Source: Tetrahymena thermophila SB210 (Eukaryota; Ciliophora; Oligohymenophorea; Hymenostomatida; Tetrahymenidae). From it: a stretch of 64,000 nucleotides of DNA. The position numbers and the translations under genes are program-made. Every line of letters begins with the position of its first letter. Position 1 is the first letter of the stretch. The notes under the pieces were generated by a model. That model was not told the DNA's origin. It worked only from the letters and a program-made list of their open reading frames with translations, and did no database searches. The stretch spans positions 64,727 to 128,726 of the forward strand of contig NW_002476569.1 of assembly GCF_000189635.1 (NCBI RefSeq), written 5' to 3'. Of this stretch, positions 1-64,000 are shown in pieces.

Positions 1-992
1 AAGGATAGACCATTACAATGACTCATAGAAATTTAAAATAAGAAGAAAAGTTCTTAAATTCAAGAGATTAATCAATAATAAAATATATTTATGATTAAAT
101 TCTATCAATCTAACTAGATTATTTTGTTTTAAACTCAGAAAATATATATCAAAATAATATTAACTTGATTATTTAAATTTGTTTTTGAAGAAATAATTCT
201 TAGTTATAAGAATATATAATATTTATATATATATAATTCTCTAGTTTAATATTTATTTTATTTAACCTTACATTTTTAATAAGAAAAGATCTTTTAATCA
301 AATTATATTTTTCTAAAATAAAATAATTTAAAATAACTTTAATTAACACTATTTTGGCTGAAAAATATCTTTTGTTATTATCCAAAGCTTTCTCAAATAA
401 AAAAAGAAATAAATAATTTATCATCTTTACACACCATTTATTACAAAATTTTATCTATTTTAAAGTGAAAAGACAATATCTTTCAGCACAAATTCATCAT
501 AGTATATTTTTCTTGCAAAAAAATATATTCGAATAATAAACCATTAAATAATTAGCATTCTACCCTTTCCAAATATTAACATAATTTCATGAAAATATTG
601 GAAATAAGTAATTACATAATATTATAAAACACATTGCTATTTGCGACATATTTTTTATGTAGCTAAGAAGCTACTAGTAAAAATTAAATAGAAAATTTAT
701 TAATTAATTGATTTATAATTTTTATGTTATTTTATTTTAATATGTTTTTGCTTACTTTTTAATTTTAAATAAATATTTTTGATTTTATTATTTTTATTTT
801 AATTAAAAAATAATTTAAAAATGTTTTTTTATATAAAAATTAATTTCTAAAAAAAGTTTTAATTTTTATCAATAAAATTTTCCTTTCAATAGTAAACTAA
901 AATAGTATATTTTATCTATTTAATTTATTTTCAATCATTCTGGAAATAAATGGTTGTCTCTCAACATCCACTATAATTTAATTCTTTGATCA
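1..992. other. AT-rich flank without a supported gene
   Basis: Almost pure A/T. A short minus-strand open stretch at about 200-424 reads as protein, but it has no partner exon, no family signature and a composition like the surroundings. With TGA as the only stop, chance ORFs of this length are expected here. Nothing else was recognised. Confidence 0.5.
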
Positions 993-1068
993 CAATATTA
1001 TTTTAATAAATAATTTACAAAATCAAATATTATTTTAATAAATAATTTACAAAATCAAATATTATTTT
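993..1068. repeat. 32-bp tandem repeat, about 2.4 copies
   Basis: The block starting aatattattttaataaa recurs at 994, 1026 and 1058, an exact 32-bp period. It lies just downstream of the stop codon of the LRR gene that ends at 1139. No function is visible. Confidence 0.85.
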
Positions 1069-1138
1069 ATAAATAGATTTATTAAATAAAAATGAAATAC
1101 TTAATTATTATTTTAGATAAATAAATTAATTTAATCAT

Positions 1139-3842
1139 TCAAAACAATGCTTGCAATTCTACTAATTTTTTCATCTTAAGCAGCTTAACTACATTAAATT
1201 CTGTATTCATACTATTTTAATTTAAGCAAAAAAATTTAAGTTTTAGAAGTATTTTTTATAGGTTAACAAATTTCATTAATATATTTTATAATAAGTATTA
1301 AATTCAAAGTCGGAGTAAGAATAAAAATACTCAAATATCATATTAATAAAATTTAACTATTTTCTTTGTTTATTGTTTGTTAACTTAGATTTTTATTCTT
1401 TTTTAAATAAGTAAGTAATAATTATCATAAAAAGTCAATTTACTTTTGCTAAAGATGGAGCTTAAGGACTTGGATATTTTTGCATTTCGAAATAGTAGAG
1501 CATAAAAATGATAAACCATTTTAACTTATATTATTTGACCTAAAAATAGCAATAATAAATTAGCAACCAATTAATTAAATTTAAATCCAAACATAGACTT
1601 ATAATCAAATTCTTTACAAAATACTTAAAGTTAAGGCATATAATTTCTTACAGCATGTTAATGAAGAACACAGTTCTATTAAACCCTCATCTTTTATATC
1701 ATTTTTACTTAAAGTAATAATTAGAAAATATTTAGTTTTGTTATGTTTTAAAGTGTAAGCATAAAAATATTTATTTTAAGAAGTTTTTTAAGTTTTACTC
1801 TAGTGAGAGCGTTAGAATTGACAGTTAAGCACATTATTTTAAAGCAGAACCTATAACAAAAGCTCCTTAAGTCCCAAGAATGTTTGAACTTTACAATAAA
1901 AAATAATTTATTGAAAAAAAAAATCTTATTTTAATGTTAATCAAATTCAAAAATTAATTTACAAGAGTAAAAGATTTAATTTGTAAAGCTTTTAGCAGCT
2001 TACTAAAGAATTAAGCAAACTCGAGGCACCAAAAGCACTTATATTGTTTTAACTATTAATAAATACATTTAAACATTAAAATAAAATTTATAAATTTATT
2101 TGAAAAAAAAACTATTTTTGCTATTTTTTTAACATTTTTTATTTATTTTTGTAAATTAAGAAACAATCTATTCCTTCTTATTTTTGTAGAAATAATAAAT
2201 TATAAATTTTACGCAATCTATAGTTCTAAGCTTGAGAGTTTATCTAACTTTGATAGACTCTACCCTAAATTACAAATCCCTTCATCATGAGCCTTATTTT
2301 CGCTTTTAATTAATAAAATATATTTGCTCAATGAAAAATAAAAATAATTGCTTTTGAATAAACAAAAAATAAATTTTTTTAAAATTAAACATTGAAATAC
2401 TACATTTGAATTAAGAATTCACTTACTTAAATTATTTCTCATTTTTAGCATTGTTAAAAATAGAAAATTTTAAATAAAATAATTTTAGAAAATTTTACAA
2501 TAAACTTATACTCAGCATCTAAATTTGAGTGCATTTTGCTAATGAAAAACTTAAGATTGATATTCCTTCAGCATCAATATTATTCCAGCTTTTATATTAA
2601 TTTTCATTTAGAAATTTAAAATACAAAAAATAATAATAATTACTTTAGTCCAAGATGCAATTGAACGATACTTTTAGATTATTGCAAATGTTATCCCAGC
2701 ATTATTACACCTTAATTAGAGATTTCGTTCTTACTTTTATAAAAAAAATTTGGTCAAATGAGAAAATAATATTCATCAATTACTGAATACTTAGACTTAA
2801 TTTTTATAGATTTTTACAGTTTCCAAAAGCAGACCCTAAAGCAGTTGCTCCTTAGACTCCAACTTTGTTAAAACTAAAAAAATAAATTTTATAAAATTAT
2901 AATGAAAATATTTTAAAGAAATTAATTAAAATTTGAAAATACATAGATAGATATATATTGATAAAATGTATGAAAAGCATAAATATAAAAATAATAATAC
3001 TCAAGCTAAAAAATAACATTTTAGAGGTTATTTAGGTTTTACAAATTTGAGACTAGCCCTACTGTGCCTTCTCCATTAATTTTATTCTGTCTGTCTCATA
3101 TAAATTAAAAATATTTATAAAACTAATATCAAAAGAAATTTAAATAGATTTATTAATTGGTCAACTTTCAAAATCAGAAGTAAAAAATTATTGCTTACGA
3201 AATTCTTAATTTTAGAGATTATAAATTCAAACAATTTACTAGACAAGAACCTATTGCTATAGCCCCTTCGTCACCGATTTAATTTCTTCTGAATTTAAAG
3301 ATTTTAAATTTAAATTGAAGAAATAATTATAAATTATTATTTTCTACATGAAACTGAGAGACAAAATTTAGATATTATTAGATTTCTTAAAAACATTTGT
3401 TATATTGATTATGTCTTAATTACTTATGCTACTCCAGCTTTTATTAGTTATAATTATATAAGAAAATATTATTACTAATTACAAATAAATAAGTTTTCAA
3501 AAAAATTAATAAATATTGATGAGCATATCTAATAAAATTGATAAATAAAAAATTTTTAAGTTATATTGAATTTTTTTCAAATCTTAGAAAAATAAAATTT
3601 AATAAATTAGAAATATTTATATGTATTTATCTACATTTTTTTTTTCTTTAAAACTATAAAATTTAATAAATAAATTAATTTAGAAGTTACTTACTCAAGA
3701 TTAACTTTAACTTTAGAAAAAGATTAAATGCAAGTATTTAATATCTTTTTATATGAAATTAATTTTTAAAAATTTGTTAATCTCATTTTTAGCATTAATT
3801 TACTTAATCTTATGTTTTAAACTTAATTGTTTATTAATCCAT
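1139..3842 (-). CDS. Leucine-rich-repeat protein, 14 exons, one LRR per exon
   Basis: Predicted 380-residue LRR protein, probably a protein-protein interaction scaffold; partner unknown. Exons (minus strand): 3842-3804, 3744-3695, 3437-3348, 3288-3199, 3090-3001, 2873-2784, 2733-2644, 2588-2499, 2302-2213, 2052-1963, 1888-1799, 1707-1618, 1524-1444, 1211-1139. Exons 3-12 are each exactly 90 nt, and every junction after exon 2 falls after codon position 2. Each encodes a ribonuclease-inhibitor-like repeat, for example RNQIGDEGAIAIG and KNDIKDEGLIEL followed by a Cys and an LxxLxLxL strand. All phases join, and the total is 1143 nt ending in TGA. The start at 3842 is inferred: it is the first ATG whose 13-codon exon joins in phase 0. 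Standard-code ORF finding misses it completely. There is no signal peptide or membrane helix. Exons 1-2 are the least certain part. Confidence 0.82.
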
Positions 3843-4480
3843 TTTTAATTTTTTATGTTTATTAGTTAGATATCTTAATTTATAAATTTTATTAAAATAA
3901 AAATTATTTAGCTTAAAAAAAAATTTTTTTGTATTGTTTTTTGAAAAATTATTAACAATAAATTTAGCTTTTTTTTCTACATAAATTTAGCTTTTTACTA
4001 ATAAGCCAAAAGTTATTTTTATTTGTAATAATTTAAATTTATAATAAATAATATTATTTAAAATGAAAATAAACTTTATATTTTACAATAAACTTTAAAA
4101 TATTATCTCCTTTTTACAACAACTAAATAAATAAATAAAAAATCAAATAAATTTATTTTTATCTTAATTGAACTTTATTTTTCTTTTTAACTCTCAACTG
4201 ATTGAATATCAAATCAATATCTTTTGATAATTAATTAATTAATTAGTTTTTGTATAGTCTTAAATGAGCTCTCATATTATTTATTTAATATATAAATAAT
4301 TGTTATTAATTAAATTGTATCATTTTTATTCTACTTTAAGAAATATACCTTCTTTTTAAAATTGCTGAACATATTTAAATGTGGGAGTATTTAATTTAAA
4401 AATTAATATAGATATTTAAAATTTCAAAAATTTAAAATAGGTAAAGATTAATAAATAGTTGATTCTTTATTTTAGTTTTA
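3843..4480. other. Intergenic, AT-rich
   Basis: Upstream region of the minus-strand LRR gene. Only A/T runs and short direct repeats; no coding signal on either strand. Confidence 0.6.
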
Positions 4481-4985
4481 GGGGGAAATTTTTAATGCAC
4501 AATTAATTTATTATCATTTAATTTGTTAAAAATAATTTTATTTCAAATTTAAATATATCTGATAATTGAATTCTGCTTTTATATTATAAAATTTTAAAGA
4601 GGAAAATTTTTAATTCACAATTAATTTATTATCATTTTATTTAATAAAAACAATTACTGTAAATGCTCATTAATTAAGGCATTCCCTAAGTACCTTTTTT
4701 GCCCAAAAAAAAGTGCCACACACCATAATCGAAAAAAAAAAAAATTAAGAAAAAAATGCCTTAATTAACGAGCATTTACAGTATATCTAAAATTTAGTAA
4801 CAATTAAAATGTTTAATTTAATTCTGTTTTATATTATAATATATAAAAGTGGAAAATTTTGTATACATTAATAATTTATTATCATCTAAATTTTAACAAT
4901 AGGTTTATATAAATTTAAATATTTATAATTGAATTATGTTTTTATATTTTAATATAAAAAAATTAAGCTTTAAAAAAACATAAAA
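4481..4985. repeat. Degenerate tandem repeat, unit about 120 bp, three copies
   Basis: The anchor ggaaaattttt, followed by aattaatttattatcat, occurs near 4483, 4601 and 4851. Spacing is 118 bp between the first two copies and 250 bp between the last two. Subtracting the 127-bp insertion at 4656-4782 leaves 123 bp, so the inverted-repeat element landed inside the second unit. Later parts of the unit (attgaattctgcttttatatt and variants) also recur in order. Confidence 0.75.
4655..4783. mobile_element. MITE-like element with 27-bp terminal inverted repeats and TA duplication
   Basis: The left end ctgtaaatgctcattaatta and the right end, read in reverse complement, match over 27 bp with one mismatch. 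The interior is short and A-rich, with no coding capacity. The element body spans 4657-4781 and is flanked by TA on both sides, the target duplication expected of Tc1/mariner-type transposition. Its insertion splits a roughly 120-bp tandem repeat, giving independent evidence of where the ends lie. The transposase source is not in this window. In a micronuclear sequence it could alternatively be an internal eliminated segment. Confidence 0.8.
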
Positions 4986-5054
4986 GGACAATTTATATTG
5001 ATTTTATTTTAATAATTTAAATTCGCTTTATATAAGACGAGCACAAAATTATTT

Positions 5055-7678
5055 TCATTTAAGTTCTGGATATGAGTTATGCTTGTAGAATTATATTTCA
5101 TCATCTAAAATTTTCATAACGTTTAAGCATGTTTCCTCTTTGAAAGGAGGAGCAACAACTTAAACATTTACTGGAAGACCTTCAGTATTTTATTTCATAT
5201 AAAAATCTACTCTTTTAGCTGGTAATTCTTTTATTCTGGAATTATTGAAATGTTGTTCTTCCTTCTAAACTTTGGTTACTGGCAAAACACCTGTTGATAT
5301 TTTAGAATATTAAAAAGGAAATTAATTAATGAGTAAGTAGAAGTAAATTATATTAAATTTAATATTTTTGTTACCACAAGGGAAGTTCAAGTAGTTCCAA
5401 ATAAAAGTGTATAGACAAACGGGTGTAGAATCTAAAGAACTAGAATGAGGGAGAGCAGGTGCTCCAAATGAAGGGCAAATAATTGCTTCTATTTCATGGT
5501 CATCAAATAATCTCAAGTAATCCTATTGTAATTAACCAATTTTGTATTGTAGTTTATTTAACTCCTCAACCTGTAATCTGTTTGTTTAAGGTAACAATTC
5601 AGCAAATGATTTCTCTCCTAACATATAAAATAGCACACTGAGAAATCTTTTAATCAAAGGGGGAGTTGAAGCAAAAATATCAATCATCAAATACTCTTTT
5701 ACAGTGTCTTTTGATTCATTAAAATAAAAAAATGAATAAATACTTGATAATATATATATTTGTTAATTATAAATTAAATAAAACTGATAAAAAATTATTT
5801 AATTAAAATAATATTTTTACCTTCTTGACTCAATAAATCATAAATTCCTTAGAAGCTATCTGATAGCAAGAATTATATAAATCCATTTTTAATGGAATCA
5901 ACATCTGGCAAATCAACTTCTACTAGTTGATGGCCTTAAGCTCTAAGCTTTTCGACAGCGATTTCTACAGCTCTTTGGTTAGCGAGAGTGCAATCAAATG
6001 ACTTAAGAGTTTTAAAGTAGCCAAATCTTCTTTATTTTTTATTATTGCTTAGTTCTGTTTCGTTAATCTGCTATGTTGGGAAAAAGGGGTCTCTTTCATG
6101 TAACTTGAATTTCTATAAGTATTAAGGATCGCTCAATTATCTAAAAAATAAGATTAAATCATCAACAGATTTGCAAATAGGTCCAGATGCGCACTAATTA
6201 ATAAGTGAAAAAAAAGATTTAATATTAATTTACTACTTCTAAAATGTATGTGAAATAAGTAAATAAAGATGTCAAAAGAAACAGATTGCTTTTTACCAGA
6301 ACAGTTTTTTATCCATTGAAAGCCTTTGAATAGAAAGTATGACCAGACATAATTGTTCTTTAAGCAGTTGGCTTAAATCCATAAACACCACACATTGCTT
6401 TTTATTATTAATAAAAAATTGTAAGCACATTTAAAATTTAGGCAACTAAATAGTTTGTAGATGCAATAAGTAATTAGAGCAATCAAAATTTTTCATCAGA
6501 AATTAATTAAATTTTTTATAATGTGAGGAAAATATTATTATCAAGATTTTATAAAAAATACTTAATAAAATTGATGCGTCATAAGGAAAATAAAAAATTG
6601 ATTATTTCTTCTTTCTTTCTATATTCAAATCTTTTATAATTTTTATAGAGATTTTTTCTAAATTTTTTTTATTTACCTGCAGGAATTCTAATAGAACCGC
6701 CTATATCACTTCCCATTCCACCAGGAGACATTCTAGCTGCAACTGCAGCACCTTCTCCACCAGATGAACCTCCAGCGTATTTTGTTTTGTCCCAAGGATT
6801 TAAGACTCTTCCATAAACATCATTTACAGACTCATAAATCATAGCAGCTTAAGGAACATTTGTACGTAAAAAGGGAATAGCTCCTCCAGATTTTAAGAGC
6901 TTAACACAAAATCCATCCTCTTTAGGAATGTGATCTAGTCTAAAAATAGATCCAATTGTTGCAGGATAACCTTTTTTGGCATACAAAAATTAAATAAATT
7001 TTAAATTTATAAATAAAAATTCATCATTTTAGAAGGGTTTTTAAAATATTTTTCTTTTTAAATAATCAAATAATTTAGTATTTTTAAATATAATTTAGGT
7101 AGATTTTATTTTAAATTCAATTTAATTAGTTCCTCCTTCAAGTTTCTATTTAAAACTAATAAACTTAAAAATATATATTTATTACCTTTCTCATCAAAAG
7201 TTTCTTTCATAGAAATAGGGATACCAAATAGAGGGAGTGAGCACAATGGAGAATTTTCTTTTCTTAGTTTATCACATTCCTTTGCTGCTTCAATTGCTTC
7301 TTCATACTTTAAATGTGTAACTATTCCAAATTCTATGCCATGTTTCTACACTCTTTAAGAAAATATATTGACTAAATCCACACTTTTAACTATTTTTTCC
7401 TCAAGCATCTTTTTCAACTAAGTGATATCGCTGTTCAACACTTTATTTATAATGTCTTATGACAAATTTGGAGTGGGTATAATCAAGTTTTTTAGGTCTT
7501 AATTCCTCTTCTGAATAAATTTCCTAACTTTGCTCTTTTAAATTAAGATTTTGACTTTTTTTATAGCAGAACGCAGAATAAATGATCCAAACTTAACACC
7601 TAAACATGCTCCAATGAAGTAAGCAACATACTTCATGGAAATTTACTTTTCAAGAAAATTAGTTAAATTAAAATCCAT
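5055..7678 (-). CDS. FAAH-like amidase 1
   Basis: Amidase-signature serine hydrolase of the fatty-acid amide hydrolase type, predicted to cleave lipid amides such as N-acylethanolamines to fatty acid and amine. 609 residues in six exons: 7678-7186, 6970-6677, 6397-6297, 6193-5821, 5707-5375, 5290-5055, total 1830 nt, stop TGA. The triad is visible as Lys158 (PISMKE), Ser233 (GGSSGGEG) and Ser257 (SDIGGSIR). The spacings of 75 and 24 residues equal those of rat FAAH Lys142-Ser217-Ser241. A hydrophobic stretch near residues 17-35 could anchor the N-terminus in a membrane, as in FAAH. It is the last gene of a head-to-tail array and is closest to copies 2 and 3, whose six exons have identical lengths. 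Exact substrate unknown. Confidence 0.93.
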
Positions 7679-8645
7679 CTTTGTTTAGTCTATGATAGAG
7701 CTCCTTATAATCTAATTTATTTAAGTGAAACAAATTTTATTGATATCTTTTTTTTATTAAAAAAGTAAGAAACGATTAAGACTTTAAGCAAATCTTAAGC
7801 TGCTTATTGCATAACTTACCAATCTTAATTATCACTGATTTCGCAATTGATCAAAATACTATTGATTTAATTCAAACAGTTTACATCTAAAAACGTCAAC
7901 TTATAATTAAGAATTTATCAGTCTGTCTTAATTTTTTATTACTAAAATTTTGTAAAGAAAAATTTATGAAGATTTATTTGTTTACTTTACAACTTTACTT
8001 TGTTTGTCATTTTTTCTTTCATAATTTTATAAAATCATTAAAAGCAATTTAACGTACTTGATAAATAAAAGCTTAAATTAAATAATAAATATTCATTTTA
8101 TATCTTTTTATGGTAATAATAATTGTGTAAAAAAGCATATTTACCTTAATAAAAGCCATATTTATAACAATAAATAATAAGCTATTTAAAATAATATTTA
8201 ACAACTTAATTGTTTTATTTGTAAATTATTCTCATAATATTGATATAAATTCATTTTGCTCTTTATAATTTTAATATAGGATTTATCAAAAACTAATTAA
8301 ATCAAATAAAAAATTATATTTTAAATTTTTGGTATAAATAAATATATAGGGTTACCAGTTCAGTATTTCTAACCAAATAAATACTTTAGAAATGATATTA
8401 TTTTAAAGATTAAATCAAATAAATTTAATGACTAAAATAAATTGATAAGGAAATAGTTACTTTATTATAGATATCTATCTATATATATTTTTCTTAAATT
8501 GTGAAAATAAATAATTTTGTTTAGACATTTTTAAAAAGTTGATATCTTTAAACACATAAATGCATTACATTTAATAATATTTTTTAATATTTGTAAAGAA
8601 TATATTTATTTATCTATTGTCAATTATAGTTTAGATAATTATTTT
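7679..8645. other. Intergenic between amidases 1 and 2
   Basis: Upstream region of amidase 1 and 3' flank of amidase 2. AT-rich, no ORF with coding character, no recognisable motif. Confidence 0.6.
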
Positions 8646-11381
8646 TCATTTAAGTTCTGGATATGAGTTATGTTAGTAGAATTGAATATCATCGTCTAAC
8701 ATTTTCATTACATTCAAGCATGTTTCTTCTTTGTAAGGAGGAGCAACAACTTAAACATTTACTGGAAGACCTTCAGTATTTTACTTCATGTAATGGTCTA
8801 ATCTTTTTGTAGCCAATTCTCTTGTTCTTGAATTATTGTAATGTTGTTCTTCTTTCAAAACTTTAGTTACTGGTAAAACACCTTTTCAAAATAGTAATGA
8901 TTATTTATAAACATAATTATTTCTTTAAATCAATTAGTTAGTAGAAGTAAGTTTTTAAATAAATATTTAATTTTATATTTTACCACAAGGGAAATTCAAA
9001 AAGTTCCATATGAAGGTATAAAGACTAACAGGGGCTGAGTCAATAGAGCTAGAATGAGGAAGAGCAGGAGCACCAAATGAAGGACAGATAATTGCTTCAA
9101 TTTCATGATCATCGAACAATCTTAAATATTCAATCTATAACTTATTTATGTTATATTATAATTTATTAAGTTCTTCTACTTTAAGTCTATTGGAATTGGG
9201 TAATAGCTAAGCAAAAGTTTTTTCGCCAATTAAGTAGAATATAACTGTTAAAATTCTTTTTAAGATAACAGGTGTAGAGGCAAAAAACTCAATAGTCATA
9301 TATTCTTTCACAAAATCTATTTATAAACAAATAAAAATTAATATGTTTTGCTGTTTATTTAAAGATAAATTTCATTCTAATTTGATATAGTAGGTATATT
9401 GATTTTTATTAATTTTTAAAAAAATTAGAATTAATTTATATATTTTTCAAAAATTTAATAATAATTTATTTTATTTAAAAAAATTACCCTCTTTGCTTAA
9501 TAAATCTTTCATACACATTAACTCATCTGATAATAAGAATTAAATAAATCCATCTCTAATTTACTCTACGTTTGGTAAAGTTATTTCTACTAGTTAATGG
9601 CCTTAAGCTCTAAGCTTTTCTACTGAGATTTCTACAGCTCTTTGATTAGCAAGAGTGCAATCAAATTCTTTAAGAGTCTTAAAGTAACCAAATCTTCTTT
9701 GTTTTTAATTATTATTGAGTTAGGCTTCATCAATCTACATTAATGGAAAAAATGTGTCTATCTCTTGCAATTTAAACTTTTTTAAATATTAAGGATCACT
9801 CAACTATCTAAAGAATAAGATCAAGTCATCAACAGATTTACAAATAGGTCCAGATGCGCACTAATTAAATATATATTAGTAAAAAATTGGTTTAATAGCT
9901 AGTCATTACTTAATTATCAAAAATGTTAACTAATCATTTTAATAACATTTTAAATTAATGGTTTATTAATATTTATTTTTATTACTAAAACTGTTTTTTA
10001 TCCATTGAAAGGTTCTGAATAAAAAGTATGTCCTGACATAACGCTTCTTTAAGCAGTTGGCTTCAATCCATATACACCACACATAGCTTTTAATTAAAAT
10101 GAAAAAAAGATGTAAGTCAATCTTTATAATGTTTGTTTAATTTAATAAATTTTAAACAAAGTAACCAATTTTTTTGACTTAATTAATTAAAAAATTTTTT
10201 ATCATGCCTATTAAATCTGAAGATTACTGAGTAAATTAAGACTTAAAAATTTTTTTAAAGCAACATCAATGATAAAATAAAAACTATTTCAAATTTTATT
10301 GAATTAGCTGTTTCTAAAATAGATATTTTAATGTTCAAATATTTTCAATATATTATTTCTTGTATCTTAAGTTAATTTATTGTTATTATTATTATTATTT
10401 TAACATTTACCTGCAGGAATTCTAATAGAACCACCTATATCACTTCCCATTCCACCTGGTGACATTCTAGCAGCGACTGCAGCACCTTCTCCACCAGAAG
10501 AACCTCCTGAATATTTAGTTTTATCCCAAGGATTTAAAACTCTACCATAAACTTCATTTACAGACTCATAAATCATACCCGCTTATGGAACATTTGTACG
10601 TAAAAATGGAATTGCTCCTCCAGATTTTAAAAGCTTAGCACAAAATCCATCCTCTTTTGGAATATGATCAATTCTAAAAATAGAACCAACTGTAGAAGGA
10701 TATCCTTAAATAAAATAAATAAATTATGTAATTAAATATTTTGTTTTCAAAATAAATAGTGAGGGATTTAAATTTAATCTATTTTTTATATTTTTTAAAG
10801 TCATATTTAAAAGAAGAATAGATTTTCAATATTATTTTAAATAAAAAATAATTTCCCTCTTTTAAATATTTTATGTAATAAAAAATACCTTTTTCATCTA
10901 TTGTTTCTTTCATAGAAATAGGAATACCAAACAGAGGAAGTTAACAAAGAGGAGAATTTTCTTTTCTAAGTTTATCACATTCTTTAGCAGCTTCTATAGC
11001 TTCTTTGTACTTTAAATGAGTGATAATTCCATATTCAACTCCATATTACTAAGCTCTTTTTGAAAAAATGTTAACCAAATCCTCACTGGTTACAGATTTT
11101 GCTTCAAGCATTTTTTTCAAATGAGTAATGTCACTATTCAATACTTTGTCTATGATGTCTTAGGTCAAATTTGGAGTAGGAATTTACAAATTTTTTAAGT
11201 TTTGATTCCTCTCTTGGATAAAATTTCTCACTTTTTTCTTTTGTATAAAGATTTTGACTTTTTTTATTGCAGAACGCAGAATATAGGACCCAATTTTAAA
11301 TCCTAAATAAGCACCCATTAAGTAAGTTACATACTTAACAGGAATTTATTTTTCAAGCATATTACTTAAATCGAAATTCAT
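8646..11381 (-). CDS. FAAH-like amidase 2
   Basis: Second tandem amidase-signature hydrolase, 609 residues, probable lipid-amide hydrolase. Exons 11381-10889, 10704-10411, 10086-9986, 9860-9488, 9316-8984, 8881-8646; exon lengths 493, 294, 101, 373, 333 and 236 are the same as in copies 1 and 3. The triad Lys158, Ser233 and Ser257 is intact, and GGSSGGEG and [10 protein letters not shown] are both present. The N-terminus has a moderately hydrophobic segment ([15 protein letters not shown]) that could be membrane-associated. The C-terminal end HNSYPELK is shared with copies 1 and 3. Intron sequences are diverged while exons remain alike, so purifying selection on the protein is likely. No start ambiguity: the first ATG matches those of its sisters. 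Confidence 0.93.
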
Positions 11382-12895
11382 GTTTTTTTTTTGTTCTAAT
11401 AAATATAATTAATAATTTTTTTTAATTAATTATTTTCAAAAAGGTAATTGATTTGTTTTCTTATTTTAATCGAGTAAGTCGGGATTAAGATTTTCAGATA
11501 AATTTATTGTTAATAATTGCGTATTGTTTGTATTACTAAATAATATATACAAATGACAACTTTATTAAAATTTGCAATTATTTATATTAAACAAATTACA
11601 TTAAAAAATTTAACTTGAAATTGATTAAAGATTATATCAGTCTCAATTTTCGTTACTTAAATTCTGTAAAGGTAACAAATTAATATTTTTACTTACTCTA
11701 CTTAAGTAACTCCTAATAAAATGCTAAACAACTAAGAATCATTTTTAGTTTCTCTTTTTAAATGAAGGTATCATTTTCAATCAATACAATTTTTTAAATA
11801 TTGAATAATATTCTAACACAATTCAAATAAAACAGAATTTAAAATAATTTCTTATATCTTAAAGTAAAACATATTTTTTTTACAGTAAATTTATGGAAGT
11901 AAATAAATAAATTTATAGGAAGAATAAAAAGCTTAATTTTAATATTAAATTCTAATGGATAAATTATTTGCGTGTCTTTTAATCAATTTTTAAGAATCTA
12001 TCAAAAAAGTTTGTTTTTACAAATTTCAATTACATAAAAATTATTTAAAAAATTGACTTAGTAAATTCAATCATATTTAATCATAATGATATCTTTGATA
12101 AGTATATTAAAGTAATCTAATTTAAGTTGTATGTATTTATATTGCTAGCCTTTAAATAAATTAACACTATTTTCACTAATCACCACATTTAAAAGTAATT
12201 ATGATCTTTAAGATGTTTGTATACATATTTATCAACATTTTTTCTTTTTTAAAAATGAAATCAAAGATATTTATCATAAAATCATTCGTTTTTTATCAAA
12301 ATATTTAAAAATAAATTATTCATTAAAAATTAATATTTCAAATTTTTAGGGTTTAACTCCATCAAAAATATTTTTTTTAATTTAAAAATGCCTAATCAAG
12401 AAGAATTTGAAAAAATATTACAAAAGATGCTTTTTTTGATAAAGTTAACATTTATCTGACAGATATAGCCTGTAGCTTTGATTTCTTCCTCTTAACTTAA
12501 CTCTATGAAGGAGATTTATGTATTCTACCACATGTAGTTATAATAATAATATATATGTTAAATTAATTAATGAAATACATATTTTATATATTTATAAAAA
12601 TACAAAATTAATTATCTTATATTAAAATGTTCACCTTATTTTCTATTATTGTTAAGATCTTATTTCTGAGTGAGCTATATCCATTGATAATTGCTTGGTA
12701 GGTTTTTTTTAAAAAAAATAAAAGTGGTTTAATTTTTTTAAGAATGAAGAATTATAAAAATTGATAATAATTTAATTAAATCATTTAAAAAGCTTTTAAA
12801 AAATAAAAAATTATGTAAGACAAACTTTTATTTTAGACTAAATTAAATTATGTGTTTATTTATGTTATTTCAGCTGAAATAAATATTTTTATGAA
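11382..12895. other. Intergenic between amidases 2 and 3, with a possible frameshifted coding scrap
   Basis: Mostly AT-rich. On the plus strand an ATG at 12388 opens MPNQEEFEKILQK and stops at 12459. In the next frame the same place continues as DAFFDKVNIYLTDIA and stays open to about 12540 with raised G+C. This looks like a short coding piece with a one-base shift, but no family is recognisable and it may be chance. Confidence 0.3.
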
Positions 12896-15664
12896 TCATT
12901 TAAGCTCTGGATAAGAATTATGCTTGTAGAACTATATTTCATCATCTAACATTTTCATCACATTTAAGCAGGTCTCTTCTTTAAAAGGAGGAGCAACGAC
13001 TTAAATATTAACAGGAAGACCTTCAGTATTTTAACTCATATAAAAATCAACTCTTTTTGCAGGGAGTTCTTTATTTCTCGTATTTTTTAAGTGCTATTCA
13101 TCCTTAAGTACTTTTGTAACAGGTAAAACACCTATTTAAATCAAATAAATAATCTTAATTAAGTACAAGTTAAATTATTTTTTTATTTGCATTATTAAAA
13201 TTAAGTGTAAATATTGCATAATATTAAAATGTGATTACCGCAAGGGAAGTTGATGTAATTCCAAATATAAGTGTAAAGGCATATAGGAGTAGAATCTACA
13301 GAACTTGAGTGAGGAAGAGCAGGAGTTCCAAAAGAAGGACAAATGATAGCTTCAATTTCGTAATCATCGAATACCCTTAAATATTACTATTGCAAAACAC
13401 TAATTTGATATTACAACCTATTGAGCTCCTCTACTTTTAGTCTGTTTGTCTAAGGAAGAAGTTTTGCTGTAGATTTTTATCCTAAAAGTTTAAGTAAAAA
13501 GCTGAGAACTCTCTTAACTCCAGCAGGTGTTGAGGTAAAGAAATTTATAGGCATGTATTCCTAGATAGTATCTAATTATTTTTAATAAAAGATATTATAT
13601 TTTTATTTTAATTCATCAATAAATAAATAGCAAAAGTATATTGTATGGAATAAAATTTAGCATTTAGATAGTGAATTTTTATAAGGCCTTCAATTAGATA
13701 TTATTTGTTTTTTTGTATTTAATGCACCAAAATTAAAAAAAAATATTTCAGTACTATTTTTACCATTTGATTTCATAAAAATTAATTAGTAAATTTTTAA
13801 AATTTTAATAAAATTTATGGAAAATAATTTATTCTTTTTGTAAAAAAATAAGAGATAATTATTTTGATTGTTTTTTTAAAGTTGTAGTAAATTATATTTT
13901 AAATTCTACCTTCTTGACTTAGTAAATCATAAATGCCTTCAAAGCCATCTGCAACTAAGAATTATATAAATCCTTCACTAATTGATTCAACATTAGGCAA
14001 AGTAATTTCTACTAGTTGATGGCCTTAGGCTCTGAGCTTTTCTACTGCTATTTCAACAGCTCTTTGATTAGCAACAGTGCAATCAAATAATTCTAGAGTT
14101 TTAAAGTAACCAAATCTTCTTTGTTTCTTATTATTAGTAAGTTCAGCTTCATTAATCTATTGTAATGGGAAAAAAGGATCTTTTTCAAATAATTTAAACT
14201 TTTATAAATATTGAGGATCGCTTAACTGTCTAAAGAATAAAACTAAGTCATCAACAGATTTGCCAATAGGTCCAGTTGCACACTAGATTTATTGATAAAA
14301 ATAAATATGATACTTAATTAAAATTCAGATCATAAATAATTTTTTTTAGTTAATTAATATTTTTATCTTACAAGTACAGTTCTTTATCCATTAAACGCTT
14401 CTGAGTAGAGTGTATGTCCAGACATAATCGTTCTTTGGGCAGTTGGCTTAAATCCATATACTCCGCACATTGCTTTTAAATTAATTTGAAAAATTAATTA
14501 TTAATAATCTTCCTTAGATGCTTCAACACTCATCAAAAATTCCAAATTTAATTAATCATATCAAAAAAAAAATCAAATTATTTATTCTACTTGACAAGAA
14601 TTATTCAGAATCAAATAAAAAATCTTTCAGATCGATTGATCAATTTTACAAAAGATTTGAAGTGAATATATTAGAGAAACAATGAACAATATCTGATTAA
14701 TTTTTAAACAAAAAACTAATTTAAAATATTTACCAGCAGGAATTCTTATAGATCCACCAAGATCACTACCCATTCCACCCGGAGACATTCTAGCAGCAAC
14801 AGCTGCTCCTTCTCCTCCCGAAGAACCACCTGCGTATTTAGTTCTATCCCATGGATTTTAAACTCTTCCATAAACTTCATTAGCAGATTCAAAGAGCATT
14901 GCTGCTTATGGAACATTAGTACGCAAAAATGGAATTGCACCACCTGATTTTAAAAGCTTAACACAGAAGCCATCTTCTTCAGAAATGCGGTTTATTCTAA
15001 AAGAAGATCCTACAGTTGAAGGATAACCTTTAAAAAAGAAAAAATTATTAACACAAAAAATTGAAGTAATAAGAAAAGTAAATAAATATCTTCATATGAA
15101 AACAACAAGTTTTTGTAAATTAAATTATTGTTTTTAGAAGAAATTTATTTTTGTAAGCAATAAATAAATACCTTTTTCTTCAAATGTTTCTTTCATAGAA
15201 ATGGGGATACCAAACAAAGGAAGTTAACAAAGAGGGGAATTTTCTTATCTAAGTCTATCACATTCCTTTGCTGCTTCAATAGCTTCATCATACTTTAAAT
15301 GTGTTATAATTCCATATTGGACTCCATATTGCTATACTCTTTTTGAATAAATGTTGACTAAATCTACACTAGTTACTGTTTTTGCTTCAAGCAATTTTTT
15401 CAAATTAGTAATATCACTATCTAATACTAATCTTATGACCTCTTCAGATAAATTTGGAGTAGGAATTTTTAAATTTTAGAGATTAGCATCTCTCTGTTAA
15501 ATAAATTCTCTAACCTTCTTCTTTTAAATTAATATTCTAACCTTTTTAACAATAGATCTCAAAATGCTTGAGGTCATTTTTAAACCCAAGTATGCTCCGA
15601 CAGCATAAGCAGGATACTTCAGAGAAATTTGCTTTTCAAATAGTCTTCTAATTTATATCTCCAT
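12896..15664 (-). CDS. FAAH-like amidase 3
   Basis: Third tandem amidase, 609 residues, same six-exon plan: 15664-15172, 15027-14734, 14472-14372, 14282-13910, 13571-13239, 13131-12896. The catalytic triad lies in the same places as in copies 1 and 2: Lys158 in PISMKE, Ser233 in GGSSGGEG, Ser257 in [11 protein letters not shown]. The N-terminal extension [12 protein letters not shown] precedes a weak hydrophobic segment. Differences from copies 1 and 2 are scattered substitutions, with no frameshift or premature TGA in any exon. It belongs to the closely related subgroup 1-3 at the left end of the array. Role inferred as intracellular membrane-associated lipid-amide hydrolysis. Confidence 0.93.
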
Positions 15665-16756
15665 TACTTTTTTTTGCCTTACTAATAAATAATTGAAATT
15701 TTTTAATTATTTTCAGTTTATTTAAAATGGGTTTATTTTTCTTTTAATATTTAAAGATTAAAAATGATATAAAGAATATTCTTTTCTATAACATTATAAG
15801 TTAATTACGTAATGTTTATTTGTTAGTATGTCATTCATTATAATCAAATTTATATTTCTTTCAGAATCTTTTTAATCTTATTTTATTTTTTTATGTATTT
15901 GTTTGAGCTTCCAATTTTAAAAACGTCAATTTCATTTAGAATTTACTCGCTTAACTATTATACAAAAGACAGCTTTAATATTTTTTCATTTTTTTTTAAA
16001 TTAAATATTTTTCATGATATCAAATAGATAGTAATCAAATTAATTTTTTGTGTCATCTTTCTTAAAATAATAAATAAATAGATCCATATCTTATTTTTAA
16101 TTTCAATATACCAAAGCTTTTATTATTTTGTTTCTCTCTGATTATCAAAAAGGTAGTGTTAAATTTGGGACTAAAAGTTTGTAAATTACTAAATTTTAAA
16201 ATCTTGTTTCACCATATATCAATAGATGTTATAGTAAATAAATATTTAAATAATGAAATATTTCTTAAAAAATATTTCAAGTATAAATATCATAATAAAA
16301 TTTATGGAGCTATAAAATAGGAATAATTTTTAACATGTAAAAATACTTTCATTTTCTAAAATTATTATTTTTTAATTGACTTGCTTAATTTATCAATAAA
16401 TTCATTCTAATAAAAATGTATTAAAAGGGTTATTGACTAGTTTAACTTTGATTAATTTTAAACCAAAAAAGAAATAGGTTTTTATTTCTTTTTCCATTTA
16501 TTTATTTGCTTGCTTTTCGTTCTGTTTTTTATTCTAAATTAACGCTTTGTTTAAGGTAAAAATTTTCCTTTATCAAACACTTTTAGATGCTTCATCAATC
16601 GATGACGAAATTATAAAGTGACGATTTTTTTAATGTTTCAATTTACTTTTTAATTTAATTTAACTATGACTTACATAAATTGATACACGAATTACGATTT
16701 AAAATTTAAGAGTTTTTTTTGATAAAATAATTATATAAAAATTAAAAAATATTCAA
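15665..16756. other. Intergenic between amidases 3 and 4
   Basis: AT-rich spacer; no coding stretch or repeat of note on either strand. Confidence 0.6.
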
Positions 16757-19348
16757 TCAATCCTTTTCAACAATTTCTAATTCTTTTTCCTCTCCTTCTA
16801 GTGAAGGGAATTCAATTTATTTATAAAACTAGACACCGTTATCAATTATTTTCATAACATTCAAGCAGACTTCTTCTTTGAAAGGAGGAGCTACTACTTA
16901 TACTGCTATAGGAAGTCCTTCTGTTTTCATTCTCATGTATTTGTCAATTTTTTTACTTATAGAGTCTTTAACTCTTGCATTTTCATAATGCTATTCACCT
17001 TCTTCTACTCTGGTTACAGGTATAACACCTATATTTTATAAATTTAATATTTATTTTCTTTATTTGAATAAAGCATTTGTTTTACCGCATGTGAAGTCAA
17101 GTATATTCCACATAAATTAGTATGCAACTATATCAGCAACATCAGCTGATGAACCATGAGGTAAAGCTGGAGTAGCATTTGCAGGGCAAATGATGGCTTC
17201 TATTTTATTCTCATCAAATACCTTTAAAACTTCTTTTCTTAGTTATAAAATTTAGTAAACGACTGCCTTGTAATCATGAGAATCTATATTCATATCTGCT
17301 AGTATGTGGTCTTTTAATCTTTTTTCACCTAAAGCTCCCATTAAAAAGGCTAATACCTTTTTCATTGAGTTTGGAATACTTGCTAAAAAGTCTAGCATTT
17401 GATATTCATCAAGAAAACCTAAATATTAATAGAAAAATAATTAATTTATTAAATATATGTGTTAATTTATCAAAAAGGTATTTCTATGAAAAATAAATCA
17501 AAAATTTATCTTAATTTACTTTCTCCTTTTAAAATATCTTTTAAATTTTGCATGTCATCGCTGAATGAGTTCTATAAGAATGCATGAATTATCTCATTTT
17601 GTTTGGGTATTTCTACTTCTATAACTTCATGTCCTAAATTTCTAAGTTTTTCTATGCTAATATCTACTGCTCTTTAGGCTGCTAAGCATGAGTCTATCAC
17701 TTCGAGAGTCTTGAAGTAACCAAATCTTCTCTTCTTTCTCGAGTCATTCAAAGCATTCTCATCGATAGGAAGTATAGTTAAATTAGGGTCAATTTGACTT
17801 ATATTAAATTCTTTTAAAATATTAGGATCACAAAGAGCTTTAAATAGTAAAATAGTATCATCCATTGACTTAGCCATAGGTCCAGCGCAAGCCTAAATAA
17901 ATAGTTTTTAAATAAAATGAATATTTTCTTTTGTTTCTATATATAATGTAGTTTAAACATATCATTTATATTCAATAAAATATATTTTCCACCTATATGT
18001 ATTTTTAACTCTCATTCCATCTTTTTTTATATTGACAACACATTTTTTACATTTATGGTATATTTATTTATTTATCTATTTACATAGTATTTTGCAAAAA
18101 AATATTTGATAAGATGTTTTTGCTTTAAGAGCTCTTTTGAAGAAGCTTAGGTTACTATTAATGAAGAGTGCAAATTTTTTGAATATTCAGATAAATATAA
18201 TGAATTAAGTTTTTATTTTATTGGTAGAGGTTAATTTGTGGCTTAAACAACATTTTAATACATTTTAATAAGGTAGAAAAATGAATTACTTTGTTTATTG
18301 TTTGTCCATCAAAAGCTTCTGAGTAGTGAGTAAGACCATTAATTACACATCTTCCAGATGTAGGTTTAAATCCATAAATACCGCACATTGCTTTATTCAA
18401 AAAATACAAATAAAAATAGTGCTTCAACATACGTTTAATATATTACCTGCTGGGATTCTTATTGAACCTCCTTGATCACTACCTAAGCCAATTGGGCATA
18501 GTCTACTAGCGATAATGGATGCTTCGCCTCCTGATGAACCTCCTGCCATTTTGGTGAGATCCCAAGGGTTTTTAACTCTACCATAGATTCTATTGACAGA
18601 TTCAAATGTGAAGCAACACTAAGGCACATTTGATCTAACTAATGGGATGGCTCCAGATTTACGCAAAAGTTAAATGATAAATCCATCTTCAACTGGAACA
18701 TAATTCAAACGCTAAATGCATCCTACAGTAGAAGGATAACCTGAAAATAAATATTTGAAAAATAAATTTTCAATAGCAACAAAATCAAATTAAACCTTTT
18801 TCGTCGAAGATCTCCTTTATTGAAATAGGGATACCAAATAAAAGGCCTTAGACAAGAGGAGACTTTTCTTTTCTAAGCTTGTCACATTCCTTAGCCTTCA
18901 TGATTGCTTCCTCATACTTAAGATGCGTAATTGCTTCCAATTATGGATTAAACTATTAGCATCTCTTGGCAAAAATATTGACTAAATCTTCGCTTGTAAC
19001 TTTTCCTTTAGAAAGAAGTTTTTTGATAGAAGTGACATCTTCATTGAGCACCTTCTATAAAGTATCTTAATCTAAGCTTGGAGTAGGTATCTAAAAAGCT
19101 TAAAGCTAATCATCCCTATTTTTTCTGTATAACTTAGCTTTTTTTATGAGTAATGAGTTCCTAATCTTATGATATATATAAACTATTAGATTCCATATTA
19201 TTTTAAGGGCTAAATAAGCTGCAAATAGGTATGCTAACTGCAAGACACTGAACTTATAATTGACAATCTTTTCAAAGAAAGATTCAGAGTGCCCGTTTCC
19301 ATTTGTCCCTGGCGGTACATTAATATATGGGATGTCTTTTATTGTCAT
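16757..19348 (-). CDS. FAAH-like amidase 4, longer variant
   Basis: 641-residue amidase-signature hydrolase. Exons 19348-18796, 18740-18447, 18390-18290, 17892-17520, 17418-17086, 17028-16757. The first exon is 20 codons longer than in copies 1-3: it adds an N-terminal stretch containing PPGTNGNGH before a clear hydrophobic segment (LQLAYLFAAYLALKIIW), a likely membrane anchor. The last exon is 12 codons longer and ends in an acidic tail (EGEEKELEIVEKD). The triad is Lys178, Ser253 and Ser277; the second motif is [11 protein letters not shown], so one residue next to the nucleophile region differs from its neighbours. Intron phases (1,1,0,1,1) match the family. It stands between subgroup 1-3 and the more diverged 5-7. 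Confidence 0.92.
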
Positions 19349-20031
19349 TTCCTTCCTAATTATATAACCTATTTATATTTATTCTGCGTAATATTATAAA
19401 TTTTGCTTTATAATTTAAACAAAAATCTTACAGAAAAAAATAAACTTTATTAACAAGGAATTGCGAATTTATTTAGATCAAATACTAAGTTAGATTCCTG
19501 ATTTGTTTGATATCTATCTTCATAGCTTGAATAAGACGTTTTTGATTACAAGATCCTTTCTAATAACTAGATAATTAGTCCTCATGTTTGAATTAATTTT
19601 TCACCAGAATTTACTCTCTAAAAAGATTAAAAAAATACACATTTTTAATATATATTATCCTATGAAGATAAACAAATATGTTTAAATCTAATTAAATTTT
19701 ACTAACAAGTTAGTTTGCCAAAAAAACATAAGAAAGTTAAAATTAAATCAATTTAAAAAATCATATTTAAAACAAATTTTGAGCTATTTTTAAAAAAAAA
19801 TAAGAACAAAGTTGTTTAAATTTATCAAATAATTTAGCGATAAAATTATTGTTTGTTTTTATATTATTTTATTAAGCTAAAATTATTAAAAATTTGAATT
19901 AATTTTTTGATGAAATATGAAAAAAATTAATTGAATTGATTATTTTTTTTAACTTCATTTTAAATGAAAAAAGATATTTAGTAAATTCTACACATTCATT
20001 AAAAGAAATATTTAAATTAATTATTTCAATT
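19349..20031. other. Intergenic between amidases 4 and 5
   Basis: AT-rich spacer without coding signal. Confidence 0.6.
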
Positions 20032-23000
20032 TCATACAGGTAATTTTCTATTTTTATAGAATTAAACTTTATTATCAATTTATTTCATTAAATTTAAGCA
20101 GAGTTCATCTTTATTAGGAAGAGTAACAACCTATACATTGACAGGAAGTTTAGCAGTTCCCTTCATATTTTCATTAATAACCCTAGTCATGCTATCTTAA
20201 ATTCTGCTATTATTGTAGTGCTATTCATCTTCATGAACTTCAGTAATTGGCAACACACCTTTTTTAATATTTTAATTTATATTTAAATTAATCATTCATT
20301 AATTTTTAATTGGATTTTAAAATAACTCTTTTTTCAAAGATTTCATTTTTCTTTATCAAAATTATTTAAAAACTATTTGTTATCAATTTGAAGAAGTATT
20401 TTTTTGTTTAATAATTTACCTGCAGGGAAGTTGAGAACATTCCAAATGTACAAGTAGGAGGTTGTCAAAACTGTTTTAGCAGAAATTGTGTGCTTTAATG
20501 CTGGAGCAGCAAAGCAAGGAGTGATAATTGCCTCTATATTTTAATCTTCCAAGTATTTTAAAACTTGCTTTTTCAAGATTAAAATTTCATCTGACATTCT
20601 TAAATAATCTTCTGCAGTAGGCTGCTACTTCATTATACTAAGTATTTTATACTTTCTAGTTTCTCCAACTAATTTCAACAATATTTCAAGTGCTCTTTTT
20701 AGGAATTTTGGGAAGTAGAGAGGAGCAAGAGTAGGTTTATAGACTTCAACATAGTCTATTTTATTAATAATAAATTTTATTGAAAAAACTGAAATGAAAG
20801 ATTCTGCTAATAAATAAGAATAGTAAGTACCTTCATCTCCAAGCTAATCTTCAAATCCTTTTAAATTATCTGATGAGGTTACTTTAAAGAAAATATAAAC
20901 AAGTCTTTCAATATTTGGTATTTCGATTTCAACAACTTCATGACCAAGTTCTCTAAGAGCATCAACAGTAATTTAGACAGCTCTTTAATTTGCTAAAGTA
21001 GCATCAATAGGTTCCATAGTCTTGAAATATCCTATTTTGAGTTTTTTAGAAGTCTACTCATGAAGCAGTTTCTAATCAAAAGGTACATACATCTAATGTA
21101 GCAAAGATTCATAAAGTTTCATATTTAAAACCTCTTTATTATTAAGAGCTTCCATGAATAATATGCAGTCATCCACACTCTTAGCTATAGGGCCAATAGA
21201 AGTCTAAAATTTTATAAAAGAAATTAATAATTTTTTAATGAATTTTATTCATTAAATTGTAAAAAAAGTAATACAAAAGTGAAATTTTTATTATTTTCAT
21301 CGTAAAAAATGTGAATCTTATTTAAAAAATAGCAATAAAATTTAAAACAAATACTTAAAAAATGGTCAAATGATTATTTAAAATACAATTTTTTATAACT
21401 AAAATTTTTTATTCATAAAGGATTGGTTTTTATATTTGGTTAAAGAAATTTTGAGTGAAATTAAGAAACTTTAAAAATTAAAAAGAAACACTTTCTTTCC
21501 AAATCAATAATCAAATCTTTACTAAATTTAGAAGAAATAGTCAAATAAAAATTTAATCAGAGTAACTAACTTTTATTCATATTAAAAATCATAAAAGTGA
21601 ATTTTATGAATTTCATTTGAATATTCAAAGTAGATTTTTATTTAGATTTATAAATCATAATAAAAATGAAATGTAAAATTATCTCATAAAATATTTTAAA
21701 GATATTTATGAATGATAAAATTCTATCGTAAAAGTAAAAATTATCTTTATTAAAATTTGATTTAGTTAAATTGTAAAATAAAAATGATTAAAGAAGAATA
21801 AATTTTACTCTAACGTTTGTCTCTCCATTTTATGTTTTAGAGTATCTAGTTAATCCTTGTAAAGGAATTCTTCCACTTGTTGGTTTGAAGGCGTAAATAC
21901 CATTGAAATCTGTTTAAAAAGTAAAATTAGAATTGCGTAAGGGTTAGTAAATGCGTCATACAGCTAATAAAAAAATAATCAATTTTCAAAAAAAGATTTT
22001 TTGTATTTTTGTGGTATTTGTAGATGCATAAATCCTATCTAAATTAAGAGATAATTTAGATTTGAATTTTTATCTATTTTAATCTCAATTCTTAATTTAA
22101 TTTCATGTTTTCTTGGAGTATTTTTGATGAATTTCTAAAGCAATTTCCAAATTGATCACATCAAACATTAAGTTTAATTATAATAATAATAATAAATTAC
22201 TTGCAGGAGATCTTATAGAACCGCCAAGATCTGATCCAATACCTATTGGGGAGCATCTTGTTGCTACACACACAGCCTCTCCACCTGAAGAACCGCCTGG
22301 ATATCTAGTTTTATCCCAAGGATTTAAAGTCCTACCATAAATTCTATTAGCACTTTCAAAGCTCATACCCAATTGAGGTACATTTGTCTTGACAAAAGGA
22401 ATACCTCCAGACATCTTAATAAGTTTGACTGATAAACCATCTTCTTAAGCAATATAATTTATTCTATTTATACATCCTACAGTAGAGGGCATTCCTATTT
22501 CATATTATATATTAACCATTTTAAAACTAAACAAATAAAGCTAAAATAAATAAATGAATGAATGAATAATTTTATATAATTCATCTAAAAACAATCATAT
22601 TTTCTTCATTTCGTTACTTGAATTATTTTAAATGTATTTTGCTATTTATTTGATGCTAGCTAGAAACATTTTTACCAAACTAACTACATGCTTATATTAA
22701 TAATAATGCAATTGTTTTTGGAGGAGTTAAAGCTAAATTTCAAAACTTATTTATTTTTTACCTTTGACATCAAAGAAATCTTTAATTGAAATGGGAATTC
22801 CATATAATGGCTTTGTGTCGACTATATTGAAGTCTTGCAACCTTTGCTGGTCAAGTTCTCTGGCTAGTTTTATTGCGTTTTCATAATCGAATTCAGTAAT
22901 GCAATGGAATTATTTCAAACCTATTTTTCTACATCTATGACTGTAAATGTTGACAAGGTCTTCGCTAGAAACTTCGTTTTTCTTAAGCATTTCTTTCAAT

Positions 23001-23275
23001 TGAGCTACACTCGAGTTGAGAATTTGATCCATTTTTTCTTGAGTGAAATTTGGCAAAGTGATTTTTAAAGCCTATATCCTTGCTATTCTGTCTGTATTAT
23101 ATGAGACAGTCTTCTGAATAATTCTTCTGTGCTTTCTGTAGTTATTCAGAATCTTAAAAAGCTGCCATACGGCGCCTACACCAAAGACTATTAATTCATA
23201 TCTGATTCTTTACTTGACAGTGAATTAGTAGTTGAGTATTTTTTAAACAACACTTTGAGCTTAAGTGGATGACAT
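20032..23275 (-). CDS. FAAH-like amidase 5
   Basis: 614-residue amidase. Exons 23275-22762, 22494-22201, 21909-21809, 21203-20831, 20755-20420, 20258-20032, total 1845 nt, stop TGA. The triad is Lys165 (PISIKD), Ser240 (GGSSGGEA) and Ser264 ([11 protein letters not shown]). The N-terminus (MSSTQAQSVVQKILNYQ) has a weakly hydrophobic segment ELIVFGVGAVWQLF. The C-terminal FYKNRKLPV is shared with amidase 6 and with the relic at 24.6-25.2 kb, marking a second subgroup. Intron 3 is about 600 bp, much longer than in copies 1-3. Probable lipid-amide hydrolase; substrate may differ, since residues around the triad differ from subgroup 1-3. Confidence 0.92.
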
Positions 23276-24238
23276 GAATAGCTTGTTAGTTTAAAATTAT
23301 ATCAATCAATTAATTAATTAATAATTAATAAGTAGATTTTTTAATGTTTTTAATAAAAGATAATTAAAAAGATATCTTATTTCTTTGTTATTTATTTATT
23401 ACTAAAAATCTTTTTTATTAATCTTCGTTTTTGTTGCTTTTTGATGTGATCAAATATTTTTTATTAGTAATACCTAAATTATATTGTCATAAATCATCAT
23501 TAAATAAACTATTTGACATGCTTTAGATCTTATTAAATTTGATTTATGTTATATATACAAATATGACCTTTATTTTTACATATTTGACAAATAAATACGT
23601 TAATTAATTAATCCATACTTAATTTAATCAATACATATCTTAGTTAAGTAATATATAAATACCATATAGCCTCGAACCAACAAGTATTTTTAATTTCAAA
23701 ATGGCTTTCGCTTACTCATAATTGTAGTAAATAATAAATTGGTACATTTTCAATTTTTAAACTCATTTAAAAAAATAAATCGTACATTATATTCATTTAA
23801 CTTTTAATATATAAAAATAAATTTATTTAAATTAAAAATTTAATTATTTACATTTAAATTATTATTCAAGTTTCAAAAAAGGATATTAAATATATTGAAT
23901 TGATTTAGTGATTCTATCAATCAATAATTTTTACATAAAAAAATACTGAGATGGAAGTGATTAAATAAATAAGAAGAATATAAATTAAATAAACATATTG
24001 TAGATTTAAAAATGTAATAAATATTATATAATCAATTCAATTTAAAAATTTTGCATCTTTTTTTAATAATTAATTAATTAGCAAATGAGAATTAAATAAC
24101 TTAAATTTCTTTATTTTAGGTTATTAACTTTATTACTTTAATACAAAAATACTTAATCAATCAATTTATTTTTTTAAGGATTTTTGCTAAAATTATTTAT
24201 AAAGTTATCTTTATTAATATAAATGAAGGAAATTATTT
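23276..24238. other. Intergenic, upstream of amidase 5
   Basis: AT-rich. A plus-strand ATG at 23701 opens MAFAYSQLQ, but composition drops to background at once and no continuation is convincing. Confidence 0.45.
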
Positions 24239-24451
24239 TCAATTTAAATAAATTAATGAGTTTGAATAAATTTATTTTGTACTTAATTAAAGAATAAAAA
24301 ATATATAATCTTTAGCAAAGCAATAAAGCAAAAAAGCAAAAGTGCAAACAACTACAGCTAATAGCAAAAAATGATTACTCACTGATAAAGCAATCGATGT
24401 TTTGATAGTATTGATAAAATATGTTAGCTACTCAAGCAGCCAAAGCTCCAT
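24239..24451 (-). CDS. Hypothetical 70-residue small membrane protein (tentative)
   Basis: A ciliate-code ORF from the ATG at 24451 to the TGA at 24239. G+C is noticeably higher in its 5' half than around it. It begins MELWLLEQLTYFINTIKTS and has one strong hydrophobic segment (FLLLAVVVCTFAFLLYCF), consistent with a single-pass membrane peptide. No family recognised. It sits 3' of the amidase relic on the same strand. In this composition ORFs of 70 codons arise by chance, so it could be non-coding. Confidence 0.3.
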
Positions 24452-24564
24452 GCAATAAAATACATCATAATTAATTTTGTTCATTAAGTAGAAGTTTAAT
24501 TAGATATTAATTAATATAAGAAAGTTAAAACACTATAAAAATAATTCAAATATTTTCATTAAAG

Positions 24565-25245
24565 TGTTAATTTTTATTTCACAGAATTAAACTATTCATT
24601 TATTTATTATCAATTTATCTCACTAAATTCAAGCAAATTTTATAGTTATTATTAATTTTTACTATGTATGTATGTAGATATTTAGAGCAAATTAAACAGC
24701 TCTTTTAATAGATTTATAAATTATCTGATTATTTTTTATTCTTAATTTATTGTAATGTAAATATAATTTCTTTTATATATATGAGAGTTTTTTAAACTGT
24801 TTAAAATATTTATGAAATTTATATATAGATAGATATTAATTATAACAAATCATTATTTTAAAAGTCTTGAAAAGATAATTGTATTTTTAATTAATTAATC
24901 GATAATGTGTAACCTGCCTTGCCTACCTGCTGGTAACTTGAGCATTTTCAGGATGTGAAAATATAAATTTGTTAATACTATTTGATCAGAAATTATATTC
25001 TTTAAACACAGAGTAGCAAAGCTAGGATAAATAATAGTTTCTGTAATTTAATATTACAGCACTTACTTACATTTTATATTAAAAAATTTAATATGAGATT
25101 TTAAAATATTCTTCTTCATTTTATCGTAACTTCATTCGACTTATAATTAATTAATTATATGTATTTTAGCTCTTCTACCAATTTAATAAATTTTTGAAGA
25201 GCAATCTGAAAAAAAATTTTGGAAATAGTTTGTAAGTATTTAAAA
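24565..25245 (-). pseudogene. Relic of an eighth amidase (last two exons only)
   Basis: Decayed copy of the 3' end of an amidase of the 5/6 subgroup. From 24920 upward the DNA aligns with exon 5 of amidase 5: acctgctggtaacttgagca matches acctgcagggaagttgagaa, followed by shared blocks such as gagtagcaaagctagga. From 24580 upward it aligns with exon 6 (agaattaaac, tttatctcactaaattcaag, attgtaatgtaaata). The intron between them is also in place. Many indels break the frame and all three catalytic exons are missing. It lies between amidases 5 and 6 in the same orientation, so the array once ran across this gap. Confidence 0.75.
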
Positions 25246-26569
25246 AACTTTTTTAGTTTAGTATAAAAAATTGTTAATAATTAGATTGTTTGATTTGATT
25301 TGATTCGATCTCTTAGTAAATGTATATTATTAACAATCTTAAAATTTAATTGGATTTAAATTATACTTTACTTCAGTCAGTATTAATTATGATACTTTAA
25401 CTAAGTAATTAGAGGAAAAACATAAAAGTATATTTTAAATTTTGTAAATTTTTATGGTATTTTATTTGTTTTTTTATTATTTTAATTTAAATTAACACAC
25501 GAACATAGATAGATAGTCACATTTAAAGTTTTTTATAAAGGGTACCAATATAATCTTTAAAAAAATGATAATTTTTGATTTGAAAATAATCTGGTCAATT
25601 TGTTTATATCTGAAATTTTTTTAGTTCTACTTTTTTTATTTAATATTAATTTTGTTTAATAGGATTTAATTTATATTATATCTTACTTATACAAAAATAA
25701 ACAAATTAATTAATTAATTAATTAATTCATTACAAAAAGTAAAATTAACTCATAAAAATAGATAAATAATTGATATTCATGTAAGAAAAACAAACACTTA
25801 AATGTAATGTTTGTAAATAAATACTTAATTAATTTTAATCTTTTTTTCTTTCTATTTTTAGATTTTTAATTTATTTTTTTTTGAAAAGCAAAAACAGTTT
25901 ATTTTGAAAAAAAATGAAAGCTATCTAATTTTTTAATTTCTACTTTATGCTATATGTTAAGTAAAATTAAGTTACTTCATCAATTCAAATAATTAGAAGA
26001 CAATCATTAAATAAAGAAGAAAATTAATCCTAATATTAACTTATATTGAATTTTTATTTGGTCTATTTTTATTTTTTTTTACCTTAAGATGGATGAACGG
26101 ATGGATTCACATATTTATTTTATTTAGAATATACAAATTACTAAGGAAAAAGTTAACACAATAATAAATTATTGTACAAAACTTATAAAAAATATATTTA
26201 TAAATTCCAACTGATTAAATAATAAAAGAGGAAAAAGAAAGATTAATTGATTGATTGATTAATAGAAAAATAATAATATAAAAAACAATATCAAATAACA
26301 TAAACGCAGGCTAAATATTAAATATTTTTTTATTATTATTTATTATTTTATTCAATCATATAATTTATTTTAATTCTTATATAAATACTATTTTAACAGA
26401 AATTAACAAACCTTCTTTAAATTCTCATTTCATCTAAGCTATTTATTTATTTATTTACTTACTTACTTACTCTCTATGAAATATTTTTATTTCAAAAATC
26501 AAAAAAAAATTCATCAATCAAGTTTGTTAAGTCTAAAAGGAGATAGCTAGATAGATACTAATATTTATA
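25246..26569. other. Intergenic, AT-rich
   Basis: Simple-sequence rich (attaatta, ttacttacttac near 26460). No gene seen. Confidence 0.6.
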
Positions 26570-26576
26570 GATAGAT

Positions 26577-26619
<43 letters not shown>

Positions 26620-26629
26620 AAATTATATT
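26570..26629. repeat. GATA microsatellite
   Basis: An almost uninterrupted (GATA)n tract of about 60 bp, with a few more GATA copies just before it. No gene contains it. Confidence 0.9.
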
Positions 26630-26669
26630 TTATACATTTAAAAAACTAATTAAATTTAAAAAAATATTT

Positions 26670-26996
26670 ATGAAGATTCAACAAACTCCTGAAGCATTTG
26701 CTATTAAAAAAAGCTACTTAGGTTTTGCCAAAGAAAAAGTTAAAGATTTTAGTTATTCGTTGACTTCTATTTTAATGTAGCTTATTAATAATTATCATTC
26801 TCCCTTTCACTTGTTAAACAAGTTTGATTAGTTTGATATAATTTAACAATTCTACTATATTTTCATGCATGATCCAACTATTTACTTTATTTATTTATTT
26901 CTTTAATTTTGGATTGAAATTAAAATTCATATAATTTGTTGCATAAAACGAAAGCAACTTCCTAAGCTATTTAGATTAGCATCATGCATATTTTGA
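26670..26996 (+). CDS. Hypothetical 108-residue ORF (tentative)
   Basis: ATG at 26670 to TGA at 26994. The first third (MKIQQTPEAFAIKKSYLGFA and on) has clearly higher G+C and balanced residue use. The rest becomes Phe/Ile/Tyr-rich like translated background. After the TGA the frame stays open for a further 100 nt with similar character, so an intron or decay is possible. No family recognised, and chance ORFs of this length are not rare here. Confidence 0.3.
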
Positions 26997-29755
26997 GTTG
27001 AATAGTAGAAATTATAGATACCTTAAGATGAGTTTGATATAATGCGGTTAATTTTTTACTCTTTCAAATTTCATTTATTTGATTGCTTTTTTATTTAATC
27101 CATTAAAATAATTAACTAATTATATATGTATGTATGAAATTAATTATAATTAGTTTTAAAAACTAATAAAAATGGAAGTAGAATAAAATCTACATAAGCA
27201 AAAAAAAATTATTAAAGTAATGAAAGAATTTCAAAATTTATTTAAAATTTATTTGAGGATAAATGAAAATATTTAAATTTCTTATCCATCCAAAAAATAG
27301 ATTGATTGATTGATTAATTGATATAAATAAACAAATTTTTAAAATAAAACTGATTGATTTATCTGAGTAAAAAATGACCTTCATAACTTAAATCTAAAAA
27401 TTAAATTTTATGGTAAAAACAATTTAAAACAATTTGAAATGAATACTTTTATGTAGATGGATTCTTCATATTCTAGCTCTGCATAATTAATTATTCTGAT
27501 TTAACAGATTTAGTTCATAAATTCTTTTGTTTTGTTTGGTGTCTGTTTATTTAAATGTAAGTAAGTAACCTTTAAAATTCTTTATTTTTTTCTTTCTTTC
27601 TTTCTTTATTTATTTATAATTTACTTTTCTTAACTTTTATTACTGAGGTAGAACATATTTTTAAATAACATAAAGTATTTAAATTTTATTTAGCTAGCTT
27701 GATTTTAAAAAAATAATATTTTGTTCTAGTAGCTATTAAAATATTTAAAACGAATTTGATTTCCACTTAAATTTCAGTTTTTCAGTTAGTAAAAATTAAG
27801 AGTAATCAATATATATAATCAATTTCGTTTAAATATCCATCATCAAATGTTCTTACAATAAATTAAGGAGAGATTAATTTAACTATATATTAATAATGAC
27901 CAAAATAAAAAATCCGCTCGATTGTTAAATAATAATAATCTAAATTATTCACTTGAAATAAAATATTTCTAATTACTATTTATTGAATCCACTAAATATT
28001 CACAATTTTTAGCATATTTCCAAAAAAGTAGATATTTATTTCATAGATCATTTTTATATAATAATATTAAAAATAAATGGCATCAAACTTCACTTAAACA
28101 TAAGAGAAAGACTAAGTTACAATATTCTTAAACATTCTAAATATTGATTAAACTATCTAGGCATTTTAAATTAATTAATGCACCTATAAAATAATACTTT
28201 TGACATTTTATTTTCTATTTGATTTCATTTATATTAACTCAATTTATTACAAAAAAATTTGTCTTGCTTGTTTTTATTTAAATCTCAAAAAAGTCAAAAA
28301 GTAAGTACAGTTATTTGCTATAAAAAAAATCAAAATAGATATTTGAAAATTACTAAGTAGAAATTAGCCTTAGTTATGATCCAGCGATGCTAAAAATAAC
28401 AAAGAGATGGAAGAAATATTTATTTAACAAACATAAATCATTATAACTCATAGATATAAAATTATATTTAAATTTACTTCAACAAATATTATCTGTTTAT
28501 TTAGTTAGTTAGTTAATTAGCTAGTTTCATAAAGTAGAAATAAATTACTCTAGCTCTAATATCTCTCTATCTATGTTTGTATACATATTTCTTAATACAT
28601 AGTTAGAGAAAATATACTTAGAGTCTAAGCTAAATCGCATTCAATGAGCAACTTTAGAACTAAATTTGTTACTAATAATATTGATAACACATTTACTTAA
28701 AAAAAATAATAATATATTTGCAGAAATACATTCTTTGTTTTCGTTTGTTTTATCTAAATAAACTGAACTTAAAAAAAATTTCATATTTAAAAAAACATTG
28801 ACATAAATATTTCTACTAATATCTGTGCAGGCAATTATATTGATTATTTTTATTTAAGATATTAGGAGATAGGCTGAGGTCAAATAAACCATTTATTGCA
28901 TTCTCAACAATGCTTCATAATATATTACAAATTTTATACATAAAAAGGTTTTTGGAAAGTAACCGCTTGCTTAGTTAATTTGACATAAATATCTCAAAGA
29001 ATAAGTGAAGTAGTACTTATAGCTAGCTATAATGACTATATTTTTTGAATTAATTTTCCAAAAATTGAAGTTAATAAGTATTAACTTTAAAGAAAAGGGT
29101 CATTTTTTTATCAACAGAAACAACTCTACTAACTTATCTATTTTTAAAAAATATATATATATATAACTTAACCTAAATAAGTAGATTAATATAATAATAA
29201 AATCACAAACAACAAATCACTTATTGGAACAATTAAAAACAAACATAAAGCTAGTGTTTAAAATTGTAATCAATCATATTCCTTATAGAAATTAGATTTT
29301 GATAAGTATTTATTACTACTTTTATTCAAAATCTTAAAGAATGTTTTTGGTTTATTTTTTTTGTTTGGTTCAAATAACTTACTTAAGGATATAGAAAAAC
29401 AGAGTAATTAAGAGTAGAATTATTATTAATCTTCGATTTAATTAACAATCATATGTAACAAATATAAAAATACAATCAGAAGAATAATATTTATCAATCA
29501 TTATCATTTATTAATTCTTCCTTTTATAATAAGCTATTTATTTGTCTTTCGCATTTTTTTATTTATTTATTTATATTTTTTTGATTTTTACATATTGTTA
29601 ATTTTCTTTATATAATATTTGATAATTAATTAATTTATTAATTTATTGATTGATTGATTTATGTGTTTGTTTGTTTGTTGTTTGTTTGAAAGATAATTAG
29701 GTCTTTGTTATTTTTCAGGCTGCAATATACTTTAAATAAATTAATATAAAGACAT
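26997..29755. other. Long intergenic stretch
   Basis: About 2.7 kb of AT-rich DNA with tetranucleotide runs (gattgatt, ttctttcttt, ttagttagttag). A slightly G+C-richer patch at about 28820-29030 has no open frame with coding character. No RNA gene recognised. Confidence 0.55.
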
Positions 29756-30298
29756 TCAACTAGCTTTTAAAAGCATCTTTCTTCTGTAGAATTTATTGGA
29801 GTGGTATTCTTTGCTATGAGAAGGGAGAGACTTTGTTATTTTTTAATTTAGCAATCTTGGCTGCTTGAGACTGTATTTGAAAGAGCTTTAGACTACCTCG
29901 TTTTCGTCTTAAGACGCTCTTTTTTCATAATCATTGTGGTGAGACAGTAGATCATCACTTGAATCTCTTTCTTTTTCTAATTATTAGATAGTAGTCGTCT
30001 ACGAGCTGCTCTTGTCTACTGTTGACGAGGACTCCATCATTTAAACTAGCTTGTTTTTGCGCTTTGCTAGAGATTTCTTACTGTAAAGAAGTATTTCTCC
30101 CTTGCATAACCTGCAGCTACAGGCATTCTGACATGCGTAACAAACCCAGCAACCTTCTTTATAAGAAACATGATATACAAACCCTGCATCAAAATTCTCT
30201 TGGATGCATTTCTCGCAAAAAAAGTTGCGACAACGAGTTTTAGTGCATTTGGCTAGGTTCTGCACTGTCATTTAGCATAAGTGGCACTCTGATTTCAT
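29756..30298 (-). CDS. 4CXXC-R1 (CDCA7-type) zinc-finger protein
   Basis: Single-exon gene, 180 residues, ATG at 30298, TGA at 29756. Residues 5-65 carry the cysteine pattern of the zf-4CXXC_R1 domain known from CDCA7 and the MAO-A repressor R1: Cys 5, 8, 18, 23, 28, 31, 50, 53, 56, 60, 62 and 65. They occur in CHLC, TKTRCRN, FFCEKC, WVCYAC and SCRLCKG. In CDCA7 this domain recruits the HELLS remodeller to chromatin; here a nuclear, DNA- or chromatin-binding role is inferred. The remaining 115 residues are Ser/Gln/Lys-rich and probably disordered (ESSSTVDKSSSQTTTIQQQ). The finger is at the N-terminus, whereas in CDCA7 it is C-terminal, and the protein is short. It lies alone in a 12-kb gap of the amidase array. 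Confidence 0.85.
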
Positions 30299-31989
30299 TA
30301 TATTTTCAAATTTTTTGTAGCAATGTTATAATTTTTATCTTTATTTTTAATCAATTAATTAAGAAATAAATAATTAATTAATTAGTAAAAAGGTAAAAAA
30401 TTGCTTTTTAATCCTCTACTTTATTACTATTTTCTTATTATTTCTTAGAAAATCAAATATTAATTAATTATCCTACACCTAACTCATTCATTCACTCAGT
30501 CAGCTTTTCTATTTATTTATTTATTAATTAATTTACTCGTTTCTCAAAATAAATTGTTATTCATTTTTATAAATTTACCATGAGTAGATGTCTATGTATG
30601 TGTAAATATATATATATATTTGTATTTATATTTGTTTGTTTGTTTGCTTGTTTGTTTTTTTGTGTGTATGTATCTTCAATTTCTATTTTACCTCCAACTA
30701 TTTTTATTATATTTTATTAGTTTACTCCATTCCAAATTTTAAATCTTAACTAACAAATTTCCCATCAGTTCAGTTGATAAATGTTTTTATATTTGGAATT
30801 AGAATTTTAACAACAAAATTTGTGTAAATTATGAATTTTTTCTTACATGTTTTGTAATCCAATTGAATTTAGAGCAAAATAAATCCTTTGTGTTTAATTT
30901 TGTATTAATTTAATTAATTTTTTAAGCATTTTTATAAATTTTCTATATCATAATTAATCATACTACATAAATTATAATCTAATTTATTTTTATTAACTAT
31001 TTGCTATAAATAGAAACTTTTTTTATTACCATTTAAATTTATAATTAATGCACAAAAATAAAATTAATATTTTCTAAATTGCTCTAATTTTTAAATTAAT
31101 TTGTTCAAAAATAAATATTGAAATGAAAATTTTGCAAAATTTTTGAAATAAAAATATTTTCATTTAAATAATTGAATAAATAAAAATATTATTCACTTAA
31201 AATTGTTTTTTTAATACAATTAAATATTTTATTAAATTAAATAGAAATAAAATGAATCATTTTTTAATAAAATAAAATATTAAATAATAACAAATAAAAA
31301 TGAAAAAAATCCTTACAAATGAAATTAAGCAAAAAAAATTAATATACAAACTATTTGTTTTTATTCTAAATTAGATGTAATAAATAAATTAAATAATTAT
31401 AGAGATAAATAACAAGTTAAAATATTTTAATTTATTAATTATATAGAGAACAAAATATTAAGAAATATTTATTGATGGTTTGAAATACTTATTTCATTAA
31501 ATTCTAAGATAAAAAATTAGTAAATTTTCACTCATTAGTGAAGACCGCGCTTAATTAACCAAAAATTAAATGTGTTTTCATGCAAATAAAATTAAAAAAC
31601 AAATATAATTAATGTGCGAATTAGGTTTTTGGAATTTTATTCTTTATTAAAGTTAATTTATTTTGTCTTATAAAATCAAATGAATCAATAAATGTAAATG
31701 AGTTTCTAAAAAATGTCTATTTATAATTAAAATTTAGCACTAAATTAACAAGCTTTTATTTTCATATTTAAAATATCGTATTTTCTTATTAATAAAGGTT
31801 TTTGAAAAAATATTTTTTTAATATAGCTAATCCTAAAATCAATTTTAAAATAGTTTGTTTCTTTTAATTTTTACCTTAATAAATGAGAATTTACAGTGTA
31901 ATAATTATGATTATTCATAATAAAAATATTCATAATTATAATATGAAGTTAATTTTTTTTGTGTACCTCATTAAATAAATAAATAAATA
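30299..31989. other. Intergenic, AT-rich
   Basis: Upstream region of the zinc-finger gene and beyond. It contains (TTTG)n near 30640. At 31880-31903 the string ccttaataaatgagaattta followed by cagtgta resembles the right end of the inverted-repeat element at 4655-4783. No gene seen. Confidence 0.5.
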
Positions 31990-32500
31990 CCTTATCATAA
32001 ATTTTTCTTTTTCTAAGTTAGGAATATATATTTTAGATGTATAAGGGCAATAAACTTTAAACTTGTTCATTTGTCTTACTTTTTCAAATACTTAGTTTTT
32101 TTGGGGTATAAATAAATCATTTAGAGATATAATAAATTTATAGTCATCTCTTAATTTAAAGTAATCTTTCAAATCATTAAAATATTATTCTAAGTTAAGC
32201 TCCTACTAATTAATATATATAAAGTTGTAAATTTCTTACTTATTTTATACAAACATTTTTGTATTTCCAGGTAAAATTACTTAAAGATTTAATCAATTTA
32301 TAGTCATCTCTTAATATATAGTAAGTTTTTCAAATCAACTAAATATTAATCTAGGTTAAGCTGCTACTAATATATGTAAAGTTGTAAGCTTCTTAATATG
32401 TCTTATTTTATCCAAATACTTTAATATTTCCAGGGTAAAATCGCCTAAATGTTAATCAATTTGGAGTAATTTCTTAATTTTCAAAAAAGATTAAAGTTAT
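31990..32500 (-). pseudogene. Decayed LRR array, three 160-bp units
   Basis: A direct repeat with anchors at 32141, 32301 and 32461 (exact 160-bp steps): tagtcatctcttaat twice and a diverged third. Read on the minus strand, the units contain LRR-like pieces. The highest copy gives LGDFTLEILKYLDKIRHIKK then LTTLHI, and the next a one-base-shifted version (EIQKCLYKISKKFTTLYIL). The lowest gives VFEKVRQMNKFKVY inside an open stretch starting QELNLEQYFNDLKDYF. Frames do not join because of single-base indels, so it is best read as the remains of an LRR gene. It lies head-to-head with the intact LRR gene at 32939. Confidence 0.55.
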
Positions 32501-32938
32501 AGGGATAAGCTCATATTAGCATAGTAAAAAATATTTATTGAAGTCTTTTACTTTATACAGACACACACAATAAGTCTTTGAATTATTAAATCAAGTAAAT
32601 AAATTTTCATAGACACACGTGAAGATTAATAAAAAATGTTTTATATTTAATAACTAAAAAAAATTAAATAGTTTTCTTATACTATATTAATCAACTTAAA
32701 AGTATTTATTTAAAAAGTATATTCATTCCTGATAAATTCAAATTCAAGTTTCTAAGTGAGAAAAATAGAATTTGGAATAGAAAGTCTTTTTAATTAATCT
32801 AAAAAAGAACTTTAAAAAGAATTATCAATTCAAATAAAATACATTTATTTTAAATGACATGATTTCTTTTAATTAATAAACTATTAATAGAGTTTTAGCA
32901 TTAACAAACAAACAAATAAAAAAATATATACTGATAAA

Positions 32939-35137
32939 ATGAAAAAGCAAAAATCTTTTAGTGTAGAAAACGACAAATTAAAAGTAGAAGTTATTATTCT
33001 ATATTTATACTTCAATTTTATTTATTTTATGATAAAAGGTTTCTGATTTTAAAAATTGTAGTGATCTCCAAATCTTAAAAATAGACTTTTATTCTTGGTA
33101 TATTTTTTGATACATATTTTACTTTACTATTTATTTTTTATTTACTATAATTTTTATTCTCTACAATTAATTGACCAAACAAATAAATTTTCGGGATTCT
33201 TTTTTGAAAACGTTTAGAAAGAAATAAATGAAAAAATGTTTAAATTATTTAAATTAATGCAATGCGGTGAATAAAATAAATATTATTTTAAATATTAATA
33301 TTAAAATAATTAGCTCTTTTGATGAAGAAGTTTCTTAAAAATTTAGCGAGCTGATGAAAAATTGTTCAAGTATGTAAAAACTAAAAATAAAATTCCATAA
33401 TTACTATTAATACTATGTCGAAACTTTTTACTCATCTAATTTAGCTATTTGCTTATCTAAGTTAAATAATTTGATCACTTTTTCACTAAATTTTTGCGAT
33501 TTTGATTTTTTTGATAAAGATCTCTAATCAATATTACATGGTTTAAGTAAATGTTAAAATTTAGAAACTTTAAAGCTAACACTTATGTAAATAATATTCT
33601 CATTTTTATTTATTTATTTATTTATTTATTTATTATTTTTAATATATTTTATAAGTTAAAACAATGTTGAATTATATAAAATTTGCCTTTTTAATTGAAA
33701 GATATTGTTTTACATGTTATTTTTGATAATTAATAAGTTTAATTTAATTAATAATAAAATGAATTTTATGATATTATTCTTAAATAATGTTATTTAAAAA
33801 ATTAAATTAAACTTTTATCAAACTAAAAAAGTTAGTGCGCTATTGAGGCAAATTTGAGCTTAGCATTTTAGAACATAAAAAATCTCAAATGCTTGATTTT
33901 AAATCTTGGGTAAGAATAATTGAATTTAAAAATTAAATTTTTTATTGATAAATAACTTGCATTTGTTTTTATATAATTTCATATCAAAAAATTAAACTTA
34001 TTATATAGAGATAATTTTATTGAAGATGCAGGAGCATCTTTTTTAGGCAGTCAATTATCAAAATGTTCAAATCTTTAAAATTTAAAGCTTTAACTTATGT
34101 AAGAAAATATTATTTGTTTTATCAACTAACTAATCAACATAAATAAAAGATAAAACTTAGTTGGATATGAAGGTGATATTAAATTAGCTTAAGGATTAGC
34201 TAATTGTGAATAACTCAAGACTCTAACAATTTAGCTCTCTCCTAAGTATTAATTTGAAGAGTAAGTACACATTTTAATTATGTTTTAAAGTAAAAAAGTT
34301 TTTTTCAAGACTAAACTAAGTCTTGATAATTTTATTTCTTTAAAATCAAAACAATTTAAATAGCTTACTGTAATAATTTTTCTTCAGTGTGAAATTAAAG
34401 CAATTTAAACAGAAATTTTTTATTATTTATATAGCGATGACTATTTTTTAAAATTGCAAAGTGCTAATAATAACTGAAAACTAATTGCAGTAAGTTTGTT
34501 TATAAAATATTAAATGAATAATTTTAAGATAAGTAAGTAAGTATCTAATAACTATTCAAAATGAAAAAAAATCAATTGAATTTTTAAAAAAATGTTTTTA
34601 GAGTTAATAATAGTTATTTATTTTTCAACTTATTGTAAATAATATTGACTTATTTATAATTTTATTTTATAAACCAATAGAAAAAAAGATTTTGATGATA
34701 CTTGTACTAATTTTTTTAGAGAGCTAAGTAAGAGTAAGAATCTAAAGAACTTGAGAGTATCATACTTGTAATTTACTTATCTATTTATTTATTTATTTAT
34801 TTATTTGTTTTAATTTTATCTAAGACCTAGTCTTTTAATATTTAAACATTTATTTATTTATTTAAATCTTTGCTATTTAAAGCTATGATGGAATGATTAT
34901 GAAGGATCTTATCAAAGGATTAAAATGTCTAAAAAATATTTTTACAATTGAGTACGATTTTACGTAAATATTTTTATATTTTCAATTATTTTTTATGTTT
35001 TAATTTTTTTAATACTTAATTAATTGCATTTTTTTAAATTATCCTTTTAATTTAAAAGTATAAATGAATGCAATGCTATAAGGGCTAGTTTGATGAAATT
35101 AAAATATTTGGTTACTTTTAATTAAAATACTGATTGA
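32939..35137 (+). CDS. Leucine-rich-repeat protein, 10 exons
   Basis: Predicted 334-residue LRR protein, likely an interaction scaffold. Exons 32939-32983, 33039-33097, 33314-33586, 33832-33909, 34009-34098, 34150-34260, 34388-34489, 34681-34767, 34883-34963, 35059-35137; total 1005 nt, stop TGA. After exon 2 every junction falls after codon position 2, as in the LRR gene at 1139-3842, but exon lengths are less regular. Exon 3 encodes about three repeats without introns. Repeat text includes FIEDAGASFLGSQLSKCSNL and LVGYEGDIKLAQGLANCEQL. Exon 1 (MKKQKSFSVENDKLK) and exon 7 are the least certain; exon 7 was chosen because it alone keeps the phase. It ends 400 bp from the tail-to-tail amidase 6. 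Partner unknown. Confidence 0.75.
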
Positions 35138-35536
35138 GACAAAGTTAAAGTCAATTTTAATATCAAAAAGCTTGATTTGAGAAAAATATATATGAAGCAC
35201 GTTTTATTTTATTCGTATTGAAATATTTTACAAAGATTAAATAAGCTGATTCTATTTGCTATAAAATCAATTTAAAATGAATTAAATCAACTTTTTCTCA
35301 TTATAATTTTAAAAAATAATTAATAAATCTAAGCAGCTCAAAAATTAAATAAAATATAAAAACATTTAAGATATTTTTTATGTAAGAATTAAATATTTAT
35401 TTAAAAAATTAAATACTTGCTTATCTTTGAATAAAATGACAAGATTTATATACATTTTTATTACTTAATAAAATTGAATCTTAATTAATTATTATAAGGA
35501 ATATTTAGATTTTCACATATTTTTTATTGATTAAAA

Positions 35537-38500
35537 TCATAGAGGTAATTTTCTATTTTTGTAGAATTAAAATTTGTCATCAATTTATTTCATTAAGTTT
35601 AAGCATAGTTCATCTTTATTAGGGAGAGTAACTATCTGAACATTTACAGGTAGTTTTGCAGATCCTTTCATTTCTTCATTAATAACCGAAGTCATTTTAT
35701 CTTTGATTTTGGTGTTATTATAATGCTATTCATCATCTCTAACTTCAGTAACAGGAACAACACCTTTTAGATTTTAAATTTAATTAATATGTTAAATCAA
35801 CTTTTTACTGCCAATTTAAAATTTGACATATTCAAAAAATTATTATTGTTATCACACTCTAAATCCTCATTAATAAGACCAAAAAAAATCAACTTTTTTC
35901 AAAAAATTTTTAATAGATGTATTACAAAAAAATGGTACTTTAGAGCCTATTTTTTTGGTTTTTGTTTTCAGTAATAATGGTAAATTCATTATTATTTTTA
36001 ATATTATTAATTCGCTTAAGAAATTTTATATTAGTTTAATTTATGTTTATTGATTGGTATTGTTATTTAAATGTTTTCTTAGCAACTAATTATCATATTG
36101 ATTTAATAACTAAGGTACTAACTAGCTAGTTATTATTCCTTTGATAATTTAAAAAGTACACGTTCAAATTTATTATATTATTTGTTTGATTAATATTTAG
36201 TAACATATTCAAGTAAAAACTTATTAGACTTTTAACAATATTTTTACTTTCTTTAAATAAATAATTTATTTATAGAATATACTAAATAGTTTTCATTTTA
36301 AAGATATTTTTTTTAAATATTGACTAAAAAATTTTACTAATTAAATTTGTTAGCTTAAAAATAAATAAATAATAAAGTGGTAGTTAAATTTGATTAGTTG
36401 AATATTAATGTTAAATTTTATTTAGAAATAAAGTTAAAATAATACCTGCTGGGAAATTAAGTACATTCCAAATGTATAGATAAGATGTGGCTAAACCAAT
36501 TTTAGCTGATGTATTATGCTTTAATGCAGGAGTAGTAAAGCAAGGCATAATAATAGCTTGTATGTTTAGATCTTCAAGATATTTTAACACTTGCTTTTTC
36601 AAAGTTTAAACTTCATCAGAAACTATTAGGTAGTCTTATGCAGTATTTTCTTATTTCATAATGCTTAGTGCTTTGTAATTTCTTTTTTAGCCAGTTAATT
36701 TTAAAAATAATTCAATCAGCTTCTTCAATTTTGCAGGACAGTAAAAAGGAATAGTGATAAGCTTGTAAACTTCCAAATAATCTAAATGGTATTAAAATGA
36801 AATAAGAAAAAACAATTCAAATTATTTTTGATAAAAAGTAATCAACCTTCATCACCAAGTTGATGTTCATAGCCTTTTAAGCCATCCATGGAGCAAAGTT
36901 GATAAAAAATGTAAATTAATCTTTCAATGTTCGGGATTTGAATCTCTACAAGTTCATGTCCTTATTCTCTGAGACCATCTACTGTCATTTAAACAGCTCT
37001 TTAGTTAGCCAGTGATGCATCAAACTCATCAAGAGTCTTCAAAAAACCAATTTTTAGCTTTTGTTGATTTTTTCCATAAAGTATTTCTTTATCAAATGGA
37101 ACGTAGAGTTAATGCAATAAACCTTCATTTAGCTTAATATTCAGCAATTCTTTATGGTTAAGAGCTTCCATAAGCAAAATGCAGTCATCCATGTTTTTGC
37201 AGATTGGACCAATTGAAGTCTATTTTGCAAAATTAAATTATAAACTTAAAAATTTTTTAAAAGCATTAAAACTCTTTCTTAAAATTATTTAAAAAAAAAA
37301 AAATATTGGGAAAATTATCAAAAAAATTATTTATTTATTCGTCCATTCATTGATTTATTTATTCATTCGTTCATCCATTTATTAACTATTTAATTTATTC
37401 GTTCATTCATTTATTAATTTCTTTACTCATTCATTCATATATTAATTTATTTACTCATTCATTCATTTATTTATTTATTCATTTATTCATTCATTTATTA
37501 ACTAATTAATTTATTCATTCATTCATTCATTTATTAATTTCTTTACTCATTCATTTATTATTAAATATTTAATTTATTCATTCATTTATTAATTTAATTA
37601 CTCATTCATTTATTATTTAATATATTGATATATTGATTGATTGATTGATTTATTTTTATTACTTTAATTATTGTTTCGCCACGCTAGGTAGGAGCATACA
37701 TAGATTATACTTATAAAGGTATTCTACCACTTGTTGGCTTGAACCCATAAAGGCCATTGAAACCTATTTTAATAATAAATTATTTCTATAATAACAATTA
37801 AAAACAAAAAATGAGTTAGAGAATTTGAATTTTTAAGATATTTGAAATAAATAATTTCTAAAAAGTTAGAAAATTTGGCATTTATATTTATTTATTAATT
37901 TATTTATTTATGTTAACTCCTAATTAAAATTAAATGATATCTTTTTAGGTTATTTTTAGATAATTAATTAAGCTTTTTTATTTACTTGCGGGAGATCTTA
38001 TTGAACCACCAAAATCAGTGCCAACTCCTAAAGGAGAACATCTTGTTGCTACACATACTGCTTCGCCACCAGAAGAACCTCCTGGATATCTTGTTTTATC
38101 CCAAGGATTCAATGTTCTACCATATATTCTATTAATTGTTTCAAAACTCATTCCTAATTAAGGAACATTGGTTTTGACAAAAGGAATTCCGCCTGAAATT
38201 TTAATTAATTTAACAGTTAAACCATCATCTTATTATATTCTTTCTAGTCTATTGGCACAACCCATTGAAGTAGATATTCCTATTTAAATATTATTTGATA
38301 ATTAAGTTTAAATAAAATAGAATCAAAACATGAAGGATAAAGTATTTATTGCAATTATATTATCTTTCCATACTTTATTTATGTGATTTATTTATTGCAC
38401 ATTTTAAATTACATTTTCTTATTGCAATTTTTAATGATTTGCTTAAAATTTGGTTATTTTCTTCTTTTAAGCTATTTATTGCGATTTTTCTTAGTTAAAA

Positions 38501-39022
38501 TGGCTTTTTACCTTTGACATCGAAGAAATCCTTAATTGAAACGGGAACTCCATAAAGAGGCTATGAATCTACAATATTTGGATCTTCTAGTCTTTTTTAA
38601 TCAAGAACTTTTGCAAATTCAATTGCTCTTTCATAGTCAAACTCTGTAATACAATAGTATTCTTTTAATCCGATTTCTCTACATCTGTGACTAAAAATGT
38701 TGACTAAGTCTTCACTTGTTACCTCATTCTTCTTAAGCATCTCTTTGAGCTATGAAACAGAGGCATTTAAGATTGATTCTAATTTTTCCTAAGAAAAGTT
38801 AGGAAGATTTATTTTTAAACCTGCGATTTTGGCTAATCTAGCTTAATTATATTAATTTATTTTGATAAGAATCTTTCTGTGCTTTCTGTAGTTGTTAAGC
38901 ATCTTAAAGATCTTAATAATGGCTCCTATACCGAACATGACTATATGATATCTCAGCCTTTGTCTGACTGTGAATTTGAAATTGAGAATCTTCTGAATTA
39001 TAGTTTCTTATTGAGTTTCCAT
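35537..39022 (-). CDS. FAAH-like amidase 6
   Basis: 613-residue amidase. Exons 39022-38512, 38279-37986, 37763-37663, 37219-36847, 36781-36446, 35763-35537, total 1842 nt. The triad is Lys164 (PVSIKD), Ser239 (GGSSGGEA) and Ser263. The N-terminus [16 protein letters not shown] and C-terminus FYKNRKLPL pair it with amidase 5 and the relic at 24.6 kb. Intron 3 (37220-37662) is largely a degenerate ttca/ttta simple repeat; intron 5 is about 680 bp. It is separated from amidase 5 by 12 kb holding unrelated genes. Family-level function, lipid-amide hydrolysis, is well supported; the individual substrate is not known. Confidence 0.92.
37320..37640. repeat. TTCA/TTTA simple-repeat tract inside amidase 6 intron 3
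   Basis: About 320 bp of imperfect attcattcattt and atttatttatt units fills most of the intron. The equivalent intron in amidases 1-3 is around 100 bp, so this intron has probably grown by slippage. Confidence 0.85.
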
Positions 39023-40748
39023 TTTAGTTATGATGCGCTTTTCCTTAAATATGTTGAAAAGATAGTTAATTACTTAAGATATTTAGTATATTTAAAAATT
39101 ATTAGTGATCAATTAGAGTTTGTTTAATAATTCTATTAGATCATTTAATAGTATAAATCGTCAAAAAAGATCTATCTAATTAATTATTTTCGTTTATTTC
39201 CTTTTTTCAAATTAGCATTAATCAAAATAATTAGTTTCATACAACTCAGAGATTAGTTTATGACCATATTTTCCAAACATATTTCTTTTTAGTTTAGTTT
39301 ATCAGGAAAGATATGGTGAATTTTTACTACTTTTTAATTAATTCCAATACATTAACTCTCTTTCAAATAGTCAAGTAAACACCAACTGTAACATAAAAAT
39401 AATTAAAAATGTTGAAAACTCAATAAATAGAAATGAATAAATATAAGCTATAAATAGAATTTGATGTAATAACTCTTAAATATATCAAATATTTAATAAT
39501 AATTTAAAACTTTTCTTCATTAAATGATAAAAAACAAAGAGAAAATAATAATAATAAAATAATATAATGAATAGTAATATGCTTAAAAAATAAAAAATGA
39601 TAATCTTTAAAACAAAAAATATATAAAATATAGTAATAAAAAACAATAAGGAGTAATTAAGTAATTAATAGATATTTATTTGATAAAAATATCTAAAAAT
39701 AAACCATTGAAAACAATCATGTTTACTAATAAAAAATTATTTGATTAATAAATAGAAATATCAGATCTATTCAGTAGTTATCAGAATAAATTGAAGTATA
39801 TTTAGTTTCATTTTGGAAAATTAGGTTTAAAATATGAATGCAATCTGATTAAGCTATGATTTGTAGTTACCATTTTATTAGGTATAATTAACATTAATTA
39901 AATAGACAGTATTTACTAAAGATTGTTTTATTTATCAAAATAACATAGCTTTTTTTATTATAAATAAAAGTTAATTAGAATAATAAAGATTTATTTTGCA
40001 CATTTTTCAATTTTAATTTGATTAAAAGAATTAATAATTTATTGGTTGAATATTTATTTGTATAAAAAAGTGAATAATGAATTTATAAGTTGAATATATG
40101 TATTTATTTATATAAAGTATTTCTGTTTATGCAATATGCAATTTAGAGTACGTAAAAAGATATATTTATATAGAACTTCTAAATATAAAAATTGATTGAT
40201 TGGTTTATTTATTTATTTATGATTTTTTAGATCATAATTAAAGTACTAAGTAATTTTATTTATAATATTCTTCTTCTTGATTATCAGCATGTGTTTCTTC
40301 ATTAAGTATTGGCTATATGTTTTTTTATTCTTTTTGTGAGTAGCTTCAATTTATGTAAAGAAACTTTTTAAAAAATAAGCTCAAAGGCTAATTTATGCAC
40401 TTATTTTTTAGTCTAAGTTTTCACTTTGTAGTTAGTGTTGTTGATAATTTTAGAAGATTTTTCATAGAAAGTAGTAAGTATTTATGTATGTATATGAGTA
40501 TAGTGATTTTTAATATAGAGTAAATCTTTATTTTTAAAAGTGAAATGTTGTATTTTGAGGTTAATTGATTTATTTTAATTGTTTCTTAAAAATTGGGTTT
40601 TTCATTAATTTTTAAATGCGAAGTTCTACTATTCATTTGTTTATTTAATTATTTTTAATATAATAGTAATTCATTTATTCATTTATTTATTTATTTATTT
40701 TCTCTTCAAATTATTAAAAAAAATATTTTCTTTTAATTTTTAATTCTT
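39023..40748. other. Intergenic between amidases 6 and 7
   Basis: AT-rich. On the minus strand, from about 40480 down to a TGA at 40299, there is a coding-like basic stretch (YEKSSKIINNTNYKVKTQ and on). A separate frame from an ATG near 40605 begins MKNPIFKKQLKQINQPQ. No splice donor lies between them, so I could not join them into a gene. Confidence 0.35.
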
Positions 40749-43700
40749 TCACATAGGGAAAGAGTGATTTTAATAGAATTGTATTTGGTCGTCTAGTTGT
40801 TTCATAACGTTTAAGCATAACTCATCTCTGTGAGGTAAGCAAGTTATTTGAACGCCAACAGGCATTCCCTCGGTGTTTTGTCTCATTCTTGAGTCTAGCA
40901 ATTTAGAAAATTTATCCTTGACTCTTGAATTGGTGTAATGCTACTCATCTTTTCTGACTTAAGTCACTGGTACGACACCTAATGGATTGATAAATATAAG
41001 ATTAATAAGGGCTTTGAAAAAAGAATGAATGAATGAATGTAAGTTATTTGCTTATTTTTTAAATTGGATTTATAAAAGAAATATTTTTTATTAACAAAGA
41101 ATTTTATGAAAGATATTTCTTTCACATCAAAAAATTGTCGAATGAATTTATCCAATAGATTACCTGAAGGGAAATTGACTACATTCCAAATCAAATTATA
41201 AATAGAATTGATTGTTGACTCTCTAAACATGTCATGAGCTACAGCAGGGTGAGAAAAACAAGGTGAAATTATAGCTTGAATCTTGTGCTCTTAAAAGAAT
41301 GAAATAACTTTCTAACGATACTTCAAGATAGAGTCACAATTGCGCAAATACTCAGGTGCTGATAATTTGTAGCCCCATTCAACTGTATCTGCAACTCTAT
41401 TTTCTCCTAACAATCTAAGTAACTTACAGATTCCTGCTCTCTTCACTTTTGACCATTTAGAACAATTAACTACATTAGTGAATTCTTCTCCAAAATCTAA
41501 TCATTAAATTAAAAAATTTCGTTAATTTTTTCCATCTAATAATTTTTAATTTAATCATAATCTTCCATTAAATTCATTTAACTCTGCCAATTTTTTATTC
41601 ATAACAAAACCCTTTCAGTAGAAAGGCAAAAATTAGCTAAATAAGAAAATTTATTTTTGAAAAACTCAAATAGGGTTTCAGAAATTTGAATTAAAAATTC
41701 AAGTTTTTTATAAAAAATATTTGTGTTTAAATACAGATTTTCAGTTTAAAAAAGTATTCTTCAAATTTTTTAAACTTTATTTTCAAAATTAAACAGAAAA
41801 TATTTTATTTTAAATAAGAAAAAATAAATTGCTGGTTTTAACAAATATTTAAAAATCCTTGTTTTAATTAAAACATAAAAATGTAAATTATATTTGCAAG
41901 CTCAAATTGGTCGAAGGAAGACCATTTCTTTAGTTTTTTTTAGAATTAATTAAAATGAAAATTGAGAAACTTTCGTTTTAATTTAATTGAGTAAAATTTT
42001 GTTTGAGCAATTTTTTAAGACTTAACTTAAAATGCTAATTTTAAGCTGCATTTTTAAGCATAGAAATATATGATGAAAGAAATTTAATGGTAAATAAAAG
42101 AATGATGCATTTAATAAATACCTTCGTCTCCTATGATTTCTTAGTAACCTTCTATTTAATCGCAAGAAGAGTGTATATAAAAGTGCTTAGTAAGTTCTTT
42201 GGCAAATGGGAAATCTATTTCAATAACTTCGTGACCTGCTTTTCTCAATGCTTCAGCTGCTTCTTCAACAGCTCTCTAGTTACATAAAGTGGAATCGAAG
42301 TAGCTCAAAGTTTTATAGTATCCGATTCTGAGCTTTGTGTTGTGATCGTTGTAAGATTTTTCATCGAAAGGTTTAATAACTTCATAAATGTCCTAGAGTG
42401 AAGGAGGCAAGTTTTGAATATATTCGACATTAGTAACAGCTTTCATCAGCAAAACAAGGTCTTCAACGGATTTTCCCATAGGGCCTGAAGTAGTCTTTTA
42501 AAATAAAAAGGAATTTGAATAAAAATAACTGAAAAGAAAGCAAAAACGGTTATGAATAAATAATTTAAAAATTGTGTGTTTGCTTTTTGTGTGTGAAGTG
42601 ATTCCTTATGTTTTATTGACAATTAATTGATTTGTTTAAATTTTATGATAGAAATTATCGGATAAGTCGTAATTCACATCATCTAAAAATTTAGAAGTTC
42701 ATATTCTTTTTCTTTTTTAGTGAAATGAATTAAATTAGTAAATTCAATGATTAATTGAATGAATGAATGAATCTCTCTCCTTACTTTTGAATTATTTATT
42801 ACTATTAATAATTGATCAAAAACCTTTCTATTAATTAAATTTTCAATCTCCAATTAAAATTTCTTTTTGCTTAATAAAATCAAAGAAACAAAGAAACAAA
42901 GAAAGAAAGAATGGGGAGGATCAATCACAAATCACATGAGGAAGAGTAAGATTATTATTTAAAAAAAAACAGTATTGATAAGAAAAATTTATTCATTCAC
43001 AAAATACAAACGAATTGTTTTTCTATTTCAACCTAGTTCATTTATATTTATTTATTTAGTTGATGTTTCTTTCTACTTTTAAATAGATTGATAGAAAAAG
43101 CAGTATCTCTATTTTTTAAAGATCACTGCATTCATTTTACTTATCTGCTGAAATGTAAAAAATATCTAAAAGAAATCTAAAGATAATCAATCCATTTTGG
43201 AACTAACTTTTCTTTATTTTTCATTTCATTTTCCTCTTAAAATCTATGCATTTTCTCCCATTCTTTAAATTAAAAAATTTCTAGGAAGCTATTTTCTCTT
43301 CTAAAACTTAATGAATGAAAAAAACTTTCATTATCCTTGGCTGTTAAAGTAAATCAAATATTGATTGAATATGCTGCTACTGCTACTAGGCTTTTATAAA
43401 ACAAACTGTTTCCTTCATTAATAATTTAAATTATCAAGAAATCCATGACTTATATTATGAAAGTAATATTTAAATAGCTTGAAGTAATTAAAAGTTAAGG
43501 TATCTAACTAACTAATTAACTAAATACTTAGATAAAATTTAATTCAACCAGCTTTTCTTTTATTCATGATCAGATTTCTTATCTAAATTAAAAAATCTAA
43601 ACACTCATTTTTCTTTATTCATTCATTTAACTATTTTTTAAACACTCATTCAAATTTAAATGAGTTCTTGATTTTCATTTTTGTTTTTTATTTGTTTGTT

Positions 43701-45179
43701 TGTTTGTTTGTTTGCTTGTTACTGCTCACTCATTAACTAAATAAATAAAAAACTATTCTTCACACTCATAAGTTTATTTAAAACCCTTTTTATTTTTTAA
43801 ATTAAATTACTCTAATGATGGTCTTTCCTGCTAATATAGGCGAGTAGTATGTTCCTCCTTGAATTGGTATTCTTCCTGAAGTAGGTTTGAATCCATAAAT
43901 GCCTGTCATTCCTTTTTCATTTAATTAAATATAAATAAGTAAGTAAAAAAAAAAAATTAATAAATTAAAAAATAAGCTTGGATGGCTGGCCCAAATTAAT
44001 CTGTTTCATTACAATTTAAAAATTTAAATACTCTTCTTTAGCTTTCAACAAAAAAAACTGGTTATGATTGTGTAGAAATATTTTTTACCTGAAGGAGTTC
44101 TGATTGAACCAGCAATATCAGTGCCTAGTCCTATAGGGGATACTCTTGCAGCTATAGCAGCTGCTTCACCTCCAGATGAACCACCTGACATTTTCTTTAC
44201 ATCCCAAGGGTTTTTCACCTTTCCATAAAGTTTATTCTAGCTTTCATAGGAAAAAGCAAATTGTGGGACATTAGTTCTTATAAAAGGAATAGCACCTGAT
44301 TCTCTTATGAGATGCATAATTAGTCCTTCCTTGTCTTTTATTGCATGGACTCTGTTATATACTCCAATAGAAGAAGGAAAACCTAAATATTTAAATTATT
44401 ATTTAATGTTTTTTTTCATTTTTGAGTAAGTTATTTCAATAATTTTTTAATTTATTCTAATTATCTAATTAGAAATTTAGAAAAATAATTTTAAAACTTT
44501 GCAATTTGAGAAAAGAGATGCTATTAAAGTATATGTGTTTTTATAAGCTGAAAAATAATCAAAAAATAGCAATATTTAATCAAATTTAAAATGGGGATTA
44601 TTTTAAATCTATGAAAGGTAGAAATTAAAAGACTAATTATTGAAAAACATAAATTTAAATATTACCTTTTTAGTCTATGCAGTCCTTTATGGATATGGGA
44701 ATACCAAAAAGAGGTTTTTTATCAACAATAGAGGGGTTTTCTTTAATCATCTGATCGTATTGTTTAGCAAGAGTAATAGCTTCTTAGTAATTAACATCAG
44801 TAAGCAATTCTAAATCGATTCCAATAGTTATTGCTCTTTCAGTGAATATATTGACCAAATCTTCGCATGTTACTTCGTTGTTTTTGAGCATTTCCTTCAA
44901 TTAAACCACGGAAGCATTGAGGATTTCTTCAATCTTTTCTTTAGATAAGTTAGTAGAACCTATTTTAGTTGACATAATCTTAGCTTTGTGATTTTTTCTG
45001 AATTCTAAGGAATCGTTGTGGATTTTTTAGGCTATTCTCTTCCTTTTTAAGCTCATGAGCCAGGAAACTCCTTAAGAAACACCGTAGCATAGAGCGCAGA
45101 TGCCAACAACTTTTCTCAAACTCAAAGAAGAGGTTGAGAAGCTTGGAAAAAGCGATGTATGATTTTAGACTAAGGACAT
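40749..45179 (-). CDS. FAAH-like amidase 7, diverged and with giant introns
   Basis: 614-residue amidase. Exons 45179-44666, 44382-44089, 43911-43811, 42494-42122, 41496-41164, 40978-40749, total 1845 nt. The triad is Lys165 (PISIKD), Ser240 (GGSSGGEA) and Ser264, but the usual SDIGGS motif reads TDIAGS: one of the glycines that shapes the active-site loop is alanine. The N-terminus has a hydrophobic segment ([19 protein letters not shown]), a probable membrane anchor. Introns 3 (1316 bp) and 4 (625 bp) are far longer than in the sisters and contain tetranucleotide repeats. It is the first and most diverged gene of the array. Exons show no disabling change, so it should be expressed; activity or specificity may differ. 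Confidence 0.9.
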
Positions 45180-47099
45180 GAAATTACGAAATTAGAATAA
45201 TTATATTACTTTTTTTCTTTTGTTTGTTTGACGAAATGTGAATTTTTATTAGAAATTACTTTTATAAATTTAATAATAACTTTATAATACAAAGAATAGA
45301 TAGAGATACATACAAGTGATTTCTACCAATTATTTACTGAGCTATTTCTGTTTTATAAAGCTTTTTTGCATCTGTCTGATTATAAGTTTTATAATCAGCA
45401 TAACAAAAAAAATACAGATCAAACAAATCAAATCAAATCGAAAGAAAACAAAATCAAAATCAAAATGCAAAAATAGAAAAATTGCAATTGTTTTTTTCTT
45501 AACTTGGATTAATAATTTTGAATGAGCATATTAGACGTAATTTCTCTCCCGTTGACGATAAAAGTGATTTTATATTTGTATTTTTAAATATAACGCAAGA
45601 AAATCGTTGCAAATTTGCTTAGAAGTTTAAACAATTTTGTGAGCAGGAAGCCTTAATCAGATATTTAAAATTTGGAGCTCAGAATTGAGTCTGTTTTGTA
45701 TTTGGAATACTTTAGATTAATATTTATTTTAAATAAATCATGATTATTTTGGGGGATTGACTGTAACTATTTTGCTTTTTAAATTTTTTATAGATTTAAA
45801 TTTTTTAATTAACAAGAAAAGAGAAGCATCATGCTTATCAATAATTACAAAAACTGCGTGAAAAATCTAATTTTCTTTCTAAAAATAAAATTCAAAATCC
45901 TGCTTATTTCAATAACAAATAAATATATAAATTTATTCATCTACAAATCAATGTTATTGAGCTAGCAAAACTTTTTAAAAAGTAAATAAATAAATATTCA
46001 CAAGCAATGAAGCTCAAGAGAACATATTACAATTTCATAAATATCATCAAAGAAATTTCTTAATAATAAATTGTTGAATAATTTATTCAATAATCTCCTA
46101 TAAAAATTTAGTCATCACCTCCTTTTTATTTAAATTTCAATAATAAAAAAGGTTTAATTCATTTAAATGAAAATAATATACATAGGAATAGAGATAATTA
46201 TGCTTTTTTGTATTTATTTTCTATGAGTGAAATAAATTAAAGATGCAATTAAGATTACCAAATAAAATATAATTTTATTATTTCAATAAATCTTATAAAA
46301 TTTATAAAGTTAAGTTAAATAATTTGTTTCAGTTGAAAAAAAGTTCTATTTTTATCACTTTTTTATAGTTATAAAGAATTATATCTTTTAGTTATTTACT
46401 TCTATGTTGTTTTTTTATAACTATGATTTAAACCAATATGTTCTTAATTGGTTTTAAATTTTCTATTTATTTTATGTGATTATAAAATTATTTTTGTGTG
46501 GAAAGCATAATAAAAGCCTTTGATTTTCTAAGAAAGAAAAAAATATATGTTTGGAAAATAACTAAAAACTGAATAAAGTTTTTGTTTGCAATGTTATTTA
46601 TTAATTAATTAGGTTATTAAAAATAGTATATAAAAATTAGATAGTTTTTAGATAGAAAATAGATGAATTTGAATAAAAATTTGATTTTAATTTTATTGAG
46701 ATTTATCAATCTGAGTTATTTAAAAAGAATGAAAATAAAAGCAGTAAAAAAAGAGAGAGTAGAAGGTAAAACGATGCAAACTAACATGAATATCGAATTA
46801 AATAAATAGCAATTGGTTAGATAAATATTTAGGAGAAATAGAATTGATTGAGTGATTGATTGATGAGTTAATTAATGAATGAATGTTGAGTTAATAAATT
46901 AACTAACTAACTAACTGATGGATTACAAGTAATAAAATAACGATAATATTTCTAAATTTATTATTATTATTACGCATTTTTATCACTAATGAAAATAATA
47001 ATTTGAAATTCTTTAATTTACCAAGAATTTCTAATTAAAATTATCATTTTCAGAGTTTAACTGTGAAGATAAATTTATGAAATTATTTTTATATTTTTC
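45180..47099. other. Intergenic upstream of amidase 7, with one tentative small ORF
   Basis: On the plus strand, 45522-45743 reads as a 73-residue ORF (MSILDVISLPLTIKVILYL, later NFVSRKPQSDIQNLELRIES) with above-background G+C and a TGA stop. It could be a small gene or an exon, but no family or partner exon is recognisable. The rest is AT-rich with short tetranucleotide runs. Confidence 0.35.
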
Positions 47100-49982
47100 T
47101 CACTTCTTTTCAAGCTTGGGTTGAGAAGAATGAGAGAAGCCGATTTTAACCTATTCAACGGAGTTTTAAACTTCTAATCTATTGTATCCAGTGTAGTTTC
47201 TAGTCCATAAGTTGCTGGTTTGGTTAATGAAGTCGTTGTAAACCTTGGGATTCCAGTATTAATCACCCTTGTAGAAAACTAAAGATCTTTGAGAGCTCAT
47301 GCAAGTAACATCAACTAAGCCGTCAGCATCTTGGGCGCTTAAGTCCTTGACACCAGATCTAACAGAGGGAGGTAAATGTTCCAAATGAGCAACTTCGTAA
47401 ACTTCTTCTTCAGTAGTACCGAAAGGAGAAACTCTAGTGACGAAGAGCAATTCTTTATCCTTAGAGAATTGAGCTCTGACGACGTAGTCCTTCCAGATGT
47501 TATTAATGTAGCTCAAAGCGATGTAAGTAGCATAGATGGCGACACCACCGACGGTAGGAATCTATTATTAACAAAAACAATAATTACTTTCATTTCATCT
47601 AATTTTATTATCTAAAATCCATTTATTAAGAAAGCAGAGAAAAATCATGATAAAACTAACTGTAAATATAATGAAATCATATTAAAAAATAATCAAATCA
47701 TTTATATTCATTATTTTCATTTCAATCTGCTTTCATTAACTAAAGACCTCAGATATGCTATTTTAATAAATCTTAATAATTACATGGAGAGCATTGTTGT
47801 CCCATAAGAAGTGAGTGTGCTATTTTCATACAAATTTAAATATTAATATAAAATATTTTTAAAGAAATTATAAAATTTATCATCAATTAATTGAATTATT
47901 ATTAGATAATTCATAAAGGGTTTTATCAAAAATGTTTTTAAATAAAAAATTTTTTTTTTCAATTTAAAGCTGAAATGAATTTGTGAATTCAATTTTTTTA
48001 TAGCTTCTGTAAATCCATTTAAAAATATCTTTGTAAAGCAAATGAAGATGAATTTTACTTAGAAGTAAGGGAAGAAAAGGTTATCGTAAGCATGTTCAAG
48101 AGGCATGTGAGTCTTGAAGAAAATATTGTAGGGAACGAAGTAAGCACACCATAAATAACCAACAACAACGGAGTAGTTCCAGAACTTGGCCCATTCAAGT
48201 AATCTGGTGTTTTCATATAAAACTTCACCTTCTTCGAAGTTTAAGGAGGCGTTGGGATTGGCATTGGGAACCTTAACGAAGGGTTGGTCCAAGTAGTTGG
48301 GGTGATAGATATCACCTTCTAATCTCATTAAACGTTCGAAGGGGTTACCTAAGATTTCAGGGTGACCTAATCTATCAGCAACGTAGTTGTATCTTTAGTC
48401 ATAGGGAGTGGTAACATCATATTTATAACCCTTGTCGTGGTGGAACTTCTTGGTGACAGGTCTGGAAGCCAATTCCTTGGGCCATTCAACATCGTAGTGG
48501 GTCATTTTAGAAGTTTTAGGAGTGAAAACCTATTTATTAATAAATAAAATCGATATTATAACAAATTAAAAAAAAATATGTATTTAATCATCCTAAATAG
48601 AATCTTTATCCTTAATGCCTTATCAAAAAACACTTAAATAACTATCATCTTATATTTATTTCAATAAAATTCCAAATTGCTTTCCAACCACTCTTTTAAA
48701 GCTCAAATTTATTTATTCTAATTGCTTTTTATAAAGAAATACTACAATCTAAATGAATTTTTGTCAGTTGCTTTTTATAATTAACAATATTCTTTTCAAA
48801 CGAATTTATTTTGCTTATTCAAACTCAATTTTGCTGCATCAAATTTTATTTCTATCTATTTAAACTGATTGATTGATTTATCTAATTATTAAAAGATATT
48901 CTCTTCAAGATCCTTTAAGATATTATTTGCTTTGCTATTAAAAAAAGCTGGTTTTTTGCAATTAAAAACTAGCAGATCCCTATTTAAGAACTATGATTAA
49001 CGACTAGCAAAATTTTACACTAATTGGATATTTTAGTTAAAGTATGTATTATTAGTATCTAGCAACCAAGATATTCATTCATTTATTTATTTATTTACTT
49101 ATTAAATCGAATTTTGCATGAAATATGAATAATTTATCCTAACAGGATAAATAACTTCGTTTAAAATATAAATTGCATCTGATAATTTGAAAGGTCTTTT
49201 AAATACATTAATGCTGATAAAGATTCGTTCATAACATTTTATTTGTTATTTGTTAGTTAGTTATTTAGCTATTCGATATGAGCTGATTAGTGAAAGATTT
49301 TTAGTGGATTTATTGATTTTATTAGCTATTTTGGGTGAAACAATTAATTTCAATAGATAGATATGGAAAGTATTTCTGATGATAGTCAGTTATAGGAGCA
49401 TTTTGTATGACTTGAAGGCAAGATTCTACTATGATAGTTTTATCTAGATATAATTAGATATTAAATAGTAAAAATTACGGATTGGTCGATCCATCTGTTT
49501 TCGTTTCTGTAGGCATCTCTGTAGAAATCGTTGGGATCAGATTAGCTCTTCTTAGAGACAGGAGCTGAGTAGTCTTGTAAACCAGCAGAAATATTCTTGG
49601 TAACACCAGGAACTCCTCTTAAGTAAGGTCTATCCATCTTTTGTAAGATGTCGTGAACCTTTCTTTGCATTTATAAGTTTCTCTTGAAGTCATCGATGAG
49701 CTTGTTGTGGGAATTAGTTGCAACATCAGCATTGTAATCATCTCTTTCGGATTCAACGTAATCCTTGGACTTGTGGTCGTAATGGCTCAAAGTAGTAGAG
49801 GGATGCTTCTTGTAATCCAAATAAGCCCACTTTTCCATGTCGGGAGTTACGTATCTCTAACGAACTTCATTCAAATAAGCTTCATCAGAAGCGGTTAATT
49901 TATGATGTTCAGCTCCATGTTGAGAAGCAAAACAGTAGATTTGATTGTAATTCAAAAAGCGTCTAGTGACCTTGGAAAGCAT
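47100..49982 (-). CDS. Mitochondrial two-helix membrane protein, highly expressed type
   Basis: 478 residues in three exons: 49982-49479, 48529-48059 and 47561-47100, all junctions in phase 0, stop TGA. The N-terminus MLSKVTRRFLNYNQIYCFAS is basic, hydroxylated and lacks acids, as expected of a mitochondrial presequence. Two hydrophobic segments at about 284-306 (YSVVVGYLWCAYFVPYNIFF) and 326-346 (VGGVAIYATYIALSYI) form a likely inner-membrane hairpin. A soluble C-terminal domain of about 130 residues follows. The hairpin-plus-domain plan recalls TMEM70/TMEM186/TMEM223 complex-I assembly proteins, but ciliate-specific respiratory-complex subunits are equally possible. Codon use (AAG, GTC, CCC, ACC favoured) and higher G+C than all neighbours indicate strong expression. 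The ATG follows directly after an aatag, so a 5' UTR intron is possible. Family not firmly recognised. Confidence 0.8.
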
Positions 49983-51385
49983 TGCCTATTTTAATAATAT
50001 GGAATATATTACTTCTTAATTTAAACATGTGCTATTTTCTAGTTGATCCTAGGGAATGGTTGAGCATGTCATTTGACATTGCCCCAACTAATTTTGTCAT
50101 TTTTGAAATTTTTTATTTATTTAAAGAGAGTCCCTTTCCCTTGTATTTCTATCTTCTTATATATACTAAGTTTTAAAGTAATGCAATAACTCTATACCTT
50201 TTTGTTTTCTTCTTTGAATTAATCTTCTTTACCCTTTTTTATTTTTCCTTTTTATATTTATTTTATTATTTATTAATCTTTTTCCTTCCTCTTTGTTAAA
50301 CATTATCAATCTCATTCATTTTTCATTTATTCGTAGTCTCATCTTCTCTCATAATGCAATTTCTCTAAATTCCATTCTAATATCAATGGACTCCATGCTT
50401 ATGTATTCAAATTCACTTCACATTTCTTTGCTTTTCTTTCACTCAATACAAGCAAATATTCATTTATTGCCTTCATATTGCTTGAAAAATAAAAGCACTA
50501 TCTTTGTCAGATTAATATTTATTTATTTCTAATTATTTATTATCATCAAAATCTATTCATTTCATTTCTCTTCTTTTTCTAAGCAAATCATTCCTAATCT
50601 ATTTATTTAATTAATTTATTTATTTATTTTTCTTTTCTCTCTTCAATTTACATACATACATACACACTCATTTCTTTATTTTAATTAGCTTTTATCTTTA
50701 TTGTTCTTGGTCAAATTTCAATTTAGAATGAATCCATTTCAAACAAAAGATACATTCTTCAATAAAAAACATATCTTTTTCAAACATTTTTCAATTATCT
50801 AAATTGAATTTAAAAGATTTGCTCTTTTCAATATATAATTCATTTATTTATTGATTTTATGTTTAATGAATTCATATTAAATTACACTCCATTTACAAAC
50901 AAATGTCTTTAAGTTGTAAATATTCTACTTAATTAATTCATTCATTATTAAAATATTTTTTTTAATTTAATAATTCAATGAAAAAATGAATTCTTGTAAA
51001 ATTTAAAATTTTATTTTAATATAAAACCAGATAAAATAATATTTTTTTATTCACTATTAACCAAAGCAGCCTTTAAAATTTTAATTTCAATTTTTCTAAA
51101 TATTTTAATGTTGCTATTAAATAAAAGCAAATGAAAAAATAATATTTAGATTTATTTTATTGAGATTTAATAATTTATTATAAAATCAGTAGTTTTTTTT
51201 CATTTAATAACATGCTTGCTAATTGTTTTTGTATCTGTTTTTACATTTTTAACTTTTTATAAAAATAAAAAAAAATGAATGAATTATTTATTTATTTATT
51301 TAATTAAATAATGAATGATTGATTATTAAGATATATTTATTTTTAGTTTTGATAATATTTAAAATCTGATAGAGTTGATTAAATA
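49983..51385. other. Divergent intergenic region, pyrimidine-rich on the plus strand
   Basis: It lies between two genes transcribed away from each other and so should contain both promoters. From about 50050 to 50880 the plus strand is rich in T and C (ttcctttttatatttattt, cttttctctcttcaattta), that is, purine-rich on the strand of the mitochondrial-protein gene. No specific factor site is recognisable. Confidence 0.5.
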
Positions 51386-52231
51386 ATGATTTCATTTATC
51401 AAACGATTTCTTAAAAAACTATTTGAGGCTAAAAGCATTAATGACTATGGCTTGCTGCTAGATGAACTTAGAAATTACATTTATTATGATCTTTTTGAGA
51501 CGAGAAAAATAATTAAAGCAAAAACTCTTGCGAATTGGTTCAAAGGAACAATAATTTTATATATAATTTTTTTGATGTACATCTATTAGAATTTCTAATT
51601 ATAATCATATATTTATTTGAATTTGCATGGCTCATATGGATTGTTATGGGTGTGTAAGTCGTTTATTTTCCCTGATCCTTAATTTGAAAAGGAAATGACT
51701 TTGTTATCTGCTATTGGCGGTGTTGGAATTTTAAGTCTTTATTTAATAATCCCGCATCAAATGATATCTCTTAACATCGAAAATAATTACAATATCAATA
51801 GAATTTTACTATGCAGCTTTTTGTTTATTTTTGGGGTTACTCTTATGATGGTTTCTGATTGCTAAAAGTTCTATGAACTAAAATACAAGCCTAAGGATAC
51901 AAATAATAAAACCATAAAAAGTGGAGCTTTTTACTGCTGCAGAAATCCTAATTATTTAGGTGAAATGCTTTTATATCTCTCGTTTGCTATACTTTCTAAT
52001 TCTAACTTGTCATATTATATCCTATTCTTTATTTGGAGTACAGTCTTTCTAGTAAATATTTCTTGCAAAGAGTTTTCTTTCATCAGGAAGCCAGATTGGA
52101 ACACATATAAGAAACACAGTTGGATTTTATTACCTAAAGTATTTCCTGATAGTAGTTTATACTCATCTATATTTTACATTATAATTGGTGGTGTAATCTA
52201 CATAACTAAAGACTTTTTCAAAGCCTATTGA
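51386..52231 (+). CDS. DUF1295/ICMT-like multi-pass membrane enzyme
   Basis: Single-exon gene, 281 residues, ATG at 51386, TGA at 52229. The core motif RNPNYLGE (186-193) is followed by a hydrophobic helix. Further on come SCKEFSF and DWNTYKKHSW, the arrangement seen in DUF1295/steroid-5-alpha-reductase C-terminal and isoprenylcysteine/phospholipid methyltransferase proteins. About six membrane segments are visible, for example GTIILYIIFLMYIY, ILLCSFLFIFGVTLMMV, YYILFFIWSTVFLVNI and SSIFYIIIGGVIYI. The protein therefore probably sits in the ER and reduces or methylates a lipid or prenyl substrate; the sequence alone does not say which. The first 45 residues are soluble and charged. The gene is separate from, and divergent to, the mitochondrial-protein gene. 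Confidence 0.8.
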
Positions 52232-53249
52232 AAAATTGCTATAAAAACCAAAAATATATTTAAATATGTTAAAGCTAACTTAATATCTATTTAAAATTAC
52301 TTCAAAAATATTAAAAAATAATATCAGTTTTCTATTTTAAAACAAAAATTTAAATCTATTAAACATTTAAAACTGTTTATTTTTGTTTAAAGAAACCAAA
52401 TAATTTGTAATATTTTTCTAATTTACCAAGCTTAATCAATTAAAAATAATATTTAGAAATCAGTTTAAAATAAATACTTTGAAAATTATAAAATAATACT
52501 TAAAATATTTAGATGATTAAAATTTGTTGTTGTTAATATATTTATTGAGGTTATTATTTATTTCAAATTTTGAATATTTTACACACAAAAAAAAAGGATT
52601 TTAATTTAAAAATAATTATATAATTTAATCGATTCCAAAAATCATTTTGAATTTAAACAAAAACTTTGATTGATTAATTCATTCTTGAAAAAGATTTTAT
52701 ATTTATTTTTATTTCTCTCATTAATTTATTTACAAATCCAGTATTGTAAATTATATATTAAAAATTATAAATAATTATAAAATAAATACAAATTTTAAAG
52801 ATTATTCCAAAAATTAACACTTTCTTTTAACTATTTAAAAAAAATAAAATAGAAAATGCTTTGGCCTTTTTTATTGCTTTATTAGATAATTTAATTTATA
52901 AATAAAATGAAAGAGACAAAATGACTTTAATACATTTTTATTCTTAATCCTTTTTTATGATTGAACAAATTTTTTATTTGAAGGTTCAATACTTGCTAAA
53001 TAATTTAATAAGCTTTTAATTTAGTTTTTATTCATTTTTGTTTGGAGTATTTTACAATGTAATTTTAGTAAGTAAATAAATAAGGATTAGTTTTTGTTTG
53101 TTTATTATAAATAGTAGACTCTTTCTAAATGTTATTTAATAAAAATTTTATACAATCAATGAATAATAATTAATTATTTTGCGTCTAATTTAGTTTTTAT
53201 CAAATTTGCAATTTTATATAAAAAAGAGTATCATAAATATAGTTTTATA
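52232..53249. other. Intergenic, AT-rich
   Basis: No coding character or repeat of note between the membrane-enzyme gene and the J-domain gene. Confidence 0.6.
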
Positions 53250-54248
53250 ATGGAGTAGCTCAAGCAGAAATTAAAGGAATTAGGAAATCCTTATCATTTA
53301 TTAGAGCTAGATGATAAAAAGCATCATAGCAAGAAAGACATTAAATCAGCTTATAAGGCTATGGCTTTAAAGTATCACCCTGATAAAAACTCTAGTGATG
53401 ATGCTTAAGAGAGATTTCATAAGATATAATTAGCTTATAAATTGCTTAGTGATCCGGAATAAATGAAATAATTAGAAGAGATTAAATAAACAACTTTCGA
53501 CTAGCAAAAAAGAGTAGATGAAATGAATACTACGCAAAGAAAGTTTTATGATGACTTGCTGAAGAGGGAATAAGAATTTAAGGAACAAGAAGAAGAGAGA
53601 AAGAAATAATAAATGAAAGACCTACTCAAAAGACATGAAAAATAGAAAGAGAGGGAATAAGAAAGATAAGAAGAAGAAAAGCAAAGACAGTAATAAAAAG
53701 AAGAAAAAATAAGGTAGGAGCTAAGTAATCAAGAGTTTCATTCAAAAATTAACTCAATTAAAGTTAAGTGGAGCAAGAAAGATAAAGTTTAATATAATGA
53801 AAAAATACTTAACATGCAATTTAGATAATATGGACCAATAAAACATATAACAATCTTAGACTCAAAAAGAAGGGCGGTTATAGAATTTTTGACAGCAACT
53901 GCTGCAGAAAATGCTGCCAAAGAAAACTCAACTCAAAACAACAGCGATAGTTCTGATAATGAAAACGAAGAGCTCTAAATTTAAACTCACTTAAAAGTTA
54001 AATTTCTACTAAAAGAGAAAGAGCGTAAAGAAATGATCAATTTAATCGAAGTTAAAACGAAAGAAGCTAATAAACCAAAAGATATGTCCTTAAATACCAA
54101 TAACTTAAATAAAATTGCAGATATATTATCTAGAGGAAGTATCTCTAAAGACCAAAGAAAGAATATTATTAACAGTAGTGTTAGCGAACTTAAAAGATAG
54201 CAAGAAAAAAAAAAGTACATTGAAGAATCTCTATAGAAAGATGACTGA
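53250..54248 (+). CDS. J-domain/RRM protein, DNAJC17-like
   Basis: Single-exon gene of 332 residues. An N-terminal J domain spans about residues 14-75, with the HPD tripeptide at 43-45 (LKYHPDKNSS), so it should stimulate an Hsp70. A long Glu/Lys/Gln coiled coil spans about 75-160. An RRM-like segment (about 168-228) follows, beginning IKVKWSKKDK and containing FRQYGPIKHITIL and AVIEFLT. J domain, coiled coil and RRM in this order is the plan of DNAJC17 and yeast Cwc23, which act in spliceosome assembly or disassembly; a nuclear splicing role is inferred. Many of its glutamines are TAA/TAG. The C-terminal 100 residues are charged and low in complexity. Confidence 0.88.
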
Positions 54249-55200
54249 CTGAATCAATTAATGAACAAACTGCTAAAAGAACAAACTAAAAATAAAATAA
54301 ATGTATATAAAATAAAATGACAATTAAAATTATATAATAATCGAATAAAATAAGATAAAGGAAATTCATGTAAATATATTTATTACTAATTTATACAAGG
54401 ATAAATTTTATCAAAACTAATTATATTAAACAACAATATATATAACAAATCATCATTTATTAATCATCAAATCTTTGCTCTTAAAAATGCATTCGCAAAT
54501 TATGCATTAATTAATTTAAAATTAATTTATCTTAAATTAATCTATTTATTTAAACTAATATCATACAATAAATAGTATTAAAAAAGTGTATTTTTTATGT
54601 GTTTTTAGCTTTTTAAATAATATGTAACTATTAATTTATAATCATTCCAAATTTTAAAACAAAAAGAACTTCCTCCCTTAACATGAAATTTAAAATATTC
54701 TTATTTTGTTTTGAGTGCTTAATTGATAAATAGTAACATTGAATATACTGTTTCTTTTAGAATATATAATAAATTAAACACCAACTTAGTAAATAATTTA
54801 ATTTTTAATTTTATAATTTTCTACTTTAATAAGAAATTATAATAATAATGCTTTTTTAGATTAAAAACCTTTAAATCATAAATAATATGTAAATTTTAAA
54901 AACATGTTTCATAACAACAAAATTATAATGGAAATTAATTGGCATGAAAATGGGATTTCATTTTAATATTTTAAAAAAATATTTATTAAAGGCTTTAATA
55001 TATTTGATTTAATTTTTCTGATCAACTTAAGGCTGTATTTATTATTTGGCAAACTAAAATAAGAACGTTATAAAGAAGAGGAATTAGTATATTGAAGCAA
55101 ATCTTTTATTAAGAAAAAAAGCTGTATTTAGCAAAGCAAGTAAAAAAATTAGATAAAGTTTGATAAAAGCTCTAAAAAAGTTTAGGTTGTCAATAAGATA
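54249..55200. other. Intergenic, AT-rich
   Basis: Nothing recognised. In the frame of the following kinase the last upstream stop is the TGA at 55093, so 55201 is the first usable ATG of that gene. Confidence 0.6.
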
Positions 55201-58200
55201 ATGAGTGTTAAGTAAACAAAGAAAGAAATAGCTAACCTAGTGGTTAATTGTCGCTCTTAAAAAATCAGTATTAAGAAGTTTTTCGATTTAATGAAGGTTT
55301 AACAAAAGCATTACACTGACTTCTCCTATTCAGGAAATGGTGCGTTTTCATTTGTGCTAAAATCAACCAACAAAAAGACAGGTTAAATCGTAGCTCTCAA
55401 AGTGACTGAATGCAATGATAACGAAATAAATGGTATGAAGGAGATTGAAGAAGAATATAGACTGCTTAGATAATTTTCTAACTGTAAGTACATCGTTTAG
55501 GTATTTAATTGTTTCTTTTTAACTGAAGAAGAAAGTTCAGATGAAGATAGCAGTAATGATGAAGAAGAAGAAGGAAAAAAAAATGTTCAAAAGAGTATCA
55601 AATAACAAAAAAACCAAAAAAATCTGTTCTTTGTTGTTGAGCAAGAGTTCTGTTAAAGTAAATAATTTTCTCCACTATTATTGTTTTAAGAGTTGCATCG
55701 AACTTTAAGAGTAGATTTAGTAAAGCAACGCTTTAATTTTGCTGCTTTTTGTTGATTTTGATTTTGATAAGACTTTATTTGAAGATTTTCTTTTGATTTT
55801 GATCATTTTAATCAAAATTAATTTAAAACAAAGAGAGTTAATACAATATTCTAATTAAAAAACTTGAGACTTCTTATATCTTTCTTTGATAATTTGATTT
55901 TTCCATTTTCTTATTTCACCATTTTAATAGAAGTGAATATTGATTGATTGGTATATTTTAATAATAATTGATTGTTCCATTTATTTATCAAAATAATTAA
56001 TATTTATATCATTCATATTGCTTGATTTCTCATATTTTATTAATAAAAAATTTTAATCAAATTTACTTTGATATTCCTTTTATTTATTCACTTTATTAGC
56101 CTTAGACTCTAAGAATTCATTCATTAGGTATTCATTTTTTATTATTTTCAATATTTATTTTTTTTTATTTTTAAAACTAATAAATTTATGGAACAATTTT
56201 TATTAAACAAATCAATCATTTTTCTTTTTAATCTATTATTTGATTAAATCTTTTTTTGTAAAATCTTTATTCAATTACATAAATTTAATGATACAAAAAA
56301 TTAAAAGTTTTGAGAAAGGAATAAACTAAGCAGTTATTTTCACTTTTTTACAACCTTAAATTTATAAAAGGATTAGACTTCGCCTTCTAAAAAAAATATT
56401 ATTTAAAAGCTTAAAATACTGCTAGTCATGAAATAAAAATATGCCAACTATGTAGACAGGTACAGATAGCGATATTCCATTAAATAATTTTTATGATTTT
56501 AAGTTAATTTTTTTATTCTATATTTTTATAGTTTTTATCAAAACTTTAACAAATTTTTGGTATCATTTAATTGATAAATTTTCTCAAATTTTTATGCATT
56601 TAACTTGCATTAATATATTTTTTAAAAATTTCCAAAATTTTATAATAGTTACTTTCATTTTAATCAATTCTCTTAAAAATTATTGAGTCATCACATATAT
56701 TATTTTAATTAATTTTAAAAAAAATAACAATCTTCCAATATATCAAACCACACCTAAATCTACTCATTAGATGTTAATCAAAATATTTTTTTATAGAAAG
56801 GGTAACTAAAATTTCTACCAATTTCATTTTATTTTATCAAAAATAGCAAATTTGGAAAATTTCTTCACTCAATGCAGATTAAAAAAATCTTACCCATGCT
56901 AACAATAGAAAGAAGTTATGACAATTTAAATGCTTGATTCTATAGCCTATCTTCACAGATTTGATTTACTTCATAGGGATATCAAACCATCAAATTTTCT
57001 TCTTTCATTAGATGAGAAGGAAATTCCTACTGTCAAGATATGTAATCAAAAAAATAAATAAATAAACCAACAATTAATTCTTCTATTTTAATGATTTCTT
57101 TGATTTTTTTATTTGAACCTTAAAATAAAATGAAATGATTTTTAATAATTAAAGAGAATCAGATTAAATAAATTAGTTTATTAGTTATTAAATCTTCTAA
57201 TTATTAATATTCAATTTTAAATCTTTTAAATAACTAAAATAAATTGAAAACTCATCATTTTTAAACACGAATTAAATACTTTTGATAATCTAAGCATCTT
57301 TTATCTAAACTATAATTCAAGCGAATTGTATTTTAATTAAAAAAAATTAAGACTTTTTATAGCGTTTACCTAAATTATTTCATCCAAATTGAAAAAAATA
57401 TATAAATAAATAGAAGATAAAAAATGTTTAAATAATTCAACTTAATAAATTTAATTTATTTTGAATATAAAATAAAAATTAGGTGATTTGTCTTTTGCTT
57501 CTGCTCTTAAGAACAATAAATCCATAATTACAGTTTCTAAAATTGTAACTTAAACTTACAATAAACATTTAATTTAACTTTAGTCTAATAAAATACTAAA
57601 AGAAAGGAACTTAAGCTTATTTTGCTCCAGAAGTAGAAAAAGGCATTTACAAAAAAGGGGTATATTAAATATTATAAATAATTTAAACAAAAATATTTTA
57701 TTTAAAAAAAAAATTATAGTCAGACATTTTCTCATTAGGACTAGTTTTGTTAGAGTTAGATAATATGTCAACTTTTAACTTTAATGACACTACAAATGAA
57801 GATAAACTAGAAATTAAATTTGCTAAGATTTTCCCTAATTATTAGATTGACAGACAATCATATATCTATAAGATAGCTAACTAATGTCTAAATTACTCTG
57901 TAGAAAATCGAAAATAGGCCATAGATTTACTCATTCAGTTCATATAAGAAAACTAAAAATACTTAGCAGTTGAACTTTCTTCTGTAATTAACAGAGTAAA
58001 TATTTTTATTTTGGTCACTTAATTTATGAAAAAATTTATAAATGTAATTTTAGTCTTAATTGTAGTAGAAATCAGAGCAACTAAGCTAAATTCAAAAAAC
58101 TATTATAGAAAAGTAATAGAAAATGAAGAGTGAAATCTTAGAACTCTCTTAATCATCCAAAGTAAATCAATAATTTAATATAAGGATATTTTTAATTCAT

Positions 58201-61200
58201 ATTTATAATTTTAAAATGAATAGAATCAAAAACATTTCAAAAATTTAATCTAAATGTTTGATGTGCTTCAGTAAAAACCTTTTAAGGCATAAGAATTTGA
58301 AACTATTCTAAAGTTACTTTAGAGTATTCCTAAATATGATAGCAATTTTGAATTCATTTCTGTAGGTGCGAAAGGTTTGGTCCTTGGAACTTTTAACAAA
58401 ACTTTAGGAATTAAAACAGTTTTAAAGATTCAATAAGTTCAATCTAAGCATGAAGTTGTTCAAGAAGTTGGAATCATGAGAGATTGCTAAATGCCTCTTG
58501 TCATTAAGTTTTATGGATATTTCTACTTGTCAGTCAATAAAAAAGATGATTTTGTAGTTTATGAGATAGAGAAATGTTCTGGTAATACTTAAAAAATAAA
58601 TAAACTTATTATCACTCATTTTGTTTTGATTATGTGAAATTTTAATTTATAATTTATTATTTAAAGGTAACTTAAAATAGTATTTGACAAGACTTCAAAA
58701 AGAAAATATTGTGCTTACTGATAATCAAAAAATGCAAATTGCTGTATAGATTATTGATGTTGTAAATTATCTAAATTATAATGGAATTGTTCACAGAGAT
58801 ATCAAATTAGATAACATTCTCTATATTGAAAGTTAATCTGATGTTCCTACAATTAAATTAAGTATTTTATTTTACTAATTTAGTTTTCATTTCTATAAAT
58901 AAATATTTATAATTCTCAATTCATTTTAAATTAGCCGATTTTGATTAATCTAGAAAGGTGCCTTATGAATTGTATTATAGAGATGATGAATTAGTTAAAG
59001 ACTACTTTCCAGTATAAGGAATTGTAAATTTTTTAGATTAAAAATAAATTTATAACTTAATTTAAAAAAAGAGTGGCACATTAGGGTATATAGCACCAGA
59101 ATTTTTCTAAAACATTTTTTACACTTTTGAGGTAATATATTTTCAATAAAACATTTAACTTTAATCTACTTACAATTCATTTAATTATTTCTTTCTTTAT
59201 TTGTAGTGTGAAATATTCTCAGTTGGAGTTTGTCTTGCTCTATTAGATAATTTTGAGAAACTAGAACCTGTTATTTTAAAAAAAGCACAAGATTACTTTT
59301 TTGGATTCAAAATACCTTTTGAATAAAATTTTAATGTAAAAGAAGAATTAATAAACAGAAAGAGTTAGATTTATGACATCCTACTACAAACTGTTGTATT
59401 TCAACCAAAGTAAAGGAAACCCTTATCTTAGATACTCCTTAACTTTTAAAAACATGGATATTATTATTATTCTCAAATTTTTTCTCAAATTTCAACTGTA
59501 ATTTTTCATTCAATTTTAACTCTTTTATTATTCATTCATTCTTTTTAAACTCAGGTCACTTCAGATCTTAAATATTTGAAAATACTTTCTCTTGATAACA
59601 AGTAAATTTTAATTATTCTATTCAATTTATTTAATCCTCAATACTTTTTAAATTCATTTTTTTTATTATTTTGGTTTTAATATTTTTAAATTATTTATTA
59701 AACAAGAAATTAAAAATTACTTAAAGGTGATGCTAGAAAAATCGCTTCCGAAATAGCTAAATGTCCTACTCTCTCTACTTTAAGCCTTTACCTCTAGTAA
59801 TTTTTTACACATTTTCTCAATTTATAGTTTAAATAAATAATTAAAGAAATCAAATAATAACAAACAATATTTAATTAATTAAGTATTTTGTTCATTTTAA
59901 TTAAGTAACAACAACATAGGCTCAGATGGGGCGAAAGCAGTTGCTTCCGAAATAGCTAAATGTCCTACTCTTTCCACTTTAAGCCTTGACCTTAGGTAAT
60001 TTTTTACACATTTTCTCAATTTATAGTTTAAATAAATAATTAAAGAAATCAAAGAATAACAAACAATATTTAATTAATTAAGTATTTTTGTTCATTTTAA
60101 TTAGGTCTAACAACATAGGCTCAGATGGGGCGAAAGCAGTTGCTTCCGTAATAGCTAAATGTCCTACTCTCTCCACTTTAAGCCTTAAAATCTCGTAATT
60201 TTTTACACATTTTCTCAATTTATAGTTTAAATAAATAATTAAAGAAATCAAATAATAACAAACAATATTTAATTAATTAAGTATTTTTGTTCATTTTAAT
60301 TAGGGGTAATAGTATAGGCTCAGATGTGGCGAAAGCAATTGCTTCCGAAATAGCTAAATGTCCTACTCTCTCCACTTTAAGCCTTGACCTTGGGTAATTT
60401 TTTACACATTTTCTCAATTTATAGTTTAAATAAATAATTAAAGAAATCAAAGAATAACAAACAATATTTAATTAATTAAGTATTTTTGTTCATTTTAATT
60501 AGGTCTAACAACATAGGCTCAGATGGGGCGAAAGCAGTTGCTTCCGAAATAGCTAAATGTCCTACTCTCTCCACTTTAAGCCTTTACCTCTAGTAATTTT
60601 TTAAACATTTTCTCAATTTATAGTTTAAATAAATAATTAAAGAAATCAAAGAATAACAAACAATATTTAATTAATTAAGTATTTTTATTCATTTTAATTA
60701 GTAAAAACAAAATAGGCTCAGATGGGGTGAAAGCAATTGCTTCCGAAATAGCTAAATGTCCTACTCTCTCCACTTTAAGCCTTGACCTTGGGTAATTTTT
60801 TACACATTTTCTCAATTTATAGTTTAAATAAATAACTAAAGAAATCAAAGAATAACAAACAATATTTAATTAATTAAGTATTTTTGTTCATTTTAATTAG
60901 GGATAATAGTATAGGCTCATATGGGGCGAAAGTATTTGCTTCCGAAATAGCTAAATGTCCTACTCTCTCCAGTTTAAGCCTTTACCTTGGGTAATTTTTT
61001 ACACATTTTCTCAATTTATAGTTTAAATAAATAATTAAAGAAATCAAAGAATAACAAACAATATTTAATTAATTAAGTATTTTTGTTCATTTTAATTAGG
61101 AAAAATAGTATAGGTCCAGATGGGGCGAAAGCAGTTGCTTCCGAAATAGCTAAATGTCCTACTCTCTCCACTTTAAGCCTTGACCTCTAGTAATTTTTTA

Positions 61201-61546
61201 CACATTTTCTCAATTTATAGTTTAAATAAATAATTAAAGAAATCAAAGAATAACAAACAATATTTAATTAATTAAGTATTTTTGTTCATTTTAATTAGGT
61301 GGAATAGAATAGGTTCAGATGGGGCGAAAGCAGTTGCTTCCGAAATAGCTAAATGTCCTACTCTTTAAGATTTAAGGATTGATTTAAGGTATTTTATATT
61401 TGAATATAAAAATTAAAAGCTCAAGGAATAATAATATATAAAAAGTAATAAATAATATTAAAATAAATAGGAGTAATTAAATAAATGGGGATGTTTAGTT
61501 TATGAATCTTTTACCAAAAGATATTTATTTAAAAGTTAAACATTGA
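55201..61546 (+). CDS. Tandem protein kinase with C-terminal LRR exon array
   Basis: Predicted 1042-residue protein, 21 exons: 55201-55657, 56847-57041, 57483-57544, 57603-57659, 57720-57995, 58054-58161, 58224-58581, 58667-58861, 58935-59131, 59207-59497, 59555-59601, nine 90-nt exons starting 59707, 59906, 60105, 60304, 60503, 60702, 60901, 61100 and 61299, then 61471-61546. All phases join (3129 nt). Kinase 1: glycine loop GNGAFSFV (45-52), Lys67, HRDIKPSN (195-202), YFAPE, but DFG is DLS (219-221). Then a coiled-coil linker. Kinase 2: loop VGAKGLVLG (432-440), Lys453, HRDIKLDN (547-554), DFD (571-573), GYIAPE (620-625). LRRs from about 735 to the end. No signal peptide or membrane helix. 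HRD and Lys are kept in both domains, so activity is possible but atypical. A further 60-nt in-frame intron near 59013 cannot be excluded. Confidence 0.82.
59707..61388 (+). repeat. 199-bp exon-intron tandem array encoding LRRs
   Basis: Nine exons of exactly 90 nt are separated by eight introns of exactly 109 nt (exon starts step by 199 bp; the first exon is diverged at its 5' end). Introns are near-identical, from gtaattttttacacatttt to tgttcattttaattag. The exon core (AKCPTLSTLSL) is also near-identical. Differences cluster on both sides of each intron: the residues after SL are D, Y or K, then the split codon gives R, Y, S, G or Q, then S, N, G, K, D or W before N and IG. These lie at the end of the LRR beta-strand. 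The array implies very recent unit duplication or ongoing homogenisation. Confidence 0.93.
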
Positions 61547-61971
61547 AATTGAGTAGCTTTTGATAGATTAATAGAAAATAGATAATTTGTAAAATAATAT
61601 TTAAAGTTTATGCTAAGATATTTTTTTACACGGTTCTTTTATTTTGAATAATTTTATGTTTAGTTAATTGAATTAAGATTGTGAGAAATATAAAATAAAA
61701 ATAACAATTTTTAAAAATTAATTAGGATTTCAAAAAATAATTTTTCAACAATTAAAATTTATGAACATACTTATCTATTACTATTAATTAAATTGATAAA
61801 TTTTTTTTAATAAAAAAATTAAATTAATATTTTAAATAGAAACCCTTAAATATCATGATTTAAGTAAAAATTTATTGTTTTAAATTAAAATTTTTTTTTT
61901 CACCAAATATTGGTAATATTTCATAGGAAATACTGTATCTTTATTATATAATAAAAACATTTTTTTAATAA
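61547..61971. other. 3' flank of the kinase-LRR gene
   Basis: AT-rich, no further LRR exon or other coding segment seen. Confidence 0.6.
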
Positions 61972-62463
61972 TATAATAAATATGGCTTATTATTACTGAA
62001 AGTCTTAATTACATTTTTTTAAATTTAATATAAAATATTGATAATATTATACTTATCTCAATCAACTTTATTATTAATTTATTAATTTGAGATTAAATTT
62101 AAATTGATTATTTTATAATTAATTAATACTTATTTATTTCTACATTAACTTTTTTATTGATAAAATAATTTAATATTTTAATTTGTTTATTAAGTTGTAT
62201 GTATGTATATCTATATAATATAATAAATATGACTTATTGGACGAAAGTCTTAATTAAATTTTTTTAAATTTAATATAAAATATTAATAATATTATACTTA
62301 TCTCAATCAACTTTATCATTAATTTATTAATTTGAGATTAAATTTAAATTGATTATTTTATAATTAATTAATTCTCATTTATTTCTACATTAACTTTTTT
62401 ATTGATAAAATAATTTAATATTTTAATTTGTTTATTATTTTGTATGTATGTATATCTATAATT
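61972..62463. repeat. Tandem duplication, unit about 246 bp
   Basis: Two adjacent copies (about 61972-62217 and 62218-62463) share long identical blocks such as tcaatcaactttat, gagattaaatttaaattgat and ctacattaacttttttattg in the same order. One copy reads atggcttattattactgaaa where the other reads atgacttattggacgaaa. Non-coding. Confidence 0.85.
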
Positions 62464-64000
62464 TTGTTGACTTTCAAATTAATTATGAAATATTTGAATC
62501 AAACTAGTTATATTCTTAAAGTAAATCATAAAACTATTCAAAATACTTTATAAATAATTATTAATCAATACCATTTAATGTATACATTTAATCAAATTAC
62601 TAACTAATTTATATTTCTCAATAAATTAAAATAATCTTTTTATCATTATTTATCACTCTTATTATTTTTAAAAATGTTTTAATTAATAGTAAACACAATT
62701 TTAAATACATGATCTAATTTAATTAAGTTCAATTAATTAATAATATAATCATTATAGAATTATTTACTATTTATATTTTAAATCTACTTTTATTTTTATA
62801 ACTTCTCCCTCCATTTTTGTTATTATGTTAATTTATCTTGTATATTTTAATTATGGATTTATTTTTTAATTTATTATCTTAATTTATTTTATCAATATTT
62901 ATTTTTATGAATAATTTTATTATTCTAAAAAAAAAAAAATCTAATTTTTGTTAAAATTATTTTTCAATTTTTTATTTTTATTCTCTCAATTTTTTATGTT
63001 AATTATTAAAATAATATCTTTCAATTCAAATTTATTAATTTTAATTGTTTTTTGTTTTCTCAAATGTTTCTTTCTAAGTATTATCCATCCATCTATTTAA
63101 TTTTTATACTAATTTTTTAATTAATTGCTATTCTGTTTAAGCTTTAAAATTTATTATTATATTATTAAGATGAATAAATTAAACTATTTAATTTACTTTA
63201 TAAATTAATTCTTCTTAGTAAGATTTATCTATGTTAAGTTATTCATCTTTTTAGTAATTTTTGTTTATTAATTCTTTAATTCTTATTTAATATTTTACAG
63301 TTATTTTTGGTAATCTTAAAATTACTAATACTCTGTAATTTTTAATCATGTAAAAAGATAAAATTGATTTTTACTTTATCTAATTTATTTAATAATTCTA
63401 AAATGTATTTTTCTTAAATATTTTGAATGAATGTTTTCAAATATTATTAAATAATATCAGTAAATTGATAAAAATAAATAAATGAATATATATAAATATT
63501 TTATATTTATTTTCAATTCAATTATTTAAATAGGGTAGTGATAATTTAAATGAATGTTTAATAGCTTATTGAATATTAAACTCACTTAATTAATAATAAT
63601 TTAGATTAATTTAGCTTCAAATTTATTTAGAGTGTATGAAAATCGTACAAAATATCAGAATAAGTAACTTGTAAATTCATTAAATTAATAATAATTTATA
63701 CAATAAATTTAAAAAATAATTCTCGTCTTAAATAAATTGAATCAATTTTCTTGGAAGGCTTAAATAAATGCAAAAATTTTGATAGTGATGTTTCGGCTTA
63801 TATCACGGAGTTTACAGTAAATCTCATGAATTTTCTCACCACTTTTAATTTTAATTTTATATTTTTCCTATAAAATCTAATTAAATAAAATAATGAAAAT
63901 AAAAGTCTTTCTTTTATCTCATTTAATTATTTTATAACTCGCTTCTCTAATAATTATGGATTACAATTAATATTAAATCATTAAAAATAATAAATTTTCA
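62464..64000. other. AT-rich right flank
   Basis: No gene seen. At about 63808-63828 the string gagtttacagtaaatctcat resembles two ends of the 4655 inverted-repeat element abutting at TA; otherwise featureless. Confidence 0.5.

Follow-up and report, generated by a model that had tools for sequence, protein, structure and literature searches.

Leucine-rich repeat (LRR) genes of Tetrahymena that are assembled from 90-bp exons, in near-copy units of exon plus intron, were described in 2019 (Xiong et al., PMC6564038). As the main text of that paper presents them, these genes have tandem 90-nt exons separated by phase-2 introns, near-identical units with a characteristic intron length, a number of units that varies between paralogs, and leucine at exon positions 66, 75, 81 and 87, and some are fused to a kinase. 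The same text proposes unequal crossing-over, suggests a role in sensing bacteria and reports purifying selection for most 90-bp-exon LRR genes; diversity at exposed codons is not treated in it, and its sequence logos may show variable positions. Searches of open literature, which mostly leaves aside subscription papers and preprints, gave this one paper on 90-bp-exon genes, no title on the exposed-codon diversity of these genes, and no paper combining the terms tandem kinase, leucine-rich repeat and ciliate. A second system of interest is formed by the fungal HNWD/NWD WD40 genes of Podospora, in which repeats are homogenised within and between loci and vary in number (PMC1805685, PMC2873952). 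The proteins are described there as NACHT-WD40, without a kinase and without LRRs, and four interface codons per repeat are diverse, with 55 combinations among 69 repeats and strong positive selection by dN/dS (PMC1805685).

Here we show that a gene in the window, by which we mean the whole stretch of 64,000 nucleotides of Tetrahymena thermophila SB210 DNA that was analysed, is a member of the published Tetrahymena 90-bp-exon LRR kind. Its nine 90-nt exons, one per repeat, start every 199 nt (59707 + 199k, k = 0 to 8, the last at 61299) and all begin in phase 2, and the eight introns between them are without exception GT...AG, phase 2 and exactly 109 nt long. The initial annotation had read this near-identical exon-intron module correctly, with the provisos that the 5' half of unit 1 is diverged and that the 90-nt length of unit 9 is deduced from a donor-like GT at 61389, beyond which the frame also continues; no exon downstream of that GT was identified. 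Tandem Repeats Finder reports a period of 199, 8.1 copies and 93% matches at 59744-61364. Intron 1 keeps its 109 nt through two compensating 1-nt indels, which is why the window array introns differ by 0.0288 when compared ungapped and by 0.0132 when aligned. Pfam LRR_6 matches the array (E 1.1e-26). Among solved structures, 33 distinct PDB sequences match it with E of 0.001 or less, the best with 2.2e-18, and its repeats resemble those of the ribonuclease-inhibitor type. A whole-genome search with the LRR_6 family gave 2 matches and recovered no array of the present set, an uninformative outcome for a short model that is scored per exon. Some 600 bp past the array, at 61968-62460, a 245-bp AT-rich unit occurs twice with 95% matching.

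Table 1. Features of the kinase-LRR gene, in window coordinates
Feature	Position	Strand	Basis and remarks
KD1, first kinase domain	55201..57995	+	In-frame GT-AG model without stops; Pfam Pkinase; blocks conserved when the three tandem paralogs are aligned
KD1 exons	55201-55657, 56847-57041, 57483-57544, 57603-57659, 57720-57995	+	GT-AG splice model
Linker exon joining KD1 and KD2	58066..58161	+	GT-AG splice model
KD2, second kinase domain	58224..59497	+	Splice model; Pfam Pkinase
KD2 exons	58224-58581, 58667-58861, 58935-59023, 59072-59131, 59207-59497	+	Splice model
Short exon opening the LRR region	59555..59601	+	Splice model; VTSDLKYLKILSLDN; ends in phase 2
Intron ahead of the array	59602..59706	+	Intron comparison; 105 nt, not of the array type
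Unit 1, 90-nt exon	59707..59796	+	Diverged 5' half (NQKLLKGDARKI); common to three tandem genes; fixed cap
Eight 109-nt phase-2 introns (59797 + 199k, k = 0 to 7) and seven 90-nt exons (59906 + 199k, k = 0 to 6)	59797..61298	+	Tandem Repeats Finder; splice model
Unit 9, last LRR unit	61299..61388	+	Fixed end LQDLRIDL, common to three tandem genes
Example of a diversified block	59988..60114	+	Last 8 nt of unit 2 (59988-59995), 109-nt intron, first 10 nt of unit 3 (60105-60114); codons x5, x7, x8, x10

Ahead of the array, an ATG at 55201 opens a model, built from the sequence, of 21 exons that splice in frame into 997 residues without a stop (Table 1). Both kinase domains are matched by Pfam Pkinase (E 3.3e-32 for KD1 and 1.2e-28 for KD2), in agreement with the earlier description of the gene as a tandem kinase. 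A gene start at 57765 was rejected because the reading frame continues upstream into KD1. KD1 carries VALK, HRD and, where DFG is the usual kinase motif, DLS; KD2 carries HRDIKLDN and, in the same place, DFD. The KD2 intron at 59024-59071 is 48 nt long, a multiple of three, and reading through it is also possible. In the coding sequence between 57765 and 59601, 18 TAA and 9 TAG codons are read as Gln, which points to the ciliate code. CCCCAA repeats, a telomere pattern, stand at both termini of contig C4; the reversed control gives the same pattern and only the position at the contig ends is informative. The assembly is taken to be a macronuclear genome, which the code and these repeats make probable. 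The first intron of the kinase gene (55658-56846, 1189 nt) is much longer than the rest and has large indels between the three tandem paralogs.

The initial annotation had called the product an LRR receptor-like kinase. This was rejected, since the kinases lie N-terminal to the LRRs and simple hydropathy over the predicted protein revealed no signal peptide or membrane helix (the maximum for a 19-residue window is 1.78, within KD2, and the best window among the first 40 residues reaches 0.38). At E up to 0.001 the Pfam matches of the predicted protein are to kinase families, LRR_6 and LRR_4 (the last under its cut-off), and neither NACHT nor WD40 is matched; a short match to Tas3_C-hel within a repeat scores 27.2 bits against a cut-off of 27. 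The product is likely to be a soluble protein in which two kinase domains precede LRRs that offer a variable binding surface, and it differs from the Podospora proteins in combining kinases with LRRs. Plant tandem kinase proteins have two fused kinase domains, and LRR receptor-like kinases combine a kinase with LRRs. Compared with these, the order here is kinase-kinase-LRR, without a membrane helix and in a ciliate, and homology is not claimed.

The window gene is one of three tandem genes on the same contig (C11), which have 9 (window gene), 6 and 7 units. All three have the diverged first unit and the fixed last unit in common, and their interior units vary. Among the 16 interior units leucine occupies exon positions 66, 75 and 81 in all cases and position 87 in 15; position 48 is always isoleucine, and position 36 is valine in 12, isoleucine in 3 and phenylalanine in 1, hydrophobic but not leucine. 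At these two further positions of the pattern in PMC6564038, 36 and 48, the window gene has valine and isoleucine, and its introns of 109 nt (mostly 107 or 115 nt in other clusters) differ from the lengths of about 257 or 122 nt given for T. thermophila in that paper.

Sequence difference is distributed unevenly along the three genes. Over the 1.5 kb ahead of 57765, which covers KD1 exons and introns, they differ by 10-11%, and in the eight introns between 57996 and 59706, on the KD2 side, by 3.7-6.3% (hand-pooled). Comparison of introns with exons between units, one of the checks that the initial annotation had proposed, gave 1.2% for aligned array introns and 2.4% for exon positions 17-76, both taken within and between the three genes, against 0.68-0.70 of comparisons at the exposed residues discussed below. 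The introns had been held to be as conserved as the coding core; conserved they are, but more strongly than the core. Alignment-based intron differences throughout this work ignore gaps. Three further observations concern this contig. Unit 1 of the middle tandem paralog (L009:8282-8371, C11:136282) has one base more than both neighbours, and the resulting frameshift marks either a pseudogene or an error in the sequence. At window 5047-15715 (C11:69773-80441) a stretch is present in three tandem copies, pieces of which are 69-77% alike. Downstream of the three kinase-LRR genes (L012, C11:159067-166296) another tandem duplication has two copies, each of about 3.6 kb, that are 86% alike.

Within this one genome (101 Mb, 445 contigs) the analysis covered 14 more arrays on six further contigs, with intron lengths mostly of 107 or 115 nt. 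The intron-start sequence gave 130 matches genome-wide at up to 3 mismatches and 0 in the reversed control. In front of 12 of the 14 arrays stands a related kinase, with nothing in between, and the remaining 2 reach the contig end first. In four loci (L015:3396-3602, L018:4017-4223, L023:8028-8207 and L026:2736-2993) the main kinase match is preceded by weak ones of 29-37% identity, which suggest that other kinase-LRR genes may also have a first kinase domain. On contig C160, one locus (L027) has a single unit without AG/GT; other matches lie on C160 and C115.

An alternative explanation is an assembly artefact, with collapsed or chimaeric units. Contigs C75 and C12 do stop at their right ends (L018 and L015) within one array, with an exact 978-bp overlap in opposite orientation, which is an unjoined assembly break where the assembler failed, and C119 likewise ends within an array. 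Against this, the window array lies within a contig of 622,914 bases, all nine of its exons differ, and the layout recurs in both tandem paralogs with different words at the exon ends, so that we regard an artefact as very improbable.

Of the 157 units found, the 118 interior ones that have AG/GT at both ends entered the exon statistics (pN/pS, four-codon shares and word counts). Five C12 units that duplicate C75 are counted in these statistics, in the codon tallies and in the tests across 16 arrays; they were removed for the comparison of block with core silent sites and for the analysis of shared 5-mers, which used 114 interior units. The unit at the C119 end, whose exon is cut by the contig end, was excluded, and C119:14431 (4 units) and the diverged unit at C119:19134 have too few interior units for the per-array table. 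Within-array divergence for the label C330 5 pools two arrays, which the codon tally also treats as one label.

Similarity between loci is far greater for the arrays than for the genes that carry them. In the two kinase exons compared, the window gene and its 12 paralogs outside C11 are separated by a silent divergence (pS) of 0.53-0.87, whereas the array introns of C11 differ on average by 3.7% from the 115-nt type and by 10.1% from the 107-nt type. With kinase silent sites near saturation and array introns only some 4-10% apart, the comparison supports the homogenisation of intron and core and indicates that arrays have probably been exchanged between loci. Strong constraint is a poor explanation of intron identity, because a 19-unit array (G000:C119:27954-31276, L024) keeps AG/GT in 19 of 19 units with introns of 50-107 nt that differ by 20% (intron p 0.20). 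We take it to show what an array looks like once homogenisation has ceased. Across 16 arrays, with the overlapping ends of C75 and C12 counted twice, intron divergence is correlated with core residue divergence (Spearman 0.67, p 0.004) and not with exposed divergence (Spearman 0.13, p 0.63).

The usual LRR pattern is LxLxxNxI, and it is also visible in the alignments with the PDB matches. From this consensus four codons, x5, x7 (split by the intron), x8 and x10, are predicted to belong to the concave strand and the loop, where they would be exposed. It is here that the array diverges. The initial annotation had placed the residue changes at the codons flanking the introns, and four codons indeed hold 52% of the residue differences in the window alone (7 interior units), where this set ranks second and is one of only 2 among 27,405 four-codon sets to reach that share. 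For the 16 interior units of the three C11 genes the share is 63%, the best of 27,405 sets, and for the 115-nt and 107-nt types it is 55% (rank 3) and 36% (rank 7). Exposed residues differ to the extent given above in each of three clusters (C11 and the 107-nt and 115-nt types), core residues in 0.06-0.19 of comparisons, and introns of modal length at 0.0158, 0.0803 and 0.0070 of sites. We counted 89 distinct four-codon combinations among 129 junctions, diversity comparable to that of the Podospora codons, with the interface here being predicted from the LRR consensus. The boundary is abrupt: diversity is 0.53-0.66 at the last two exon bases and 0.000 over the first 10 intron bases (C11 and 115-nt types). 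Such a switch would seem to need very frequent short exchanges or another local process.

Could the arrays simply have expanded too recently for their introns to diverge, the junction differences reflecting relaxed constraint on surface residues? The absence of any intron substitution in 4 of 16 arrays (length differences ignored) is what this would predict, but exposed residues in those same arrays still differ in 0.38-0.62 of comparisons. Relaxed constraint cannot exceed the neutral rate, and at the exposed codons of C11 pN is 0.50 against an intron p of 0.016, about 30 times the intron rate. Strongly constrained introns would rescue the argument, but the 19-unit array with its variable introns argues otherwise. 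In 13 of 15 arrays, moreover, silent sites are more diverse inside the block than fourfold sites are in the core (Wilcoxon p 0.001, arrays not being independent), and we consider this explanation improbable. Slightly less probable still is that identical introns came to lie between older exons through recent mass insertion or through replacement at the level of introns, either introner-like or, following the published intron length cycle, connected with REP. The sharp exon/intron boundary in diversity would fit such a process, and LRR introns are tied to REP retrotransposons in PMC6564038; insertion would not, however, homogenise the exon core, where fourfold sites differ by only 0.018-0.019 in two clusters.

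Silent sites within the block are themselves diverse. At codons 86 and 5 the silent bases differ by 0.49, 0.46 and 0.34 in the three clusters, compared with 0.019, 0.203 and 0.018 at core fourfold sites (0.203 being the 107-nt type, the most mixed). For this reason local pN/pS at the exposed codons stays near 1: the three clusters give 1.04, 0.82 and 0.66, and the 7 units of the window taken by themselves give 1.34. The dN/dS check at the junction codons that the initial annotation had put forward thus yields a range of 0.66-1.34, and the usual signature of positive selection is weak or lacking, in contrast to the four Podospora codons. Local dN/dS misleads here, and the intron rate together with the core silent rate is the better yardstick.

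Raised silent and replacement diversity inside the block, bounded abruptly by the splice sites, is also what targeted local hypermutation at exon ends would produce, with words made afresh after a recent expansion of identical units and no old pool. Most words are indeed confined to a single cluster (at the 3' end 53 of 58, at the 5' end 44 of 46, with the 978-bp contig overlap counted twice). However, some words and 5-mers, with the same silent bases and unusual codons, are common to loci whose kinase silent divergence is near saturation. All three clusters have the 5-mers CTTGG and CTCTA, silent base included, at positions 86-90, and the linkage of the silent base of codon 86 to positions 89-90 was reached by 0 of 2000 shuffles per cluster. 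For serine at x5, 5 array labels have TCG and 1 has TCA, while TCG accounts for 0 of 29 serine codons in the coding sequence 57765-59601; tyrosine at x5 is TAC, an unusual codon shared between loci. Linkage of a 3' word to the next 5' word across the intron is weak or absent within clusters (P 0.29, 0.034 and 0.044), pooling being confounded by cluster. The shared 5-mers, the linkage of silent to replacement bases and the shared unusual codons favour old words over a raised local mutation rate, and exposed diversity does not track intron divergence, our proxy for array age. We therefore judge hypermutation unlikely, and old shared words seem to have been kept while their surroundings were homogenised.

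The reading that we prefer, to which we give a probability of about 0.7, is that the window gene is a 90-bp-exon LRR gene of the Tetrahymena type (group III sensu Xiong et al.), that its array, joined to two kinase domains, is homogenised by exchange, and that selection keeps four codons per repeat diverse from a pool of old words. According to this model, the unit of a 90-nt exon and an intron of about 109 nt would be a substrate for unequal crossing-over and gene conversion, which would act inside the gene as well as among genes of different contigs. Intron and core, as the sites of this exchange, would be rendered nearly identical; the exchange would also alter the number of units and spread sequence through the family. 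Selection would oppose homogenisation at four codons per repeat, so that variants keeping or renewing the exposed codons are retained. The material kept would be a pool of old short words rather than fresh mutations, covering about 8-14 nt at the 3' end of the exon and 10 nt at the 5' end, silent sites included, and parts of these words would recur at different loci. The proposal in the initial annotation of unequal crossing-over or gene conversion with diversifying selection fares well in its observable parts, namely the variation in unit number, the homogenisation, the exchange between loci and the diversity on the predicted binding face; that recombination is the mechanism and selection the force we infer from these.

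It is possible, and we offer it more tentatively, that the family constitutes a ciliate repertoire of soluble tandem-kinase LRR sensors. Ectopic exchange would then homogenise exon-intron units across a dispersed family, and old words of about 8-14 nt, split by introns, would be shuffled and selected. The family would be a unicellular counterpart of the fungal WD40 recognition genes, with the intron acting as a homology arm inside the binding site. A role in recognition, whether of self, prey or pathogen, is suggested by the likeness to Podospora NWD genes and by the proposal made in PMC6564038, and binding by the repeats and signalling by the kinases may be parts of it.

The gene type itself is known, and what is added to the main text of PMC6564038 is the diversity of four exposed codons together with diverse silent sites within the same block. 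Four named residues per repeat escape homogenisation, and ordinary dN/dS hides the signal. The published guess of bacteria recognition thereby becomes testable, since these four residues are the ones that should decide binding. If the reading is correct, a free-living cell would use the evolutionary design of fungal recognition genes, coupled to two kinase domains.
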